Below are positions 1 through 64,000 of a stretch of 64,000 nt of DNA, piece by piece (the first letter of the stretch is position 1; every line of letters starts with the position of its first letter). The stretch comes from Altererythrobacter sp. ZODW24 (lineage in GTDB: Bacteria > Pseudomonadota > Alphaproteobacteria > Sphingomonadales > Sphingomonadaceae). The notes below the pieces were generated by a model that did not search any database, had not been told where the DNA came from, and saw only the letters and a program-made list of their open reading frames with translations. The DNA lies in NCBI RefSeq assembly GCF_003344885.1, contig NZ_CP031155.1, positions 372,001-436,000 of the forward strand, in the 5' to 3' direction. Position numbers and translations under genes: made by a program.

Positions 1-343
1 CAGCTGCAGCGGCCTTTTCAGCCTTCTCTTCAGCGCGTTCCGTGGCTTTCTCGCCAGGCTTTGCCTTGTTCGGGTTGTTGCGCGGCTCGCGCTTCAGGAT
101 ACCGGCAGCATCGAGGAAACGCAGAACGCGGTCCGAAGGCTGGGCGCCAACGCCGAGCCAGTAACGGATGCGATCTTCGTTTAGCTTTACGCGGCCTTCA
201 TCATCCTTAGCGAGCAGCGGGTTGTACATGCCAACCTGCTCGAGATACTTGCCGTCACGCGCGCGGCGGCTGTCAGCTGCCACGATACGATAGTAAGGAC
301 GCTTCTTGGCGCCGCCACGGGACAAACGCAGTGCAATTGCCAT
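1..343 (-). CDS. rpsP: 30S ribosomal protein S16 (partial, C-terminus off the left edge)
   Basis: S16 is a small-subunit ribosomal protein that binds 16S rRNA during 30S assembly. The reading frame starts at the ATG complementary to 341-343 and opens with [20 protein letters not shown], the typical S16 N-terminus, followed by the conserved [10 protein letters not shown] and [12 protein letters not shown] stretches. After about residue 95 the protein enters a Lys/Glu/Ala-rich tail that is longer than the roughly 80-residue enterobacterial protein; long charged tails are common in alphaproteobacterial S16. The window cuts this tail. It lies 33 bases downstream of ffh on the same strand, the usual ffh-rpsP(-rimM-trmD-rplS) order, so co-transcription is likely. 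Identity is very sure; the true C-terminus cannot be seen. Confidence 0.97.
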
Positions 344-376
344 ATTAAATTACCTTCCGAGTATAAATAGTTGAAA

Positions 377-1825
377 TCATTTCTTATCTAGTAAATTTTG
401 CAAATCCGGCGGGATATCGCCGCCAAGACCGCCCATGCCGCCACCGCCGGGTCCGCCGAGACCGGGCATGCCGCCGCCCATTCCGCCTTTTCCGAACATG
501 GAAGCGAGGCCCTTCAGGCCGCCCATCTTCTTAATCTGCTTCATCGCGCGAGACATTTCCTGATGCATTTTCAGCAGCCGGTTTACATCCTGCACTTTCA
601 AGCCCGAACCTGCCGCAACGCGCTTCTTGCGCTTGGCATTTAATAGTGCGGGATTAGAGCGTTCCTTTGGCGTCATGGAGCCAACAATCGCGTCCATATG
701 GACCAGAACCTTGTCGTCCATGCCCGAATTGGCGAGCGCGGCTTTGGCCTTCTTCATGCCCGGCATCATGCCAGCGAGCATGCCGAGGCCGCCCATCTGG
801 TTCATCTGGTTGAGCTGCATACGCAGGTCATTCAGATCGAACTGACCCTTCGCCATGCGCGCCGCCAACTTGTCGGCATCGTCCTTGTCGATCGTGGCCG
901 CGGCCTTTTCGACTATGGAGACAACGTCGCCCATCCCGAGGATGCGGCTAGCCACGCGGCCGGGCTGGAATGCCTCGAGCGCATCGAGCTTTTCGCCCGT
1001 GCCGGCAAACTTAATCGGCTTGCCTGTGACGGCACGCATCGAGAGTGCCGCACCGCCGCGTGCATCGCCGTCCATACGGGTCAGTACAACGCCGGTAATC
1101 CCTACTTCGCCGCTAAAGCTCTGCGCAACGTTGACCGCATCTTGACCGGTGAGCGAGTCGACGACCAGCAGCACTTCGGTCGGTGCGGAAATCGACGCGA
1201 CAGCCTTCATCTCGGCCATCAGCGCTTCGTCGACATGCAAACGGCCTGCAGTATCGAGCAGCAGCACGTCTGAATTGTTCAACTTGGCAGCCTGCATCGC
1301 ACGGGTGGCGATTTCAGTTGGCTGCTGACCTTCGATGATTGGGAGCGTGGCAACATCGACCTGCTCACCCAGAATCGCGAGCTGTTCCTGCGCGGCAGGG
1401 CGATTGACGTCGAGCGAGGCCATCATGGCCTTCTTGCCGTGCTTCTCGCGGATGAACTTACCGAGCTTGGCAGTGGTGGTGGTTTTACCGGAGCCCTGCA
1501 GACCAACCATCATAATCACGACGGGCGGCTTGGCCTCTAAGTCGAGCCCTTCGGTCTGCTCGCCGCCGAGCATTTCGACCAGCTCGTCATTGACGATCTT
1601 TACGACCTGCTGACCCGGCGTAACCGAACGCAAAACGTCCTGACCGATAGACTTTTCAGTTACGGCGTCGATGAAGCGGCGGACAACCGGCAGCGCCACA
1701 TCAGCTTCGAGAAGCGCAATCCGCACTTCGCGCATGGCATCGCGCACATCCTGTTCACGCAGCGCACCGCGCCCACGCAGCTTGTCGAAAACACCGCCGA
1801 GGCGATCTGACAAGTTATCGAACAT
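377..1825 (-). CDS. ffh: Signal recognition particle protein Ffh
   Basis: This GTPase of the signal recognition particle binds 4.5S RNA and the signal sequences of nascent membrane proteins and delivers ribosomes to FtsY at the inner membrane. The 482-residue product shows the N domain, the G domain with GLQGSGKTTTTAK near residue 108, DTAGR near 190 and TRMDGDARGGAA near 250, and a methionine-rich M domain ending in a very Gly/Met-rich tail (GGMGGGMPGLGG). I chose the ATG complementary to 1823-1825 because the product then begins MFDNLSDRL, the family N-terminus, with GAGGAG-like Shine-Dalgarno bases just upstream; a longer frame begins 36 bases earlier. It is followed by rpsP. Confidence 0.97.
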   Translation of the reverse strand: MFDNLSDRLGGVFDKLRGRGALREQDVRDAMREVRIALLEADVALPVVRRFIDAVTEKSIGQDVLRSVTPGQQVVKIVNDELVEMLGGEQTEGLDLEAKPPVVIMMVGLQGSGKTTTTAKLGKFIREKHGKKAMMASLDVNRPAAQEQLAILGEQVDVATLPIIEGQQPTEIATRAMQAAKLNNSDVLLLDTAGRLHVDEALMAEMKAVASISAPTEVLLVVDSLTGQDAVNVAQSFSGEVGITGVVLTRMDGDARGGAALSMRAVTGKPIKFAGTGEKLDALEAFQPGRVASRILGMGDVVSIVEKAAATIDKDDADKLAARMAKGQFDLNDLRMQLNQMNQMGGLGMLAGMMPGMKKAKAALANSGMDDKVLVHMDAIVGSMTPKERSNPALLNAKRKKRVAAGSGLKVQDVNRLLKMHQEMSRAMKQIKKMGGLKGLASMFGKGGMGGGMPGLGGPGGGGMGGLGGDIPPDLQNLLDKK

Positions 1826-2091
1826 GCACTCACTCCTCAAAAACGCGGCATCCGACAACACGGAAGCGCAAAAAATGCCAAAAACGCCGGCGAACGAAAC
1901 CTCGTTGGCCAGCGTGCGGTCAAAGAACCGACTTTTTCAATTCTAAACCAATATGCTCTGGATTGGTTCAGGTCGGAAGCGAAAAGCGTGTTTCACTGTG
2001 ACCCGGCGCGCAGTGTGGCTTTGGCCACATGAGCACCGGAAGCGCAGGGAAGCGCGGTTTGCAGCCCGACCTGGGCCGATCCGGAGTATAT

Positions 2092-2167
2092 TGGTGGAGC
2101 CTAGCGGGATCGAACCGCTGACCTCAACACTGCCAGTGTTGCGCTCTCCCAGCTGAGCTAAGGCCCC
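2092..2167 (-). tRNA. tRNA-Ala (anticodon GGC)
   Basis: On the minus strand the 76-base gene folds as a cloverleaf. The acceptor 5' strand GGGGCCT pairs with AGGCTCC, the D arm is CTCAGCTGGGAGAG, the anticodon stem CAACA/TGTTG encloses CTGGCAG (anticodon GGC, alanine), and the T loop is GTTCGATC. The CCA end is encoded (complement of 2092-2094). It stands alone between ffh and the zinc-ribbon gene. The flank on its 3' side holds a short hairpin (2014-2029) without a T-run. Confidence 0.97.
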
Positions 2168-2240
2168 GTACCAATTATCACCCACCATAAGGCGGGAGGC
2201 AGCCCTTTATGAAGCGCCCCCACCTTTGGCAAGTCGAAAC

Positions 2241-2570
2241 TTAACTTTCAGGCTTGTCGTCGTCGTCGCCCTTGCCCTTGGTCACGCCAAGGTCATCGTC
2301 GCCGCCGAGATCGACATCATTGTCAGGCGAATCTTCGCCGTCGTCGATATCGTCCAGATCTTCATCATCAGCCAGGTCGCTATCTGCTGCCTTGTCCTTC
2401 TTCTTCTCGTTCTCTTCGAACGGAATAGGCTGCTTGCTCTTCAGAACAGGCTCTGGATCCCAAGTGTTTTCGCATTCGATGCAAACAACCGGATCGTCTT
2501 TTCCGAGATCATAGAAGCGAGTGCCGCATTTCGGGCAGCTACGCTTCGTGCCCCATTCTGGCTTGACCAT
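2241..2570 (-). CDS. FYDLN-type zinc-ribbon protein with acidic tail (TIGR02300 family)
   Basis: This is a 109-residue protein of unknown function from a family conserved in Alphaproteobacteria. An N-terminal zinc ribbon has Cys pairs at residues 12/15 and 30/33 (SCPKCGTRFYDLG and VVCIECENTWDP). The second half is strongly acidic, rich in Asp/Glu with short Lys blocks, and looks disordered. The family hallmark FYDLN reads FYDLG here. The start at the ATG complementary to 2568-2570 gives the family N-terminus MVKPEWGTKR; the frame stays open 42 bases further upstream. It is divergent from aroA. Function is unknown; metal binding is inferred from the cysteines. Confidence 0.85.
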   Translation of the reverse strand: MVKPEWGTKRSCPKCGTRFYDLGKDDPVVCIECENTWDPEPVLKSKQPIPFEENEKKKDKAADSDLADDEDLDDIDDGEDSPDNDVDLGGDDDLGVTKGKGDDDDKPES

Positions 2571-2733
2571 GTTAATTCCTTGGATGGGCCTGCCGTCAGA
2601 GGCAGGCTGCAATTCTGTAAATAATGGATGGGTGGTATGAACGCCTGAATCAAGCCCCTAACCACTTCGGCGCGCCCATTGCCATAGGGCTAGAGCGCTG
2701 TCAAAGCGTGCGCCCGAACCGCAACCCGATTTT

Positions 2734-4083
2734 GTGAGAATTATTACCTTGTCTACCGGCTCAACTCCGCGGCGCTTCATGCCATCCGGCCCGCTAAAAG
2801 GGCGCATCCGTGTACCTGGCGACAAATCAATCAGCCACCGTGCATTGATGTTGTCGGCACTGGCCATCGGGGAAAGCACAATCACGGGATTGCTCGAGGG
2901 CGAGGATGTACTCGCGACTGCGGCTGCAATGCGGGCGATGGGCGCTGATATCGTGAGAGGCGATGACGGCACGTGGCGCGTGCACGGCGTCGGCGTGGGC
3001 GGGTTACTTCAGCCGGAAGCGCCCTTGGAAATGGGCAACAGCGGCACATCGACACGCCTTTTGATGGGCTTGATCGCCAGCCACGGCATCACTGCCAGCT
3101 TCACCGGCGATGCCAGCCTGTCTGGCCGCCCGATGGGCCGCGTCATCACCCCGCTTTCGCAAATGGGCGCGGATATCTCCTCGGCGCCGGAGGGCCGCTT
3201 GCCGCTAATCCTGCGCGGCATGAGTCCCGCGATTCCGATTACATACCGCCTGCCCGTCGCATCGGCGCAGGTGAAAAGTGCGGTCATGCTCGCGGCGCTC
3301 AATACGCCAGGCATCACCACCGTGATCGAGCCAGTGCCGACGCGCGATCACTCGGAGCGCATGCTCAAGGGCTTTGGCGCTGATGTAGAAGTTGAAGAAG
3401 TTGAAGAAGTTGACGGAGAACGCGTGATCCGTGTTCGAGGCGAAGTCGACCTTCAACCGCAAACCATCGAAGTGCCCGGTGATCCTTCCTCCGCAGCATT
3501 TTTTGCCGTGGCTGCACTCATTACACCCGGTAGTGAGATCACTATCGAGAATGTCGGCCTGAACCCGACGCGTGCGGGCCTTTTCGAAGTGCTTCGCCAG
3601 ATGGGTGGGAGCATCGAAGAAATAGATCCCCGCGAAGTCGGCGGCGAGCCTGTCGCTGATTTGCTGGTGAAGCATTCAGCACTGAAAGGTGTCGCGGTCG
3701 ATCCCGCCCTCGCCCCCAGCATGATTGACGAATTTCCCGTGCTTTTCGTGGCCGCATCGGTGGCTGAGGGCCGGACAACAACGTCCGGGCTCGAAGAGTT
3801 ACGCGTAAAAGAGTCTGATCGGTTGGATGCGATGGCCAAAGCGCTCGAACTGGTGGGCGCGACAGTCGCTCAGCAGGAAGACGGGCTGATCATCGACGGC
3901 ACAGGCGGCGAGCCTCTGGCGGGAGGTGGCCCGGCTACAACACACCTCGATCACCGCATCGCTATGAGTATGGCAATCGCAGGACTAGCCAGCACGGCAG
4001 GCGTCGAGGTGGATGATACCAGTCCAATCGCCACCAGCTTTCCGAATTTCGAGCGCTTGCTCACATCATTGGACTCCAAATGA
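2734..4083 (+). CDS. aroA: 3-phosphoshikimate 1-carboxyvinyltransferase (EPSP synthase)
   Basis: EPSP synthase transfers enolpyruvyl from PEP to shikimate-3-phosphate, the sixth step of the shikimate pathway. The 449-residue protein shows GDKSISHR (residues 29-36), GNSGTSTRLLMG near 105, a PVPTRDHSERM stretch, and HLDHRIAMS near the C-terminus. The start is uncertain: a GTG at 2734 gives this length, a TTG at 2749 or ATG at 2779 would give slightly shorter proteins, and none has a strong Shine-Dalgarno sequence. Its TGA overlaps the ATG of the next gene, so aroA, the small membrane protein and cmk are probably co-translated. Around 3386-3412 a near-perfect 9-base triplication encodes an acidic Val/Glu insert. 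Confidence 0.95.
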   Translation: MRIITLSTGSTPRRFMPSGPLKGRIRVPGDKSISHRALMLSALAIGESTITGLLEGEDVLATAAAMRAMGADIVRGDDGTWRVHGVGVGGLLQPEAPLEMGNSGTSTRLLMGLIASHGITASFTGDASLSGRPMGRVITPLSQMGADISSAPEGRLPLILRGMSPAIPITYRLPVASAQVKSAVMLAALNTPGITTVIEPVPTRDHSERMLKGFGADVEVEEVEEVDGERVIRVRGEVDLQPQTIEVPGDPSSAAFFAVAALITPGSEITIENVGLNPTRAGLFEVLRQMGGSIEEIDPREVGGEPVADLLVKHSALKGVAVDPALAPSMIDEFPVLFVAASVAEGRTTTSGLEELRVKESDRLDAMAKALELVGATVAQQEDGLIIDGTGGEPLAGGGPATTHLDHRIAMSMAIAGLASTAGVEVDDTSPIATSFPNFERLLTSLDSK

Positions 4084-4349
4084 ACGCTTATATCAGCTCT
4101 TTCACAGCCGACTTGATCGGCTTTGCAGGCATGTTTTGCATCGTATCCGCATTTGCTTACAGCAATGTAGCAAAAGTGATGAATATGATTCTGTTTAACT
4201 TAACTAACCTGCTGGGCGCAATCCTGCTTACGATATCGCTATTGGTGAACTATAATCTGCCGACATTAGTGCTTGAAATCGTCTGGATGGGGATCGCGCT
4301 GTTCGGTCTGGCCAAGGAGTTCAAGCGGCGGAGGCAAGTCGCCACATGA
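4080..4349 (+). CDS. Small CBU_0592-like inner-membrane protein
   Basis: This 89-residue protein has three predicted membrane segments (about residues 10-28, 34-56 and 61-78) and ends in a basic cytoplasmic tail (KEFKRRRQ). It resembles the CBU_0592-type family of short membrane proteins, whose function is not known. Its ATG overlaps the aroA stop and its TGA overlaps the cmk start, both as 4-base ATGA junctions, so it is almost surely expressed. The DNA is somewhat more AT-rich than aroA and cmk, which is partly explained by hydrophobic codons. I cannot assign a role; a link to aroA or cmk may be positional only. Confidence 0.8.
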   Translation: MNAYISSFTADLIGFAGMFCIVSAFAYSNVAKVMNMILFNLTNLLGAILLTISLLVNYNLPTLVLEIVWMGIALFGLAKEFKRRRQVAT

Positions 4350-4975
4350 TCATCGCAGTCGATGGCCCGACAGCCTCTGGCAAAGGCACAATCGCAAAGG
4401 CGCTGGCGGCGCATTTCGGCCTGCCGCATCTTGATACGGGGCTGCTTTACCGCGCGGTTGGCAAGCAAGTTGAACTAAATGGCGGGGATGCGGAGAATGA
4501 AGCTGATGCTCTGACCGCATGCGCCTTCCCTGATGCGTTGCTCGAAGACGATGCACTGCGCAGCGAAGGCGTCGGCGGATTGGCGAGCCGCGTTTCCGTC
4601 CATCCCGCAGTGCGCGAGGCCCTGCTCAAACGTCAGCACGATTTCGCCTTCCAACCGGGGGGCGCCGTTCTCGATGGCCGTGATATCGGGACGGTGATCG
4701 CCCCTGAAGCCGACGCCAAGCTGTTCGTGATCGCCACCGTCGATGCCCGCGCAGAGCGCCGCTTCCGCGAAATGCAGGATCGCGGCGAGGACGTAACGCT
4801 CGAGAAAATCACGGAGGACTTGCGCCGCCGGGACGAGCGCGACAGCAGCCGCCAAGCGGCCCCGCTGATCCCTGCGCCTGACGCTTATATAATCGACACG
4901 TCTACGCTAGGTCGGGACGCAGCCATTGCTGCTGCGATTGAAGCTGTCGAAGCAGCGTTGGCCAAGAAAGAATAA
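4346..4975 (+). CDS. cmk: Cytidylate kinase
   Basis: CMP kinase phosphorylates CMP and dCMP to the diphosphates in pyrimidine nucleotide metabolism. The 209-residue protein begins with a P-loop, MIIAVDGPTASGKGTIAKAL, followed by the HLDTGLLYRA substrate motif, a VLDGRDIGTVIAPEADAKLF core and the RRRDERDSSRQAAPL lid region. Length and order match the family. It overlaps the preceding small membrane gene by 4 bases. The aroA-cmk-rpsA order is common in proteobacteria and is kept here apart from the added membrane gene. Confidence 0.96.
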   Translation: MIIAVDGPTASGKGTIAKALAAHFGLPHLDTGLLYRAVGKQVELNGGDAENEADALTACAFPDALLEDDALRSEGVGGLASRVSVHPAVREALLKRQHDFAFQPGGAVLDGRDIGTVIAPEADAKLFVIATVDARAERRFREMQDRGEDVTLEKITEDLRRRDERDSSRQAAPLIPAPDAYIIDTSTLGRDAAIAAAIEAVEAALAKKE

Positions 4976-5430
4976 TCTGTCCTACATGGCTCGCGGCTGG
5001 CATATCGGCCGAATGCTGAGCCGCCCGCACGCCCCTTTTATCCTGCGAATGCCCGCGGCAGGACCGGGCAAAGGCTATTTTTCGCATGGCCCTGTCACAT
5101 GTGTCACTTTGCCCGGTATTCGCAGCACTCGCCCTACCCGCTTTCGCTTGCCTTTTGCTGGGATATTGCCTAAGCGCGCGCCCGTTCGACAGGTAATGGA
5201 CCGGGTCGAAGGCTGCTTTCGAGCATTGCCGGAATTCGCTGGGCGCAAGTTCGCCCGCATTCGGCATTTCCGCTTTCTTCCGATCCCTGACTTCGAGAAC
5301 CTCTATCACGGCATTCGGCCCGGTAGAGAGTTCGGCCCCTTTGGCCCGCAATGGCAATTCCGCCAGCGCGGAGAAAAGACCCCGGTTTCATCCGGTGGCC
5401 GCTATTTGAATACTTAGGAAACTCCAACAT
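4976..5430 (+). other. 455-base intergenic region / rpsA 5' leader
   Basis: No convincing gene lies between cmk and rpsA. An open frame on the plus strand reads through most of it, but its composition (Pro/Arg/Gly/Phe-rich, no family, no ribosome site) argues against coding. The region contains one strong inverted repeat (5064-5116) and several pyrimidine-rich stretches. Just before rpsA a TAGGAA sequence about 12 bases upstream of the ATG can act as the ribosome binding site. Such a long leader in front of a ribosomal protein gene known to be autoregulated in other bacteria suggests a promoter and a structured 5' UTR, but I cannot place the start site. Confidence 0.5.
5064..5116. repeat. Inverted repeat in the rpsA leader
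   Basis: CCGGGCAAAG at 5064-5073 is perfectly complementary to CTTTGCCCGG at 5107-5116. The 33-base interior contains the palindrome CACATGTG (5096-5103). A 10-bp GC-rich stem of this kind could be an RNA structure in the leader or a cmk-distal stop signal, though no T-run follows. Confidence 0.6.
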
Positions 5431-7140
5431 ATGGCAACTGCGCCCAACCCGACACGCGACGATTTCGCCGCGATGCTCGACGAACAATTCGGCAATGCCG
5501 ACGATGGCGGCTTTGAAGGCCGCGTCGTAAAAGGCACTGTCACTGCGATCGAAAACGACAAGGCTGTGATCGACGTAGGCCTCAAATCCGAAGGCCGCGT
5601 CCCCCTTAAAGAATTCGTTCGCGGAGAAGGCGATAGCGATCTGAAAGTCGGCGACGAAGTCGAAGTTTATGTCGACCGCGTCGAAAACTCCGATGGCGAA
5701 GCAATGCTCAGCCGCGACCGCGCACGCCGCGAAGCCGCTTGGGACAAGCTCGAAAGCGAATTTGGCGAAGAAAAGCGCGTCGAAGGCCGCATCTTCGGCC
5801 GCGTCAAGGGCGGCTTCACTGTCGATCTAGACGGCGCCGTAGCCTTCCTGCCCGGCAGCCAGGTCGACATCCGCCCAGTGCGCGATGTTACCCCGCTGAT
5901 GGACATGCCGCAGCCTTTCCAGATCCTCAAGATGGACCGTCGCCGTGGCAACATCGTCGTTTCGCGCCGCGCCGTTCTCGAAGAAACACGCGCAGAACAG
6001 CGCAGCGAACTGATCAACGACCTCGCTGAAAACCAGGTTATCGAAGGCGTCGTCAAGAACATCACCGATTACGGTGCGTTCGTTGATCTCGGCGGTATCG
6101 ACGGCCTGCTCCATGTCACCGACATGAGCTACAAGCGCGTCAATCACCCAAGCGAAGTGATCAACATTGGCGACACTGTCAAAGTTCAGATCATCCGCAT
6201 CAATGCCGAAACACAGCGTATCTCGCTCGGCATGAAGCAGCTCGAAAGCGATCCATGGGACGGCGTTGCAGCCAAGTACCCTGTCGGCGCCAAGCTGTCG
6301 GGTACGGTTACCAACATCACCGAATATGGCGCATTTGTCGAAATCGAAGCCGGCATCGAAGGCCTGGTCCACGTTTCGGAAATGAGCTGGACCAAGAAGA
6401 ACGTCCACCCGGGCAAGATCGTATCGACCTCGCAAGAAGTCGACGTTCTGGTTCTCGAAGTGGATTCGGAAAAGCGCCGCATCTCGCTCGGTCTCAAGCA
6501 AGCCATGGGCAACCCTTGGGAAGAATTCGCCGACAAGCACCCAGTGGGCACAGTCGTCGATGGTGAAGTCAAGAATGCTACCGAATTCGGTCTGTTCATC
6601 GGCCTCGATGGCGACGTCGACGGCATGGTTCACATGTCCGACATCGCGTGGGGCATTTCGGGTGAAGACGCTCTGGCACTCCACCGTAAGGGTGAAGAAG
6701 TTCAGGCCGTCGTTCTTGATGTCGACACCGACAAGGAACGCATCAGCCTCGGCATGAAGCAGCTCGAAAAGGGCGCACCTTCGGCAGAAGGCGCGACCGC
6801 AGCTGGTTCGCTGAAGCGCGGCGACGTTGTCACCGTGACTGTCCTCGAAGTTCGCGATGGCGGCCTCGAAGTGCAGGCTGGCGACGATGGGGCCACCGGC
6901 TTCGTCAAGCGTTCGGACCTTGGCCGTGACCGTGACGAGCAACGTCCTGATCGCTTCCAGACCGGTCAGAAGATCGACGCAATGGTTACCGGTTTCGACC
7001 GTTCCAAGAAGCCGAACTTCTCGATCAAGGCTCACCAGATTTCCGAAGAGAAGGAAGCAGTAGCCAAGTTCGGTTCGTCCGATTCGGGCGCATCGCTCGG
7101 CGACATCCTTGGTGCCGCACTGAAGAAGAACGAAGAATAA
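5431..7140 (+). CDS. rpsA: 30S ribosomal protein S1
   Basis: S1 binds mRNA on the 30S subunit and helps unfold structured or weakly anchored messages. The 569-residue product carries six S1/OB-fold repeats, visible as recurring motifs such as GAFVDLGGIDGLLHVTDMS, GAFVEIEAGIEGLVHVSEMS and GLFIGLDGDVDGMVHMSDIA, each followed by an RISLGMKQ-type end. Length and repeat number match alphaproteobacterial S1. Codon use is strongly biased to C-ending codons, as expected of a highly expressed gene. TAGGAA lies upstream of the ATG, and a clear terminator follows the stop. Confidence 0.97.
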   Translation: MATAPNPTRDDFAAMLDEQFGNADDGGFEGRVVKGTVTAIENDKAVIDVGLKSEGRVPLKEFVRGEGDSDLKVGDEVEVYVDRVENSDGEAMLSRDRARREAAWDKLESEFGEEKRVEGRIFGRVKGGFTVDLDGAVAFLPGSQVDIRPVRDVTPLMDMPQPFQILKMDRRRGNIVVSRRAVLEETRAEQRSELINDLAENQVIEGVVKNITDYGAFVDLGGIDGLLHVTDMSYKRVNHPSEVINIGDTVKVQIIRINAETQRISLGMKQLESDPWDGVAAKYPVGAKLSGTVTNITEYGAFVEIEAGIEGLVHVSEMSWTKKNVHPGKIVSTSQEVDVLVLEVDSEKRRISLGLKQAMGNPWEEFADKHPVGTVVDGEVKNATEFGLFIGLDGDVDGMVHMSDIAWGISGEDALALHRKGEEVQAVVLDVDTDKERISLGMKQLEKGAPSAEGATAAGSLKRGDVVTVTVLEVRDGGLEVQAGDDGATGFVKRSDLGRDRDEQRPDRFQTGQKIDAMVTGFDRSKKPNFSIKAHQISEEKEAVAKFGSSDSGASLGDILGAALKKNEE

Positions 7141-7181
7141 GCTCTTCATCTCAGCTTCGGCCAAACGCCGGATAAGAATTG

Positions 7182-7215
7182 GCCCGCCTGCTCATATCGA
7201 GCCGGCGGGCTTTTT
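7182..7215 (+). terminator. Rho-independent terminator after rpsA
   Basis: GCCCGCC (7182-7188) pairs with GGCGGGC (7204-7210) and is followed at once by TTTTT and then CTTTG. It lies about 40 bases after the rpsA stop and before gloB. Confidence 0.9.
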
Positions 7216-7246
7216 CTTTGCCGTCCATTGGCATACACTCGGCCCC

Positions 7247-8002
7247 ATGATCGAAATCCATCAATTCCCCTGCTTGTCCGATAATTACGGATATCTCGTC
7301 CACGATCCCGAAAGCGGGGAAACGACCTGTATCGATACACCCGATGCAAAGGCCTACCTCGCCGAGGCTGAGGCGAAAGGCTGGAAGATCACTCATATCT
7401 GGAACACTCATTGGCATCCCGATCACGCTGGCGGGAATGAGGCGATCAAGGCCGCCACTGACTGCACGATCATCGCACCGCAAGAAGTCGAGCGGATCAG
7501 CGCAATCGACCAAATCATAAAACATGGTGATACCGTCACGTTGGGCCGCTTTGTTGCCGAAGTTATCGACGTTGGCGGGCATACGAATGGGCACATCGCT
7601 TTCCATATGCCTGAAGCCGGCGTGGCCTTCGTCGGGGACGCGGTGTTCGCATTGGGTTGCGGACGGATGTTCGAAGGCACACCCGGCCAGTTCTGGGCCA
7701 GTTTGGAACGGCTGAAGGCCCTGCCGCCTGAAACGATGCTTTATTGCGCTCACGAATATACTGCGGCGAACGCAAAGTTCGCGGTGCATGCAGATCCGGA
7801 AAACGCTGCCCTCTCGGCCTACGCCGATGAAATTGCCGACAAGCGATCACGCGAAGAGCGCACTGTGCCAATGCCATTATCCCGCGAGCTTGAAACCAAC
7901 CCGTTTCTGAGGGCCGACAATCCTGCCATGCAGACCCGCTGGGGCGGGGAGACTCCGCAGGAAACCTTTGCCGCCTTAAGAGCCGCCAAGGACAGCTTCT
8001 AA
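7247..8002 (+). CDS. gloB: Hydroxyacylglutathione hydrolase (glyoxalase II)
   Basis: Glyoxalase II hydrolyses S-D-lactoylglutathione to D-lactate and glutathione in methylglyoxal detoxification. The 251-residue protein is a metallo-beta-lactamase fold enzyme: the binuclear metal motif THWHPDH occupies residues 54-60, GGHTNGHI and FVGDAVFALGCGRMFEG supply further ligands, and the C-terminal helical domain ends with NPFLRADNPA. Length matches the family. The gene follows the rpsA terminator, so it needs its own promoter, and it is probably co-transcribed with the oxidoreductase 5 bases downstream. Confidence 0.95.
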   Translation: MIEIHQFPCLSDNYGYLVHDPESGETTCIDTPDAKAYLAEAEAKGWKITHIWNTHWHPDHAGGNEAIKAATDCTIIAPQEVERISAIDQIIKHGDTVTLGRFVAEVIDVGGHTNGHIAFHMPEAGVAFVGDAVFALGCGRMFEGTPGQFWASLERLKALPPETMLYCAHEYTAANAKFAVHADPENAALSAYADEIADKRSREERTVPMPLSRELETNPFLRADNPAMQTRWGGETPQETFAALRAAKDSF

Positions 8003-8007
8003 GCGCC

Positions 8008-8988
8008 ATGCAGGCTTTACAGGTTACGTCCCTGAGCGGCGACCTTTCAGGTTGCCAGTTGATCGATCTACCAGTGCCAGAGCGCAAACCCGGTGAAGTG
8101 TTGGTGCGAATACGAGCAGCATCGCTCAACTTCCCCGATCTGCTGATGACGCGCGGCGACTATCAGTTCAAACCTGAACCGCCATTCGTTGCAGGCATGG
8201 AGTTGGCCGGCGAAGTCATCGAAGCGGACGAAACCAGCGCCTTCAAAGTCGGCGACCATGTGATGGGCGGTGCCAAAACAGGCGGTATGGCTGAATATGC
8301 TTCCGTGCCAGAGCGTAACCTTCGCCCTGCCCCGCCTAGCCTACACTTCACGCAAGCAGCCGCACTGGGAGCTGCCTACACCACCGCATATACGGCCTTG
8401 ATCGAACAAGGGGACCTGACCGCGGGCCAATGGGTGCTCGTTCACGGCGCAAGCGGCGGTGTCGCCCTCGCTGCGATTGATTTGGCCAAGAACATGGGCG
8501 CAAAAGTAATCGCAGCCACCGGCTCTCCGGAGAAAAGCGCGCGGATCGAACAGCTTTATGCGCCAGACGCCGTGATCGAGAGCAACGGCAGGTTTCGCGA
8601 GCAGGTAAGTGAAATCACAAATGGTAAACTTGCCGATCTGGTGCTTGATACAGTCGGCGCAGACATCTTCGACGAAAGCACCCGATGTGTTGCCTTTGGC
8701 GGAAAGCTGCTGGTGGTTGGCTTTGCTGGCGGACGCATCCCGGAGATCGCGGCGAACATCCCGCTGATCAAGGGATTTTCCGTAGTCGGCGTACGCGCTG
8801 GCGAATATGCTCGGCGCTTTCCGGAACGAGGGGCTCGTATCGCGGCCAAGGTGAGCCAACTAGCTAGCGAGGGTGCGATCAAACCAGCAATTGATCGTAT
8901 CGTGCCACTGTCGCGCTGGCGAGAGGCATTTGAGGCAATGGATCAGCGCCAACTCGTCGGCAAAGTGATCCTGACGCCGGGCAGCTAG
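8008..8988 (+). CDS. Quinone oxidoreductase-like, zinc-free MDR family enzyme
   Basis: This 326-residue member of the medium-chain dehydrogenase/reductase superfamily probably reduces a quinone or enone with NADPH. The N-terminal GroES-like domain contains GEVLVRIRAASLNFPDLL; the Rossmann part has VLVHGASGGVALAAIDLAKN near 143-162 and LVLDTVGAD near 213. The cysteine and histidine ligands of zinc alcohol dehydrogenases are missing, as expected for the QOR branch. The start ATG is 5 bases after the gloB stop. The exact substrate cannot be deduced. Confidence 0.85.
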   Translation: MQALQVTSLSGDLSGCQLIDLPVPERKPGEVLVRIRAASLNFPDLLMTRGDYQFKPEPPFVAGMELAGEVIEADETSAFKVGDHVMGGAKTGGMAEYASVPERNLRPAPPSLHFTQAAALGAAYTTAYTALIEQGDLTAGQWVLVHGASGGVALAAIDLAKNMGAKVIAATGSPEKSARIEQLYAPDAVIESNGRFREQVSEITNGKLADLVLDTVGADIFDESTRCVAFGGKLLVVGFAGGRIPEIAANIPLIKGFSVVGVRAGEYARRFPERGARIAAKVSQLASEGAIKPAIDRIVPLSRWREAFEAMDQRQLVGKVILTPGS

Positions 8989-8990
8989 CC

Positions 8991-9023
8991 CAAAAACGAA
9001 AAGGGCGGCCTCTAGGACCGCCC
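8991..9023 (-). terminator. Terminator of the F0 ATP synthase cluster
   Basis: GGGCGG (9003-9008) and CCGCCC (9018-9023) form a stem. Read on the minus strand it is followed by TTTTCGTTTTT (complement of 8992-9002). It sits just after the stop of the last F0 gene, and in the plus direction no T-run follows, so it serves the minus-strand operon. Confidence 0.85.
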
Positions 9024-9049
9024 AATTCAGCATCACTGCTTAGGTGAGA

Positions 9050-9613
9050 TTAGATGCCGCCGATGAGCTCATCAGCAAGCTTCTTATCCGCAGCCGCATC
9101 ATGCTTCTTGGCAATCAGCGACGAAGCGGCGCCAGTTGCGACAACTGCAGCAGTCTCACGAACTTCGGCAATCGCACTGCGCTCGGCAGAGGCAATCTTG
9201 TCTTCCGCCATCTGCTTGCGGCGTGCGACCATTGCTACTGCATCAGCTTCTGCCTTGATGACAATCGCATCAGCTTCTCCGCGAGCGGTTTCGAGCATGG
9301 CTTCGGCGTCTTTTTCAGCGCCAGCAATCTTGGCTGTGTATTCAGCGCGAAGAGCTTCTGCTTCGGCGCGAAGCTTCTTCGCCTCGTCCAGGTTCTCGCG
9401 GATCGCTGCGATGCGACCGTCGAGGCCTGCACCGATAGTCTTGTGGACCTTTGCGCCGAAGATGGCGATCAGGATCAAAACACTCATTGCAATGGCGACG
9501 ATGCCGAAAGGCGGAATGCCAAACAGTTCGGGCTCAACGTGTTTCGCAACGCCGTGATCGACTTCGATCGCTTCGGATGGATCGGTCGTAAAGACTTCAG
9601 GGGCATTAGACAT
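9050..9613 (-). CDS. atpF: F0F1 ATP synthase subunit b
   Basis: Subunit b is the membrane-anchored peripheral stalk that holds F1 against rotation. The 187-residue product has an N-terminal extension of about 35 residues, one membrane helix (IPPFGIVAIAMSVLILIAIF) and a long charged Ala/Glu/Lys coiled-coil helix to the C-terminus. Its first 8 bases overlap the end of the upstream b' gene, so the two are coupled. Which of the two genes is called b and which b' rests on order and the N-terminal extension. It is the last gene of the cluster and is followed by a terminator. Confidence 0.9.
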   Translation of the reverse strand: MSNAPEVFTTDPSEAIEVDHGVAKHVEPELFGIPPFGIVAIAMSVLILIAIFGAKVHKTIGAGLDGRIAAIRENLDEAKKLRAEAEALRAEYTAKIAGAEKDAEAMLETARGEADAIVIKAEADAVAMVARRKQMAEDKIASAERSAIAEVRETAAVVATGAASSLIAKKHDAAADKKLADELIGGI

Positions 9614-10100
9614 TGGTCATCGCCTCCTTGACGGCGGATTTGGCACTGGCTGCTGTAACCTTCACCCCGGCAAGCCGCTGGACAATGTCCTGGGCAGCTT
9701 CTGCAGCGACGGTCTGGATTTCACCCATTGCTTCATCGCGCGAGGCGTTAATTCGAGTTTCGGCTTCGTCCAGCTTCTTGTCGATCCGCTTCTGGGCAGC
9801 GGCAAGTTTCTTCTCGCTGTCAGCATTGGCTTTTGCCTTTGCATCACCAACGAGAGCCTGTGCGGCAGAGCGATTCTCATTCTCGCGCTTGCGCCACGCT
9901 TCTTCCTCGACATCGGCCTGATCACGTGCAGCCTGAGCTGCTGCGAGATCAGAAGCGATTTGGCCGTCACGCTGGGCGACGGTGGCCATCACTTTCGGAA
10001 CCATGCCTTGGCCGATCACGAAGAAAACGAGACCGAAAAAGAACAACAGCCAGAATATCTGGCTTGAGTATGTATCGGCAATCTGTGCGATCTGAGGCAT
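9606..10100 (-). CDS. atpG: F0F1 ATP synthase subunit b'
   Basis: This is the second, diverged stalk subunit found in photosynthetic bacteria and Alphaproteobacteria, where b and b' form a heterodimer. The 164-residue protein has a single N-terminal membrane helix (SSQIFWLLFFFGLVFFVIG) followed by MVPKVMATVAQRDGQIASDL, the typical start of the b' stalk, then an Ala/Glu/Lys-rich coiled coil. It lies between atpE and the b gene, overlapping the latter by 8 bases. The symbol atpG for b' is used in alphaproteobacteria but elsewhere means the gamma subunit; atpF2 is a synonym. Confidence 0.9.
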   Translation of the reverse strand: MPQIAQIADTYSSQIFWLLFFFGLVFFVIGQGMVPKVMATVAQRDGQIASDLAAAQAARDQADVEEEAWRKRENENRSAAQALVGDAKAKANADSEKKLAAAQKRIDKKLDEAETRINASRDEAMGEIQTVAAEAAQDIVQRLAGVKVTAASAKSAVKEAMTNV

Positions 10101-10176
10101 TGAATGCGTCCCGAACGGTCAATCAGAGGATATGCCGGCCGGAGGGTTGCTCCGGCCGGCGATCGTAGTTTTTAGG

Positions 10177-10404
10177 TCAGGCGACGAAGATCAGGATCAT
10201 CGCGACGACGAATGCCAGCAGGCCGAGAAGCTCAGCGGCGGCGAAGCCGATGAACAAGCGGCCCTGCTGGCCGTCAGCTGCGCCAGGATTGCGCAGTGCG
10301 CTTTCCAGGAACGAGCCAAAAACATTACCCACACCGATGGCGGCCATGCCGGCACCGATAGCTGCGAGACCGGCACCGATCAGCTTTGCTGCTTCTGCGT
10401 CCAT
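10177..10404 (-). CDS. atpE: F0F1 ATP synthase subunit c
   Basis: Subunit c forms the proton-driven rotor ring. The 75-residue hairpin has a Gly/Ala-rich first helix (GAGLAAIGAGMAAIGVGNVFG), the polar loop RNP at 38-40, and a second helix with the proton-carrying Glu at position 58 within GFAAAELLGLLAF. A glutamate rather than aspartate at this site is usual outside enterobacteria. I see no sodium-binding signature. An AAGGAGTAATTAC sequence precedes the ATG on the minus strand, a strong ribosome site fitting the high copy number needed. Confidence 0.97.
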   Translation of the reverse strand: MDAEAAKLIGAGLAAIGAGMAAIGVGNVFGSFLESALRNPGAADGQQGRLFIGFAAAELLGLLAFVVAMILIFVA

Positions 10405-10446
10405 TGTAATTACTCCTTAGAAAATCAGATAAATTGAAACGAAAAC

Positions 10447-11232
10447 TTAGTGCAAATTCTCGGCGTCGTTGATGTAGAGCGAGCTCAACAGCGCGAAGAC
10501 GTAGGCCTGAATGCCGGCCACGAGAATTTCTAGTGCGCAGATGCCGATCATCAGCAGGAAGCTGGGAAGGCCCACCACAGTGCCCCAAAGGACGCCTGCG
10601 TTAGTACCGTCGATCACAAAGCTGGAAAGAACTTCCAGCAGAACGTGGCCGGCCATCATTGCCACAAACAGTCGCAGAGCGAGGCTGAAGGGGCGCACAA
10701 GGAAGGATACGAGCTCAATCGGGAAGATGATAGGAACCATCGGCCACGGTGTACCTTGCGGTATAAAGAGCGAGAAGAAGTGGAAGCCGTGCTTCCAGAA
10801 GCCCACGATCAAAACGATCGCGAAGCTGATAATTGCCAGAACGCCGGTTACGGTGAAGTGGCTGGTGAATGTGAACGGGTGAACCCCGACCAGACCCAGC
10901 GGCAACAGTCCCAGCAGGTTGGCGAACAGAATGAACATAAACAGCGAGAAGATATAAGGCACATATTTGCGCCCTTCTTTGCCGACGTTAGCTTCCAGCA
11001 TGTCGTCAATAAAGCCGGTGAAGCTTTCGACTGCCATCTGCCAACGGCCCGGCACGAGTTCGCGCTTCATGCCGCCAAGCACGAAGACTAGCAGGGCAAC
11101 AAAGGTGATGCCCATCCACAGCGCGCTGTTTGTAAACGCAATGTTGTAACCCGCAATTTCCCAGCCCTCAGTGCCGGCGAACGGCTTGATGGTGAACTGG
11201 TACATTGGGTCGACTTTGGCTGGTTGGGCCAC
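10447..11232 (-). CDS. atpB: F0F1 ATP synthase subunit a
   Basis: Subunit a provides the two proton half-channels beside the c ring. The 261-residue protein is polytopic; RPFSLALRLFVAMMAGHVLL contains the essential arginine that faces the c-ring carboxylate, and GIQAYVFALLSSLYINDAENLH closes the last helix. It lies between atpI and atpE, 42 bases from atpE. The start used begins MAQPAKVDPMYQFTIKP; the ATG at residue 10 is an alternative. Confidence 0.97.
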   Translation of the reverse strand: MAQPAKVDPMYQFTIKPFAGTEGWEIAGYNIAFTNSALWMGITFVALLVFVLGGMKRELVPGRWQMAVESFTGFIDDMLEANVGKEGRKYVPYIFSLFMFILFANLLGLLPLGLVGVHPFTFTSHFTVTGVLAIISFAIVLIVGFWKHGFHFFSLFIPQGTPWPMVPIIFPIELVSFLVRPFSLALRLFVAMMAGHVLLEVLSSFVIDGTNAGVLWGTVVGLPSFLLMIGICALEILVAGIQAYVFALLSSLYINDAENLH

Positions 11233-11280
11233 GCTGTCACTAATCCCTGCTTCGAGCGAAATTCCGGTTCCTAAAACAGC

Positions 11281-11607
11281 CTATTGGCTATCGTCGGGTT
11301 TCCGGCTCGCGGTCCTAATTACATTTCTGAAGGCAACGATGATCCCGAGGAACAACATTATCAACAGGCCCCAGGGACTGGTTCCGGCGAACTGGTCAAT
11401 GACCCAACCGATAACCAAACCGCCAAGAATTCCGCCGAGAAGATCCGCCAATACGCGGGACCCCATGCGGTAATTTGCATCGTGTCCCTGTACCTGCGGC
11501 TTGTTGCGTCCATCTTCACGCTCGCGTGCGGCCTTAAGCCGCTCCTCGAGCGCATCGATTCGCGCATCTTCGCCGATGGGTTCCCGTACGGGCTTTTCGT
11601 CACTCAT
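11281..11607 (-). CDS. atpI: AtpZ/AtpI-type F0F1 assembly protein
   Basis: This 108-residue protein has a charged N-terminal half containing a short coiled coil (IDALEERLKAAREREDGR), then MGSRVLADLLGGILGGLVIG and a second membrane helix (PWGLLIMLFLGIIVAFRNVIR), the two-helix arrangement of AtpZ/I proteins. Family members assist c-ring assembly or magnesium handling. It is the first gene of the F0 cluster, as usual in Alphaproteobacteria, and GGAGG lies close to the ATG on the minus strand. The protein is not a structural subunit. Confidence 0.88.
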   Translation of the reverse strand: MSDEKPVREPIGEDARIDALEERLKAAREREDGRNKPQVQGHDANYRMGSRVLADLLGGILGGLVIGWVIDQFAGTSPWGLLIMLFLGIIVAFRNVIRTASRKPDDSQ

Positions 11608-11749
11608 GCTCTAGTCCTCCAAAGGGGAATATAGCACGGGCAAAGAGCCGCCCGCCGAAGGCGTCGCCCCCTTAGAAAAGGGCTTGCCTCAAGTCAACCG
11701 GACTAGCGGCTCATTTTGGTGAAAATTTGCTGTCCGACAGGCTGCGCGA

Positions 11750-12145
11750 TTAAGGGCAGCGGCTGTCGCGCAGTGGCGGAGCGCTTGTGCGGGTCTGCCA
11801 GCTGCCATCAGGCGCCTGATACTTCTCGCCCGGTGCCGTGCGGGCAATTGCGAGGCAGCCTGCGGTCAGCGAGTATTCTTCAAGGGTCGCATTGGCGGCC
11901 TGAGCCTTCTCGGCATAAACTGCGCGGCGCTTGATGTTTATGTCGCGTACCATTGCCTGCAATTGTGCATTACTAGCGCCAACAACGCCAAGATAACCGT
12001 CCATCTTCTCACCAATCTGCCCACTAGAACGCGCTGCGGCATAGGCAGGATCACGCTGAGCCTGCGCAGTGGTGGCGAAACCGCCCAGCGCAAGCGCGGC
12101 GGTGCCCAGTGCGAGAGCGACATTGCGGTAAACTGTGTTCTTCAT
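11750..12145 (-). CDS. ydbL: YdbL family (DUF1318) periplasmic protein
   Basis: In Escherichia coli, YdbL is a small periplasmic protein encoded with YdbH and YnbE and thought to modulate their assembly. The 131-residue product begins with a signal peptide (MKNTVYRNVALALGTAALAL to TTAQAQ), then RDPAYAAARSSGQIGEKMDGYLGVV, the DUF1318 core. The C-terminus has a Cys-containing segment (GCLAIARTAPGEKYQAPDG) and a terminal Cys, giving a possible disulphide. I chose the ATG complementary to 12143-12145 because the signal peptide starts there, with a GGCAGGAAA ribosome site. It lies 25 bases after ynbE. Confidence 0.85.
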   Translation of the reverse strand: MKNTVYRNVALALGTAALALGGFATTAQAQRDPAYAAARSSGQIGEKMDGYLGVVGASNAQLQAMVRDINIKRRAVYAEKAQAANATLEEYSLTAGCLAIARTAPGEKYQAPDGSWQTRTSAPPLRDSRCP

Positions 12146-12170
12146 TTTCCTGCCCTTATCAAACGCCGCA

Positions 12171-12425
12171 TCAGAAGATGTCGGCATTTTCATCGATTGT
12201 ATTGCCCGCATCTTCCGCGAGCCGGTAAATAACTTCCTGCTTTATGTTGATGTTCAGCTCGATCACGATGGCATCTTCGGGCGCATTCACTTGAATACAG
12301 CCCGTCATCGCACTCGACCCGATAATCAAGGCCAGCAAGGCCCCGGTGGTCTGTTTAGAATGCCCCAAATCCATCTTTGGACTTGTCGCAGCCCTACAGG
12401 CCGAGGTCAATTTCTCACGGATCAT
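12171..12425 (-). CDS. ynbE: YnbE family outer-membrane lipoprotein
   Basis: YnbE is a very small lipoprotein; in E. coli it is proposed to form the outer-membrane end of an inter-membrane bridge with YdbH. The product shows a lipobox-like IGSSAMTGC and a short mature part (IQVNAPEDAIVIELNINIKQE) predicted as beta strand, ending in DENADIF, matching the family ending in a D-F pair. The first ATG overlaps the ydbH stop as ATGA, supporting 84 residues, but an internal ATG at 12374 would give a more usual lipoprotein signal peptide. It sits exactly between ydbH and ydbL. Confidence 0.82.
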   Translation of the reverse strand: MIREKLTSACRAATSPKMDLGHSKQTTGALLALIIGSSAMTGCIQVNAPEDAIVIELNINIKQEVIYRLAEDAGNTIDENADIF

Positions 12426-15400
12426 GGCTGATTCTCGCTTTCTGGGGTCTGAATAGGGGCTTCATCTGGGATAATATCTAACGGACCAGCTGCCGGTTCG
12501 ACGTCATCGCCGGAAATCGCGCGCTGCAAAACCGTGCCGTCACTTTCGACCAAACCCAAATCCTGAGGGTCACGAATGAAGGCCGGATCATACATCGCTT
12601 TGATTGATGTGATCAATTTGTAGAATGGTGCGCGGATATTGATGTTGAAGCGCAGCGGCAGTTTTGCCAGACGCCGGGTCACGAAATTGCGCTTGGCACC
12701 CTCGCCCTGCTTCACGCCGTCAAAACGGACGCGAGTTACAAGGTCACCAGTCAGTGAACCATCCATCGCAATGCGCATCTCCTTAAAATCGAGCGAACGC
12801 AGCGCATCGAACGCAAAATTCGCGAACGGGTTCATGTCTTCGTAAGTCAGCTCGCCCACGTAAGAAATATTGCCGCCCGGAGTTCTCGACACAAGTGTGC
12901 CGCCCTCGATACGTCCACCATTTTCATCAAAGATAAGAGGCATCTGTCCGTCAAACATGCCAGTCGCCGTGAGATTGCCCAGTTCCATTTGTTCGACGAA
13001 TTGAGCGGCTTCCAGCCCGTCTATCACCATCGTAAACCGGCGTGTCTCGCCAAAGCCAACATTTATGTCGGCTGGCTGCAAAGTGAGCGTACCGCCCATA
13101 AAGGGCCAGCTTCCGCTCTGGACCGCCAGTAACTCGCCATTGGTGAGCGTATATTCAATTTCGCCGTCGAAGACTTCAATGCCCGGATTGAATGATCCGA
13201 CGCGAATTTTCTGTCCGGGCGCGGTGGTCATAGCCAATAGATCGCTGAACACTATGGTGCCCGACACATCTTTGACCGGCCCAAACGCCGCCGCGAAGTC
13301 GATATCATTGCTGCTGAATCTACCTGTACTCGTCACGGCTTCCGCGTTCCAGTCGATCCGGCCGGTGCCGGTTACCGTGCCATAAACCTCGGCGACGACG
13401 CCCAGCGCCAGGCCGGTCACCTGCGCAGCCGTCAATTGATCGTCGAACACAAGGTCGGGAACTGTCAGATCCGCATAGCCGGTACCGCTGTTCAGGCTGT
13501 GGCGAATATCAACTTCACTTACGACGCGATCACTTTCGGGATTGCGCAATATTGCCCGCGCTGTGATCAAATTGTCTTCCAGGGCGAGCGTAGCGCCGCG
13601 CGCGGTGAGCGGTTGGAACCGGTCTTCGACCTCGCGGTCCTGCAGCTCGAACGTGCCCTCGGCCAAAGCCAGCACGCCGCCCGCGTATGACCAAGCGCCA
13701 CTCGCACCAAGAATATCAAGCGGGATGGCATCCAAAAACGCATCGGTTCCGCTGAAGGTCCCCGAGATTTCGTCATCGCCTAAGTTTGCATTGAGATCAG
13801 TCAGACTGAAGCGTGTCGCGGTCCCTTCCGGGCCAAGAGTGATAGCGACATTCTTTGCTGCCATTACGCCGGGATAGGCAAAACCAATTGGGCCACTGGC
13901 CAGCGTAATAGGCGTTTCGCCGAGGCTTCCGGCGACATCAAGCGAAGGCGCGCCCGCTGCGATCCTCAACCCGCCGCTGCCCGCAGAGAGGATTGGCTTG
14001 CCCGCCGCCGGACATAGAGTCAGGCCGCGCCGTTCGAGCGTGAGATTGGCATAGCTGAGCTGATCGAACCGGATGTCCGTGCAGCTTCGCCACATCGAAA
14101 GCTCGCCGCCTGCCGAGTAACTGCCGCTGATTGGAAGGGTCAGATTACGCGTTGCACCGCCCGTTAGTGGGCCGCTAGCGGTAGCTTGGCCGGTAAAGCC
14201 AATATCCCCATTGGCCGATTGCGACACCAACAGTTCAGGCAATGCCAGCGAAGCATCGCCCGCACGGTATTGCGCCATATTTACGCGCAGAGCCGAATTG
14301 CCCGAAGGCTGGCGCTCCATCCGCCCGGCAATCTTGGGCAAATCGCGTCCGCCGGTCGAGAAATTTCCTGAAAACCGCGGCGCACCGCTGCCTGCGGTTG
14401 ATAGCTGGAAGCGCGATAGGGCCAGCAAGACCGACCCGCTGGTTCCGCGCAATGTTGCCTGAGGCACAACCGCCGTCAGCACTTCACCAGTTCCGCGCAC
14501 GGTCACATCCGCTGCGAGGCGGCTGCCCCGCCCTTCACTTTGCAGCGCGTTTTGAACTTTGGCCAATATCGGTTCGAACAAGGTTCCTTCGATTGCACCG
14601 CCATCGCCCAGCAGTAAGGTATCGAACCCGCTGCCCACTTGCACGCGCGCTCCGGTGATTTCGGACTGCGCCTCCCAAGTGGCGAAGCTATCCCGCGAAC
14701 GGAAATCGCCATCTGCGCTGAGCGCGGCGATACTTGCACCGGCGGCTAACACCTCCTGCGAAGATAGATCATAGCTCGCGGTAAGTGCGGCATCGCGCCA
14801 GCTTATCTGCGAAGTCCCGTCGATCCCTGCAAGGCTCATACCCGAAAGGGCGATCTTTTCACCTTCCAGCCCGACCGCCGCGTCAAAACCCGCAAAATCT
14901 TCATCCAGAGTGCCATCAAGTGCCGCAGCAACATTGGCGACATTCAAACCACTCGAAGGGCAGGAAAGGCTGGCCAAACGGACTGGCCCATCAAAGCTGG
15001 CCTTGCCGCCCGAAGTCGTGACGTCAGCATAGAGGGTCACGCGCCTCGCAGCACACCCTTCGACGTCGAGTGACGGGGCGTTGGCTGCAAGAGTACCCGC
15101 GAATCCACTGGCTAAGTTACCATTGCCCTCGGCTTTGAAACCAACTTCGCCATAGTCACTGTCCAGCAGCGCTCGCCCGTCAATCAGCTCAATATCGATA
15201 TCGGGCAGACCTGCGGCCTCCTCACTTTCGGAATCGAACAACAGAGGGTCGAGACTGCCGAAACTCAATTGGCCATCGCGGTATGAGCCGTACAGGCGCG
15301 GCTCGGTAAGGCTGATCAAATCGATACGCGGCTCGAACATCCCCCACTCGAGCGTTACTCGCGCGCGTTCAATCGTCATGTCGGGACGCTCGGGATCGCC

Positions 15401-15658
15401 AATCACGATGTTCGTCAGAACCTGACGGCTGCCGCCAATTCGTTCGACTGTATAGGTGGCTGGTAGACCAAGCTTCTCCAGCTCATCGGCGATCACATTG
15501 TCGGCAATGCTCTTGCGTTCCACCCAAGCAAGAGCAGCGAGGCCCAACAGGGCGAGCAGCAGCGCCAGCGATATTCGCACACGCCACATCTGCAACCGCG
15601 GACGGCGCTGAACGGACGTCATCCCGCCGTTGTCAGACTGATCTGTCTCGTCCGTCAT
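12422..15658 (-). CDS. ydbH: YdbH-like AsmA-superfamily inter-membrane transport protein
   Basis: The 1078-residue product has a cytoplasmic N-tail, one inner-membrane anchor (SLALLLALLGLAALAWVE, about residues 30-47) and a long periplasmic beta-rich body, the plan of AsmA/TamB-like bridge proteins. The C-terminal part contains the YdbH domain with GNISYVGELTYEDMNPFANF and LDFKEMRIAMDGSLTGDL, and ends with a Pro/Glu-rich tail. In E. coli, YdbH acts redundantly with TamB and YhdP in phospholipid transport to the outer membrane. I chose the ATG complementary to 15656-15658, which has AAGGGTAAGC upstream; the frame is open 171 bases further but that part is implausible. ynbE and ydbL follow. Confidence 0.88.
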   Translation of the reverse strand: MTDETDQSDNGGMTSVQRRPRLQMWRVRISLALLLALLGLAALAWVERKSIADNVIADELEKLGLPATYTVERIGGSRQVLTNIVIGDPERPDMTIERARVTLEWGMFEPRIDLISLTEPRLYGSYRDGQLSFGSLDPLLFDSESEEAAGLPDIDIELIDGRALLDSDYGEVGFKAEGNGNLASGFAGTLAANAPSLDVEGCAARRVTLYADVTTSGGKASFDGPVRLASLSCPSSGLNVANVAAALDGTLDEDFAGFDAAVGLEGEKIALSGMSLAGIDGTSQISWRDAALTASYDLSSQEVLAAGASIAALSADGDFRSRDSFATWEAQSEITGARVQVGSGFDTLLLGDGGAIEGTLFEPILAKVQNALQSEGRGSRLAADVTVRGTGEVLTAVVPQATLRGTSGSVLLALSRFQLSTAGSGAPRFSGNFSTGGRDLPKIAGRMERQPSGNSALRVNMAQYRAGDASLALPELLVSQSANGDIGFTGQATASGPLTGGATRNLTLPISGSYSAGGELSMWRSCTDIRFDQLSYANLTLERRGLTLCPAAGKPILSAGSGGLRIAAGAPSLDVAGSLGETPITLASGPIGFAYPGVMAAKNVAITLGPEGTATRFSLTDLNANLGDDEISGTFSGTDAFLDAIPLDILGASGAWSYAGGVLALAEGTFELQDREVEDRFQPLTARGATLALEDNLITARAILRNPESDRVVSEVDIRHSLNSGTGYADLTVPDLVFDDQLTAAQVTGLALGVVAEVYGTVTGTGRIDWNAEAVTSTGRFSSNDIDFAAAFGPVKDVSGTIVFSDLLAMTTAPGQKIRVGSFNPGIEVFDGEIEYTLTNGELLAVQSGSWPFMGGTLTLQPADINVGFGETRRFTMVIDGLEAAQFVEQMELGNLTATGMFDGQMPLIFDENGGRIEGGTLVSRTPGGNISYVGELTYEDMNPFANFAFDALRSLDFKEMRIAMDGSLTGDLVTRVRFDGVKQGEGAKRNFVTRRLAKLPLRFNINIRAPFYKLITSIKAMYDPAFIRDPQDLGLVESDGTVLQRAISGDDVEPAAGPLDIIPDEAPIQTPESENQP

Positions 15659-15728
15659 TTGCTTACCCTTGCGCGCCCGCCTGCCGAAAGGCAATGCAGA
15701 CAAGCGTAACGAAATACAGGGGAATAAA

Positions 15729-16463
15729 TTGCCGCAGGCTGAAGGCGCAGAAGGACCGGCGGATGAGGTCCAAGATAAGGCCGCGGACAAGGCGGGGAAT
15801 AAGACCGGCCACCGTGCGCGCCTGCGCAAGCGGCTGCTTGGCGGCGGCGCAGAAGCACTGGCCGATCACGAGGTGCTCGAATATCTGTTGATGACCGCGA
15901 TTCCCCGCAAAGACACAAAGCCTTTGGCGCATGATCTGATCCGCCGTTTTGGTTCGCTTGCCGGTGTTCTAAACGCCGATGCAGACGCTTTGGCGAAGCA
16001 TCCCGGTATGGGCGAAACCAGCGCCGCAGCCATGAAGATCGTCGCACTCGCCGCGCGCCGCCTTGCCCGCAGTGAAGTCGCGCAAAAGCCGGTACTGGGC
16101 AGCTGGCAGGCGCTGATCGACTATCTCCATATCGACATGGCCCATCTGACTGTGGAGCGCGTTCGCGTGCTCTATCTAAACAGCAAGAATATGCTGATCC
16201 ATGATGAACACGTCGGCGACGGGTCGATCGACGAGGCCGCCATTCATCCCCGCGAAGTGATCCGCCGCGCGTTGGACCTAGGCTCAACCGCATTGATCTT
16301 GGTTCACAACCATCCGTCCGGCTCCCCCGAACCCAGCCGCGCGGACATCCAGATCACCAACAAAATTGCCGAAGCCGGCAGGCTTTTAGGCATAGTGGTG
16401 CATGATCACGTGATCATCGGCACCAGCGGCCATGTTTCGCTGAAAGCGAAGGGGCTGATTTAG
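15729..16463 (+). CDS. radC: RadC family JAB-domain protein
   Basis: The protein has a helix-hairpin-helix-like N-terminal region (ALADHEVLEYLLMTAIPRKD, FGSLAGVLNADADALAKHPG) and a C-terminal JAB/MPN metal-binding domain with VHNHPSGSPEPSRADI, the H-x-H-x7-S-x2-D signature. Despite the name, E. coli RadC has no proven repair role. No ATG fits the N-terminus. I propose the TTG at 15729 because CAGGGGAA lies about 5 bases upstream, giving 244 residues; a TTG at 15669 is the longest alternative. It is divergent from ydbH with very little space, and its TAG overlaps the stop of the convergent gene. Confidence 0.88.
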   Translation: MPQAEGAEGPADEVQDKAADKAGNKTGHRARLRKRLLGGGAEALADHEVLEYLLMTAIPRKDTKPLAHDLIRRFGSLAGVLNADADALAKHPGMGETSAAAMKIVALAARRLARSEVAQKPVLGSWQALIDYLHIDMAHLTVERVRVLYLNSKNMLIHDEHVGDGSIDEAAIHPREVIRRALDLGSTALILVHNHPSGSPEPSRADIQITNKIAEAGRLLGIVVHDHVIIGTSGHVSLKAKGLI

Positions 16464-19252
16464 CGCTTTGGTTTAATCCCATATGCCGCGTAATTCTCAG
16501 CAACTCCGGGATCCATGCGCAACGCATCTTCGATATCTTTGCGGCCACTGGCATCGCCCATTGCTTGCTTCACCACTCCGCGCATGAAGCGCGTATCCCA
16601 AAGAGAGGGCGAGATGAATAGCGCCGCATCATAATCCGCCAACGCTTCTGGTAACCTGTTCATACGAAAATAAGCCATCGCCCTGCTGTCGAGAACATTC
16701 GCTTTGCTGGTCGAGTTCTCAACCGCCTGGGTACAGGTTTCTATCGTATCGTCGCTCACCAAATCCCAAATCCCGGAATACCAGCAAAGCGCATTCAACA
16801 AGGTCCCGTCTTGTGGACGGAAATCTACTTCCTCGATCAGTATGTCGCGGCCTGTGGTTTTGTCAGCAGTCCAACCATATGCATCGGCCTCGGCCATGCG
16901 GGCCTGATGCGCCTCCTCCACAAAGTCGGCATATTCTAATGCCAATGCGAGTGCCGCTTCGCTGCGCCCCATCCTGCCAAGAATATCGATCCGGGTGGTA
17001 TATGTAGACGCATCGCCAACCAGCTGCTCACCCAGTTCCAGATCGGCCAAGGCACCAGTCATATCGCCAAGCGATTTCCTTAAACCGGCACGAGCAAAAT
17101 AAAGGTTTGGTTCCGCCTCAATCGCAAGCGCTGCATCAATGTCATCAAGCGCGCCCTGATAATCGCCAACTCCGCGTCTAAACGATGCTCGGTCGGTTAG
17201 CGCCGAGCTATCATCGTCATCCGCGTCAGCGACAAGTTGGTTATATATCTTCTTAAGCGGTTCTAGCCGTTTGGCATTCTCACCATGATAATCCCAACGG
17301 CGGGTCACTTCTTCAGGTGCGCCCAGAACAGGAAGGGTCCTCTTCAACCGCGATGCTTCTCGGCGGGCGGCTCCGATCTCATCCGCAGGAACTTCCAACT
17401 GATAGCTGCGGGAAAAATTACTCATCGTGAGACGGTTTGCAGTGAGATCGGCGGAGTAGCCGAGCTGTGTGCCGCCGATCGTAACGTCCAATTCGGCGTT
17501 GCCGTCGAGACTGTATTCGCCGCCGTCGTTCGGTAAAAGCAAAGTAAGCCGCTGGTCCCTGTAGGATGGCCCGTTCACACGAACAGGAATTTCACGCCAT
17601 TTCGCACGCGCACGATCCGGCGAAAATGAGAAATTGCGGGCCAGAACCATCGGGGGTTCTAGCTTAAAGCGGCCTTGTTCTTCGTTCCACCGCGTTGTCG
17701 TGATGCCAGTCGCGGTAATCGTAGCTCGCGCCGCCTCATCATCAAACGTAATCGTATGATCGATCATCTGGTGTCCGCGAAGAAAACGCGAGACTGCGCT
17801 TGAAGCGGCCTGTTCACGGGCGTCGCTGTCAGTCTGCGTAGCGACTGATTGCCATTGCGCACCATTCGCGCCGTTGAACTCGATCGTGATGTCGTAAATC
17901 GAAGGTAATTCAAGCCCCGCCCGCTGATCCAGCGTCACGATAGCGCGGCTATCAGGTTGCTCATTGGGCCGCTCGGCTAAAGCGGCAAGTTTGGCGCCTT
18001 CTGGCTTGACTAAAAGACCATATTCGAAACGTGGTACATCTGCGATATTCGAAAGCCGTGTTCCCGAGGAGGTACCATCAAGCCAATAATCCTTCCCCGC
18101 AATCGTGGCCTGCACCAGAATATGATCGAAATTGCCCGGAGCCGGAACCATGACAGGCAGCACGTTACCGCCGCGCGACAGAACTAGAATCGGTTCAGCG
18201 TCAATATCCATCGCGCGCAACATAGATAGCAGCAACATCGTCTTAGCCTTGCAGTCGCCGTAACGCTTTTCCCAAGTCAGCGAGACTTCTTGCGGAAGGT
18301 AGTTCCCGCCATCGAGCCCATTAAGCAGATAGCTGATTTCATCTTGAACCACCTGAGTTGCCAGTGCGGCGCGTTCCAGCGGATCGGACGTCTTGGCCAC
18401 TATTTTGGCCACCTCGGCTGAGACCGGGTCGCCCTGCACAATGCTCGATTCGGTCGAGTAATGCGGTGCCATAACCTTTGAAATTTCGGTATAATCGGCG
18501 AAAGTCGAAGCCTTAACTAGCGTCGGAAGATTGTAACGCGAGGGCGCATCATAAGGCATGTCCTCAGGCTCTTCGCGCGGCAGATCAAGCGTCAGGTAAC
18601 GATAGCCATCGCGCAGCTCGGGCGTCAGCTCTGTCTTTTCGCGTGTCAGCCCAAAATTGACATCCAGACCATCCGGCCAAGAAATCACTACCCTGCCGCT
18701 TTGCAGCGGGACCGGTTTGGTTGGTAAAAAATCGGTATGCTCGACCTCGTCGCCCAAGGCTTGGTCAGACCGCGTCATTGAATAGGCCAACCGCACGGTA
18801 TCACCCAGCTGCGCGCCAGGCAGCGACATGGACGCCGTAAGCAGCCCATTGAGCATCCGCATTTCGAGCTGCTGTTCGCGCCGTAAAACTTCAAATTTCG
18901 CGCCTGTTGCCAGAACGTCGATCACTTCATCACCGCGAATCAGATCAACACGGTGAACGATCAAGTCGCCTTTGTCAGGAAGCCACTGGGCAGTCAGCGT
19001 GCCAAATTGCGTAAGCGCCTGGGGTGAGGTCAGTGCAATGGCCTGATCGGAATACACCCAAAGCTGGCCCTTCTCGATACGCGATTGCCGTTCAAACAGC
19101 TGATATGCATCAGTCTGATCATCGGTAGAGGCCTCTACGGTCGCGACATCTACCCAAGCAGGCGTCTCGTCATAAAGCACCTCTTCCCCAGCCATTGCTG
19201 GCGAAGACATTAGCGCGCAGGTAGCCACACCTGCCAAAAATACACGATACAT
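16460..19252 (-). CDS. Secreted DUF3857 / transglutaminase-like / TPR protein
   Basis: The 930-residue product has a signal peptide (MYRVFLAGVATCALMSSPAMAG), then a DUF3857 beta domain (about 50-230), a transglutaminase-like domain with Cys in KRYGDCKAKTMLLLSML (around 340), His in NFDHILVQ and Asp in YWLDGTSSG, a DUF3858-like beta region, and four or more TPR units (about 690-910), e.g. GDYQGALDDIDAALAIE and NRLPEALADYDAALFISP. The Cys-His-Asp triad is present, so it may be an active peptidase or amidase in the periplasm, but the substrate is unknown. It faces radC, sharing the TTAG stop overlap. It has no same-strand partner. Confidence 0.85.
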   Translation of the reverse strand: MYRVFLAGVATCALMSSPAMAGEEVLYDETPAWVDVATVEASTDDQTDAYQLFERQSRIEKGQLWVYSDQAIALTSPQALTQFGTLTAQWLPDKGDLIVHRVDLIRGDEVIDVLATGAKFEVLRREQQLEMRMLNGLLTASMSLPGAQLGDTVRLAYSMTRSDQALGDEVEHTDFLPTKPVPLQSGRVVISWPDGLDVNFGLTREKTELTPELRDGYRYLTLDLPREEPEDMPYDAPSRYNLPTLVKASTFADYTEISKVMAPHYSTESSIVQGDPVSAEVAKIVAKTSDPLERAALATQVVQDEISYLLNGLDGGNYLPQEVSLTWEKRYGDCKAKTMLLLSMLRAMDIDAEPILVLSRGGNVLPVMVPAPGNFDHILVQATIAGKDYWLDGTSSGTRLSNIADVPRFEYGLLVKPEGAKLAALAERPNEQPDSRAIVTLDQRAGLELPSIYDITIEFNGANGAQWQSVATQTDSDAREQAASSAVSRFLRGHQMIDHTITFDDEAARATITATGITTTRWNEEQGRFKLEPPMVLARNFSFSPDRARAKWREIPVRVNGPSYRDQRLTLLLPNDGGEYSLDGNAELDVTIGGTQLGYSADLTANRLTMSNFSRSYQLEVPADEIGAARREASRLKRTLPVLGAPEEVTRRWDYHGENAKRLEPLKKIYNQLVADADDDDSSALTDRASFRRGVGDYQGALDDIDAALAIEAEPNLYFARAGLRKSLGDMTGALADLELGEQLVGDASTYTTRIDILGRMGRSEAALALALEYADFVEEAHQARMAEADAYGWTADKTTGRDILIEEVDFRPQDGTLLNALCWYSGIWDLVSDDTIETCTQAVENSTSKANVLDSRAMAYFRMNRLPEALADYDAALFISPSLWDTRFMRGVVKQAMGDASGRKDIEDALRMDPGVAENYAAYGIKPKR

Positions 19253-19414
19253 ATCAAACCCCTGCTCACGCCCCCTGGCGCGTCGCTGTGCATACTACAT
19301 AGCTTTGGAAGCGAAGCAATTGCGAACAAACCTGTTTTACCGCCTTGCCAATCGCGCCCCCACACTTGTAGCCGACCCAGCGAAACAGACACTCAGACCC
19401 ACTTGGAGTCGCAC

Positions 19415-20731
19415 ATGATCCCCCGTTATTCCCGCCCTACAATGTCCGCCATTTGGGAGCCGGAGGCACGTTACCGCATTTGGTTCGAAATCGAGGCCCA
19501 TGCGACCGAGAAACTGGGCGAGCTTGGCGTAGTGCCGAAAAGTGCTGCAAAAGCACTGTGGGACTGGTGGGCGACCGATCCGGTCATCGACGTGCCAGCC
19601 ATTGACGCAATCGAAGCAGTGACCAAACATGATGTCATCGCATTCTTGACGTGGGTGTCCGATCAGGTCGGTGACGAAGCGCGCTTCATGCATCAGGGCA
19701 TGACCAGCTCTGATGTCCTCGACACCACACTGGCAGTGCAACTGGCCCGTGCTTCCGACATTCTGCTCGAAGACCTTGATGCGCTATTGGCCGCACTCAA
19801 GCGCCGTGCGGATGAACACAAATACACCGCCACGATCGGGCGCAGCCACGGCATTCACGCTGAACCCACCACTTTCGGTTTGAAGCTTGCACAAGCCTAT
19901 GCCGAGTTCGAACGTTGCCGCAGCCGCCTCGTTGCAGCGCGCGCCGAAATCGCGACCTGCGCTATCAGCGGCGCTGTGGGTACTTTCGCGAATATTGACC
20001 CCTCGGTAGAGGCCCACGTTGCTGAAAAGCTCGGCTTGGAAATTGAGCCCGTCAGCACGCAGGTGATCCCTCGTGACCGCCATGCCATGTATTTCGCCAC
20101 GCTCGGCGTAATCGCCAGTTCGATTGAGCGCTTGGCCGTCGAAGTTCGCCATCTCCAACGTACCGAAGTTCTCGAAGCCGAAGAGTATTTTTCACCCGGC
20201 CAAAAGGGTTCGAGCGCGATGCCGCATAAGCGCAACCCGATCCTGACCGAAAACCTGACCGGGCAAGCGCGCATGATCCGCTCCTACGCCCTACCCGCGA
20301 TGGAAAATGTGGCGCTTTGGCACGAGCGTGACATCTCGCATTCCTCGGTCGAACGCTTCATCGGCCCCGACGCCACGATCACACTCGACTTCTCGCTCGG
20401 GCGGCTGACCGGTGTGATGGATAAGCTGCTTATCTACCCAGAGCGTATGCAAAAGAACCTCGACCGGATGGGCGGCCTTGTCCATTCGCAGCGCGTGTTG
20501 CTGGCCCTGACGCAAGCAGGAATCAGCCGCGAGGACGCATACGGACTGGTACAGCGCAACGCCATGAAGGTGTGGGAATCGGACGGTGCGCTATCGCTGC
20601 TGGAGCTTCTGTCGAATGACGAAGCCGTCACAGCCCATATCGCGCCAGACGTACTCGCCGAGAGCTTCAATCTCGACTATCATTTCAAGCAGGTGGACAC
20701 GATCTTCGCCCGCGTATTTGGCGAGGGCTGA
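19415..20731 (+). CDS. purB: Adenylosuccinate lyase
   Basis: PurB cleaves SAICAR to AICAR and adenylosuccinate to AMP, two steps of purine synthesis. The 438-residue protein shows the fumarase/aspartase superfamily signatures [31 protein letters not shown] with the catalytic His, and the loop [19 protein letters not shown]. The ATG at 19415 with GGAG upstream gives the family start [14 protein letters not shown]; a TTG 12 bases earlier is less likely. It precedes the lapA-pyrF-trp-accD-folC series but is separated by 74 bases. Confidence 0.97.
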
Positions 20732-20805
20732 GCCCCTAACCCTTTCCATCGCGGTGCTGCCCGTCTAGCATCACCGCATAGTTTCGCCGTTCAGGAGTTC
20801 ACTGC

Positions 20806-21159
20806 ATGCAGATCGTCCGTACCATTGTTTGGGTCCTGATATTGGTCGGCTTATTGGCCTTCAGTCTGGCCAACTGGAACCCGGTCGAAGTGAAGATTTG
20901 GGAAAACCTGATCCTTGAGACCAAAGTTCCGGCGCTAGTGATCGTATCTTTCCTGCTGGGCCTTTTGCCCATGTGGCTGGTTCATCGCGGCGCAAAATGG
21001 CGCGCGTCCCGCCGCATCAGCGCGCTGGAAAGTGCAGCCCAAGCCCGCGCTGTGGCTGAAAGCACACCTGCGGTGACTGCTGCAGACGTTGATCCCGGCG
21101 ACCTCACTCGCGAACACAAAGTTGTGAGCAGCGACAGCACGCCCGGCACGTTGGCGTGA
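20806..21159 (+). CDS. lapA: LapA-domain (DUF1049) inner-membrane protein
   Basis: The 117-residue protein has two membrane helices (IVRTIVWVLILVGLLAFSLAN and VPALVIVSFLLGLLPMWLVH) and a cytoplasmic tail, the pattern of the LapA domain. In E. coli, LapA works with LapB and FtsH to control LpxC and thus lipopolysaccharide synthesis. Here no lapB is adjacent, so the role is by family only. Its stop overlaps the GTG start of pyrF. The tail after residue 65 is Ala/Thr/Ser-rich and appears unstructured. Confidence 0.8.
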   Translation: MQIVRTIVWVLILVGLLAFSLANWNPVEVKIWENLILETKVPALVIVSFLLGLLPMWLVHRGAKWRASRRISALESAAQARAVAESTPAVTAADVDPGDLTREHKVVSSDSTPGTLA

Positions 21160-21830
21160 GCAACCCGATCTATCTTGCGCTGGATATGCCGCAACTGGAT
21201 GATGCCGTTGCAATGGCGAAGCGTGTCAAAGGCCATGTCGGCGGCCTCAAGCTCGGGCTGGAATTCTTCTGCGCGCATGGCTCGCACGGCGTGCATGAAA
21301 TCGCCCACATCGGACTACCGATCTTCCTTGATCTAAAAATGCATGACATCCCCAACACCGTCGCCAGTGCGATGCAGGCGCTGCACGTGCTCGAACCGTC
21401 GATTATGACAGTCCATGCAAGCGGCGGACGTTCGATGATGGAAGATGCGAAGGCAGCGGCGGCCAATGGCACCAAGGTCGTTGCGGTCACAGTCCTCACC
21501 AGCCTCGACGAGCGAGATTTGTCGCGAACCGGCATATCAGGCAACGCGCACGATCAGGTAGAGCGGCTGGCCGATCTGGCTCAGGAAGCCGGCCTCGACG
21601 GAATTGTCTGCTCAGGTCAGGAAGTCGGTTCGGTACACAAGCGCTGGAAAGACGGTTTCTTCGTCGTTCCAGGCCTTCGCCCTGCAGGTTCGACGGTCGG
21701 CGACCAGAAGCGCGTAGTCACCCCGCGTAAGGCCCGCGATGATGGCGCCAGTGTGCTGGTAATTGGCCGCCCGATCAGCCGCGCGGATGATCCGGTTGCC
21801 GCTGCCAGAGCAATTGAAGCAACGCTTTAG
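21156..21830 (+). CDS. pyrF: Orotidine 5'-phosphate decarboxylase
   Basis: PyrF decarboxylates OMP to UMP, the last step of pyrimidine synthesis. The 224-residue TIM-barrel protein carries the catalytic D-x-K-x-x-D set at 59/61/64 (FLDLKMHDIPNTV) and the phosphate-binding GRPISRADDP near the C-terminus. The start is a GTG overlapping the lapA stop (GTGA). Length matches the family. It lies between lapA and trpF, a typical sphingomonad order. Confidence 0.96.
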   Translation: MSNPIYLALDMPQLDDAVAMAKRVKGHVGGLKLGLEFFCAHGSHGVHEIAHIGLPIFLDLKMHDIPNTVASAMQALHVLEPSIMTVHASGGRSMMEDAKAAAANGTKVVAVTVLTSLDERDLSRTGISGNAHDQVERLADLAQEAGLDGIVCSGQEVGSVHKRWKDGFFVVPGLRPAGSTVGDQKRVVTPRKARDDGASVLVIGRPISRADDPVAAARAIEATL

Positions 21831-21876
21831 TTATCGAGCCCTAGCGCCCGACCGAAACTGCTACTAACTGACTCTT

Positions 21877-22515
21877 ATGCCTAAAACCCAGATCAAGATT
21901 TGTGGCCTTTCCAGACCCGAAACCGTTGATGCTGCTGTGAATGCGGGCGCGACGCATATCGGGCTCGTCCACTTCGAGCCTAGCCCGCGCCATGTCAGCC
22001 TGAGCGATGCCGCCGCCCTGCGCCGCCGTGCACCGCAGGAGGTAAAAGTCGTCTTGTTGACGGTGAATATGCAGCCGCAACCGTGGGCCGCTGCGATTGA
22101 TGCGGTGAAGCCTGATGTGGTGCAGTTCCACGGCAATGAAACGCCTGAGTGGCTGGCGCTGATCAAGCAGCACACCCAGACCGAACTCTGGAAGGCCATC
22201 GGCGTAAAAGACGCCTCGGCGTTCGAGCGCGCGCGCAAGTGGGAAGGCATTGCCGACCGCTTGCTGTTCGACGCTCCGGCTCAGAAACTTCCTGGCGGTA
22301 ACGGACTTGCACTCGACTGGTCACTGTTTCCCAATAGCACGCTGCCCAATGTCCCTTGGGGTCTCGCTGGCGGCCTGCATCCAGACAATGTCGCTGACGC
22401 AATCCGGCAAACCGGCGCAGAATTGGTGGATGCATCAACCGGTCTCGAGAGCGAACCCGGCGTGAAGGATGTGGACAGGATTAAGGCGTTCTGCGAAGCG
22501 GCCCGAACTGTATGA
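21877..22515 (+). CDS. trpF: Phosphoribosylanthranilate isomerase
   Basis: TrpF converts N-(5'-phosphoribosyl)anthranilate to CdRP in tryptophan synthesis by an Amadori rearrangement. The 212-residue TIM barrel has the catalytic cysteine in [12 protein letters not shown] (position 9), the FHGNET motif near 90, the general acid Asp in RLLFDAP, and [12 protein letters not shown] and [14 protein letters not shown] at the phosphate site. It ends in a 4-base ATGA overlap with trpB, so trpF and trpB are coupled. Confidence 0.96.
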
Positions 22516-23726
22516 ACAAGCAACAAAACTCATTCCGCAATATGCCTGACGACCGCGGGCATTTCGGCGATTACGGCGGGCGCTATGTCGCCGAAACGCT
22601 GATGCCGCTCGTCCTCGACCTGGAGCGTGAATATCGCGCAGCGCAAGCTGATCCGGCATTCAAGGCCGAGTTCGACGATCTGCTGGCGAATTATGTCGGC
22701 CGCCCTTCCCCCCTCTATTTTGCAGAACGGATGACGGAAGCGCTTGGCGGTGCACAAGTATGGTTCAAGCGCGACGAGCTCAACCACACGGGCGCGCATA
22801 AGATCAACAATTGCATCGGGCAGATTCTGCTCGCGATCCGCATGGGCAAAACGCGGATTATTGCGGAAACCGGCGCGGGACAGCACGGCGTTGCAACGGC
22901 CACCGTTTGCGCGCGGTTCGGTCTGCCCTGCGTGATCTATATGGGCGCGACCGACGTTGCGCGGCAGCAGCCCAATGTCTTCCGCATGAAGTTGCTTGGC
23001 GCGGAGGTGATTCCCGTCACCAGCGGCGCGGCGACGCTGAAGGACGCCATGAACGAAGGGCTGCGCGACTGGGTCGCCAATGTCCATGACACGTTCTACA
23101 TCATCGGCACCGCCGCTGGCCCGCATCCCTATCCCGAACTGGTCCGCGATTTCCAAAGCGTCATCGGCAAAGAAGCCCGCGAGCAAATGCTGGAACGCAC
23201 TGGACGCCTGCCCGACCATCTGGTTGCCTGCATCGGCGGCGGATCGAACGCGCTTGGTCTGTTCCACCCGTTCCTCGACGATCCCGATGTGAAAATGCTG
23301 GGTGTCGAGGCAGCGGGACATGGCCTCGACGGAGACCAACACGCCGCCAGCCTTTCCGGCGGATCACCGGGCGTGCTCCACGGCAACAAAACTTACTTGC
23401 TGCAGGACGAAGACGGCCAGATTACCGAAGGCCACTCGATCAGCGCAGGCCTAGACTATCCCGGCATCGGACCCGAACACGCCTGGCTGAAGGAAACCGG
23501 CCGCGTGAAATATACTAGCGCCACCGACAAAGAAGCGCTCGACGGCTTCCAACTCCTCTGCCGCACCGAAGGCATCATTCCCGCGTTGGAGCCATCACAC
23601 GCGATTGCCGCCGTTGCGAAATTGGCGAAGGAACTGCCCGAAGATCAGATCATCCTGATGAATCTTTGCGGACGTGGCGACAAGGACATCTTCACGGTGG
23701 CTGAGGCGCTCGGAGTCGAGATTTAG
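22512..23726 (+). CDS. trpB: Tryptophan synthase beta chain
   Basis: TrpB condenses indole with serine using PLP. The 404-residue product shows [15 protein letters not shown], the PLP lysine at residue 97 in [10 protein letters not shown], the [12 protein letters not shown] segment and the phosphate-binding GGGSNALG near 235. It is full length and overlaps trpF. Unusually, the following gene is not trpA but an AT-rich membrane gene starting 3 bases after the stop. Confidence 0.98.
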
Positions 23727-23729
23727 ACG

Positions 23730-24257
23730 ATGACTGAACAGCATCGCAAAAAGCTGCTTAATTGGTTCACAAGCGTTTCGGTAATTTTAGGCTATTTATC
23801 TCTCGCCGTCTTGATTGGGTTCTATGTAAATTCGGAGAACCGCTATTTTTTTGAAAGACCTGATCTGCCTTACAATTTTGATAGAGCTCTCGGGATTTTT
23901 ATAACAGCGACTGAAGGCTTTATCGTTATCGCAACAGTTAGCCTCTTTTGGCATTTTTCTGACATTTTTCATGCTAATAGACCGCTCCGTAGAAGCCTGA
24001 AAATCGCCTCATCTTACCGAGTATTTCTTTGTTTAATGCTCATTTTAATTGCTGGGATGCTCGTCATGCATTCTGGCATTCTCTGGTCTCTTCATTGCCC
24101 TAAAGATTATCCAAATGACAATTTTGCGGTATTTTGCACGCCCTTTCCTGGCACTGGAGCTATTCCTCTGGTGCTCGTTCCACTTTCGCTTTTCGTCTTA
24201 GCTAGCATTCTGAAAGGATACATCTCGATGGCTTCACTTATTGAGGCATCGCGATGA
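23730..24257 (+). CDS. Unknown AT-rich membrane protein inserted between trpB and trpA
   Basis: I do not recognise this 175-residue protein. It has about four hydrophobic segments (SVSVILGYLSLAVLIGFYV, a helix around FIVIATVSLFWHF, VFLCLMLILIAGMLVMHSGI, and IPLVLVPLSLFVLASIL), with two cysteines in LHCPKDYPNDNFAVFC that could lie outside. Codon use differs sharply from its neighbours: many A/T-ending codons (TTT, ATT, AAA, TTA) in an operon that favours G/C. It starts 3 bases after trpB and ends in an ATGA overlap with trpA, so it must be translated with the operon. Recent acquisition is inferred from composition only. Confidence 0.75.
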   Translation: MTEQHRKKLLNWFTSVSVILGYLSLAVLIGFYVNSENRYFFERPDLPYNFDRALGIFITATEGFIVIATVSLFWHFSDIFHANRPLRRSLKIASSYRVFLCLMLILIAGMLVMHSGILWSLHCPKDYPNDNFAVFCTPFPGTGAIPLVLVPLSLFVLASILKGYISMASLIEASR

Positions 24258-25039
24258 CCCGCCTTTCCAACGCCTTTGTCAAACCTGCCCTCGTCTGCTT
24301 CGTCACTGCTGGTGACGGGGACACCGCGGCCAATCTTGATGCTCTCGTCGCGGGCGGCGCGGATGTGATCGAGCTGGGTATGCCTTTCACCGATCCGATG
24401 GCCGATGGCCCTGCGATCCAGAAGGCAAACCTTCGCTCGCTGGCCAAAGGCACAACCACCGCCGATATCTTCGCCATCGCCGCAGCATTTCGCACCCGCC
24501 ATCCTGATGTGCCTCTGGTGCTGATGGGCTATGCCAATCCGATGGTGCGGCGCGGGCCGGACTGGTTTGCGGGTCAATGCGAGGCGGCGGGCGTCGACGG
24601 CGTGATCTGCGTCGATATTCCGCCAGAGGAGGACGATGCGCTCGGCCCGCAATTGCGCGCTAAGGGTATTGCGCCCATCCGCCTTGCGACGCCCACCACC
24701 GACGCGGCGCGCTTGCCCACAGTGCTCGAAGGCTCAGGCGGGTTTGTCTATTATGTCTCCGTCGCGGGCATCACCGGCCTGCAGCAAGCCGCAACCGCCA
24801 GTATCGAGGACGCGGTCGCCAAGCTCAAAGCCGCGACCGACCTGCCGATTGCCGTTGGGTTCGGGGTCCGCAAACCCGAGCAGGCCGAGGCCATTGCCAA
24901 GGTCGCGGATGGCGTGGTTGTCGGCTCCGCCTTCATCGATCTGGTCGAGGAACATGGCGAAAAGGCTCCAGCGGCATTGCAGGAACTCACCGCTGCGCTT
25001 GCCAATGCGGTGCATAATGCGCGAAAGGCTGACGCATGA
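24254..25039 (+). CDS. trpA: Tryptophan synthase alpha chain
   Basis: TrpA cleaves indole-3-glycerol phosphate to indole, which tunnels to TrpB. The 261-residue TIM barrel has the catalytic Glu40 and Asp51 in [16 protein letters not shown], the [10 protein letters not shown] loop and the phosphate-binding [10 protein letters not shown] and VVVGSAFID. Its start overlaps the AT-rich unknown gene and its end overlaps accD, both as ATGA, so translation of the two Trp subunits is interrupted only by that extra gene. Confidence 0.97.
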
Positions 25040-25884
25040 ACTGGTTTTCCCGCGTCCGAAATTCGCTGCCCTTCGTCCCCAAGCGGGAAACGAAGGATAA
25101 TCTCTGGGTCAAATGCCCCGGCTGCGCCGAAATGGTGTTTGAAAAAGAGTATAACGAGAATCTCAATGTCTGCCCGCGCTGCGACCATCATGGCCGCATC
25201 GGTGCGGATCAGCGGTTGGCACAAATCCTCGACCCCGGTTTCGAGATGATGGAAATGCCCGAGGTCAAAGAAGACCCGCTCAAATTCCGAGATAGCAAGA
25301 AATACACGGACCGCCTGAAACAAGCCCGCGCCAAGAACCCGCACCGCGATGCGTTTAGCGTCGGCTCCGGCTCCATCGAGACGCGTGATGCAGTTGTCGG
25401 CGTGCAGGACTTCAATTTCATGGGCGGATCGATGGGCATGGCCGTCGGCAACGCCTTTTGCGCGGGTGCAGAGCGCGCCCTCGCCCGCAAATGCGGCTAT
25501 ATCGTTGTAACGGCAGCTGGCGGCGCGCGGATGCAGGAGGGTATTCTCAGCCTGATGCAAATGCCCAAGGCAACGGTGATGACCCGCCGCCTGAAGCGCG
25601 CTGGTCTGCCCTATATCGTCGTGCTGACCGATCCGACCACAGGCGGCGTTACGGCCAGTTACGCCATGCTGGGCGATGTCCAGATTGCCGAGCCCAACGC
25701 CTTGATCGGCTTTGCCGGACAGCGGGTGATTCAGGACACGATCCGCGAGAAATTGCCCGAGGGCTTCCAGCGCGCCGAGTATCTCCACAAGCACGGCATG
25801 GTCGATATGGTGGTGCCGCGTGACAATCTGCGAGCAACACTGGCGACTATCCTCGACTATCTCGATCCGGCACAGGCTGCCTGA
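25036..25884 (+). CDS. accD: Acetyl-CoA carboxylase carboxyltransferase subunit beta
   Basis: AccD, with AccA, transfers the carboxyl group from biotin to acetyl-CoA, giving malonyl-CoA for fatty acid synthesis. The 282-residue protein has the N-terminal zinc ribbon (Cys 27, 30, 46, 49) followed by the crotonase-fold core with [10 protein letters not shown] and [13 protein letters not shown]. It overlaps trpA by 4 bases and is followed by folC after 20 bases; trpA-accD-folC is widely conserved. Confidence 0.97.
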
Positions 25885-25904
25885 CCGGCGCCGCGCGGCT
25901 GAAC

Positions 25905-27191
25905 ATGCGCGACTTTGCTATTTCCGACGATCCAGCGGTTCAGGCTCAGCTTGACCGCCTTGGGGCGCTTTCAGTGCCTGACGGGCGACTTGGTCTCGAA
26001 ACAATCCGCGCATTGCTGGACCGGCTGGGCAATCCGCATGACAGTCTGTCGCCCGTCTTCCACGTCGCCGGAACCAATGGCAAAGGCTCAACCTGCGCTT
26101 TCCTGAGAGCGATGCTTGAGGCCGAGGGATTGAAGGTTCACGCGACCACCAGCCCACATCTGGTCCGCTATAACGAACGCATCCGCGTTGCCGGAAAGCT
26201 GATTGAGGACAGCGCCTTGGCGAGCATTCTTGCCGAAGTACTGAATGCCGGTGAAGATTTGAACCCCAGCTTCTTCGAAGTCACCATCGCTGCCAGCTTC
26301 CTAGCCTTCTCGCGCACGCCAGCTGATGCGTGCGTGATCGAAGTTGGCCTTGGTGGAAGGTTTGATGCGACCAACGTGATCGAGCATCCGGCCGTATGCG
26401 GGATCGCCGCGCTAGGCATTGATCACGAACGCTTCTTGCTCGCGCCGGAAGAAGGGGTGCCCACAAATCCGCTGGCCCGCATCGCTTTTGAGAAGGCCGG
26501 GATCACCAAATCCACTGTGCCATTGGTAACGCAGTCCTATCCGCCTGAGGCGGAGCTGGAAATTGAGCGATCCGCGATGGCCGCTGGCGCTCCACTGGCG
26601 ATGCGGGGGCGCGACTGGCACGCGAGCCACGCCACATTGCTCACCTACGCGGATCGCGACGGCGAACTCACCTTGCCCCTGCCCGCGATGCCCGGTGCCC
26701 ATCAGGCAGAAAACGCGGGTCTGGCAGTCGCAATGCTGCGCCATCAGGACTGTCTGAGTGTATCGCCCGAAGCGATGGCAGCGGGAATCCGCGCCGCGCG
26801 TTGGCCGGCCAGAATGCAACTTCTCACTCCGAGTTCGCTAGCTGCAGGCCGCGAAGTCTGGCTGGACGGCGGACATAACGCGAATGCCGGTGAGGCTATT
26901 GCCGCGCATTTCGAAGGCCAGCAGATCCACCTGATCCTAGGGATGATCGCGGGAAAGGACCCAGCGGCGCTCACCGCACCTTTGGCGGCTAGCATTGCCA
27001 GCCTGATTGTTGTTCCCATCGAGGGACAAGACTTCCAACCAGTGCAAAACTTCGGGCCGCAGGCTCGCGAAGCTGGAGACGTAATGGAAGCGCTCGCAGC
27101 CCTACCTGACGACGGATTACCTGTGCTAATCGCAGGATCGCTCTACCTTGCGGGCAATGTGCTCAAACTAACCGGTGAATTGCCGGATTAG
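25905..27191 (+). CDS. folC: Bifunctional dihydrofolate / folylpolyglutamate synthase
   Basis: FolC adds glutamate to dihydropteroate and then to tetrahydrofolate. The 428-residue Mur-ligase-like protein has the ATP loop VAGTNGKGST (residues 54-63), TSPHLVRYNERI for the folate site, VIEVGLGGRFDATNV and LGIDHERF. It is the last gene of the purB-to-folC run, and its TAG overlaps by 3 bases the stop of convergent ampG. The start ATG at 25905 is the first in frame after accD. Confidence 0.95.
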   Translation: MRDFAISDDPAVQAQLDRLGALSVPDGRLGLETIRALLDRLGNPHDSLSPVFHVAGTNGKGSTCAFLRAMLEAEGLKVHATTSPHLVRYNERIRVAGKLIEDSALASILAEVLNAGEDLNPSFFEVTIAASFLAFSRTPADACVIEVGLGGRFDATNVIEHPAVCGIAALGIDHERFLLAPEEGVPTNPLARIAFEKAGITKSTVPLVTQSYPPEAELEIERSAMAAGAPLAMRGRDWHASHATLLTYADRDGELTLPLPAMPGAHQAENAGLAVAMLRHQDCLSVSPEAMAAGIRAARWPARMQLLTPSSLAAGREVWLDGGHNANAGEAIAAHFEGQQIHLILGMIAGKDPAALTAPLAASIASLIVVPIEGQDFQPVQNFGPQAREAGDVMEALAALPDDGLPVLIAGSLYLAGNVLKLTGELPD

Positions 27192-28906
27192 GCATTCTTC
27201 AGAGCGATGGCATCCATGCCCGATGCCGCGCCCAAGCGCCTTACCCGCGCCCATTCGATCAGACACAGAACCACGGCGATGCCGCCAATCGCGGTTGTCA
27301 GCAGGAACACGTCGAAATAGCCGCGATCCTCGATCACTTTGCCGAGTGCGCCACGCCCCAGCGTGCCCACCAGCAAAGTCAGCGAGCTCAGCAGCGCATA
27401 TTGAACCGCGCTGTAGCCCTTTGCCACGATGGAGGAGAGATAGGCGACGAAAGCCGCTCCCGCGATGCCGACAGCAAGGTTCTCGCCCGCAATCGCCATC
27501 ATCAGCTTTGCCAGCCGCGGATCGCCGCCCAGCTGCGTCACCAGCCATGAGAAACCGGTGTTATCCGCCACGGCCTGCATAATCGCTCCGCCCCGCGCGA
27601 GATCGGCGTAGAGCAAGTTAGTGGCCGCAGCGATCACGGCACCCAGCGTAAGGGTAAACATCCGCCCGATCAGCGTCAGCAGTGCCCCGCCCGCCGCAAG
27701 GCCGAGGATGAGCGCGCCGACACCGAAGAACTTGGAAGCAATGGCAACCTCATCCTTCGAATATTGCAGCTCGCCCAGATAGAACGGATAGGCGAAACTG
27801 CCCCAGATCGCGTCTGTAATCCGGTAAGTCAGCACCAGCGCAATCACGATAATCATCGCCCAGCCGAGCCGCCCGACCAGCTCCGTCAGAGGCAGCACCA
27901 AAGCGCGGTAGCCGTGGTCGATTACCCGCTCGAAACCGGTCGCAGGTGCTGCCGCTTCGGTGAGCACATGCATGCCCTTCTTGCGGCGGCTTTCCAGCCA
28001 TGCAGCGATGATCGAAGGGATGACCACCGTGGCGATCACTACCAATGGCCCCTGCGTACTGATGAATTGGACCGAATCAGGCCGCGATTCAGGGTCGCTA
28101 CCGAGCGAGCGAACCATAAAGACCACTACCGTGATCAGCGCCCAGCCCCACAGCAGAGCAACAGCTCCCAGCGCATAGGCGCGAACGCGTGGTTCGATCT
28201 GTCCGGCGTGGCGCAGTTCGGCCAAGTCGTCCGCGTCGTCTTCTATGCTTTCTGCCGTTTGCTGGGCATCAGGTGCCCAAAGGCCCGCGAAACCAACGAC
28301 CAACATAATGGCACCCATCGTGAAATAGACAGTCGGCCAGTCGGTGCGTTCTGCCAAGAACAGCGCAAATGCACCGCCGACGAGCGCCGCGATGCGGTAG
28401 CCCATCTGATAGACGGTTGAGAGCATGTCGATTGTCGCGACTTCATCGGCCACATCCACGCGCCATGCGTCGATCACCACGTCTTGCGTGGCGCTGGCAA
28501 ATGCTCCGATTCCTGCGAGCAAAGAGAACCAGCCAAGAGCGCCGACCGGATCAAGGGTTGAGAGAATAACAAGAATTGCGCCAAGCAGCACCTGCGCGGT
28601 CACGATCCACTGCTTGCGCTTACCGAGCTTCCTCAGAATCGGAAGGTCCACGCGGTCGAGCAGCGGCGACCACAGGAATTTAAACGCATAGGCAAGGCCG
28701 ATCAGCGAAAATACGCCCATCGTTTCAAGATCGACTTCGGCATCGGATAGCCACGCGTAAAGCGTGCCGAGCAGCAGTGCATAAGGTAGGCCCGCGGCAA
28801 AGCCAAACAGCGTCATATAGCCTGTCTTACGGTTGCCCAACGAGGCAATCAGCTTGCGCCAACCGGGCTTCTTAGGTGCCTGTTCTGCAGTTGCTTCGGT
28901 GCCCAT
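27188..28906 (-). CDS. ampG: AmpG-type muropeptide permease (MFS)
   Basis: AmpG imports GlcNAc-anhydromuropeptides released in peptidoglycan turnover into the cytoplasm. The 572-residue protein has about 14 membrane helices; the first contains GYMTLFGFAAGLPYALLLGT, and the family-typical AYAFKFLWSPLLDR and ATQDVVIDAWRVD follow. The ATG complementary to 28904-28906 has GGAAGGATCG upstream and starts MGTEATAEQ; a longer frame is unlikely. It converges on folC and is divergent from the Rieske gene with a 71-base gap. No ampR or ampD is adjacent. Confidence 0.9.
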   Translation of the reverse strand: MGTEATAEQAPKKPGWRKLIASLGNRKTGYMTLFGFAAGLPYALLLGTLYAWLSDAEVDLETMGVFSLIGLAYAFKFLWSPLLDRVDLPILRKLGKRKQWIVTAQVLLGAILVILSTLDPVGALGWFSLLAGIGAFASATQDVVIDAWRVDVADEVATIDMLSTVYQMGYRIAALVGGAFALFLAERTDWPTVYFTMGAIMLVVGFAGLWAPDAQQTAESIEDDADDLAELRHAGQIEPRVRAYALGAVALLWGWALITVVVFMVRSLGSDPESRPDSVQFISTQGPLVVIATVVIPSIIAAWLESRRKKGMHVLTEAAAPATGFERVIDHGYRALVLPLTELVGRLGWAMIIVIALVLTYRITDAIWGSFAYPFYLGELQYSKDEVAIASKFFGVGALILGLAAGGALLTLIGRMFTLTLGAVIAAATNLLYADLARGGAIMQAVADNTGFSWLVTQLGGDPRLAKLMMAIAGENLAVGIAGAAFVAYLSSIVAKGYSAVQYALLSSLTLLVGTLGRGALGKVIEDRGYFDVFLLTTAIGGIAVVLCLIEWARVRRLGAASGMDAIALKNA

Positions 28907-28977
28907 CTTGTGGCGATCCTTCCCCGTGAAACCAATTCGTGGCAAAGTAGCGTGATGCGTAACAATGGGAAGAGCGG

Positions 28978-30138
28978 ATGAACGAGGCTGGAACCGCAAT
29001 GCGGCGCTTATCCCCGACGGCGGGACAAATGGCGCTCGCCGAGGCGATTGCTGGCGAGGCAGTTCGCTCGGATGGCGAGGTCACGCATGTCCCTGCGTCC
29101 GTTTACACCGACCCGGCGCATTGGGGACGCGAGAAAGCGGGATTGTTCGACCGGTTGCCACAGGTCCTATGCCCATCCGCTCTGCTGCCCGATGCCGGAA
29201 TGGCCGTGCCACATGACGCGACAGGCCGTCCGCTGCTGATTACGCGTGATGCTGACGGCAAAGCGCATGTGTTCCACAATGTCTGCCGTCACCGCGGAAC
29301 GCGGCTGGTTGAGGGAGAGGAAAGCGTATGCGCCAAGCGGCTCGTCTGCCCCTATCATGCCTGGACTTACCGGCTCGATGGAAAGCTGCTGGCCCTGCCC
29401 CGCCCGGAGACCTTCCCTGGCCTTGATAAGAGCGATCACGGGTTGGTTGAGCTTCCAAGCGTTGAAGCGGGCGGCCTCATATGGTTTTCGCCGCACGAGG
29501 ACGCCGATTTTGCGCTCACAAAAACGCTTGGAGAGGATTTCGACGCATTCGGCATTGCGGAGCATCACCTGTTCGCACGCAAAACTCACGAAGTCGCCGG
29601 CAATTGGAAGCTTATCATGGATGCTTTCCTTGAAAGCTATCACGTCCAGCGCCTGCACTCGCAGACTATTGGCCCGATGTTCAAAGACGGAATCACAGCA
29701 GGCGACATGATCGGCCCGCATGCTCGCTCTGCCGTTGGCCGCGCAGAGGAACTGGGCGGTATTGATCTGGCGGACATGGTGCAAATGCGCTCGGTCGTGA
29801 CCTTCGCCTATCAGCTGCTGCCCGGCACGGTGATCATCGCCAGTCCCGACTACATCAACGTCATGACGCTGATGCCGCAATCGCAGAGCCGCACTCTGGT
29901 TGAGGATTTCATGCTAATTCCAGAGGCTCCGCAAACCGAAAAGGCCGAGCGCCACTGGCAGCGTAGCTGGGATCTCCTTGACGGCGGCGTTTTCGCTGCT
30001 GAGGATTTTCGCGCTGCAGAACTTGGCCAGCAGGGGTTAGAGAGCGGATCCATCGAACAGATTACGCTGGGCACCCTCGAAACTGGCATCCTCCGCTTCC
30101 ACGAAACCGTGCAAGATGCCCTGCGCTCAACTAACTAG
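28978..30138 (+). CDS. Rieske-type aromatic ring-hydroxylating oxygenase, alpha subunit
   Basis: The 386-residue protein is a Rieske non-haem iron oxygenase. The [2Fe-2S] ligands are C103-x-H105 ([10 protein letters not shown]) and C124-x2-H127 ([11 protein letters not shown]), and the mononuclear iron site is in [19 protein letters not shown] with the N/E-YH-x4-H pattern. No reductase or small beta subunit lies nearby, so electron donors must be elsewhere. Related single-gene enzymes act on carnitine, choline-like compounds or aromatics; I cannot choose between them. It has its own short promoter region shared with ampG. Confidence 0.85.
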
Positions 30139-30193
30139 GCGCGGAGTGAACTGACCGCTTCCGCTGTGCTGACGGTGTGTGTAGAGGCTGCTC

Positions 30194-30991
30194 ATGCCAA
30201 AATATGACCCCTTAGCTCCCGCCGGCTCCGCCGATGCCCGTCCCGAAGGCGAACGCATCGCCAAATTGCTTGCCCGGGCCGGTGTCGCAAGCCGCCGCGA
30301 GGTTGAACGGATGATCGACGCGGGGCGGGTTTCCATTGGAGGAGAAGTCCTCACAACCGCCGCCACCATCATACGAAATCTCGACGGGGTTACCGTGGAT
30401 GACAAGCCAGTTGGCCGCCCTGATGCCACCCGGTTATTTATTTTTCACAAGCCTGCTGGCTTGCTGACGGCAGAGCGTGATTTTTCGGGCCGTCAGACGA
30501 TTTATAACGCTCTCACCAATGCGCTTCCCAAGGGTACGCCGCGTCTGATGCCGGTTGGCCGCCTCGATTTGAATACCGAGGGGCTGCTGCTGATGACCAA
30601 CGATGGCGAGCTGAAGCGCGCCATGGAGCTGCCGTCGACTGGCATGCCGCGCAAATACCGCGCGCGGACATTCGGCGGGATCACTCAGGCACAGCTTGAG
30701 GAATTGATCCACGGCATCACAATCGAAGGTGTCCGTTACGGCCAGATCGACGCCAATCTCGAGCGTGGAACGGGAGCAAACCAATGGGTCGAGATGACTC
30801 TGACCGAAGGCAAGAACCGCGAAGTTCGCCGGGTTCTCGAGCATTTCGGCCTGGAAGTTTCCCGCCTGATGCGCCTTGAATACGGCCCGTTCAAATTGGG
30901 TGACTTAGCCCGCGGTTCTGCTGTCGAAGTGGCGCAAGTCGAAGTCGAGCGGATGCGCAAAGAGCTCGTCAAAAAGAATCCACGTAAATGA
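30194..30991 (+). CDS. rluB: RluB/RsuA-family rRNA pseudouridine synthase
   Basis: This enzyme isomerises uridine to pseudouridine in rRNA. The 265-residue product has an S4 RNA-binding domain (AKLLARAGVASRREVERMI) and the catalytic domain with PVGRLDLNTEGLLLMTNDG, whose Asp is the nucleophile, and EGKNREVRRVLEHFGL. RluB (23S) is more likely than RsuA (16S) in this group but this is not proven. The last bases overlap rsmD by ATGA, linking two rRNA-modification genes. Confidence 0.88.
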   Translation: MPKYDPLAPAGSADARPEGERIAKLLARAGVASRREVERMIDAGRVSIGGEVLTTAATIIRNLDGVTVDDKPVGRPDATRLFIFHKPAGLLTAERDFSGRQTIYNALTNALPKGTPRLMPVGRLDLNTEGLLLMTNDGELKRAMELPSTGMPRKYRARTFGGITQAQLEELIHGITIEGVRYGQIDANLERGTGANQWVEMTLTEGKNREVRRVLEHFGLEVSRLMRLEYGPFKLGDLARGSAVEVAQVEVERMRKELVKKNPRK

Positions 30992-31530
30992 GGATCATTG
31001 CTGGCGACTGGCGCGGCCGGAAACTGATCGCGCCCAAGGGTGACACAACGCGCCCCACTGCAGACAGAACCCGCGAGACTTTGTTCAATATGCTGAACAG
31101 CCGATTGGGCGCGTTTAACGACCTTGCTGTGGCCGACCTGTTCGCAGGATCGGGAGCACTCGGGCTTGAGGCGTTGTCGCGTGGTGCCGGATCATGCCTG
31201 TTCGTTGAAGACGACCGCGATGCTCTGAAAGCGCTAAAAACCAACGTCGCAGCGCTCGATACAAGTCGCCGCGCTACGGTTCAGGCGGGTTCTGTCATGT
31301 CACTTGGTCCTGCGAAGGTTCCGCATGATTTGATCCTGCTCGACCCGCCGTACTACACTGGCGCGGGTGTGGTTGCGCTCGACCGGATGACCCGACTCGG
31401 TTGGATCGGACCCGCGACGTGGATCGCGCTGGAAACTGCGTTCAATGAAGATGTTGAGTGCAAAGGGCTGAAAACCGAAACCGACCGCAAAGTCGGCAAG
31501 GCAAAGCTCACACTGCTCCGCCTAAGCTGA
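30988..31530 (+). CDS. rsmD: 16S rRNA (guanine-966-N2)-methyltransferase
   Basis: RsmD methylates G966 of 16S rRNA in the small subunit. The 180-residue Rossmann-fold enzyme has MRIIAGDWRGRKLIAPKGD at the N-terminus, the SAM motif ADLFAGSGALGLEALSRGA near residue 50 and the catalytic LLDPPYY near 116. It overlaps the pseudouridine synthase by 4 bases and its stop is 2 bases from the stop of the convergent GFA gene. Confidence 0.95.
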   Translation: MRIIAGDWRGRKLIAPKGDTTRPTADRTRETLFNMLNSRLGAFNDLAVADLFAGSGALGLEALSRGAGSCLFVEDDRDALKALKTNVAALDTSRRATVQAGSVMSLGPAKVPHDLILLDPPYYTGAGVVALDRMTRLGWIGPATWIALETAFNEDVECKGLKTETDRKVGKAKLTLLRLS

Positions 31531-31532
31531 AG

Positions 31533-31931
31533 CTAGTCCTGTGAAGGAAAGCGCTCGAATGCAGGCAACTCGTGCGCATTTTCCATCCAAGGAAGGCGCT
31601 CGGCGGTTTGAATATGCGCCTGTGCTGGATAGAGCTCTGGCTCATCCAGAGTGCCCGTTTGCACATCGACTAAACCCGGCAAATTTTCGCTGTTGGTGTA
31701 GAATAACCCCGTTCCGCATTGGATACAGAAATGCCGCCGCGCATGCTCGGAAGACGCAAAGACAGCGGGCTCACCGCTAATTGCCAATTGCTCGTTCGGC
31801 ATCATCGCCCAGCCCACCATCGGCGCGCCAGAACTGCGGCGGCAATCGGTGCAATGACACAGCGAGTGGTTGATTGGCTTGCCGGTAATTTCATACCGAA
31901 TAGCGCCGCATTGGCATCCGCCTGTCATCAT
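31533..31931 (-). CDS. GFA family (CENP-V/GFA zinc-binding) protein
   Basis: The 132-residue protein has the family cysteine pattern: GGCQCGAIRYEI, SLCHCTDCRRSSGAP and HFCIQCGTGLFY, binding structural and catalytic zinc in the glutathione-dependent formaldehyde-activating fold. Members are diverse and most have no proven reaction; a formaldehyde role is not implied. The start could be either of two adjacent ATGs. It converges on rsmD. Confidence 0.85.
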   Translation of the reverse strand: MMTGGCQCGAIRYEITGKPINHSLCHCTDCRRSSGAPMVGWAMMPNEQLAISGEPAVFASSEHARRHFCIQCGTGLFYTNSENLPGLVDVQTGTLDEPELYPAQAHIQTAERLPWMENAHELPAFERFPSQD

Positions 31932-32034
31932 TACTTTGCCCCATTTGTGGTTCGATCAGAGCGACAGAATGGACGCGGCGGCGCCATATGGCAATTGGCG
32001 CCGCCGCAATCCTCCCTCCAATTAGCCCACCACT

Positions 32035-32553
32035 TTAGCGGGGCTCAGCAGGATCTGCTGGTTCTTGCATAGGTTCGGGCATTGGTTCTGGATCCGCTGG
32101 TGGCGGCATGTCTTCAGGCGGCGGAGGCATGTCGTCAGTCGGCACTTCCTCCGGCGCAGGCTCCACAGGCGCACCGGAAAGCTGCGCATTAATCGCATCC
32201 CATGCGGCCATCCGCCCCGGCTCATCCATCGCGTCGAGATCGGCGCGGTTTTGATCGGATAAGCGCCAATAGACGTCTTGCTGCTCAGGCTGGAGTGTCC
32301 AATAATAAGCTTGGTAATTCCCAGGCCAACCATCGTACATGGCCTGCTGTTCAGCTGGCCAGCTGTCATATTGCAACTGCTGCTCTGGTGTCTTTTCGGC
32401 GACTGGCGCCACTTCAGTAGAGGGATCCTGTATTCCTTCAGGCATTGCTTGGCCTTCAGGCATCGTTTGGGGTTCCGGCATATCCTGCGCGGAAAGCGCT
32501 ATCGGGCTGGCAAACATCATGGAAAACAGGGCGACTCTGGTAATCTTACGCAT
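32035..32553 (-). CDS. Secreted protein with aromatic/Gln repeats and Pro-rich tail
   Basis: I do not recognise this 172-residue protein. It has a signal peptide (MRKITRVALFSMMFASPIAL, cleaved after LSA), a Met/Pro/Glu segment (PEPQTMPEGQAMPEG), a central 55-residue block of irregular repeats built on Tyr/Trp and Gln (YDSWP, YDGWP, YYWTL, YWRLS), and a Pro/Glu-rich tail. A strong AGGAG ribosome site precedes the ATG. The central block suggests a small helical repeat or cell-envelope interaction element; the tail looks disordered. It is divergent from uvrD. Confidence 0.75.
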   Translation of the reverse strand: MRKITRVALFSMMFASPIALSAQDMPEPQTMPEGQAMPEGIQDPSTEVAPVAEKTPEQQLQYDSWPAEQQAMYDGWPGNYQAYYWTLQPEQQDVYWRLSDQNRADLDAMDEPGRMAAWDAINAQLSGAPVEPAPEEVPTDDMPPPPEDMPPPADPEPMPEPMQEPADPAEPR

Positions 32554-32569
32554 AACTAACTCCTAAGGG

Positions 32570-32583
32570 TGGCCAATTGGCCA
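32570..32583. promoter_or_regulatory. 14-base perfect palindrome before the secreted repeat protein
   Basis: TGGCCAATTGGCCA reads the same on both strands and lies 16 bases upstream of the ATG of the minus-strand gene ending its promoter region. Further dyads follow (CGTCA/TGACG). A regulator binding site is possible but unproven. Confidence 0.45.
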
Positions 32584-32812
32584 TGGGGCGTCATGCGTGA
32601 CGAACTAGTCGGACCAGTCCCCGGGCCCGACAACACTGAATTGGGGTGTATAGCGTTGGAAAGCAAGGAGTTGAGCGCGCGCTCGTCTTGCAACAAAACC
32701 ATGTTACCGAGAGCTGTGCGAAAGCTGCGATAGACAGAAAATACAGCAACATTCGCCCATGTGAATGCTCTGCTCGCGTAGGTACTCACGGGGGCTTGCG
32801 GCATGAAGCCGC

Positions 32813-32827
32813 GTTCCCTAACTGTTC
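32813..32827 (+). promoter_or_regulatory. LexA (SOS) box upstream of uvrD
   Basis: GTTC-CCTAACT-GTTC matches the alphaproteobacterial LexA operator GTTC-N7-GTTC exactly, ending 9 bases before the uvrD ATG. The position would let LexA block transcription or initiation. Confidence 0.8.
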
Positions 32828-32836
32828 GCATGAGTC

Positions 32837-35158
32837 ATGAGTGATAATCCCCCCCTCCCCGCGCCATCCGGACGCACGCGATCCGATGACGAACCGCCAG
32901 CCTATGCGGCGATGTTGAATCAACCGCAGCGCGAAGCTGTGTTGACCACCGAAGGCCCAGTTTTGATGCTCGCGGGAGCAGGCACGGGCAAGACCGCAGC
33001 ACTCACAGCGCGCATGGCACATCTGATTGCGATGCGGCTTGCATGGCCCAGCGAAATTCTCTGCGTCACTTTCACCAACAAAGCGGCGCGTGAAATGCGC
33101 GAGCGCGTTGGAAAGCACATTGGCGAAGCGGTTGAAGGCATGCCGTGGCTGGGCACATTCCATTCGATCGGCGCGAAAATGCTGCGCCGCCATTCCGATC
33201 TGGTCGGGCTGAAGAGCAATTACACGATCATCGACACAGATGATCAATTGCGGCTGCTAAAACAGCTGATCCGTAATAATGAGATCGACGAGAAACGCTG
33301 GCCGCCGAAGCAGCTTGCCGGATTGCTGGACCGCTGGAAAAACCGCGGCCTCAACCCCGGCGATTTGGACGCGGCGGAGAACGAAGCCTACGCCAATGGC
33401 CGCGGACAGGAGATGTATCAGCTGTATCAAGATCGGTTGAAGGCGCTCAATGCCTGCGATTTCGGCGATCTGCTGCTACATATGCTCAACATCTTCCGCA
33501 CCCATACCGAAGTGCTGGAGCAATATCAGAACCGCTTCAAATATATCCTCGTGGACGAATATCAGGACACCAACCAGGTCCAGTATCTGTGGCTTCGCTT
33601 GCTCGCTCAGGTCCGCAAGAACATCTGCGTTGTGGGTGACGATGACCAATCGATCTACTCATGGCGCGGCGCAGAGGTTGCCAATATTCTGCGCTTTGAC
33701 CGGGATTTTCCGGGCGCGAAGGTGGTCAAGCTGGAGCAGAATTATCGCTCTACGCCCGATATCCTTGCCGCAGCGTCAGGCCTGATCAACGCCAACAGCC
33801 AGCGCCTCGGAAAGACGCTGTGGACCGAAGTTAATGGCGGCGACAAAGTGCGCATTATCGGTGTTTGGGATGGGCCGGAGGAAGCCCGCCGCGTGGCCGA
33901 AGAGATTGAGCGGATTGAACGCGAGGGCGCCTCACTCAACGAAGTCGCGATCCTTGTCCGCGCACAATATCAAACACGCGAGTTCGAGGACCGTTTCATC
34001 CAGATTGGTCTCAACTACCGCATCGTCGGGGGCTTCCGTTTCTATGAACGCGCCGAAATCCGCGATGCCCTCGCCTATTTGCGCGTGATTTCCCAGCCTG
34101 CCGACGATCTCGCGTTCGAGCGCATTTACAATCAGCCCAAGCGCGGGCTTGGCGCAAAGACGCTCGAATCCATGCACCGCCATGCGCGCGCAACGAATAT
34201 GCCGCTCGCTGCTGCATCGCTTGATCTCGCGGATAGTGACGAGCTGCCAAAGCGTGCAAGTGGCACTATCGGCGATCTAATGCGGCAGTTCCTGAAATGG
34301 CGCGAAATGGCTGAAGCCGTGACGCCATCGGAACTCATCCGCACAGTGCTCGACGAGAGTGGTTATACAGAAATGCTCGAGAAGGAGCGCAGCACCGAGG
34401 CGGCCGGCCGGCTTGAGAACTTGTCCGAGCTGTCCCGCGCGATGGAAGAATACGAAACGCTCGGTGACTTCCTCGAACATGTCGCACTGGTGATGGATAA
34501 CGAAGGCTCCTCGGAAGAGGAAAAAATCACTATCATGACTATCCATGCCGCCAAGGGCCTCGAATTCGACAATGTTTTTCTGGTTGGTTGGGAAGAAGGC
34601 GTATTCCCGAGCCAGCGCTCTCTGGACGAAGGCGGATTGGCGAGCCTCGAAGAGGAGCGCCGTCTAGCATACGTCGCGATCACTCGCGCGAAACGCAAAT
34701 GCACGATCCTGCACGCTGCGAACCGGCGAATTTATGGCCAGTGGACGAGCTCGATCCCGTCGCGCTTTGTCGAAGAACTTCCTGACGAGCATATCGAAAA
34801 GGAAAGCACCATGTCGGGCGGGGAGTCGCTCTGGCGCGCCAATTGGTCGGAAAATGAAGACCCATTCGCCCATGTGACGCGGTCAACGCCGGAACGCGGC
34901 AAACAACGCGGCCCCGGTTGGCAGCGCGCGCTATCTACAGGCTATGAAACGAGGCAGAAACGTATCGCGGAACCGGGCCGCAGCGCAGCCAGCTTCGCCG
35001 CGAAACCACGCAGCGACATCGCCCTGGGCGCGCGCGTCTTCCATGACAAATTCGGTTATGGAACGGTAATCAGCCAAGAAGGCAACAAGCTGGAAATCAA
35101 CTTCGAAAACACCGGCACGAAGCGCGTTATTGATAGTTTTGTGGAGGCGGCGACCTAG
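32837..35158 (+). CDS. uvrD: UvrD/PcrA-type ATP-dependent DNA helicase
   Basis: UvrD is a superfamily 1 3'-5' helicase acting in excision and mismatch repair and clearing proteins from DNA. The 773-residue product has the Q motif (LNQPQREAVLTTEGP), Walker A (LAGAGTGKTAAL, about 45-56), VDEYQDTN, GDDDQSIYSWRGAE, QNYRST, the TIMTIHAAKGLEFDNVF motif V and a C-terminal Tudor-like segment (VFHDKFGYGTVISQEGNKL). Length is a little over the family mean. A LexA box precedes the start, so SOS induction is likely. Confidence 0.95.
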   Translation: MSDNPPLPAPSGRTRSDDEPPAYAAMLNQPQREAVLTTEGPVLMLAGAGTGKTAALTARMAHLIAMRLAWPSEILCVTFTNKAAREMRERVGKHIGEAVEGMPWLGTFHSIGAKMLRRHSDLVGLKSNYTIIDTDDQLRLLKQLIRNNEIDEKRWPPKQLAGLLDRWKNRGLNPGDLDAAENEAYANGRGQEMYQLYQDRLKALNACDFGDLLLHMLNIFRTHTEVLEQYQNRFKYILVDEYQDTNQVQYLWLRLLAQVRKNICVVGDDDQSIYSWRGAEVANILRFDRDFPGAKVVKLEQNYRSTPDILAAASGLINANSQRLGKTLWTEVNGGDKVRIIGVWDGPEEARRVAEEIERIEREGASLNEVAILVRAQYQTREFEDRFIQIGLNYRIVGGFRFYERAEIRDALAYLRVISQPADDLAFERIYNQPKRGLGAKTLESMHRHARATNMPLAAASLDLADSDELPKRASGTIGDLMRQFLKWREMAEAVTPSELIRTVLDESGYTEMLEKERSTEAAGRLENLSELSRAMEEYETLGDFLEHVALVMDNEGSSEEEKITIMTIHAAKGLEFDNVFLVGWEEGVFPSQRSLDEGGLASLEEERRLAYVAITRAKRKCTILHAANRRIYGQWTSSIPSRFVEELPDEHIEKESTMSGGESLWRANWSENEDPFAHVTRSTPERGKQRGPGWQRALSTGYETRQKRIAEPGRSAASFAAKPRSDIALGARVFHDKFGYGTVISQEGNKLEINFENTGTKRVIDSFVEAAT

Positions 35159-35179
35159 CCGCACCCGACCTAGCCGCAC
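35151..35179. repeat. 14-base tandem duplication at the uvrD stop codon
   Basis: CGACCTAGCCGCAC occurs at 35151-35164 and again at 35166-35179, with one base between. The first copy contains the uvrD TAG stop, so the second copy lies just behind it. This is a small local duplication, not a known element. Confidence 0.8.
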
Positions 35180-35196
35180 TCTCCGGCGCCACCAGA

Positions 35197-36630
35197 TTAC
35201 GTGGCTGAAACGTCCAGGAAGCCCGGGACTGGGCCATTCCATTCACCGTCATCCTTGGATGCAGGCTTTGGAGCGGCAGCTTTTTCAGGCTTTTCGGCCT
35301 TCACGGCTTCCTGCTTTGGTTCGGCACGTTCGGGCTCTTGCTTTGCAGGTGCGGCCTCACGCTGCTCGGAAGCAACTTCTGTTGGCTTTTCCTTGCGGGT
35401 CCTGTCGCGCTTTGGGCGCTCGGACTTCGGCTTGTCCGATTTTGGCTTCTCGGTCTTTGCCGCCTCTGCCTTGTCGTCTTTAGGCTTACGCCCTTTGGGC
35501 TCCGCGCGTGTGCCGCTGTCCATCGAGTAGACGGGGATCACCATTCCGGTCAGCTTCTCGACATTGTCGATCGCTTCGGCATCGGCGGGCGTCACGAATG
35601 TGAACGCCTTACCCTTCGCACCAGCGCGGCCTGTGCGGCCGATGCGGTGGACGTAATCATCGGGATGCCAAGGCGTGTCGTAATTGAACACGTGACTCAC
35701 GCCCTTGATGTCCAGACCGCGTGCAGCGACGTCAGAAGCAACAAGGATGTTGATCACGCCGTCCTTGAAGCGCTGCAGTTCTGCGTTGCGGGTGTTCTGG
35801 TCGATATCGCCATGAATTTCGCCAGCCTTGAAACCGTCGCGGTTAAGCGCCTTGGCAAGGTCGCGCACGGTGGTTTTGCGGTTGGAGAAAACAATTGCGG
35901 TGGTCACATCTTCTTCACGCAGCAGCGAACGCAAAACGTCCTGCTTCTTGCGCGGCGCGACCATCACTTTGTTCTGCTGGATGTTGTCGTTAGTCGATGC
36001 AGCACGCGACACTTCGATCCGCTTGGGATTATCGAGAAACTTCTTCGCCAGCCGCTCGATCGCAGGCGGCATCGTTGCGGAAAACAGCATCGTCTGGCGC
36101 GTAGTTGGCAATTTGTCGCAGATGAATTCGATGTCGGGAATGAACCCCATGTCGAGCATGCGGTCAGCTTCATCGATGACCAGCAGCTCGCAGCCCGTCA
36201 GCAGGATTTTCCCGCGTTCGAACAGATCCATCAGGCGGCCCGGCGTCGCGATCAGGACGTCAACGCCCTTCTCCAGCGCTTTAACCTGCTCGCCCATCTG
36301 CACGCCGCCAATAAGCAGCGCCATCTTAAGGTCGTGATTGACGCCGTACTTCTCGAAATTCTCGGCAACCTGCGCAGCGAGTTCGCGCGTCGGTTCGAGG
36401 ATCAGGGAGCGAGGCATACGTGCCCGGCGCCGGCCGTGGCTGAGCACGTCGATCATTGGCAGCACGAAGCTGGCGGTTTTGCCCGTACCCGTCTGAGCGA
36501 TGCCAAGGACATCTTTCATCATCAGGAAGGGCGGGATCGCCTCGGCCTGGATAGGTGTAGGTTCGGTGTATCCTGCGGCATCTACTGCCTGCAGCAATTC
36601 GTCGGAAAGGCCGAGATCGGCAAATTTCAT
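35197..36630 (-). CDS. DEAD-box RNA helicase with charged C-terminal tail
   Basis: This RNA helicase of the RhlE/DeaD group probably remodels rRNA or mRNA. The 477-residue product has motif Q (FADLGLSDELLQAVDAAGYTEPT), Walker A AQTGTGKT (45-52), PTRELA, the VIDEADRMLD box, SAT in LFSATMPP, and HRIGRTGRAGAKGKAF. After about residue 370 it becomes a long Lys/Glu/Pro/Ala-rich tail (AEAAKTEKPKSDKPKSE), common in RhlE-like enzymes and probably RNA binding. I start at the ATG complementary to 36628-36630 (MKFADLGL); upstream in-frame codons are not plausible. Confidence 0.92.
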   Translation of the reverse strand: MKFADLGLSDELLQAVDAAGYTEPTPIQAEAIPPFLMMKDVLGIAQTGTGKTASFVLPMIDVLSHGRRRARMPRSLILEPTRELAAQVAENFEKYGVNHDLKMALLIGGVQMGEQVKALEKGVDVLIATPGRLMDLFERGKILLTGCELLVIDEADRMLDMGFIPDIEFICDKLPTTRQTMLFSATMPPAIERLAKKFLDNPKRIEVSRAASTNDNIQQNKVMVAPRKKQDVLRSLLREEDVTTAIVFSNRKTTVRDLAKALNRDGFKAGEIHGDIDQNTRNAELQRFKDGVINILVASDVAARGLDIKGVSHVFNYDTPWHPDDYVHRIGRTGRAGAKGKAFTFVTPADAEAIDNVEKLTGMVIPVYSMDSGTRAEPKGRKPKDDKAEAAKTEKPKSDKPKSERPKRDRTRKEKPTEVASEQREAAPAKQEPERAEPKQEAVKAEKPEKAAAPKPASKDDGEWNGPVPGFLDVSAT

Positions 36631-36754
36631 TGAGTTATATTGTCCGGTAAGGGGGCCAGTGGCCCGATTGACGCGTAGCGGCCCCGTATAAGGAGCCTCG
36701 CGAAACTTCGTCGCGCCCTTCGGCCAGAATACCCGTAAAGTCAAGAAATCGCGC

Positions 36755-37315
36755 TTAACCGCGAATGGGGACCAACCGCCGTAATTTAGTGATTTCGCAA
36801 GTAGCACCAGCGCGTGATTTCAACTCGTCGCGCTCGACACAGATGTCGCCATCCTTCTTTTGCTCGACATAGAAGCCGGAGTAGAAATCGCGGGCGTTGC
36901 ATTTCTTGTTCAAGTTGGCGCGCACGATCCGCCGGTCACGCATGAACAGCAAAAGGCGATTATCGCGGTCGACCTGAACTCCTGCGATTCCGGCGAGCGA
37001 AACGCATTTCCCCATTTTCTTGGACTCGTAACGCTTTTCGAGCTCAGATTGCGGCAGTGTTGCAAGCAAGTTGTTACGCATTGGCTGGGATCGCGGTGCA
37101 ATGCGGACAGTAACCTGTCGCTGGATGCGCACCTGAGACTGGTTGGGGATGCGGAATGCGTCAGCGACAAGCCGCCAGCCGGGCGGGCTTTGCGGCACAG
37201 CATCATCAGCCTTCTGCGCAGAATCCTCGGGCGGCTTTTCAGCCGTAGCCGGGGGATCAACCGGCGCAGGCAGCAATAGCGCTAGCGGCGCAAGTAAGGC
37301 TGCAAAGCTATTCAT
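36755..37315 (-). CDS. Small secreted hypothetical protein
   Basis: The 186-residue product starts with a signal-like region (MNSFAALLAPLALLLPAP), a Pro/Glu/Asp-rich linker (VDPPATAEKPPEDSAQK), then a compact domain with WRLVADAFRIPNQSQVRIQRQVTVRI and CVSLAGIAGVQVDRDNRLLL, four cysteines in the mature part, and an Arg-rich end. I know no family for it. It is upstream of the DEAD-box gene on the same strand, with a 124-base gap, so joint transcription is possible but not shown. Confidence 0.65.
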   Translation of the reverse strand: MNSFAALLAPLALLLPAPVDPPATAEKPPEDSAQKADDAVPQSPPGWRLVADAFRIPNQSQVRIQRQVTVRIAPRSQPMRNNLLATLPQSELEKRYESKKMGKCVSLAGIAGVQVDRDNRLLLFMRDRRIVRANLNKKCNARDFYSGFYVEQKKDGDICVERDELKSRAGATCEITKLRRLVPIRG

Positions 37316-37473
37316 GATGGCGGTTTCGTTGGCTCCGTTTGCAATATTGTGCAGCGGTTCCCCCCGCCTTGATGCGCCCTCTATTACCCTAAAGGTTTGA
37401 ATGGCGGCTTAACCTGACTGTCAGGGTTAGCAAAAGCTGGCAAAAACACCGCTCGTTGTGGCAATGCCTGACC

Positions 37474-38934
37474 ATGGACAACACAAACGCATTCCTCACT
37501 GCTGCTGGAGACCTTTTGGGATCGCGAGGCTTCACACGCGACGCGGCAGCAATGGCACCTTGGCTAACAGACTGGCGCGGCCGCTATACTGGCGATGCGC
37601 TAGCACTCGCCTCGCCTGCTTCGACGGCAGAGACCTCCGCTCTGGTTAAGCTGTGCGCCAGTCACGGCATTGCCATCGTTCCGCAAGGCGGCAACAGCGG
37701 TATGAGCGGCGGCGCGACGCCCGACGATAGCGGGACCGCGATTATCCTGTCGCTCCGGCGCATGGATAATATTCGAAGTCTCGATCTCCCGGCTCGCAGC
37801 GTGACCTGTGATGCCGGACTGATCCTGCAAAAACTTCACGAAGCCGCAGAGGCTGAGCAGCTGCGTTTTCCCCTCACGCTGGGCGGCAAGGGATCGGCCA
37901 CGATTGGCGGGCTGATTTCGACGAATGCGGGCGGCACGCAGGTTTTGCGGCACGGGGCTATGCGCGCTCAAGTACTGGGGCTCGAGGCGGTCATGGCCGA
38001 TGGAGCAATTTTCGACACGCTAACGCCGCTGAAGAAGGACAACCGCGGTTTCGACTTGAAACAGGTACTGATCGGCTCGGAAGGTACATTGGGCATCGTC
38101 ACCGGGGCGACGCTGCGTTTGATGCCTGCAATTGCTGACCGGAGGGTGATTTGGGCCGGTGTCGAATCGATCCACGCTGCCCGAAAGCTGCTTTTCCATT
38201 GCGAAAATGTCGTTGGAGATGCGCTTGAGGGTTTTGAAGTCATCCCTAAGCATTGTCTTGATGCGGTGCTCGATCATCTGCCGGATGCTCGCTCACCGCT
38301 GGAAGGCGATTATCCATGGAACGCCCTGATAGAGCTGGTTGCCGACCCGGCTTCGGTGAATGCCCTCCCTTCCCTCGCTGAAGGTCTGCTTGAGACGGCC
38401 TTCGAGGCTGAGCTTCTGACAGACGCAACCATCGCGGCGAATGAAACACAGGCAGAAAAGCTTTGGTTACTGCGCGACTCCATTTCCGGATCCGAACGTG
38501 CAATCGGGCCAGCAATGCAGCACGATATCTCCGTGCCGGTCGCAAAGATGCCGGACTTCATTGCGGATTCCACACCCAAAGTGGAAAGCCGCTTCCCCGG
38601 CACTATCGTGGCTGCCTTCGGACATCTAGGCGATGGCAACGTGCACTACCATGTACTTGCACCAAAAGGCGTTATGCCCGGCAAATGGGAGAATACCGAA
38701 GGTAAACAGATCAGCGCCTATGTCCACGATCTGGTCACCCGGACAGGTGGATCGATCAGCGCAGAGCATGGCATCGGCCAAATGAAGCGCGACGAGTTGG
38801 GCAGACTGGGCGATCCTGTGGCACTCGCTTTGATGCGTTCGGTTAAGGATGCGCTCGACCCGCAAGGCATCCTCAACCCCGGCAAGCTGGTGCCCGCTGC
38901 AGACCACCTTGCAAGAGACGTAGCGACCGCCTAA
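37474..38934 (+). CDS. FAD-binding (VAO/GlcD-type) 2-hydroxyacid dehydrogenase
   Basis: The 486-residue flavoprotein has the PCMH FAD-binding region (VPQGGNSGMSGGATPD, RSVTCDAGLILQKLHEA, TLGGKGSATIGGLISTNAGG) and the FAD-linked oxidase C-terminal domain with FGHLGDGNVHYH, SAEHGIGQMKRDEL and PQGILNPGKLV. Related enzymes oxidise D-lactate, glycolate or D-2-hydroxyglutarate; the window gives no partner to decide. The ATG at 37474 gives MDNTNAFL; a GTG 18 bases earlier is possible. Confidence 0.88.
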   Translation: MDNTNAFLTAAGDLLGSRGFTRDAAAMAPWLTDWRGRYTGDALALASPASTAETSALVKLCASHGIAIVPQGGNSGMSGGATPDDSGTAIILSLRRMDNIRSLDLPARSVTCDAGLILQKLHEAAEAEQLRFPLTLGGKGSATIGGLISTNAGGTQVLRHGAMRAQVLGLEAVMADGAIFDTLTPLKKDNRGFDLKQVLIGSEGTLGIVTGATLRLMPAIADRRVIWAGVESIHAARKLLFHCENVVGDALEGFEVIPKHCLDAVLDHLPDARSPLEGDYPWNALIELVADPASVNALPSLAEGLLETAFEAELLTDATIAANETQAEKLWLLRDSISGSERAIGPAMQHDISVPVAKMPDFIADSTPKVESRFPGTIVAAFGHLGDGNVHYHVLAPKGVMPGKWENTEGKQISAYVHDLVTRTGGSISAEHGIGQMKRDELGRLGDPVALALMRSVKDALDPQGILNPGKLVPAADHLARDVATA

Positions 38935-39029
38935 AGCGCGCGCTTCGCGCGTGGCACCTTAACCGGTTCACGCCTCAATTTTTGCCCAATTACCACCTAG
39001 TTTCTAGATCCAGTTTTCGGAGAATTCTC

Positions 39030-39812
39030 ATGGCCAGCGCGCCTCCATCCAACTTGCCACTCATGTATAATGACCTGATGCCGCTGAACAGCCGCGACCA
39101 TGCAACGTGGAAAGCGCGTCAGACGGATAAGGCTCCTTGGCTGGTTGGCCAGCATGCTATCCCGCTGACCACTGACGAGTTCATTCAAGCGCAGCGTAAC
39201 TTCCCAATCGTGTTCGCCAGCGGCGAATCGCCAACACCGCTTGCGCTTATGGGTCTGAACGAAGGCGTGAACACCTTCGTCGACGCAGAAGGCACTGTGA
39301 CCGAGCCAGTTTACATCCCGGCCTATGTCCGCCGCTATCCGTTCCTGCTCGCCAAACTGCAGCAGGACTCGGAAGAAATGTCACTTTGCTTCGATCCAAC
39401 GAGCGACGTTCTGGGCGAATTCGATGATGGCGAACCGCTGTTTGACGACGAGAAAATGCCCAACGACCGCGCAAACGGCTTGCTCGAATTTTGCCAACGC
39501 TTCGAAGAAGCGGGCCAGCGCACGAAGAACTTCGTCGATGAGTTGAAGAAGCATGATCTTTTGATGGAAGGCGAAGTTGCCATTTCCACCAATCCGGAAG
39601 GCGACAAGCCATATGTCTATCGTGGCTTCCAGATGGTAAATCAGGAAAAGCTCCGCGAAGTTCGCGGCGATGTACTGCGCACGTGGAACCAAAATGGTTT
39701 GCTTACACTGATTTATGCGCACCTGTTCTCAATGAACCTTATGCGCGACGTGTTCTCGCGTCAGGTGGCACAGGGCACCGCACCAGCGGAAGCAACCGAA
39801 GCAGCAAACTGA
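39030..39812 (+). CDS. sapC: SapC family protein
   Basis: The 260-residue protein resembles SapC, first named for a Campylobacter S-layer locus; function in sphingomonads is not settled. Visible are LPLMYNDLMPLNSRDHATWK, PIVFASGESPTPLALMGL, PVYIPAYVRRYPFLL and, in the C-terminal half, WNQNGLLTLIYAHLFSM. No signal peptide is seen. GGAGAATTCTC precedes the ATG at 39030; a frame 48 bases longer is open but has no site. In many sphingomonads sapC stands beside tryptophan-halogenase or TonB-receptor genes, not here. A small RNA candidate follows. Confidence 0.88.
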   Translation: MASAPPSNLPLMYNDLMPLNSRDHATWKARQTDKAPWLVGQHAIPLTTDEFIQAQRNFPIVFASGESPTPLALMGLNEGVNTFVDAEGTVTEPVYIPAYVRRYPFLLAKLQQDSEEMSLCFDPTSDVLGEFDDGEPLFDDEKMPNDRANGLLEFCQRFEEAGQRTKNFVDELKKHDLLMEGEVAISTNPEGDKPYVYRGFQMVNQEKLREVRGDVLRTWNQNGLLTLIYAHLFSMNLMRDVFSRQVAQGTAPAEATEAAN

Positions 39813-39823
39813 TTGTCTGATAC

Positions 39824-39842
39824 ATAGGGGCTTTCGCCCTAT
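39824..39842 (+). terminator. Weak hairpin after sapC
   Basis: ATAGGG (39824-39829) pairs with CCCTAT (39837-39842), 12 bases after the sapC stop. Without a T-run it may only partly stop transcription or protect the 3' end. Confidence 0.4.
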
Positions 39843-39857
39843 TGGTGCGGCCGGGGC

Positions 39858-39885
39858 TTGAAGAAGTCTCGGCCGTCGCTATTTT
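39858..39885 (+). promoter_or_regulatory. Putative promoter of the small RNA
   Basis: TTGAAG (39858-39863) and TATTTT (39880-39885) are separated by 16 bases, a fair match to a sigma-70 promoter. It would start RNA near 39892. The match is by eye. Confidence 0.5.
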
Positions 39886-39891
39886 AAGGGT

Positions 39892-39999
39892 GTCCAGACT
39901 GGCATCCCTCATAGTCAGTTTGGATGGTGGCACTTGCTTGCAGGTGCCTCCCTCCCTGAACCTTGGCCACCTCGTGCGACATGCACGGGGTGGTTTTTT
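39892..39999 (+). ncRNA. Candidate ~108-nt small RNA with C/U-rich anti-SD-like loop
   Basis: The segment between sapC and the convergent amidohydrolase has the layout of a trans-acting bacterial sRNA. Hairpin 1: CCAGACTG (39894-39901) with CAGTTTGG (39916-39923), loop containing ATCCCTC. Hairpin 2: GGCAC (39929-39933) with GTGCC (39944-39948), extended by inner pairs. Next is an unpaired stretch with CCTCCCTCCC (39947-39956), able to pair with Shine-Dalgarno sequences. Last is an 11-bp terminator stem with six T. A promoter fits upstream. CCUCCUCCC-bearing sRNAs (alpha-r14, CcsR) are known in Alphaproteobacteria; kinship is only suggested. No reading frame of note is present. Confidence 0.65.
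39967..39999 (+). terminator. Strong Rho-independent terminator of the small RNA
   Basis: CCACCTCGTGC (39967-39977) pairs with GCACGGGGTGG (39983-39993) through 11 pairs including one G-T, loop GACAT, then TTTTTT (39994-39999). It lies 8 bases before the stop of the opposite-strand gene. Confidence 0.9.
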
Positions 40000-40006
40000 A
40001 TGGGAC

Positions 40007-40954
40007 CTACTCAGCGGCTTGGCGGAAATCCGATGGCGGGGCGAGCGCTGCGGTCTCATTGGCCAGCTTTCTCACAAGGCCCGACAACAGATCGACAATT
40101 GAGCCAGCACTATCGTTCAGTTCCTCGCGCGAATCGCCCAGATAAGCGCTCCGGCAAACTTCGAGCTGTAGCGCATGGATGTTTTTCTGCGGAGCTGCGT
40201 GGCGATCAAGAACATAACCGCCTGCATAGGGCCGGTTATGTGAGGCCCGCTCGCGCCGCTCCTCCAGATGGGTGAAGGCGGCCGCAGAAAGGCTCCGAGC
40301 GCTGGATGCACCGAACCGATCGCCGATCACAAAGTTAGGTGCCGGATTGCCATATCGCTCCACCGAAAGTGGCGGCATTGAATGCAGGTCAAGCAGCAGC
40401 GCAGCTCCCCAGCGGCGATGCAGGTCACCGAGCATCGCGGTAAGCCGATCATGATAAGGGCGGTGAATATGCTCGATCCGTTCCTCAAGCTCGGCACGCT
40501 GCAATGGTCGGAGCCAGACTTCGCCTGTTGCCGGCAGCCGCCGCGGGATCAGTCCAAGCCCTGTGCGGGCTCTTCGAGTGCTAACCTCGCGGCGAGGGAA
40601 ACCTAAGCCTCCCTCCACCATCGTCCAGTCGACATCGCTTTCAGCACGATTGAGATCGATCATCGCACGCGGTGCATCCGCCACCAGCAGAGCAGCGCCG
40701 GTTTCTGCCGACACGCGGGACGCAATCACGTCAATCAGCCGATCTTCCAGCTTCAGCCGGGAAGAATCAGAATCACGCATCGATTTCAATACATCAGAGG
40801 GATAGTTCCGCCCGCCATGCGGCGCTGCAATCAACACAGGAATTGGCGATGGACGAGGTGCGTTGAAGCGGAATGCGGGCATATTTGCCAAGCCGGGCAA
40901 CTTCCCGCCGCTCTCCATCTGCGAATCGCTCGCTGTGTCCTCCGAGGAAGTCAT
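40007..40954 (-). CDS. N-formylglutamate amidohydrolase family protein
   Basis: The 315-residue protein belongs to the N-formylglutamate amidohydrolase (HutG-like) family, zinc-dependent deformylases of histidine degradation and related N-acyl cleavage. Seen are IPVLIAAPHGGRNYPSD, APRAMIDLNRAESDVDW, LLLDLHSMPPL, FVIGDRFGASSA and NRPYAGGYVLDRHA, covering the expected metal-binding Asp/His/Glu sites. No hut genes are near, so the substrate is open. It is divergent from cpdR, with 95 bases between starts, as in several Alphaproteobacteria. Confidence 0.88.
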   Translation of the reverse strand: MTSSEDTASDSQMESGGKLPGLANMPAFRFNAPRPSPIPVLIAAPHGGRNYPSDVLKSMRDSDSSRLKLEDRLIDVIASRVSAETGAALLVADAPRAMIDLNRAESDVDWTMVEGGLGFPRREVSTRRARTGLGLIPRRLPATGEVWLRPLQRAELEERIEHIHRPYHDRLTAMLGDLHRRWGAALLLDLHSMPPLSVERYGNPAPNFVIGDRFGASSARSLSAAAFTHLEERRERASHNRPYAGGYVLDRHAAPQKNIHALQLEVCRSAYLGDSREELNDSAGSIVDLLSGLVRKLANETAALAPPSDFRQAAE

Positions 40955-41049
40955 TTAGCGAGTTACGCTTACCGGAGAAGCTGTGTCAAAACCGGTCATT
41001 GCAGTTTCCTAGTGAGATTTTTAACGCACTTGGGTATAAGGGGCTTTGC

Positions 41050-41442
41050 ATGAGTGAACAGACAAACCGCCTCCGCATCCTCCTCGCTGAAGACGAAGAG
41101 GCGATGCGCACCTATCTGGCCCGCGCGCTCGACAGCGCCGGTTACGAGGTAGTTTCGGTCGATCGCGGCACGGCGGCGGTACCTCTGCTCACAGAACAGC
41201 ATTTCGATCTGCTGCTCTCCGACATTGTGATGCCAGAGATGGACGGGATTGAGCTTGCACAGAAATGCGCCGAGCTGAGCCCACGCACTAAAGTGATGTT
41301 CATCACCGGATTCGCAGCGGTCACGCTTAAGGCCAGCCGCGAGGCACCCGCCGCTAAAGTGCTGTCCAAGCCGTTCCACCTGAAAGACCTCGTCCTCGAA
41401 GTTGAGCGGGTTTTTGCAGGCGAAGCAGCAGCCAGCCTTTAA
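41050..41442 (+). CDS. cpdR: CpdR-like single-domain response regulator
   Basis: CpdR, in its unphosphorylated form, helps direct substrates to ClpXP and is phosphorylated through CckA-ChpT. The 130-residue receiver has acidic pocket residues in LLAEDEEAMRTYLARALDSA, the phosphoacceptor Asp58 in LLSDIVMPEMDGIELA, and FITGFAAVTLKA with LSKPFHLKDLVLEVERV at the C-terminus, closely resembling the Caulobacter protein. The ATG at 41050 gives MSEQTNRLRIL; the longer frame runs into the divergent gene and is rejected. It is near cckA in this window but unlinked. Confidence 0.9.
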   Translation: MSEQTNRLRILLAEDEEAMRTYLARALDSAGYEVVSVDRGTAAVPLLTEQHFDLLLSDIVMPEMDGIELAQKCAELSPRTKVMFITGFAAVTLKASREAPAAKVLSKPFHLKDLVLEVERVFAGEAAASL

Positions 41443-41465
41443 TAGCCACTTGCAACCTGAAATTC

Positions 41466-41484
41466 GCGCGGCTACATGCCGCGC
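41466..41484. terminator. GC hairpin after cpdR
   Basis: GCGCGGC (41466-41472) and GCCGCGC (41478-41484) form a 7-bp stem, loop TACAT, 24 bases after the cpdR stop. It lacks a T-run, so it is a weak terminator candidate separating cpdR from the tRNA. Confidence 0.45.
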
Positions 41485-41520
41485 CTGCCGTCCTTAATCA
41501 GGCGGTTTTGCCGATAGTGT

Positions 41521-41595
41521 GGGCGTATAGCTCAGTGGTAGAGCACTGTGTTGACATCGCAGGGGCCGGGAGTTCAACTCTCTCTACGCCCACCA
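41521..41595 (+). tRNA. tRNA-Val (anticodon GAC)
   Basis: The 75-base gene has acceptor strands GGGCGTA/TACGCCC, a D arm AGCTCAGTGGTAGAGC, an anticodon stem CTGTG/CGCAG around TTGACAT (anticodon GAC, valine), and a T loop TTCAACT. CCA is encoded at 41593-41595. It lies alone between cpdR and icd. Confidence 0.97.
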
Positions 41596-41671
41596 TCGGT
41601 TTTCCTCTCCCTTGCGCCAGCCCTACCCTCTGCTAAAGCGCGGGCAACTCATTCAGCTACACAGGACGAAC

Positions 41672-42892
41672 ATGGCCAAGATCAAGGTGCAAAACCCCGT
41701 TGTTGAACTCGACGGCGATGAAATGACCCGCATTATATGGCAGTGGATCCGCGAACGGCTGATCCTGCCTTATCTCGACGTTGACCTGAAATATTACGAT
41801 CTTTCGATTGAAAAGCGTGACGAGACGGATGACCAGATCACCGTCGACGCAGCCAATGCGATCAAGAAATATGGCGTTGGCGTAAAATGCGCGACCATCA
41901 CACCTGATGAAGAGCGCGTTGAAGAGTTCGGCCTGAAGAAGATGTGGCGTTCGCCTAACGGTACGATCCGTAACATTCTCGGCGGCGTTGTTTTCCGTGA
42001 ACCTATCGTGATCGACAACGTCCCGCGCCTGGTTCCAGGCTGGACCGACCCGATTGTTATCGGCCGTCACGCATTTGGTGACCAATATCGTGCAACCGAC
42101 ACGCTGATCCCGGGTCCGGGCAAGCTGCGCCTGGTCTTCGAAGGTGAAGACGGCAAGAACATCGATCTCGATGTTTATGAATTCCAGTCGAGCGGCGTTG
42201 CCATGGCGATGTACAACCTCGACGATTCGATCCGCGACTTCGCGCGCGCTTCGATGAATTACGGCCTCGACCGCAAGTGGCCTGTCTACCTGTCGACCAA
42301 GAACACGATCATGAAGGCCTATGATGGCCGCTTCAAGGATCTGTTCGAGGAAGTCTTCGAGGCGGAATTCAAGGACAAGTTCAAAGAAGCGAACATCACT
42401 TACGAACACCGCCTGATCGACGACATGGTCGCATCCGCCCTTAAGTGGAACGGCAAGTTCGTATGGGCTTGTAAGAACTATGACGGCGACGTTCAGTCGG
42501 ACACAGTCGCGCAGGGCTTCGGCTCGCTCGGCCTTATGACGTCAGTTCTTATGACCCCGTCGGGCGACACGGTCGAAGCAGAAGCTGCGCACGGCACCGT
42601 TACCCGCCACTACCGCCAGCATCAGCAGGGCAAGGCGACCAGCACGAACCCGATTGCTTCGATCTTCGCGTGGACACGCGGCCTGATGTATCGCGGCAAG
42701 TATGACAACACGCCGGACGTGGTGAAATTTGCCGAAACGCTTGAGCGGGTCTGCATCCAGACCGTTGAAAAGGGCAATATGACCAAGGATCTCGCCTTGC
42801 TCATCGGCCCAAGTCAAAGCTGGATGACAACAGAACAGTTCTTCGAAGCCATCGTGAACGGCCTTGAAGAGGAAATGCAGGCTTGGGCGTAA
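41672..42892 (+). CDS. icd: NADP-dependent isocitrate dehydrogenase
   Basis: This TCA-cycle enzyme oxidatively decarboxylates isocitrate to 2-oxoglutarate. The 406-residue protein is of the eukaryote-like dimeric type: [34 protein letters not shown] with substrate-binding Ser, [13 protein letters not shown], and [17 protein letters not shown] at the coenzyme site. The ATG at 41672 has ACAGGACGAAC upstream; a longer frame adds 20 residues without a site. Its end overlaps by 10 bases the next gene's TTG start, so coupling is likely. Confidence 0.96.
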
Positions 42893-43548
42893 GCGTCCGA
42901 GTTTTGAAGGCACTGGTGCCGGTCGTAGCATTGGCTGCGGCCGGCCCGGTCTTTGCTCCGGAACTGCTCGCCTTCCCGCACCACGCGGAAGTGGCCGGCA
43001 AACAAGTCTATTCCGTCGAGCCCATCAACGAATCCCAACTTACTAAAATCATCGCTCGTGCTGACGCTCTCGTTGCGACGAGCCCCCTCTCCCGTGGCAC
43101 CGAAAAGCGCCGTATCTTTCTCACCAATGGCGGATGGCGCTGGCATTGGCTGACGATCGGTGCGGGTAACGCTTTTGGGATTTCGCGCGCACTTGGCGAG
43201 CCCATCGTTCTCAATCGAAGCAGTCTTGGCGACGACACAGTCACAAATGGCAGCGCGGTCGCCGGAGAGCGCAGTCTGTCAGGGACAATCGCGCATGAGG
43301 TCACGCACGGTATGATCCGCCGTGAAATTGGACACATCCCTGCCCTCAACATGCCCACATGGCTCATTGAGGGATATGCCGATCACGTCGCGGACGAAAG
43401 TAGTCTGTCGGAAGCCGAATATGCGGAACTGAAAGCGCGCGGCGAGCGTCACCCTGCTATGCCCTATTACGAAGGTCGCCGAAAAGTCGCCGCTTTGCTG
43501 GCAGATAATGGCGGCTCCGTGCAAAAACTCTTCGCAGAAAGTTACTAA
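42883..43548 (+). CDS. HExxH putative metallopeptidase
   Basis: The 221-residue protein has one N-terminal hydrophobic segment ([20 protein letters not shown]) and a gluzincin-like zinc site: AHEVTHGMI with H138, E139, H142 and, 20 residues on, [10 protein letters not shown] whose E163 can be the third ligand. Secretion or membrane anchoring is likely. I cannot name a family with confidence. The start is uncertain: TTG at 42883 overlaps icd, and later GTG or TTG codons are possible. Its stop overlaps the ATG of the GNAT/nitrilase gene (TAATG). Peptidase activity is inferred from the motif only. Confidence 0.75.
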
Positions 43549-45185
43549 TGCCCGAAGCTAAACCCAAGGCCCGCCTCGAAGTCCGGCAGGCGGAGCTGGA
43601 TGATGTGCGAGCAATCGCCGATCTGGTGCGCCGCGCCTATGCCGATCTGCCCGCTTACACGCTCGGTGAAATTCGCGGCCAGATAAACAATTTCCCTGAA
43701 GGCTGCTTCGTTGCCAAAATGGATGGCAAGCTCGTCGGATATTGCGCGTCCATGCGGTTGAGCGGAAATACTGCGCTAAAACCACACACTTGGGATGAGA
43801 TTACCGGAAACGGCTTTGGTTCACGCCACGTGGCCAATGGTGAGTGGCTCTACGGTTACGAAATGTGTGTCGACCCCAAGGTTCGCGGGACGCGTATCGG
43901 GCGGCGGCTGTATGAAGAACGGCGCTCGCTAGCAGAACGGTTGGAACTGTCCGGCGTTGTGTTCGGCGGTCGAATGCCCAACCTCTCCAAATCTTGGCGC
44001 AAGGTCGAGGGTCCGCAGGACTATCTCGAGCAGGTCCGCGACAGCAAGATTCACGATCCCGTTCTGCGCTTCCAGCTGGCCAACGGTTTTGAGCCGATGG
44101 GCATCCTCGAGAACTATTTACCAGAGGACAAGAAATCGAAGGCCTTCGCCGTCCACATGGTTTGGCGGAACCCTTATGTAGACCACAATGAACCCAAGAA
44201 GCACCGCATTCCGCGCGGTGTGGAAAGCGTTCGTATTGCGACCTGTCAGCTACAGGCACGCTCGGTCAAAGACTATGATGAGTTCATGGCTCAAGTCGAA
44301 TATTTCGTTGATGTTGCAGCCGATTATGAGGCGGACTTCATTGTCTTTCCCGAACTCTTCACCCTGATGCTTCTTAGCTTCGAGGAAAAAGAGCTGACCC
44401 CGATGGAAGCAATCGAGACGCTTTCGAAATACACCCCGCGTATCCGCCAGACGCTTAGCGAAATGGCGCTAAAGTATAACATCAACATTATCGGGGGATC
44501 GCACCCCACGCGCATGGATGATGGTGACATCCACAACGTCGCCTACGTCTGCCTGCGTGATGGCTCAATCTACAGCCAAGAGAAGATCCATCCCACCCCC
44601 AACGAAGCCTATTGGTGGAATATCAAGGGCGGCGATTCCATTGATGCCATCCCTACCGATTGCGGGCCGATTGGCGTGCTCATTTGCTACGATAGCGAGT
44701 TTCCAGAACTCGCCCGGCGCTTGGTTGATGAAGGCGCACGGATCATTTTCGTGCCGTTCTGCACCGACAGCCGCCAAGGATATATGCGTGTTCGCTACTG
44801 CGCTCAGGCCCGCGCCATCGAGAACCAGTGTTTCGTGGTGATGAGCGGCAATGTCGGTAACCTGCCAAACGTTGGCAACATGGATATCCAATACGCTCAA
44901 AGCTGTATTCTGACGCCCTGCGATTTCCCCTTCGCCCGCGATGGTATCGCCGCCGAAGCCAGTGAAAATGTCGAGACGCTAACCATCAGTGACGTCAATC
45001 TGGCTGACCTCAGTTGGGCCCGCGCAGAAGGCACGGTGCAAAACCTCGCTGACCGCCGCTTCGACCTCTACCGGATCGAATGGGACAAGCGCGTCGGCAA
45101 CATCACTGATCAGCCGCGCCTCGGTGAAACCCCAGAAAGCGCAGCGACCGCACCAACCGGCCCGCACACAGCAGGCGGTGGATAG
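43548..45185 (+). CDS. GNAT acetyltransferase / carbon-nitrogen hydrolase fusion
   Basis: The 545-residue product joins an N-terminal GNAT domain (about 8-190, with MCVDPKVRGTRIGRRLYEE as acetyl-CoA site) to a nitrilase-superfamily amidohydrolase (about 228-520). The catalytic triad is in place: Glu269 (FPELF), Lys346 (QEKIHPTP) and Cys380 (GVLICYDSEFPEL). This fusion is known but its substrate is unproven; hydrolysis of an amide coupled to acyl transfer is conceivable. It overlaps the HExxH gene by one base, so icd, the HExxH gene and this gene form one run. Confidence 0.88.
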   Translation: MPEAKPKARLEVRQAELDDVRAIADLVRRAYADLPAYTLGEIRGQINNFPEGCFVAKMDGKLVGYCASMRLSGNTALKPHTWDEITGNGFGSRHVANGEWLYGYEMCVDPKVRGTRIGRRLYEERRSLAERLELSGVVFGGRMPNLSKSWRKVEGPQDYLEQVRDSKIHDPVLRFQLANGFEPMGILENYLPEDKKSKAFAVHMVWRNPYVDHNEPKKHRIPRGVESVRIATCQLQARSVKDYDEFMAQVEYFVDVAADYEADFIVFPELFTLMLLSFEEKELTPMEAIETLSKYTPRIRQTLSEMALKYNINIIGGSHPTRMDDGDIHNVAYVCLRDGSIYSQEKIHPTPNEAYWWNIKGGDSIDAIPTDCGPIGVLICYDSEFPELARRLVDEGARIIFVPFCTDSRQGYMRVRYCAQARAIENQCFVVMSGNVGNLPNVGNMDIQYAQSCILTPCDFPFARDGIAAEASENVETLTISDVNLADLSWARAEGTVQNLADRRFDLYRIEWDKRVGNITDQPRLGETPESAATAPTGPHTAGGG

Positions 45186-45246
45186 CCACACGTCGATGTC
45201 CATTAGGCGCGTGACTTAGGGCGCAAGCCTGCCATAGAGTGACAAT

Positions 45247-47010
45247 ATGGCAGGCGAAATTTCACTATCTCCGGCATTGTCCGATGCACTGGTGATTCTC
45301 GGTTCCGCCGGGATTGTCATTCCGGTGTTCGCGCGTCTGCGGATTACGCCGGTTATCGGCTTCATCCTGATCGGCCTGCTGGTCGGCCCATATGGCCTCG
45401 GCAGCTGGGTCTATGAATACCCTTGGCTCAGACATATCACTATCTCGGACCCCGAGGGTTTGGAGCCCTTTGCCGAGTTCGGGATCATCCTGCTGCTCTT
45501 CACAATCGGCCTCGAACTATCGTTTAACCGCCTGTGGAAACTAAGAAGAATGGTCTTCGGCCTTGGCGCGCTGGAGCTGCTCATCAGCGCCACATTGCTG
45601 ATGATCATATTGTCGATGATGGGGCAATATTGGACTGGAGCGCTTGGCCTCGGCCTTGCCCTCGCCCTCTCCTCCACCGCGCTTGTTCTGCATATTACCG
45701 GCACACGGTCGCCCGTTGGCCGTGCGGCGCTGTCCATGTTGCTGTTCGAAGATATCGCCATCGTTCCGATCATCTTCCTGCTCGGCGCAATGGCCCCCTT
45801 CGCCGAAACAGGCGGATGGGCGGGCGTTTGGGATGCCCTGTGGCAGGGTGCATTGATGATTGCGCTGCTGCTGATTGTTGGCCGCTTCGCCCTGCCTCGC
45901 CTATTCGCGCAAGCTGCGCGGACAAAAAGCCCCGAGCTGTTCCTCGCCGCCAGCTTGCTGGTTGTGATCGGAGCAAGCCTCGCCACTGCGGCCGTTGGCC
46001 TGTCGCCCATCGTTGGCGCCCTGATCGCCGGCTTGCTGATCGCTGAAACGGAATACCACGGCGAGGTCGAAGGCATTACCGCGCCATTTAAGGGCCTAGC
46101 GCTGGGTGTGTTCCTGATCACCGTGGGCATGAGCATCGACATAACTACGATCTGGTCTAATTTCTGGACAATCCTGCTTGCCGTCGTCGGTGTTCTGACG
46201 CTGAAGGCACTGGTGACCGGTTTGCTTCTGCGCACAATGGGCGCGAGGCGCGGTACAGCGACCGAGGCTGGCATATTGATGGCCAGTCCGTCCGAAACCA
46301 CACTGATTGTGCTTGCCGCCGCGAGTTCCGCTCTGCTCATTCAGCCCGGCACCGCGCAGTTCTGGCAAATTGTAACGGCCATCGGGCTCACGATCACGCC
46401 GCTGCTGGCGCGCCTGGGGCGGGTTATAGCGCGGCGTATCGAACCAATCCCTGAGCTACCGGCTGACCACAGCGGCGAGCCGCGCGCGATTATCATCGGA
46501 TTTGGCCGTGTCGGTCGCTTGATCGCGGATATGCTGGACAGACATGAAAAGCCCTATGTCGCCATCGATTCCGACGCCGACATCGTGGAACGGGCCAAGC
46601 GAGACGGCTACCGCGCAACGTTCGGTAATGCCACCCGCGGCGATGTGCTAGACAAGCTTGGGATCGACAATTCACCCGCTGTCATCATGACCATGGACGA
46701 ACCCGTTCTGGCACAGCGGATGACCCGGAAATTGCGCCTGGCTCATCCAAGTCTCCCAATCATCGTGCGCGCGCGCGATCCCGAAGCTGCTGGTGAACTC
46801 TACAAGGCTGGCGCAAGCCACGCCGTTCCCGAAACACTTGAAAGCTCGCTGCAGCTATCCGAGGCCGTGCTCGTCGATATGGGCGTAGCAATGGGGCCCG
46901 TGATCGCATCGATCCACGAAAAGCGCGACGAATACCGCGTTCAAATACAGGAAGGCGGCGACTTGGAGCATAAGCCCAAGCTGCGCAGCGCCACGACCAA
47001 AGCTACTTAG
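45247..47010 (+). CDS. Kef/CPA2-type cation:proton antiporter with RCK domain
   Basis: The 587-residue protein has about 12 membrane helices of the CPA2 exchanger (residues 10-405), with [37 protein letters not shown] and [20 protein letters not shown], then a cytoplasmic TrkA-N Rossmann domain beginning [18 protein letters not shown]. Such proteins exchange K+ or Na+ for protons and are gated by NAD or glutathione derivatives; no KefF-like ancillary gene is near. The start ATG follows the preceding gene by 61 bases. Its TAG shares TTAG with the alaS stop. Confidence 0.88.
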
Positions 47011-49658
47011 CCAGCAATCAACGCCCTCACAGCGTCGAGCGCTTCGCTAGCCTTTGACCCATCCGGCCCGCCGCCCTGCGCCATATCCGGCCTACCGCCG
47101 CCGCCCTTGCCCCCCAGCGCTTCAACGCCCGCACGGACCAGCGCAGTTGCATCGAACCGGTCAGTCAGGTCAGCAGTTACCGCCGCCGCAAATGCCGCCC
47201 GACCATCGTTTATCGCGACGATTGCTGCGATGCCGGAGCCCATGCGGTTCTTGGCTTCATCCAGCAGCGGTCGCAGTTCCTTGGGATTTAAGCCTTCAAC
47301 GACCTGACCGCTGAATGCCACGCCGCCAATGTCCTCATCAGCCGCCGCCCCGCCGGATGTACCGCCGCCGAGCGCTAGGGCCTTCTGAGCATCAGCGAGT
47401 TCTTTTTCCATGCGTTTACGCTCATCGATAAGCGCCGCAACGCGTGCCTCAACTTCGTCAGGCGCAGTTTTGAGAGCGCTGGCAACATTTTTGAGTGTTT
47501 CCTCTCGGCCAACAAGCCATTGACGCGCGGCCTCGCCCGTTAACGCTTCGATCCGGCGCACCCCTGATGACACGGCACTTTCGGAGATGATCCGGAACAC
47601 GCCGATGTCGCCCATGGCGTTCACATGGGTGCCGCCGCAAAGTTCGACCGAGTAATTCAGTCCCTTGTCGCCGATCCGGCCCATGGAAAGTACGCGAACT
47701 TCTTCGCCGTATTTCTCGCCAAACAGGGCGAGAGCGCCGGCTTCAACGGCATCATCGGGACTCATCAGCCGAGTGCTTACTGGATCATTTGCGCGAATTT
47801 CATTGTTCACATCAGTTTCGATCTGGGCAATTTCGGCCGGTGTCATCGGCTTGGGATGCGAGAAGTCAAAACGCAGCCGGTCTTCTGCAACCAGCGACCC
47901 TTTTTGCGTCACATGGCCGCCTAAACGTTTCCGCAGTGCCGCATGCAGCAAATGCGTGGCCGAATGGTTGGCACGAATTGCATCACGGCGCTCGGCATCG
48001 ACTTTCAGATGAACTGTGTCGCCCACGGAGATACTGCCCGCATCGACCTTGCCCTGATGGGCGTGCAAGCGGCCAAGCGGCTTGGATGTATCGGTGACCG
48101 TCAGCGCGAGGCGTTTGTCGCCCGTGATCGCGCCAGAATCCCCCGTCTGTCCGCCGCTTTCGCCGTAGAACGGGGTCTGGTTGGTCAGGACGATCAATTC
48201 TGTGCCAGCGTCGGCGCGATCTACTTCTTTGCCGTCCACCAGCAAAGCGACAACACCGCCCTCACCTTCGGTTGAACTGTATCCGGTGAATTCAGTCGCG
48301 CCTTCACGCTCGGCAATGTCGAACCACATTTCCCCGTCTGCAGCTTGGCCAGAGCCCTTCCAAGCGGCGCGCGCCGCCTTCTTCTGTTCGGACATGGCGG
48401 CATCGAAACCATCGCGGTCGACTGTAATCCCGTCCGCCCGCAGGGCGTCTTCGGTTAAATCATAAGGGAAGCCGAATGTGTCATAGAGCTTAAAGGCAGT
48501 TTCGCCGGGGAGTTCGTCACCTTCGGAGAGGCCATCGGTTGCCTGATCAAGCAGCTTCAGGCCCTTATCAAGTGTCTGCCGGAAACGTGTTTCTTCACGC
48601 TCCAACACGTCTTCGATCAAATCCTGTCCGCGCGACAATTCGGGGAATGCATGTCCCATTTCTTCGACCAGCGATGGCACGAGACGGTGCATCAGCGGAT
48701 CGCTCGCACCCAGCAGATGGGCGTGACGCATAGCGCGGCGCATGATCCGGCGCAGGACATATCCGCGACCTTCGTTCGATGGCAGGACGCCGTCGGCCAG
48801 CAGGAAACTGGTTGAACGCAAATGGTCGGCAATAACGCGGTGGCTGGCAAGTTGGTCGCCTTCTGCCTTGGTACCGGTCAGAGACTGTGATGCCTCGATC
48901 AGCGCCTTGAACGTATCGGTGTCGTAATTGTTGTGCACGCCTTGCATGACGGCAGCGACACGCTCGAGGCCCATGCCCGTATCGATCGAAGGCTTGGGCA
49001 GCGGACGACGTTCGCCCTCGGCATTTTGGTCGAATTGCATGAAGACGAGATTCCAAATCTCGACAAAGCGGTCGCCATCTTCATCCGGTGATCCCGGAGG
49101 ACCTCCCTCAATGTGATCGCCGTGATCGTAGAAAATCTCGCTGCACGGTCCGCACGGCCCTGTGTCGCCCATCGACCAGAAATTGTCGGCAGTTGCGATG
49201 CGAATGATCCGGTCATCGGGCAGGCCAGCAATGCGCTGCCACAGCGCAAAAGCTTCATCATCGTCGTGATAGACTGTCGCGGTCAGGCGGCCCGCATCCA
49301 GGCCCCACTCTTTCGTCAGCAGCGTCCAGGCATGCTCGATCGCATCCGCTTTGAAATAGTCGCCGAAGGAAAAGTTGCCGAGCATTTCGAAGAATGTGTG
49401 GTGGCGAGCGGTATATCCGACGTTGTCGAGATCATTGTGTTTGCCGCCGGCACGCACACATTTTTGCGAACTTGTGGCACGCGGAGCAGGCGGTGTTTCC
49501 AAACCCGTAAAAACATTCTTGAACGGGACCATACCCGCATTGACGAACATGAGCGTCGGATCATTATAGGGAACTAGCGGCGCGCTTGGCTCTTCCGCGT
49601 GGCCATTGGCCGCGAAATAGTCGAGAAAAGAGCGGCGAATTTCATTGGTCGATTGCAT
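47007..49658 (-). CDS. alaS: Alanyl-tRNA synthetase
   Basis: AlaRS charges tRNA-Ala and edits mischarged Ser and Gly. The 883-residue enzyme contains class II motifs in [19 protein letters not shown] and [13 protein letters not shown], the editing-site zinc motif [12 protein letters not shown] and CGGTHV, and the C-terminal DHHA1 domain with [15 protein letters not shown]. Length matches the family. The start gives [20 protein letters not shown]. The stop overlaps the antiporter's by TTAG. In many alphaproteobacteria alaS follows recA; here the methyltransferase lies between them. Confidence 0.97.
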
Positions 49659-49728
49659 GGGCGGGACTTAATCATCGGCACAAATGCTGACAAGCACTCA
49701 ATGCATGTAGTGACTGTCGTTTATGCCT

Positions 49729-50550
49729 TCAGGCAGTCGCTGTTACAATCCACGCTGCTGCGCCCAGCGCCACGATGCTTCCGTCAACGCGCGACGAAAG
49801 ATAGCTGCGAAGCTTAGCGATAAATAGGGCGCGTTCGTCGTGATCAAGAGCACGCGCCGCCGCTGCAGCCGGGCCGATGCTCAAAAGATATGAAACGGCG
49901 TCTTCGACAGGATCATCACCTGCTCCAGCAATGTAAGCAAAGTCTACCGGTTCAAACTCGATATTCTTCCAACCGGCTTCGCTCAGTGTATCCGATACGA
50001 AATCGCGATCAGCGAAAGCGAAGGGACCCGGACGATATCCCGGGGCCGGCTTTTCCACTGCCCCGTCAGGCAAGAGTCCCGCGAGGCCTGTGAGCCATGG
50101 ATTGTTGTCAAAGCGTTGGAAGCACGAGAACACTAGCCGAGCTTCTGGCGTTGCCGCCATGCGCAAATGACTGAATGCGCGCACCGGATCATCGAAGAAC
50201 ATCACACCGTGGCGCGACATGATCAGATCGGGCTTCCAGCTAGCATCGTCCCATTCGCCAGCGTCCATCACGGCGAATTTGACGTTGTTGTTAGAGGCGC
50301 GCTCGCGGGCCACCTCGACAAGCTCTTCGCTGATGTCGATACCGCGAATAACGGCCTGCGGATGACTGCGGGCAAGCGCCAGCGATAGTTCGCCTGCGCC
50401 GCACCCGACATCGAGAGCACGCTCAATCTGCATCCCGCGTGCGACCTGTAACAGGCGATCCGTCAAACCAGCGAAGCTACGGTCCGTACGGCGCCATTCG
50501 CGCGACCAAGTCTGCCCGACTTGTCCCTGCCACTCGCTTCCGTCCGTCAT
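49729..50550 (-). CDS. Class I SAM-dependent methyltransferase
   Basis: The 273-residue protein begins GQVGQTWSREWRRTDRSFAG and has motif I ALDVGCGAGELSLALARSH, VIRGIDISEELVEVARERA and motif IV DLIMSRHGVMFFDDP. This is a small-molecule methyltransferase pattern without a specific signature. The C-terminal part is Ala-rich. It lies between recA and alaS on the same strand, but the recA terminator separates it from recA. Substrate unknown. Confidence 0.85.
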   Translation of the reverse strand: MTDGSEWQGQVGQTWSREWRRTDRSFAGLTDRLLQVARGMQIERALDVGCGAGELSLALARSHPQAVIRGIDISEELVEVARERASNNNVKFAVMDAGEWDDASWKPDLIMSRHGVMFFDDPVRAFSHLRMAATPEARLVFSCFQRFDNNPWLTGLAGLLPDGAVEKPAPGYRPGPFAFADRDFVSDTLSEAGWKNIEFEPVDFAYIAGAGDDPVEDAVSYLLSIGPAAAAARALDHDERALFIAKLRSYLSSRVDGSIVALGAAAWIVTATA

Positions 50551-50689
50551 GCCTTACCCCGAATATGCTTTGTACCTGTTTCTATAAGGCACCGGGTATA
50601 TGTTTAATCCCTAAGCACAAATGGTAAAGGGCTTAAGGTTTCGGGAGGGTTTGCATCTACAACAGGCTCGGTCCCGGCCGTTCAAACAA

Positions 50690-50736
50690 AGAAAAGCCGG
50701 TGCACTAGATCTCGGTTGAGATCACGGCACCGGCTT
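50690..50736 (-). terminator. Terminator after recA
   Basis: AAGCCGGTGC (50694-50703) and GCACCGGCTT (50727-50736) form a 10-bp stem, and inside it GATCTC/GAGATC (50708-50713, 50718-50723) forms another. On the minus strand the stem ends in TTTTCTTTG. It follows the recA stop by about 40 bases. Confidence 0.85.
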
Positions 50737-50776
50737 CACATTTTCCCGCTCGCAAACAAATGCGCGCGCTTGAGGA

Positions 50777-51844
50777 TCAGTCTTCAGGCTTCGCGCTTGG
50801 CCCTTCGAGCAGCTCCTCGGCGACCTTGTCGGTGCGGCTGCGGATCGCAGCTTCCAACTTGTCGCAAACTTCTGGATTATCTTTCAGATAGGTCTTAGAA
50901 TTCTCACGGCCTTGACCGATGCGGATGCTGTCATAGCTGAACCAACTACCTGACTTCTCCACGAGCCCTGCCTTCACGCCAAGATCGAGGATCTCGCCGC
51001 GCTTGGACACGCCTTCGCCGTACATGATATCGAATTCGACCTGCTTGAACGGCGGTGCAACCTTGTTCTTGACCACTTTAACGCGGGTCGCGTTACCGAC
51101 CACTTCGTCACGGTCTTTGATCGCACCGATGCGGCGGATGTCGAGACGAACCGAAGCGTAGAACTTGAGCGCATTACCGCCAGTCGTGGTTTCAGGGTTA
51201 CCATACATCACGCCGATTTTCATCCGCAGCTGGTTGATGAAGATCACCATCGTCTTCGAACGGGCAATCGAACCTGTCAGTTTGCGCAGGCTCTGCGACA
51301 TCAGGCGGGCTTGCAGGCCAACATGGCTGTCGCCCATCTCGCCTTCGATTTCAGCACGCGGCACAAGTGCGGCGACCGAGTCAATCACGAGGATATCGAT
51401 GGCGTTGGAGCGAACCAGCGTATCGACGATTTCAAGCGCCTGCTCACCTGTATCAGGCTGCGAGACAATCAACTCGTCAATGTCGACGCCCAACGCCTTC
51501 GCATAGATGGGGTCGAGCGCATGCTCTGCGTCAACGAAAGCAGCTGTGCCGCCACCCTTCTGCGCTTCAGCAATAGTGTGCAACGCGAGTGTGGTTTTGC
51601 CTGAGCTTTCGGGACCATAAATTTCGACCACCCGGCCACGTGGCAGGCCGCCGATGCCAAGGGCAATGTCGAGACCCAGCGAACCGGTGGAGATGGATTC
51701 AATCTCCAGCGCTTTACGGCTGCCCAGCTTCATCGCTGAGCCTTTACCAAATGCACGGTCAATCTGTGCGAGTGCGGCGTCGAGAGCCTTCTGACGGTCC
51801 ACGTTCTTTTCCTTACCTTCTACGAGCTTAAGACTTGCTGCCAT
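50777..51844 (-). CDS. recA: Recombinase RecA
   Basis: RecA forms filaments on single-stranded DNA, promotes strand exchange and triggers LexA self-cleavage. The 355-residue product has the Walker A loop GPESSGKTT (77-85), the VDAEHALDP segment, LLVIDS-type Walker B ([20 protein letters not shown]), the DNA-binding loops and an acidic C-terminus. I chose the ATG complementary to 51842-51844 with GGAG upstream; ATG 51862 is an alternative. An SOS box overlaps its promoter and a terminator follows. Confidence 0.98.
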
Positions 51845-51909
51845 GACACTGTCTCCATCCATTGACCAGAGCACCCAATTGGTTGCCCCCGTTTGATCTT
51901 GTGAGACAG

Positions 51910-51938
51910 TATGTACCGACTTTGTTCTCATAGAACAA
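51910..51938 (-). promoter_or_regulatory. recA promoter
   Basis: On the minus strand TTGTTC (complement of 51933-51938) and TACATA (complement of 51910-51915) are 17 bases apart, a good sigma-70 arrangement, with a start near 51903. The -35 element shares bases with the LexA box. Confidence 0.6.
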
Positions 51939-51947
51939 GGGGGGAAC
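51933..51947 (-). promoter_or_regulatory. LexA (SOS) box of recA
   Basis: Minus strand reads GTTC-CCCCCTT-GTTC, an exact alphaproteobacterial GTTC-N7-GTTC operator, placed over the -35 element, where LexA would compete with RNA polymerase. Confidence 0.88.
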
Positions 51948-51953
51948 AAGAAA

Positions 51954-51974
51954 TTTCCTACATTTCATAGGAAA
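51954..51974. terminator. Dyad between the DUF4139 gene and recA
   Basis: TTTCCTA (51954-51960) and TAGGAAA (51968-51974) are perfect complements and, on the minus strand, are followed by TTTCTTG. It is a possible weak terminator for the DUF4139 genes or a regulatory dyad upstream of the recA SOS box. Confidence 0.4.
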
Positions 51975-51991
51975 CGGCAGAATTGCGCGGT

Positions 51992-52018
51992 CTTTAGCGC
52001 ATTTCCAGCATGCTAAAG
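51992..52018. repeat. Inverted repeat after the second DUF4139 gene
   Basis: CTTTAGC (51992-51998) and GCTAAAG (52012-52018) form a 7-bp stem with a 13-base loop, 4 bases after the stop of the DUF4139 gene. No T-run follows on either strand. Confidence 0.5.
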
Positions 52019-52022
52019 TGTT

Positions 52023-53672
52023 CTAATCCGCATCGATCGAGCGAATTTTCCACTTAATCTTGCGTGTTCCGTTCGCGGGAATCGTAAACTCGGCGACATG
52101 CTTCCCGTCTTTAACGCGGGTCCGGCGCAGGCCCTTGATCTCCCAGTCACTAGACCAACCCAGATCAAGGCGCACGTTCACCGGATCCGGATTGGCATTG
52201 GTCATGACGGTTTGCATTTTTGCAAACTTGCGGGGCTCATCATCAAACTCGGCCTCAGTGGTGCGGCTGCAAGCTGCATAGACTTGGCTACTCTGCCCCA
52301 GCTCGATCTCGACATCCTGACCCGAAGCATAGTCACGCAGCTGCTGTTCACCGACCAGCTGATCGCCATAGGAGCTTGGCTCGAAAATCGTGATACCGCC
52401 CATTGGCAGCGCCACGCCCAGCCCGTGCTCCTTATCATTGACCGTAGTGAGTAACATCGACGCCGCGATGCTTGGCGCTTCTTCGTCGAGATCGGAGTCG
52501 TAATACTCACTGCCCCATGGATCGCAGCTTGTTGTGTAAAGATAGTCGCCCTTCACATCCTGTTTGTTGAGGAAGGCGACTTGCTTGAGGCCCTTTGAAG
52601 CGACTGTGACCGGCAAGGGTATGCGGTAGAGTTTAAGATCGCCGAGGTTTTCCTCAGAGGCGATCATAGCTGGAGCCGCCTTACCCAGCTCACTTCTTCT
52701 GGATGCAGTGACCATGATTGCGTCACCAGACATTTCCGCCAGCTCACGCGCAACAGGCACCTGCATAGGAGCAGGAGGAGGCGGCGGAACTGCATAAGGA
52801 GATCCAGCAGCCGTGCTGCCAATCGGGAAACATGTTAGCCGCAACGGCGATGCGGTCGGCGGATTGGAAAGACCTTGAAAGTCACTCTCGATATTGATCG
52901 CGCCCGCAACTGCCATCAGATCGGCATCTTCGAAGCTTTGGCCATTATCGTTGAGGATTGTCAGCCAGGACATCAGGTTCATCCGCAATTCTTCGCCACG
53001 CTTACCTTCTTGCAAGGTGGCAACATAATGCGCCTGCCAGTCGAAACCCCATGCGAGATAAGTCAGCACCACTTGATAGGTGCCGCCTGTATCGTCGCGC
53101 GTGTTGATCGAGAACACGGGCTTGGCAGAAAGACCCGTCGGTACATTCGGGAAGGTCAGTTTCTCTGGCAGACCGGAACAGCGGACAGCCTCAAACCCTT
53201 GTGACGTTTGCAGTACCAAGCCGCCATCGGCGCGCGTGCGGACAATCGCGCTTTCGGATTTTGCCTGCCCCGTCGCCGGATTGGTTCGCGTGATCGTAAT
53301 GCGGTTGCCGAGCGTCCCGTCGACCAGCGCGCCAGGTGACAACAGATCAGCATTGCGGTTTTTCTCAATTGTGCCCTGCGGCAGGCCGGTAACAATCGCG
53401 CTGACGGCGACCATGCCCTCCGCCACGCCTTCAAAGCGAACGGTAGATTCGCCCGTAGGCAAAGTGACCGTGCGCGTTTCGCTAATCATGGCGAAGCCGC
53501 GCGGCCAACGCGTGTTCATTTGGTCGCCTTCACCGCGATTGGGGTCGCGGTAGACGGTGACAGACAGATCAGCCGCCGCAGTCGCATCCACCGCCTCGCG
53601 GGCCTGGGCCATTGCCGGCTGAGTTGCGCCGCCCAGCAGGGCAAGCGCTGAAAGGAAGGCTGCGCGCAGCAT
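52023..53672 (-). CDS. DUF4139 family secreted protein (second copy)
   Basis: The 549-residue product has a signal peptide (MLRAAFLSALALLGGATQPAMA) and an extended beta-rich domain of the DUF4139 family: LSVTVYRDPNRGE at the N-terminus, GFDWQAHYVATLQEGKRGEE in the middle, and a C-terminal RRTRVKDGKHVAEFTIPANG segment with GTRKIKWKI. It has an insert of Pro/Ala-rich sequence near residue 300 (VPPPPPAPMQVPVAREL). Function is unknown; MuiA-like relatives affect mucoidy. It lies 12 bases after its paralogue. Confidence 0.82.
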   Translation of the reverse strand: MLRAAFLSALALLGGATQPAMAQAREAVDATAAADLSVTVYRDPNRGEGDQMNTRWPRGFAMISETRTVTLPTGESTVRFEGVAEGMVAVSAIVTGLPQGTIEKNRNADLLSPGALVDGTLGNRITITRTNPATGQAKSESAIVRTRADGGLVLQTSQGFEAVRCSGLPEKLTFPNVPTGLSAKPVFSINTRDDTGGTYQVVLTYLAWGFDWQAHYVATLQEGKRGEELRMNLMSWLTILNDNGQSFEDADLMAVAGAINIESDFQGLSNPPTASPLRLTCFPIGSTAAGSPYAVPPPPPAPMQVPVARELAEMSGDAIMVTASRRSELGKAAPAMIASEENLGDLKLYRIPLPVTVASKGLKQVAFLNKQDVKGDYLYTTSCDPWGSEYYDSDLDEEAPSIAASMLLTTVNDKEHGLGVALPMGGITIFEPSSYGDQLVGEQQLRDYASGQDVEIELGQSSQVYAACSRTTEAEFDDEPRKFAKMQTVMTNANPDPVNVRLDLGWSSDWEIKGLRRTRVKDGKHVAEFTIPANGTRKIKWKIRSIDAD

Positions 53673-53684
53673 GGCCTACCCTGC

Positions 53685-55190
53685 TCAGTAACGCGTTTCG
53701 AAGGTGACCCTGACGACCCGCTTGCCATTGGCCGGCACAGGGATCGTATATTTGCGCGTGCCTGCGTTCAGCTGTTCGCCGACCACATCCTCGCTCGAAA
53801 TGCGGAAGTCACGGCTCCACCAGCCGCGGTCCAAGCCGCCTTGATACAGCACAACATCAACCGGCGTATTTTTCGCGTTGGTGAGCGTGTAGCGCATGGT
53901 TGTGCGGTAATAATCGACCCGGCGCTCCGCTTCGATGCGCTCGACTTCCACGCCGTCCTTGATGACGCGGTAACGCGCAGTGCGCTCATACTCACCCTTG
54001 GAAATCTTGTCGCGCTTCTCAACCTCGGCTTGCAGGAAGATATCGAAAGCATCGCCGGTTTTGAGCGTCAGTTCGCTGCCCATTGGCGTGTGACCGATGC
54101 CGTTTTCGCCGATGAATTGCGGCGTGCCTTCTTGGTCGCGCTGATAAAAACGCACGGTGCCTGCGGGTAGCGCATCGCCAAGCCCCCCTTCGCTGGAGGA
54201 ACTGAATGACAGGCTGCTCGCGACATTTATCGGACTGCTGTCGCTGGAGAGCCAACCAATGGCGCGGGAATAAGTCTTCTTCGCAGGAACGCCTTGGACA
54301 TCCATGAAGCTGACTTGCTTCGTCTGGTTGTTGGCAATCGTTGTGCGCCCGCTGATGGGATAGAGATAGAAATCGCCAAGCTGCTCGCGGTTAGCGGTTT
54401 CGGTGCCCGGGCGAACCGGACCGCGCCCACGGCTGCTGCGACGGCCCGCGCCTTGCCCCGGACTGCCGGCAACCAGCAATGTATCGGCATTATGGAAGGT
54501 CGTGCCGGTGTTGTTGGTCAGCGTGACCCAGCCCTGCATATCGATCGTGCTCTTGGCTTCGTCATACAGCGCAACATAATCGGCCGACCAGCCAAGCTGC
54601 GGCGTTAGATAGCGGATCGAGGCAGGACGGGTACCCGCCGTATCGCTTTGCACAGTGACCGAAAGAGTCGGACGGGCGCGCAGATTGGACGGAACACGGT
54701 CGAAGACAGCGCGGACGGGCAAGCCATCATCACGCAGCACTTCGATCCGGTCGCCGATTTTCACAACCACGCCGCCAGCTGTCGAAAGGACTGTCGCGCG
54801 CTCCCGCGTTTCCTTGCCAGTGGCTGGATTGGTCCGCACCAGAGTTATCGTCTGGCCGATGGCTTTTTCCATCAGTTTCGTCGGCGTCAGCAGGTCGAAA
54901 TCGAAGTTTTGTTCGATAATACCAGCACCGCGCGCGGCGAAGCTGACAGTTTCTGGACGGATACGTGCAGAGACATCGGGAAACTCAATCCGGCTGCGGC
55001 CCCGCTGGATATTCAGCTGGCGAATATCCTGCACCAAGGCTTGATTGTTGTTGTAGATGGTAACGGAGACATCCCCCTGCGCAGTGGCATCGGGATCAAT
55101 CGGAGCGTTTGACTGGGCGAAGATTGGAGCTGTGAAAGCCAGCAATGCAAATGCCGGAACTGCGCCGACTTTTTGTCCCAGTGAAACCAT
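53685..55190 (-). CDS. DUF4139 family secreted protein (first copy)
   Basis: The 501-residue product starts with a signal peptide (MVSLGQKVGAVPAFALLAF to IFAQS), then VSVTIYNNNQALVQDIRQL, PETVSFAARGAGIIEQNFDF and LGWSADYVALYDEAKST, and ends with RKYTIPVPANGKRVVRVTFE. The three landmarks align with the neighbour's, so the two arose by tandem duplication and have diverged strongly. I start at the ATG complementary to 55188-55190, with AGGAGAGACG upstream. It is the first gene of the pair; the cckA stop lies 67 bases further upstream. Confidence 0.85.
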   Translation of the reverse strand: MVSLGQKVGAVPAFALLAFTAPIFAQSNAPIDPDATAQGDVSVTIYNNNQALVQDIRQLNIQRGRSRIEFPDVSARIRPETVSFAARGAGIIEQNFDFDLLTPTKLMEKAIGQTITLVRTNPATGKETRERATVLSTAGGVVVKIGDRIEVLRDDGLPVRAVFDRVPSNLRARPTLSVTVQSDTAGTRPASIRYLTPQLGWSADYVALYDEAKSTIDMQGWVTLTNNTGTTFHNADTLLVAGSPGQGAGRRSSRGRGPVRPGTETANREQLGDFYLYPISGRTTIANNQTKQVSFMDVQGVPAKKTYSRAIGWLSSDSSPINVASSLSFSSSSEGGLGDALPAGTVRFYQRDQEGTPQFIGENGIGHTPMGSELTLKTGDAFDIFLQAEVEKRDKISKGEYERTARYRVIKDGVEVERIEAERRVDYYRTTMRYTLTNAKNTPVDVVLYQGGLDRGWWSRDFRISSEDVVGEQLNAGTRKYTIPVPANGKRVVRVTFETRY

Positions 55191-55257
55191 GTGATCGTCT
55201 CTCCTATGTTTCGTCTCATCGCAAACTGGACTTCCCAGATTTATCGCGGCTGAACGT

Positions 55258-57714
55258 TCATTCTTTACCCTTACTCGCCCCCAGCACGCCCGCGACTTTC
55301 TTGCTGATCTGGTCGACACTGAAGGGTTTAGCCATGAAGTGCATGCCCGGAATATCGATATCGTTGCGGAGTTGTTCTTCAGCGTAACCCGACATGAAGA
55401 TGACCGGCAGATCGGGTGCCACCTTGCGAATGGCGCGGGCCATTGCGGGGCCGTCCATGCCGGGCATCACGACATCGCTAACGATTAGGTCGAACTCGCC
55501 ACCATTGGCGACTTCAGCGAGGCCTAGCTCGCCATCGGCTGCGGTGGTGACAGTATAACCCTGCCGCGTGAGCGCGCGTTCCGCCACGGCGCGGACCATA
55601 TCCTCATCTTCGACCAGCAAGATGTTGGCGCCGCCGCTCCATGAGCTGGTTGGTTCTTCGGCCGGTTTTTCGGGTTCTTCGCTGGCTGGAACCTTGCCGG
55701 TATGGACCGGCAGGTAGATCGTGAAGCGCGCGCCCTTGATCCGCCCATCATCGCCGGGAACGTTGTCCGCAAAGATATAGCCGCCCGATTGCTTCACGAT
55801 ACCATAAACGGTCGAGAGGCCGAGGCCTGTGCCCTTCCCTTGCTCCTTAGTGGTGAAGAACGGTTCGAAGATCTTGCCGAGCTTGTCTTGCGGAATGCCG
55901 CCGCCATTATCCTCCACGATCAGTACCGTGTAATCGGCTGGCGGAATGATATCGCTGCCCATCTGCACCACGTTGCGCGCCGCAACCCGGCGGGTGGCAA
56001 AGGACAATTCGCCCTTACCGCGCCCATCGCGATTGGCTTGGATCGCATCACGCGCGTTGACGGCGAGATTTACAATCACCTGTTCCAATTGCTGGGGGTC
56101 GGCGCGCACAGGGCCAAGGTCGCGGTCATGCTGGACTTTGAATTCGATGGTCTGGCCAAGCAGCCGGTTGAGCAACTGGCGAACCTCGGAAATAACATCC
56201 GGAAGCTGGATCACCACGGGGCGCAAGGTCTGCTGACGGCTGAAGGCCAGCAATTGCCGCGTCAGCGATGCAGCGCGGTTCGAGTTCGCCCGGATTTGCT
56301 GGATGTCATCATAGTCGCTGTCGCCCGGCGTATGCCGCAGCAACATCAGATCACAATAGCCGATGATTGCAGTCAGGACATTGTTGAAGTCATGCGCCAC
56401 ACCGCCCGCCAGCTGGCCGACAGCCTGCATCTTGGTAGCCTGCGCCACTTGCCTCTTAAGCTTTGTTTCCTCCGTCGAATCCGACAGGCTGAGTAAGACC
56501 GCTGCTTCGCCCAAGCCGCGCATTCCGGCGAGGCCCAGCGAAACCGGCTCTTCCGGCGAAGACTTCAGACGGACAGCGATATCGCCAATATTCGCCGAGC
56601 CCCGGCCATAACGACGCACCGCGTCGGAGATCGCTGCCTTGTCTTCCTTTACGACCAGGTCGGTCGGGTAACGCGGCAAGCCACCTTCGGGCAATTCACA
56701 GGCACGCAAGAACGCGTCATTGCCGAACAACATGCGGCCGTCGCGGTCGGTCATAGCTAGGCCGAGCGGAAGCGCCGCCAGCAATCCTTCGAGCTGCGCA
56801 GATCCGGCTTGCCCTTCTCCGCCGAAACCACCGCCGATACCGACACCGGCCTCAATCAACATCATCAGCGAGGGCGCCTCGTCAGGCCCAGGTGCAGTGT
56901 CGGTTTCGAGATCGCCAAGCGGCACATGAATAAGTGTTTGCGGCGCACCGCGGCGACCTTCGCGAGAGAAGAATATCCGCTCGCGTTCGTCAGCGCGCAG
57001 CAGAGTCGCGAATTCCTGTCCGGCCATGGTCGCCTTTGCATCACCCGATGCGCGGTGGGCAAATCCGGGGCTTACCACCCGGATCGCTCCATCGGGTCCG
57101 ACAATCGCAGCCTCTATACCGGCACGCGTAAGCATCTTTCCAAGCGCGCCTGAAATCCGTTTCGACAGTTGGCCGAGCGGATCTTCCTCCAGCAAAGCTT
57201 CGAAATGCCAGACGAGGAAATCCTCGCCTCGTCCAGCACGCGCGGCACGGGCTTTCCAGACCATGCCGTCATTGCCGTTCAGCCTCTCGGCGAAGCCTTC
57301 ACCATCACGCCATGCTTCTCTTGCGGCGCGGGAAAGGTTTTCGCGTGACGAATGATCGAGTGGCAAATTGGGCGGAGCATCGCTGGGACCAAACCAATCG
57401 ATATATTTCTCATTGGCGCAGGTCATACGATTGGCGCGGTCCGCAATCGCGACCCCGCCACCGGCGGTGTCAATCGCCGCGACAGTTACTGACCAGTCGG
57501 GTGCCGCGAATTCTTCAGAGTCGGGTGCGGCATTGCTACGCGAAAAGAACCAACCGCCGAGACCAAGCGCCAACAGCCCGCCCAAATATGCAGCGGTTGC
57601 AGTCCCCTGCTCGGTTGCGAACCATACCAGTCCGGCGCTGATCAGCACTGCAATGCCCGCACCGGCGGCAATAACCGGTTGCCGGATTGTCAGTTGCGAA
57701 GAACCTGCTGTCAT
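55258..57714 (-). CDS. cckA: Hybrid sensor histidine kinase CckA
   Basis: CckA is the membrane kinase/phosphatase at the head of the CckA-ChpT-CtrA/CpdR relay. The 818-residue protein has two N-terminal membrane helices (about 10-55), PAS-type regions (to about 420), the dimerisation/phosphoacceptor motif [13 protein letters not shown] with His441, an ATPase domain with [26 protein letters not shown] and [16 protein letters not shown], and a C-terminal receiver with Asp747 ([11 protein letters not shown]). Order and length fit the family. Its ATG overlaps the DUF2062 stop. cpdR is 14 kb away; no chpT or ctrA is in the window. Confidence 0.93.
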
Positions 57715-58286
57715 GGGCCTTTGGCCTTGAGCCGCTCGTCAAGACGCCGCTCCAGCCGCGCCAGTTGCTTCTTGCGTTTACGGCCGATCCACCAGCGCCA
57801 GCCCCAACCCGACACTATGTAGCCCACTGATGCCGTGACAATCGCCAGCACGATGAAACCAAATGCTGTGACGCCCGCCAGCTCAAAAAAGACCGCCAAG
57901 GCGCCCTTATCATCGGCAAACTGTTCGGCTGCACCGCTGCCGACGGCTGCGTCAATGTTGAGAACAAACCGGCCAACTTTATTGGCAACAACAGCCCAGA
58001 ACGGAAATGTGAAGGGGTTGGTGACGAAGGTGACCAAAGCAGCCAGCGGCACATTGGCCCGCACCGGCAAAGCCATAAACGCAGCCAAAAATATCTGGCC
58101 GAGCGGTACGATAAAGGCGCAGAACAGGCCAAGCGATACACCGCGCGGAACCGACCGCCGCGTGAAACGCCACAATTCAGGGCTCAGGAACCTATGCGCA
58201 ATCGGCGCCAGAAAGCGGTTGTCCGCCATCTGCTGCCGCGTCGGCATATTGCGGGTTGCCCAATTGCTAGCACGCTTCTTCTTCAT
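57711..58286 (-). CDS. DUF2062 membrane protein
   Basis: The 191-residue protein has a basic N-terminus (MKKKRASNWATRNMPTRQQM), RFTRRSVPRGVSLGLFCAFI and three or so membrane segments with TFVTNPFTFPFWAVVANKVG, the DUF2062 core, and a basic C-terminal helix (IGRKRKKQLARLERRLDERL). Function unknown. It precedes cckA with a 4-base overlap; smpB lies upstream. The ATG complementary to 58284-58286 is chosen over one 48 bases upstream because it starts the conserved part. Confidence 0.85.
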   Translation of the reverse strand: MKKKRASNWATRNMPTRQQMADNRFLAPIAHRFLSPELWRFTRRSVPRGVSLGLFCAFIVPLGQIFLAAFMALPVRANVPLAALVTFVTNPFTFPFWAVVANKVGRFVLNIDAAVGSGAAEQFADDKGALAVFFELAGVTAFGFIVLAIVTASVGYIVSGWGWRWWIGRKRKKQLARLERRLDERLKAKGP

Positions 58287-58397
58287 CGCGGTGCACTTAC
58301 ACCTTTCGCAGGTCCAAAGAGGGCACTGCTGCACGGTTCTTGGCGAATGCGCGCTGAACGATCTGACAAAAATGGTGCCATGCGAAAAATCACGCGG

Positions 58398-58880
58398 TCA
58401 GCCCTTGTCACGCATCAGTCGCGCTTTGTCGCGCTTCCAATCACGGTCCTTGGTGGTTTGGCGTTTATCATGTGCTTGCTTGCCCTTGGCCAAGGCAAGT
58501 TCAACTTTCGCCCGGCCGCGCGGATTGAAATACATCGACAGCGGAACCAGAGTCATGCCCTTGCGCTCGACTGCACCGGTAAACTTATTGATCTCGCGCT
58601 CGTTTAGCAGAAGCTTGCGCGGGCGCGTCGGCGAATGGTTGTTGCGATTGCCATGGCTGAATTCGGGAATATTGGCGTTGATAAGCCACACTTCCCCGCC
58701 CTTCACTTCGGCATAGCTTTCCGCAATCGAGCCTTCACCAAACCGCAAACTCTTCACCTCGGTGCCGGTCAGCACGATACCCGCTTCGTATTTGTCCTCG
58801 ATGAAATAGTCGAACTTGGCCCGGCGGTTTTCCGCCACGACCTTATGCTTTTCGAAAGTAGGGTTTTTAGGACGTGCCAT
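58398..58880 (-). CDS. smpB: SsrA-binding protein SmpB
   Basis: SmpB binds tmRNA and enters stalled ribosomes in trans-translation. The 160-residue protein has [58 protein letters not shown] and a basic C-terminal tail ([20 protein letters not shown]), the part that mimics the codon-anticodon helix. The ATG complementary to 58878-58880 gives [10 protein letters not shown]; an ATG 12 bases upstream is also open. tmRNA itself is not in this window. Confidence 0.97.
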
Positions 58881-59059
58881 TATGCAGACCATCTAGGGAG
58901 TTTGTGCGCCGCATGAAAGGCCCGAAGGACCCAAGTTTCCGCAGTAATTTCAGTTTCAGCGTCGCGCGTCGTCGGTGTGTCACCAAATCGTCATAATTGC
59001 GGCCTTGCAATCACCCCTATCGCCTTGCCATAAGTGGCCGCAATAACAGGGGACTTTAA

Positions 59060-61021
59060 ATGAAATCCGTTTTTCCGAAGGCTAGCAGCGCGCTGGCTGC
59101 ATTGGCCGCCACTCTGCTCGCATCAACCGCTGTTGCGCAAACAGCGCCGCCGCTTAGCGCCTATGGCGAATTACCTGCATTCGAACAGGCCGACCTATCG
59201 CCGGAAGGTGATCTTGCCTTGATCGCCACCGTTAAGGACAAGCGGCTGCTGATCGTGCTCGACGAAAATATGAAGGCGACCAATTCGATGGAAGTTGGCG
59301 ACATCAAGGTACGAGGCCTCGATTGGGTCGGCGATGATGCTATCCTTCTAACACGTAGTGACACGCAAGATTTGGGCAAACGGTTCATCTCTAACAAAGC
59401 AGAGTTTTCCAACGTCATGATCGTTCCAGCATCAGCTGGCGGCGGCGAAGTCGAGACTATTTTCAGCAACGAAAAGAAGATGCTAAACTCGATCCAAGGA
59501 AATTACGGAAAGCGGCTGATCGATGGCCGCTGGGTCGGCTTTTACGGCGGTCTAGAAATGACCCGCAACCAAGGCGGCAACTATTTCGTCGGGAATTCGA
59601 CTTCTGCGCTTTATGCAGTCGACCTGCTAACTAACGAATTCAAGAAGGTAGCCAACCAGTCTGGTGACTACCGGTTGTCACGCGATTGGTTGCTCGATGG
59701 CTCCGGAAATGTGGTTGCGATTGAAGAGTGGGTGCAGACCACTGGTAAATGGACCATCGAGAATGCCGAGGGCAAGGAAATCGCCACCGGCGTCCAGAAA
59801 CGTGGTCGAATCAGCTTGGGCACTTTGGGTCAGAACGGGACGACCATTCTTTACTCCGAAGCTGACGAAAACAATGACATGCAGTGGTTTGAAGTTCCGC
59901 TGGACGGCTCATCGCCAGCGGTTCGGTGGCGACCCGATGAAGATATTGGCGGCCTCTATCCCGACCCGATAACCGCCCACCTAATTGGCTACAGGCTCGA
60001 CGAAGAACGCGTCATGCCAACCTTCTTTGACCCTGCCAAACAAGCAGTGCTTGAAAAGATTGGTCAGGCGTTTGCTGGTCGAGATTACTACCTCAGTGAA
60101 TGGACGCCTGACTTTAGCCGGGTAGTCGTCGTTACCAAGGGTAACAATGATAGCGGCACTTGGTATCTGGTGGATATGGACACGATGCGGGCAAGCCCGA
60201 TCGGATCGGAGCGCCCACAGATTAAGCCTAATCAAGTCGGCCCCATTTCCCGCGTTGAATATACTGCTGGTGACGGCCTCGAATTGGACGGAATTCTGAC
60301 GCTGCCCCCTGGCCGGGACGCAAAGAACTTACCGCTTGTCATGCTGCCGCATGGCGGACCATCTAGTCACGATACCGAACGATTTGATTGGTGGGCTCAA
60401 GGGATGGCATCGCGCGGTTACGCCGTGTTTCAGCCTAACTTCCGTGGCTCGACCAATAAGGATCGGGCATTCCAAGAGGCCGGCTTTGGTGAGTGGGGTA
60501 AGCTCATGCAGACCGACGTATCGGACGGCATTACTGCTCTGGTTAAAAAAGGGATCGTCGATCCTGCGCGCGTTTGCGTGGTCGGTGCGAGCTACGGCGG
60601 CTATGTCGCCTTGGCCGGAGTAACACTGCAAAACGGTATTTATAAATGCGCAGTGTCGGTAAACGGCGTTGCTGATATTCCGAAGCTGTATTCAACCGAG
60701 AAAAACCAGCGCGGGGGCAGTCGCTTTACACGCACGAGCTTGCTCGAAGAGTTTGGTCCTGAAAATCTGCACCGTTCGATCTCGCCGCGCCATCAGGCTG
60801 AACGCGCCGACGCGCCGGTAATGATTATCCATGGCCGCGACGATACGGTCGTTCTGTTCGATCAAGGCAAATCTATGGCTGATGCGCTCCGCAGCGCTAA
60901 CAAACCTGTCGAATTCGTCGAGCTTGAAGGAGAGGATCACTACTTGTCGAACAGCGAAACCCGATTGCGGATGCTCAGTGAGCTTGTCGCCTTCGTAGAA
61001 AAGCACAATCCGGCGGATTGA
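59060..61021 (+). CDS. S9 family (prolyl oligopeptidase-like) peptidase, secreted
   Basis: The 653-residue protein has a signal peptide (LAALAATLLASTAVAQTAPP), an N-terminal beta-propeller-like region (about 30-370) and an alpha/beta-hydrolase domain with GASYGGYVALAGV (Ser511), the Asp in HGRDDTVVLFDQG and the His in LEGEDHYLSNSE. This matches S9 dipeptidyl or acylaminoacyl peptidases of the periplasm. CAGGGGAC precedes the ATG. GC is slightly below that of neighbours. It converges on the DUF389 gene with a hairpin in between. Confidence 0.9.
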   Translation: MKSVFPKASSALAALAATLLASTAVAQTAPPLSAYGELPAFEQADLSPEGDLALIATVKDKRLLIVLDENMKATNSMEVGDIKVRGLDWVGDDAILLTRSDTQDLGKRFISNKAEFSNVMIVPASAGGGEVETIFSNEKKMLNSIQGNYGKRLIDGRWVGFYGGLEMTRNQGGNYFVGNSTSALYAVDLLTNEFKKVANQSGDYRLSRDWLLDGSGNVVAIEEWVQTTGKWTIENAEGKEIATGVQKRGRISLGTLGQNGTTILYSEADENNDMQWFEVPLDGSSPAVRWRPDEDIGGLYPDPITAHLIGYRLDEERVMPTFFDPAKQAVLEKIGQAFAGRDYYLSEWTPDFSRVVVVTKGNNDSGTWYLVDMDTMRASPIGSERPQIKPNQVGPISRVEYTAGDGLELDGILTLPPGRDAKNLPLVMLPHGGPSSHDTERFDWWAQGMASRGYAVFQPNFRGSTNKDRAFQEAGFGEWGKLMQTDVSDGITALVKKGIVDPARVCVVGASYGGYVALAGVTLQNGIYKCAVSVNGVADIPKLYSTEKNQRGGSRFTRTSLLEEFGPENLHRSISPRHQAERADAPVMIIHGRDDTVVLFDQGKSMADALRSANKPVEFVELEGEDHYLSNSETRLRMLSELVAFVEKHNPAD

Positions 61022-61028
61022 TTCATGC

Positions 61029-61057
61029 GGGGCAGGTGAGCGCAAGCATCCTGCCCC
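61029..61057. terminator. Hairpin between convergent S9 peptidase and DUF389 genes
   Basis: GGGGCAGG (61029-61036) and CCTGCCCC (61050-61057) form a perfect 8-bp stem. Both genes end into it. T-runs are weak, so it may serve either direction poorly or act with Rho. Confidence 0.55.
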
Positions 61058-61070
61058 TTACTCCCCCTTC

Positions 61071-62120
61071 TCAAACGCCCGACAGCGTCTGCAGCCGTTC
61101 GACTAAGGAAGCGAAGCCAAGCGCGAAGCGGCATGCCATCATCGAAGCCAACAAAATCAGGACTAACGTCCAAACAGCCAATATGCCGCCTGTCGCGCGC
61201 CAGTCCTTCGGCGGCAGGCCTTGCAGCAGAAAAGTCGCGATGCCGGCGGCGTTTACGCACACGAGGTTGATCGCAAATAGATAGAGTGCCCCACCCGCAG
61301 CCTCGGGATATCCAGCGGCAAGATATACGCCGGTCGCAGATAGCGGCGGAACTAGGGCGACGGCTATCATCACGCCCACAAGGGTCATCGAAGAACCTCG
61401 GCTAAAGGCGAGAACTCCGGCCGCGCCGCAAGCCAAGGATAGGGCAATATCAGCGGGCTGCACGACCGTTCGGTTCAATAACTCCGGCACCAGCGGATCG
61501 ATGGTAACGCTTGCTCCGACTATGGCTCCGGATATCACCGCCAAAACCGACCCGACAGCAAGCGTAGTGCCAGCCTTGATGCCCACCCTGGCATTGCCGA
61601 TCGTCGCGGCGAGAGCGAGGCCCAGCGTTGGCCCTAGCAATGGCGCAATGATCATCGCCCCGATCACAACGGCTGTCTGTCCACTGCGCATTCCGAGCGA
61701 AGCGATTATTGCCGAAAAGAACACCGTCATCAGATAGCTCGGCCTGATGATCAGGCTGTCGGCGATGTCGTCATAAAGTTCATCGGTGCTGAGCCGGTCG
61801 CGGCTGAAAAACCGTTCAAGGCGCGAGGGAGGCGGCTCACTTTCGTCAAGCCGCAATTCGCTTTCGCGGTTCTCATAAATCGGCGGATAAGCCGCCTCGA
61901 TTTGCCCAACATAGGTGCTGAACGAGGGGACATCTCCAAATTCTGCCTCCAGCTCCTTTAGTAAGCGCTCGGTATAGCGTTGCTGGAGCAAGCAGCTGTA
62001 GCGTTCTTGCTCACCCGGGACCGTTCCGCGCCAATAGCGGCGGCAATGGCGCGCAAGAATTGATTCAAGCCGAACGGTCTCGGTGTCAGGCAGGAATATC
62101 TCCACAAGACGCACCGACAT
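61071..62120 (-). CDS. DUF389 (TIGR00341-like) membrane protein
   Basis: The 349-residue protein has an N-terminal soluble region of about 130 residues containing RLVEIFLPDTETVRLESILA, then about seven membrane helices with MIIAPLLGPTLGLALAATIG and PLVPELLNRTVVQPADIALS, the DUF389 core. Function unknown; members are suspected transporters. It starts 29 bases after the dapA stop on the same strand, so co-transcription is possible. Confidence 0.82.
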   Translation of the reverse strand: MSVRLVEIFLPDTETVRLESILARHCRRYWRGTVPGEQERYSCLLQQRYTERLLKELEAEFGDVPSFSTYVGQIEAAYPPIYENRESELRLDESEPPPSRLERFFSRDRLSTDELYDDIADSLIIRPSYLMTVFFSAIIASLGMRSGQTAVVIGAMIIAPLLGPTLGLALAATIGNARVGIKAGTTLAVGSVLAVISGAIVGASVTIDPLVPELLNRTVVQPADIALSLACGAAGVLAFSRGSSMTLVGVMIAVALVPPLSATGVYLAAGYPEAAGGALYLFAINLVCVNAAGIATFLLQGLPPKDWRATGGILAVWTLVLILLASMMACRFALGFASLVERLQTLSGV

Positions 62121-62149
62121 GGGAAATTCCTCTAAGTACTCGGCTTACG

Positions 62150-63031
62150 CTAGATCAGACCAGCATGCACCAATGCCGTGTCCACCGCTTCACGTGCCGT
62201 GACATTGGCTTTCGTCAGCGGCAAGCGCACTTCGTCGGTGAACCAATCATGCACTTGGCTGAGTGCATATTTGACCGGGCCGGGGCTCGAATCTTCAAAC
62301 ATCGCGTAATGCAACGGATAGAGTTTGTCGTTGATCTGGCGCGCCTTGGCGAAGTCGTTTGTGGCGCACGCCTGCTGGAATTCAGCACAAAGCGCTGGGG
62401 CAACGTTTGCAGTCACGGAGATACACCCGCGTGCACCCGCAGCGTTGGCGGGTAGTGAAAGCTCGTCATCACCCGAAAGCTGACAGAAGTCGCGGCCGAT
62501 GCCCATGCGGTGATCGGTCACACGGGACAAATCGCCGCTGGCGTCCTTGATCGCGACAATGCGGTCGGGGAACTTCTCGGCCAATTCACACACGGTTTCG
62601 GGCTTGAGATCAGTCACGGTCCGGCCGGGTACGTTATAGAGCACAATCGGAAGATCGCTGTTCTCCGCCAGATAGCTGAAGTGCGCGATCAAGCCTTCTT
62701 GGCTCGGCCGGTTGTAATAAGGTGCAACGCATAGACCAGCGGTGCAGCCGGTCTTCTCCGCAAACTTCATATGCAGCAGCGCATTTTGCGTATCGTTGCT
62801 GCCACAACCGGCAATGATCGGCACACGTCCGGCAGCCTGCTCGACGCAGATCTCGATCACGCGGTGGTGCTCCGCATTGCTCAGAGTCGATGCTTCGCCC
62901 GTGGTTCCGCAAGGGACCAATCCGTTGCTGCCATTGTCGATCTGCCAGTCGATCAGCTTGCGAAAAGCCGCCTCATCTAACGTTCCACCGCGAAAAGGAG
63001 TCGCAAGGGCGGGAATCGAGCCGGAAAACAT
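62150..63031 (-). CDS. dapA: 4-hydroxy-tetrahydrodipicolinate synthase
   Basis: DapA condenses pyruvate with aspartate semialdehyde in the lysine and meso-diaminopimelate pathway. The 293-residue TIM barrel has the pyruvate-binding GTTGEASTLSNAEH motif, YNVPGRT with Tyr, the Schiff-base Lys162 in VAIKDASGDL and SVTANVAP near the C-terminus. It is divergent from slt; dap and murein genes are functionally close. Confidence 0.96.
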   Translation of the reverse strand: MFSGSIPALATPFRGGTLDEAAFRKLIDWQIDNGSNGLVPCGTTGEASTLSNAEHHRVIEICVEQAAGRVPIIAGCGSNDTQNALLHMKFAEKTGCTAGLCVAPYYNRPSQEGLIAHFSYLAENSDLPIVLYNVPGRTVTDLKPETVCELAEKFPDRIVAIKDASGDLSRVTDHRMGIGRDFCQLSGDDELSLPANAAGARGCISVTANVAPALCAEFQQACATNDFAKARQINDKLYPLHYAMFEDSSPGPVKYALSQVHDWFTDEVRLPLTKANVTAREAVDTALVHAGLI

Positions 63032-63144
63032 GGACTTTATCCTTCAATTGGGTGACGGAATCGAAGAAGCGATTTTCTTCGCTGAATCTATCCGTTATCG
63101 TTCGATACAAGTGTTCAGGGCCTGATAAGGAGCCGACCTCTACA

Positions 63145-64000
63145 ATGTCCAGCATGGTCAACAAACGTTTCATTACACTCGCCGCTCTTCTCACCACTGG
63201 TTTGACAGTTTCTGTCCCCTTGGCAGCCCAGCAAATCAGCGCCGCCAGCGCAAGTGAATGGGATCAGGCGCGCTCCAGTATGGTTGCGCGGCAACCGGGC
63301 CAGATGGCGCAGGCAATCGATCGCTGGGAGCGGCTGACCGCGAACGGCAACCTTGGCTTTGATGATTACGCTGGATTCGTTCTGGCCTATCCCGGCTTCC
63401 CGCGCGAAGCACGCCTGCGTGGCTACGCTGAAAAGGCATTGGATAATGAGCCGGTCACGCCGGACCGTTTGGTTGCATTCTTCGACAAGCACCCGCCGCT
63501 GACAAATTCCGCCCGGGCGCGCTATGCGCTGGCCCTCAATTCGCTGAACCGCCCCGAAGCTGCGGAAGAAGCGCGCAAGGCTTGGCGCAGCGGCACTATG
63601 AGCGGGCCATCCGAAGCCTATATGGTCGGTCTGTTTTCGGGCCGCTTCACCATGGAAGATCACGATCAGCGGATGGACGCGCTGTTGTGGGACCGCGATG
63701 CCGAAGCTGCACGCCGTCAGATCAATCTCGTATCACCAAGCAAGCGCGAACTCTTCGCAGCGCGCCTCGCGATCCTGTCAGGCGGTGAGCCAAGCTCGCT
63801 ACCATCAGACGCAATTCGCGATCCGGGCTATGTTTATAACCGCGTGCGTGACTGGCGCGGGTCGAACCAGATGGGCAGCGCAGTTAGCCTGCTCCAAAGC
63901 CGCCCCAAATTTGCACAGCAGCCGCATAATCCCGAAGCATTGCTCGGTGAAATGCTCCGCGCAGCCAAAGCAACCGGCGGAGCGCGTCAGGCGCAGCGGA
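63145..64000 (+). CDS. slt: Soluble lytic murein transglycosylase (N-terminal part, cut by the right edge)
   Basis: Only 285 residues are visible. A signal peptide (MSSMVNKRFITLAALLTTGL to PLAAQ) is followed by the superhelical U-domain of Slt-type enzymes: tetratricopeptide-like helices such as DRWERLTANGNLGFDDYAGF and YAEKALDNEPVTPDRLVAFF, and DPGYVYNRVRDWRGSNQMGS. The catalytic SLT domain must lie outside the window, so activity cannot be checked. AAGGAG precedes the ATG at 63145 by 12 bases; a second ATG at 63154 is closer. Confidence 0.85.
   Translation, partial: MSSMVNKRFITLAALLTTGLTVSVPLAAQQISAASASEWDQARSSMVARQPGQMAQAIDRWERLTANGNLGFDDYAGFVLAYPGFPREARLRGYAEKALDNEPVTPDRLVAFFDKHPPLTNSARARYALALNSLNRPEAAEEARKAWRSGTMSGPSEAYMVGLFSGRFTMEDHDQRMDALLWDRDAEAARRQINLVSPSKRELFAARLAILSGGEPSSLPSDAIRDPGYVYNRVRDWRGSNQMGSAVSLLQSRPKFAQQPHNPEALLGEMLRAAKATGGARQAQR

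Follow-up and report, generated by a model that had tools for sequence, protein, structure and literature searches.

Does the short interval between a putative sapC gene and a convergent amidohydrolase gene of Altererythrobacter sp. ZODW24 hold a gene for a small RNA and, if so, to which family of regulators does the RNA belong? The window analyzed here is a stretch of 64,000 nucleotides from contig NZ_CP031155.1, and positions below refer to the window unless a contig is named. A first-pass annotation of the window had proposed that an unannotated sRNA lies between the two genes, acts in trans on ribosome binding sites and is kin to alpha-r14 and CcsR. Comparison of genomes indicates that the sRNA gene is indeed real and widely conserved: of the 150 genomes compared within the GTDB family, 123 have DNA homologues (E ≤ 0.1), a number of which are short, partial matches.

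Gene Order and Promoter

The upstream neighbor, at 39030–39812 on the forward strand, is putatively sapC, a name taken from the first-pass label only. The gene at 40007–40954 on the reverse strand is called a putative N-formylglutamate amidohydrolase-like gene (FGase) on two grounds, the first-pass label and the reported linkage of alpha-r8 RNAs to FGase, with which the label agrees. In the window it ends 7 bases past the sRNA end, tail-to-tail. Both neighbors are conserved. Among 31 fetched loci, the order of FAD gene, sapC, RNA, reverse FGase and response regulator is mostly maintained, the exceptions being L009, which has no FAD match, and L011 and L028, which have FGase only. A 20-base seed probe matched at least 120 stretches in the named genome collection. 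Among the 120 matches listed, sapC is codirectional and upstream in 106, FGase is convergent alongside the RNA in 106, and both arrangements occur together in 94. One probe match, in a Syntrophobacterales record (L070), has the appearance of a chance match. It is noted that in five Sphingobium loci (L077, L115, L134, L144 and L165) the RNA is present after sapC and the FGase gene was not detected alongside.

The promoter-like pair reported earlier was found at 39858–39885 on the forward strand, with a −35 element TTGAAG (39858–39863), a 16-base spacer and a −10 element TATTTT (39880–39885). The TTG of the −35 element and a TA-rich −10 element hold a fixed register in all 31 aligned relatives; the DNA farther upstream is otherwise unrelated, with 27% identity among them. 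A generic promoter scan of the area did not call the TTGAAG/TATTTT pair. Around the −35 box lies a dyad, GCGGCCGGGGCTTGAAGAAGTCTCGGCCGT (39847–39876, no strand assigned), which was called terminator-like. Similar dyads are present in a few relatives (L002, L003, L020 and L021) and absent from most, and the dyad may be a remnant of the sapC terminator or a regulator site. The MmgR promoter has also been reported with a dyad (PMC8401924).

A Conserved and Covarying Three-Hairpin RNA

The predicted sRNA of about 108 nt (39892–39999, forward strand) folds into three hairpins with a minimum free energy of −55.6 kcal/mol, versus −34.5 ± 3.7 kcal/mol for shuffled sequences (z −5.69, a value reached by 0 of 200 shuffles). 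Hairpin 1 (39892–39925), with 12 pairs in the window fold and both-side changes in 11 of 13 pairs, carries a C/U-rich loop, AUCCCUCAUA, that is a possible second anti-Shine-Dalgarno site; CCCUCA or CCCUUU is found 5′ of the seed in 109 of the 120 probe matches listed. Hairpin 2 (39926–39951) is variable in sequence, and a helix with compensatory changes forms here in 31 of 31 individual folds. The third hairpin is a Rho-independent terminator (39965–39999) with a 13-pair stem at 39965–39995 and six T ending at 39999; 99.5% of its cells are paired across 31 homologues. Terminator-like sites in the area by themselves are not above chance (3 versus 2.2 in shuffles), so the case for the terminator and the sRNA comes from conservation and not from the count of such sites. 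The hairpins and the strong six-T terminator of the first-pass annotation are thus borne out.

The promoter, the hairpins, the C/U-rich seed and the terminator are conserved in all 31 aligned relatives. In this alignment the 5′ half is variable but paired (52% identity), and the seed and terminator are almost invariant (91%). The 5′ half alone yields z values of −2.8 to −7.0, with a mean of −4.6, in 31 of 31 relatives. A consensus computed with MAFFT and RNAalifold missed hairpin 2 through misalignment, and it was replaced by individual folds and a named structure. When folded individually, each of the 31 sequences has three hairpins. With the named structure, both-side changes are seen in 21 of 34 pairs and 85.3% of cells pair across the 31 homologues. 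The covariation score is 0.289 versus 0.173, and 0 of 500 shuffles reach 0.289. Upon sliding of the partners, pairing falls to 38–46%, although the named structure came from a member of this set, which tilts the slide control in favor of the structure.

The statement that the interval holds no reading frame needs some modification. Two mechanical frames, 39842–40102 and 39934–40275, cross the sRNA. Since the homologues differ by indels that are not divisible by three, no reading frame is conserved.

The Seed Region

The seed, CCUCCCUGAACCUUGGCC (39951–39968, forward strand), consists of the alpha-r8 core CCUCCCU and a family-specific extension, and CCUCCCUGAACCU within it is invariant in the 31 aligned homologues. 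The exposed C/U-rich stretch described earlier, CCTCCCTCCC, corresponds to 39947–39956, and its first bases are paired in the foot of hairpin 2. The exposed part is consequently CUCCCUGAACCUU (39952–39964). The core CCUCCCU is unpaired or nearly so in the homologue folds; in the window its first C is paired. Compared with the published 10-mer UUUCCUCCCU, the window has GCCUCCCUCCCU, and UUCCUCCCU is found in some relatives only.

Assignment to the Alpha-r8 Family

The Rfam model RF00519 scores the window at 18.1 bits, below the gathering cut-off of 41 bits, which reflects curation rather than the biology of the family. The same model matches 9 of 20 relatives at 25–36 bits. At the same locus in another family member (G213), the RNA scores 42 bits with RF00519, above the cut-off, and 86 bits with R1, a covariance model that was built from 31 family sequences only, in which the seed and terminator carry most of the weight and hairpin 2 lies outside the model. 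R1 and RF00519 were run on the same 149 genomes of the order. The script comparison covered 62 R1 matches found in other families, excluding a few weaker ones and second copies; 60 of the 62 coincide with RF00519 loci by script and the remaining two (G150 C148 and G188 C156) by eye. Many RF00519 loci of other families adjoin FGase. In the reverse direction, a model (R2) was made from 15 alpha-r8 RNAs that lie outside the family, 13 of them FGase-linked; it recovers all f1 loci tested as well as the window, the latter at 18.9 bits (E 0.0017).

It has been reported that the alpha-R8 RNA adjoins FGase in most species and has a shared core, UUUCCUCCCU, and a terminator (PMC12559287). The window RNA has the CCUCCCU core, a hairpin before the core, a Rho-independent terminator after it, the FGase locus and the reciprocal model matches. 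It is best read as an FGase-linked alpha-r8 RNA, a relative of MmgR, SisA and SuhB (RF00519), that has diverged in sequence to below the Rfam cut-off, which is why Rfam misses this copy. What is new here is the member of a known family; the regulator class itself is already known. Other sub-threshold Rfam matches were judged to be chance, including a PyrR site (29.6 bits versus a cut-off of 54), RNAI, anti-hemB, isrB, SorY and HepC. The literature searched on sRNA maps of other sphingomonads contained nothing about this locus.

The alternative kinship, that of an alpha-r14/CcsR-type RNA as first proposed, draws on the C/U-rich seed and on the presence of CCUCCUCCC at the junction of hairpin 2 and core in some relatives. 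That motif is not conserved, being absent from the window and from other relatives. The Rfam ar14 model (RF02344) does not match the window at E ≤ 10 and matches just one of 20 relatives, weakly (27.5 bits versus a cut-off of 58.8), whereas RF00519 matches 9 of the 20 and the locus beside FGase is the alpha-r8 locus. The proposal was accordingly abandoned, and we give it almost no credence.

The position of the stem between convergent genes, where it could stop transcription of both, would also suit a different explanation, that the element merely ends the sapC transcript, as its 3′ UTR and terminator, or stops sapC and FGase from both sides as a two-way terminator, without a regulatory role. 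We regard this as very unlikely in view of the promoter that is conserved downstream of sapC and ahead of the RNA, the unpaired and invariant seed that precedes the terminator, the homology to studied sRNAs and the retention of the RNA in the five Sphingobium loci with no FGase gene detected alongside. The same loci bear on cis action, in which the RNA would control the mRNA of the convergent FGase gene as an antisense or at its 3′ end. The tail-to-tail arrangement (with a gap of 7 bases in the window, and with FGase convergent in 106 of the 120 probe matches listed) would be favorable to this. Retention of the RNA where FGase is not detected on that side, a seed suited to ribosome sites and the trans action of SisA (PMC12559287) render cis action highly improbable. 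The preferred reading, very probably a trans-acting alpha-r8 sRNA aimed at ribosome sites, draws good support from the conservation and from homology to alpha-r8 RNAs studied by experiment.

A Paralogous Class

The genome of ZODW24 (G000) contains a second alpha-r8 copy at C1:1842747-1842825 (L060:1501-1579) with an altered core, CCUCUCCCAA. It adjoins a CoA-transferase-like frame and an AAA ATPase frame. This class is what Rfam accepts as suhB in the family: the RF00519 matches inspected in the family are sited elsewhere, have CCUCUCC replacing CCUCCCU and mostly follow a GCCUUUYAGGC hairpin. The exception is G213, in which the FGase-linked copy itself passes RF00519 (42 bits). Because the accepted copies are CCUCUCC paralogues at other sites, a model-based annotation would miss the gene in the window.

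It is conceivable, though we consider it doubtful, that a split of alpha-r8 in sphingomonads gave two sister RNAs, one at the FGase locus with the seed CCUCCCUGAACC and one elsewhere with CCUCUCCCAA, and that an ancestral regulon is shared out between them, with hppA, for instance, going to one and the TonB receptors to the other. In the own genome, TonB-receptor starts show an excess of exact matches to the second seed (p 2e-5, a post hoc observation), with GGGAGAG at 4 of 20 TonB-receptor starts versus 1 of 332 controls. In a second genome (G006), GGGAGAG was found at 0 of 30 TonB-receptor starts, with no enrichment. As a separate observation, the ribosome sites of the TonB-receptor starts L228–L247 often read (TT)GGGAGAG, which is complementary to the core of the second copy.

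Candidate Targets and Proposed Mechanism

Some pairing of an anti-Shine-Dalgarno seed is to be expected at a great many ribosome sites. When the three genomes of the genus were searched for YCAGGGAGG, 27 places were found, fewer than in the reversed control. Apart from the antisense of the RNA itself, the only one of these places common to all three genomes is the ribosome site of hppA, which encodes the H+-translocating pyrophosphatase. It lies 9–10 bases before the GTG, reads UCAGGGAGG in G000 and G002 and CCAGGGAGG in G001, and by inspection can form 10 Watson-Crick pairs and one G-U pair with UCCCUCCCUGA. The predicted duplex of −22.5 kcal/mol is equaled or exceeded at 3 of 332 control gene starts (taken with a simple ORF caller from 400 kb plus the window), which is a rank and not a significance test. 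The strongest control duplexes (L256, L260, L253 and L268) are mid-gene or unconvincing. Based on this predicted pairing, hppA is the likeliest candidate target. It should be mentioned that the sequence had already been seen when the hppA idea was formed, with the Caulobacter paper as a guide. In other genera, where several hppA loci were not cleanly readable, the readable ones showed only a G-rich core at the ribosome site, and pairing with hppA as a family-wide rule is unsupported beyond the genus.

For the window RNA, TonB receptors of the own genome show no enrichment as targets (p 0.37), and the TonB-receptor starts of a second genome show mild enrichment for the window seed (p 0.009). 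A perfect TCAGGGAGG site was also observed 7 bases before the ATG of a membrane-protein-like frame (L302, G000 C1:462401-462409); it was not found in two sister genomes.

An hfq gene is present in the own genome. At G000 C1:139459-139884, two Hfq domains lie in a single open frame of 238 codons, a tandem Hfq.

The present data support a conserved gene, its structure, its seed, its locus and its homology to RF00519. We hold with considerable confidence that the RNA is an FGase-linked sphingomonad alpha-r8 sRNA, with its own promoter and terminator, that would silence unlinked mRNAs at ribosome sites, hppA being the likeliest candidate among them. Transcription would start at about 39892 from its own sigma-70-like promoter and stop at 39999, and Hfq would probably bind at the U-tail. 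The single-stranded CUCCCUGAACC, perhaps along with the CCCUC loop of hairpin 1, would then pair with unlinked mRNAs at their purine-rich ribosome-binding sites, and the pairing would block translation of the targets. This scheme predicts repression of hppA; a connection with carbon or energy status would be equally conditional.

Comparison with Known Alphaproteobacterial sRNAs

MmgR of Sinorhizobium meliloti, an alpha-r8 RNA, has a link to polyhydroxybutyrate, and for SisA of Caulobacter crescentus there is a sponge, CrfA. MmgR (RF00519) resembles the window RNA in its core and terminator, and the relatives match the Rfam model weakly but consistently (25–36 bits); in contrast, MmgR is 77 nt long and the window RNA about 108 nt. 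SisA (alpha-R8) resembles the window RNA in position. Both are beside and downstream of FGase, with an exposed CCUCCCU core before a Rho-independent terminator (PMC12559287). Seed pairing is how SisA represses hppA and the TonB receptors, with Hfq facilitating the annealing (PMC12559287); hppA is a target proven in Caulobacter and predicted here. However, the window RNA of about 108 nt has a covarying 5′ hairpin and its own hairpin 2, its core continues as GAACCUUGGCC, and the UUU before the core is not conserved.

SuhB of Sphingopyxis granuli TFA, 61 nt long, silences thnR with Hfq (PMC6563040). It shares with the window RNA the broad family, the order of bacteria and an Hfq-dependent silencing at the mRNA start, whereas its 61-nt length seems to fit better with the CCUCUCC paralogous class represented by C1:1842747-1842825. 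AbcR (alpha-r15) has three hairpins and two C/U-rich unpaired sites as well (PMC7143759), but cmscan reported no AbcR for the region, and the two RNAs would be alike only in how they work.

The finding adds a positional counterpart of SisA in a large and well-sampled family where the Rfam model picks a different paralogue, and it gives the FGase-linked alpha-r8 branch a covarying full-length structure. Model-based suhB calls in sphingomonads should be treated with caution, as they may not be the FGase-linked gene. It also names hppA as a testable target that the sphingomonad RNA may share with SisA.
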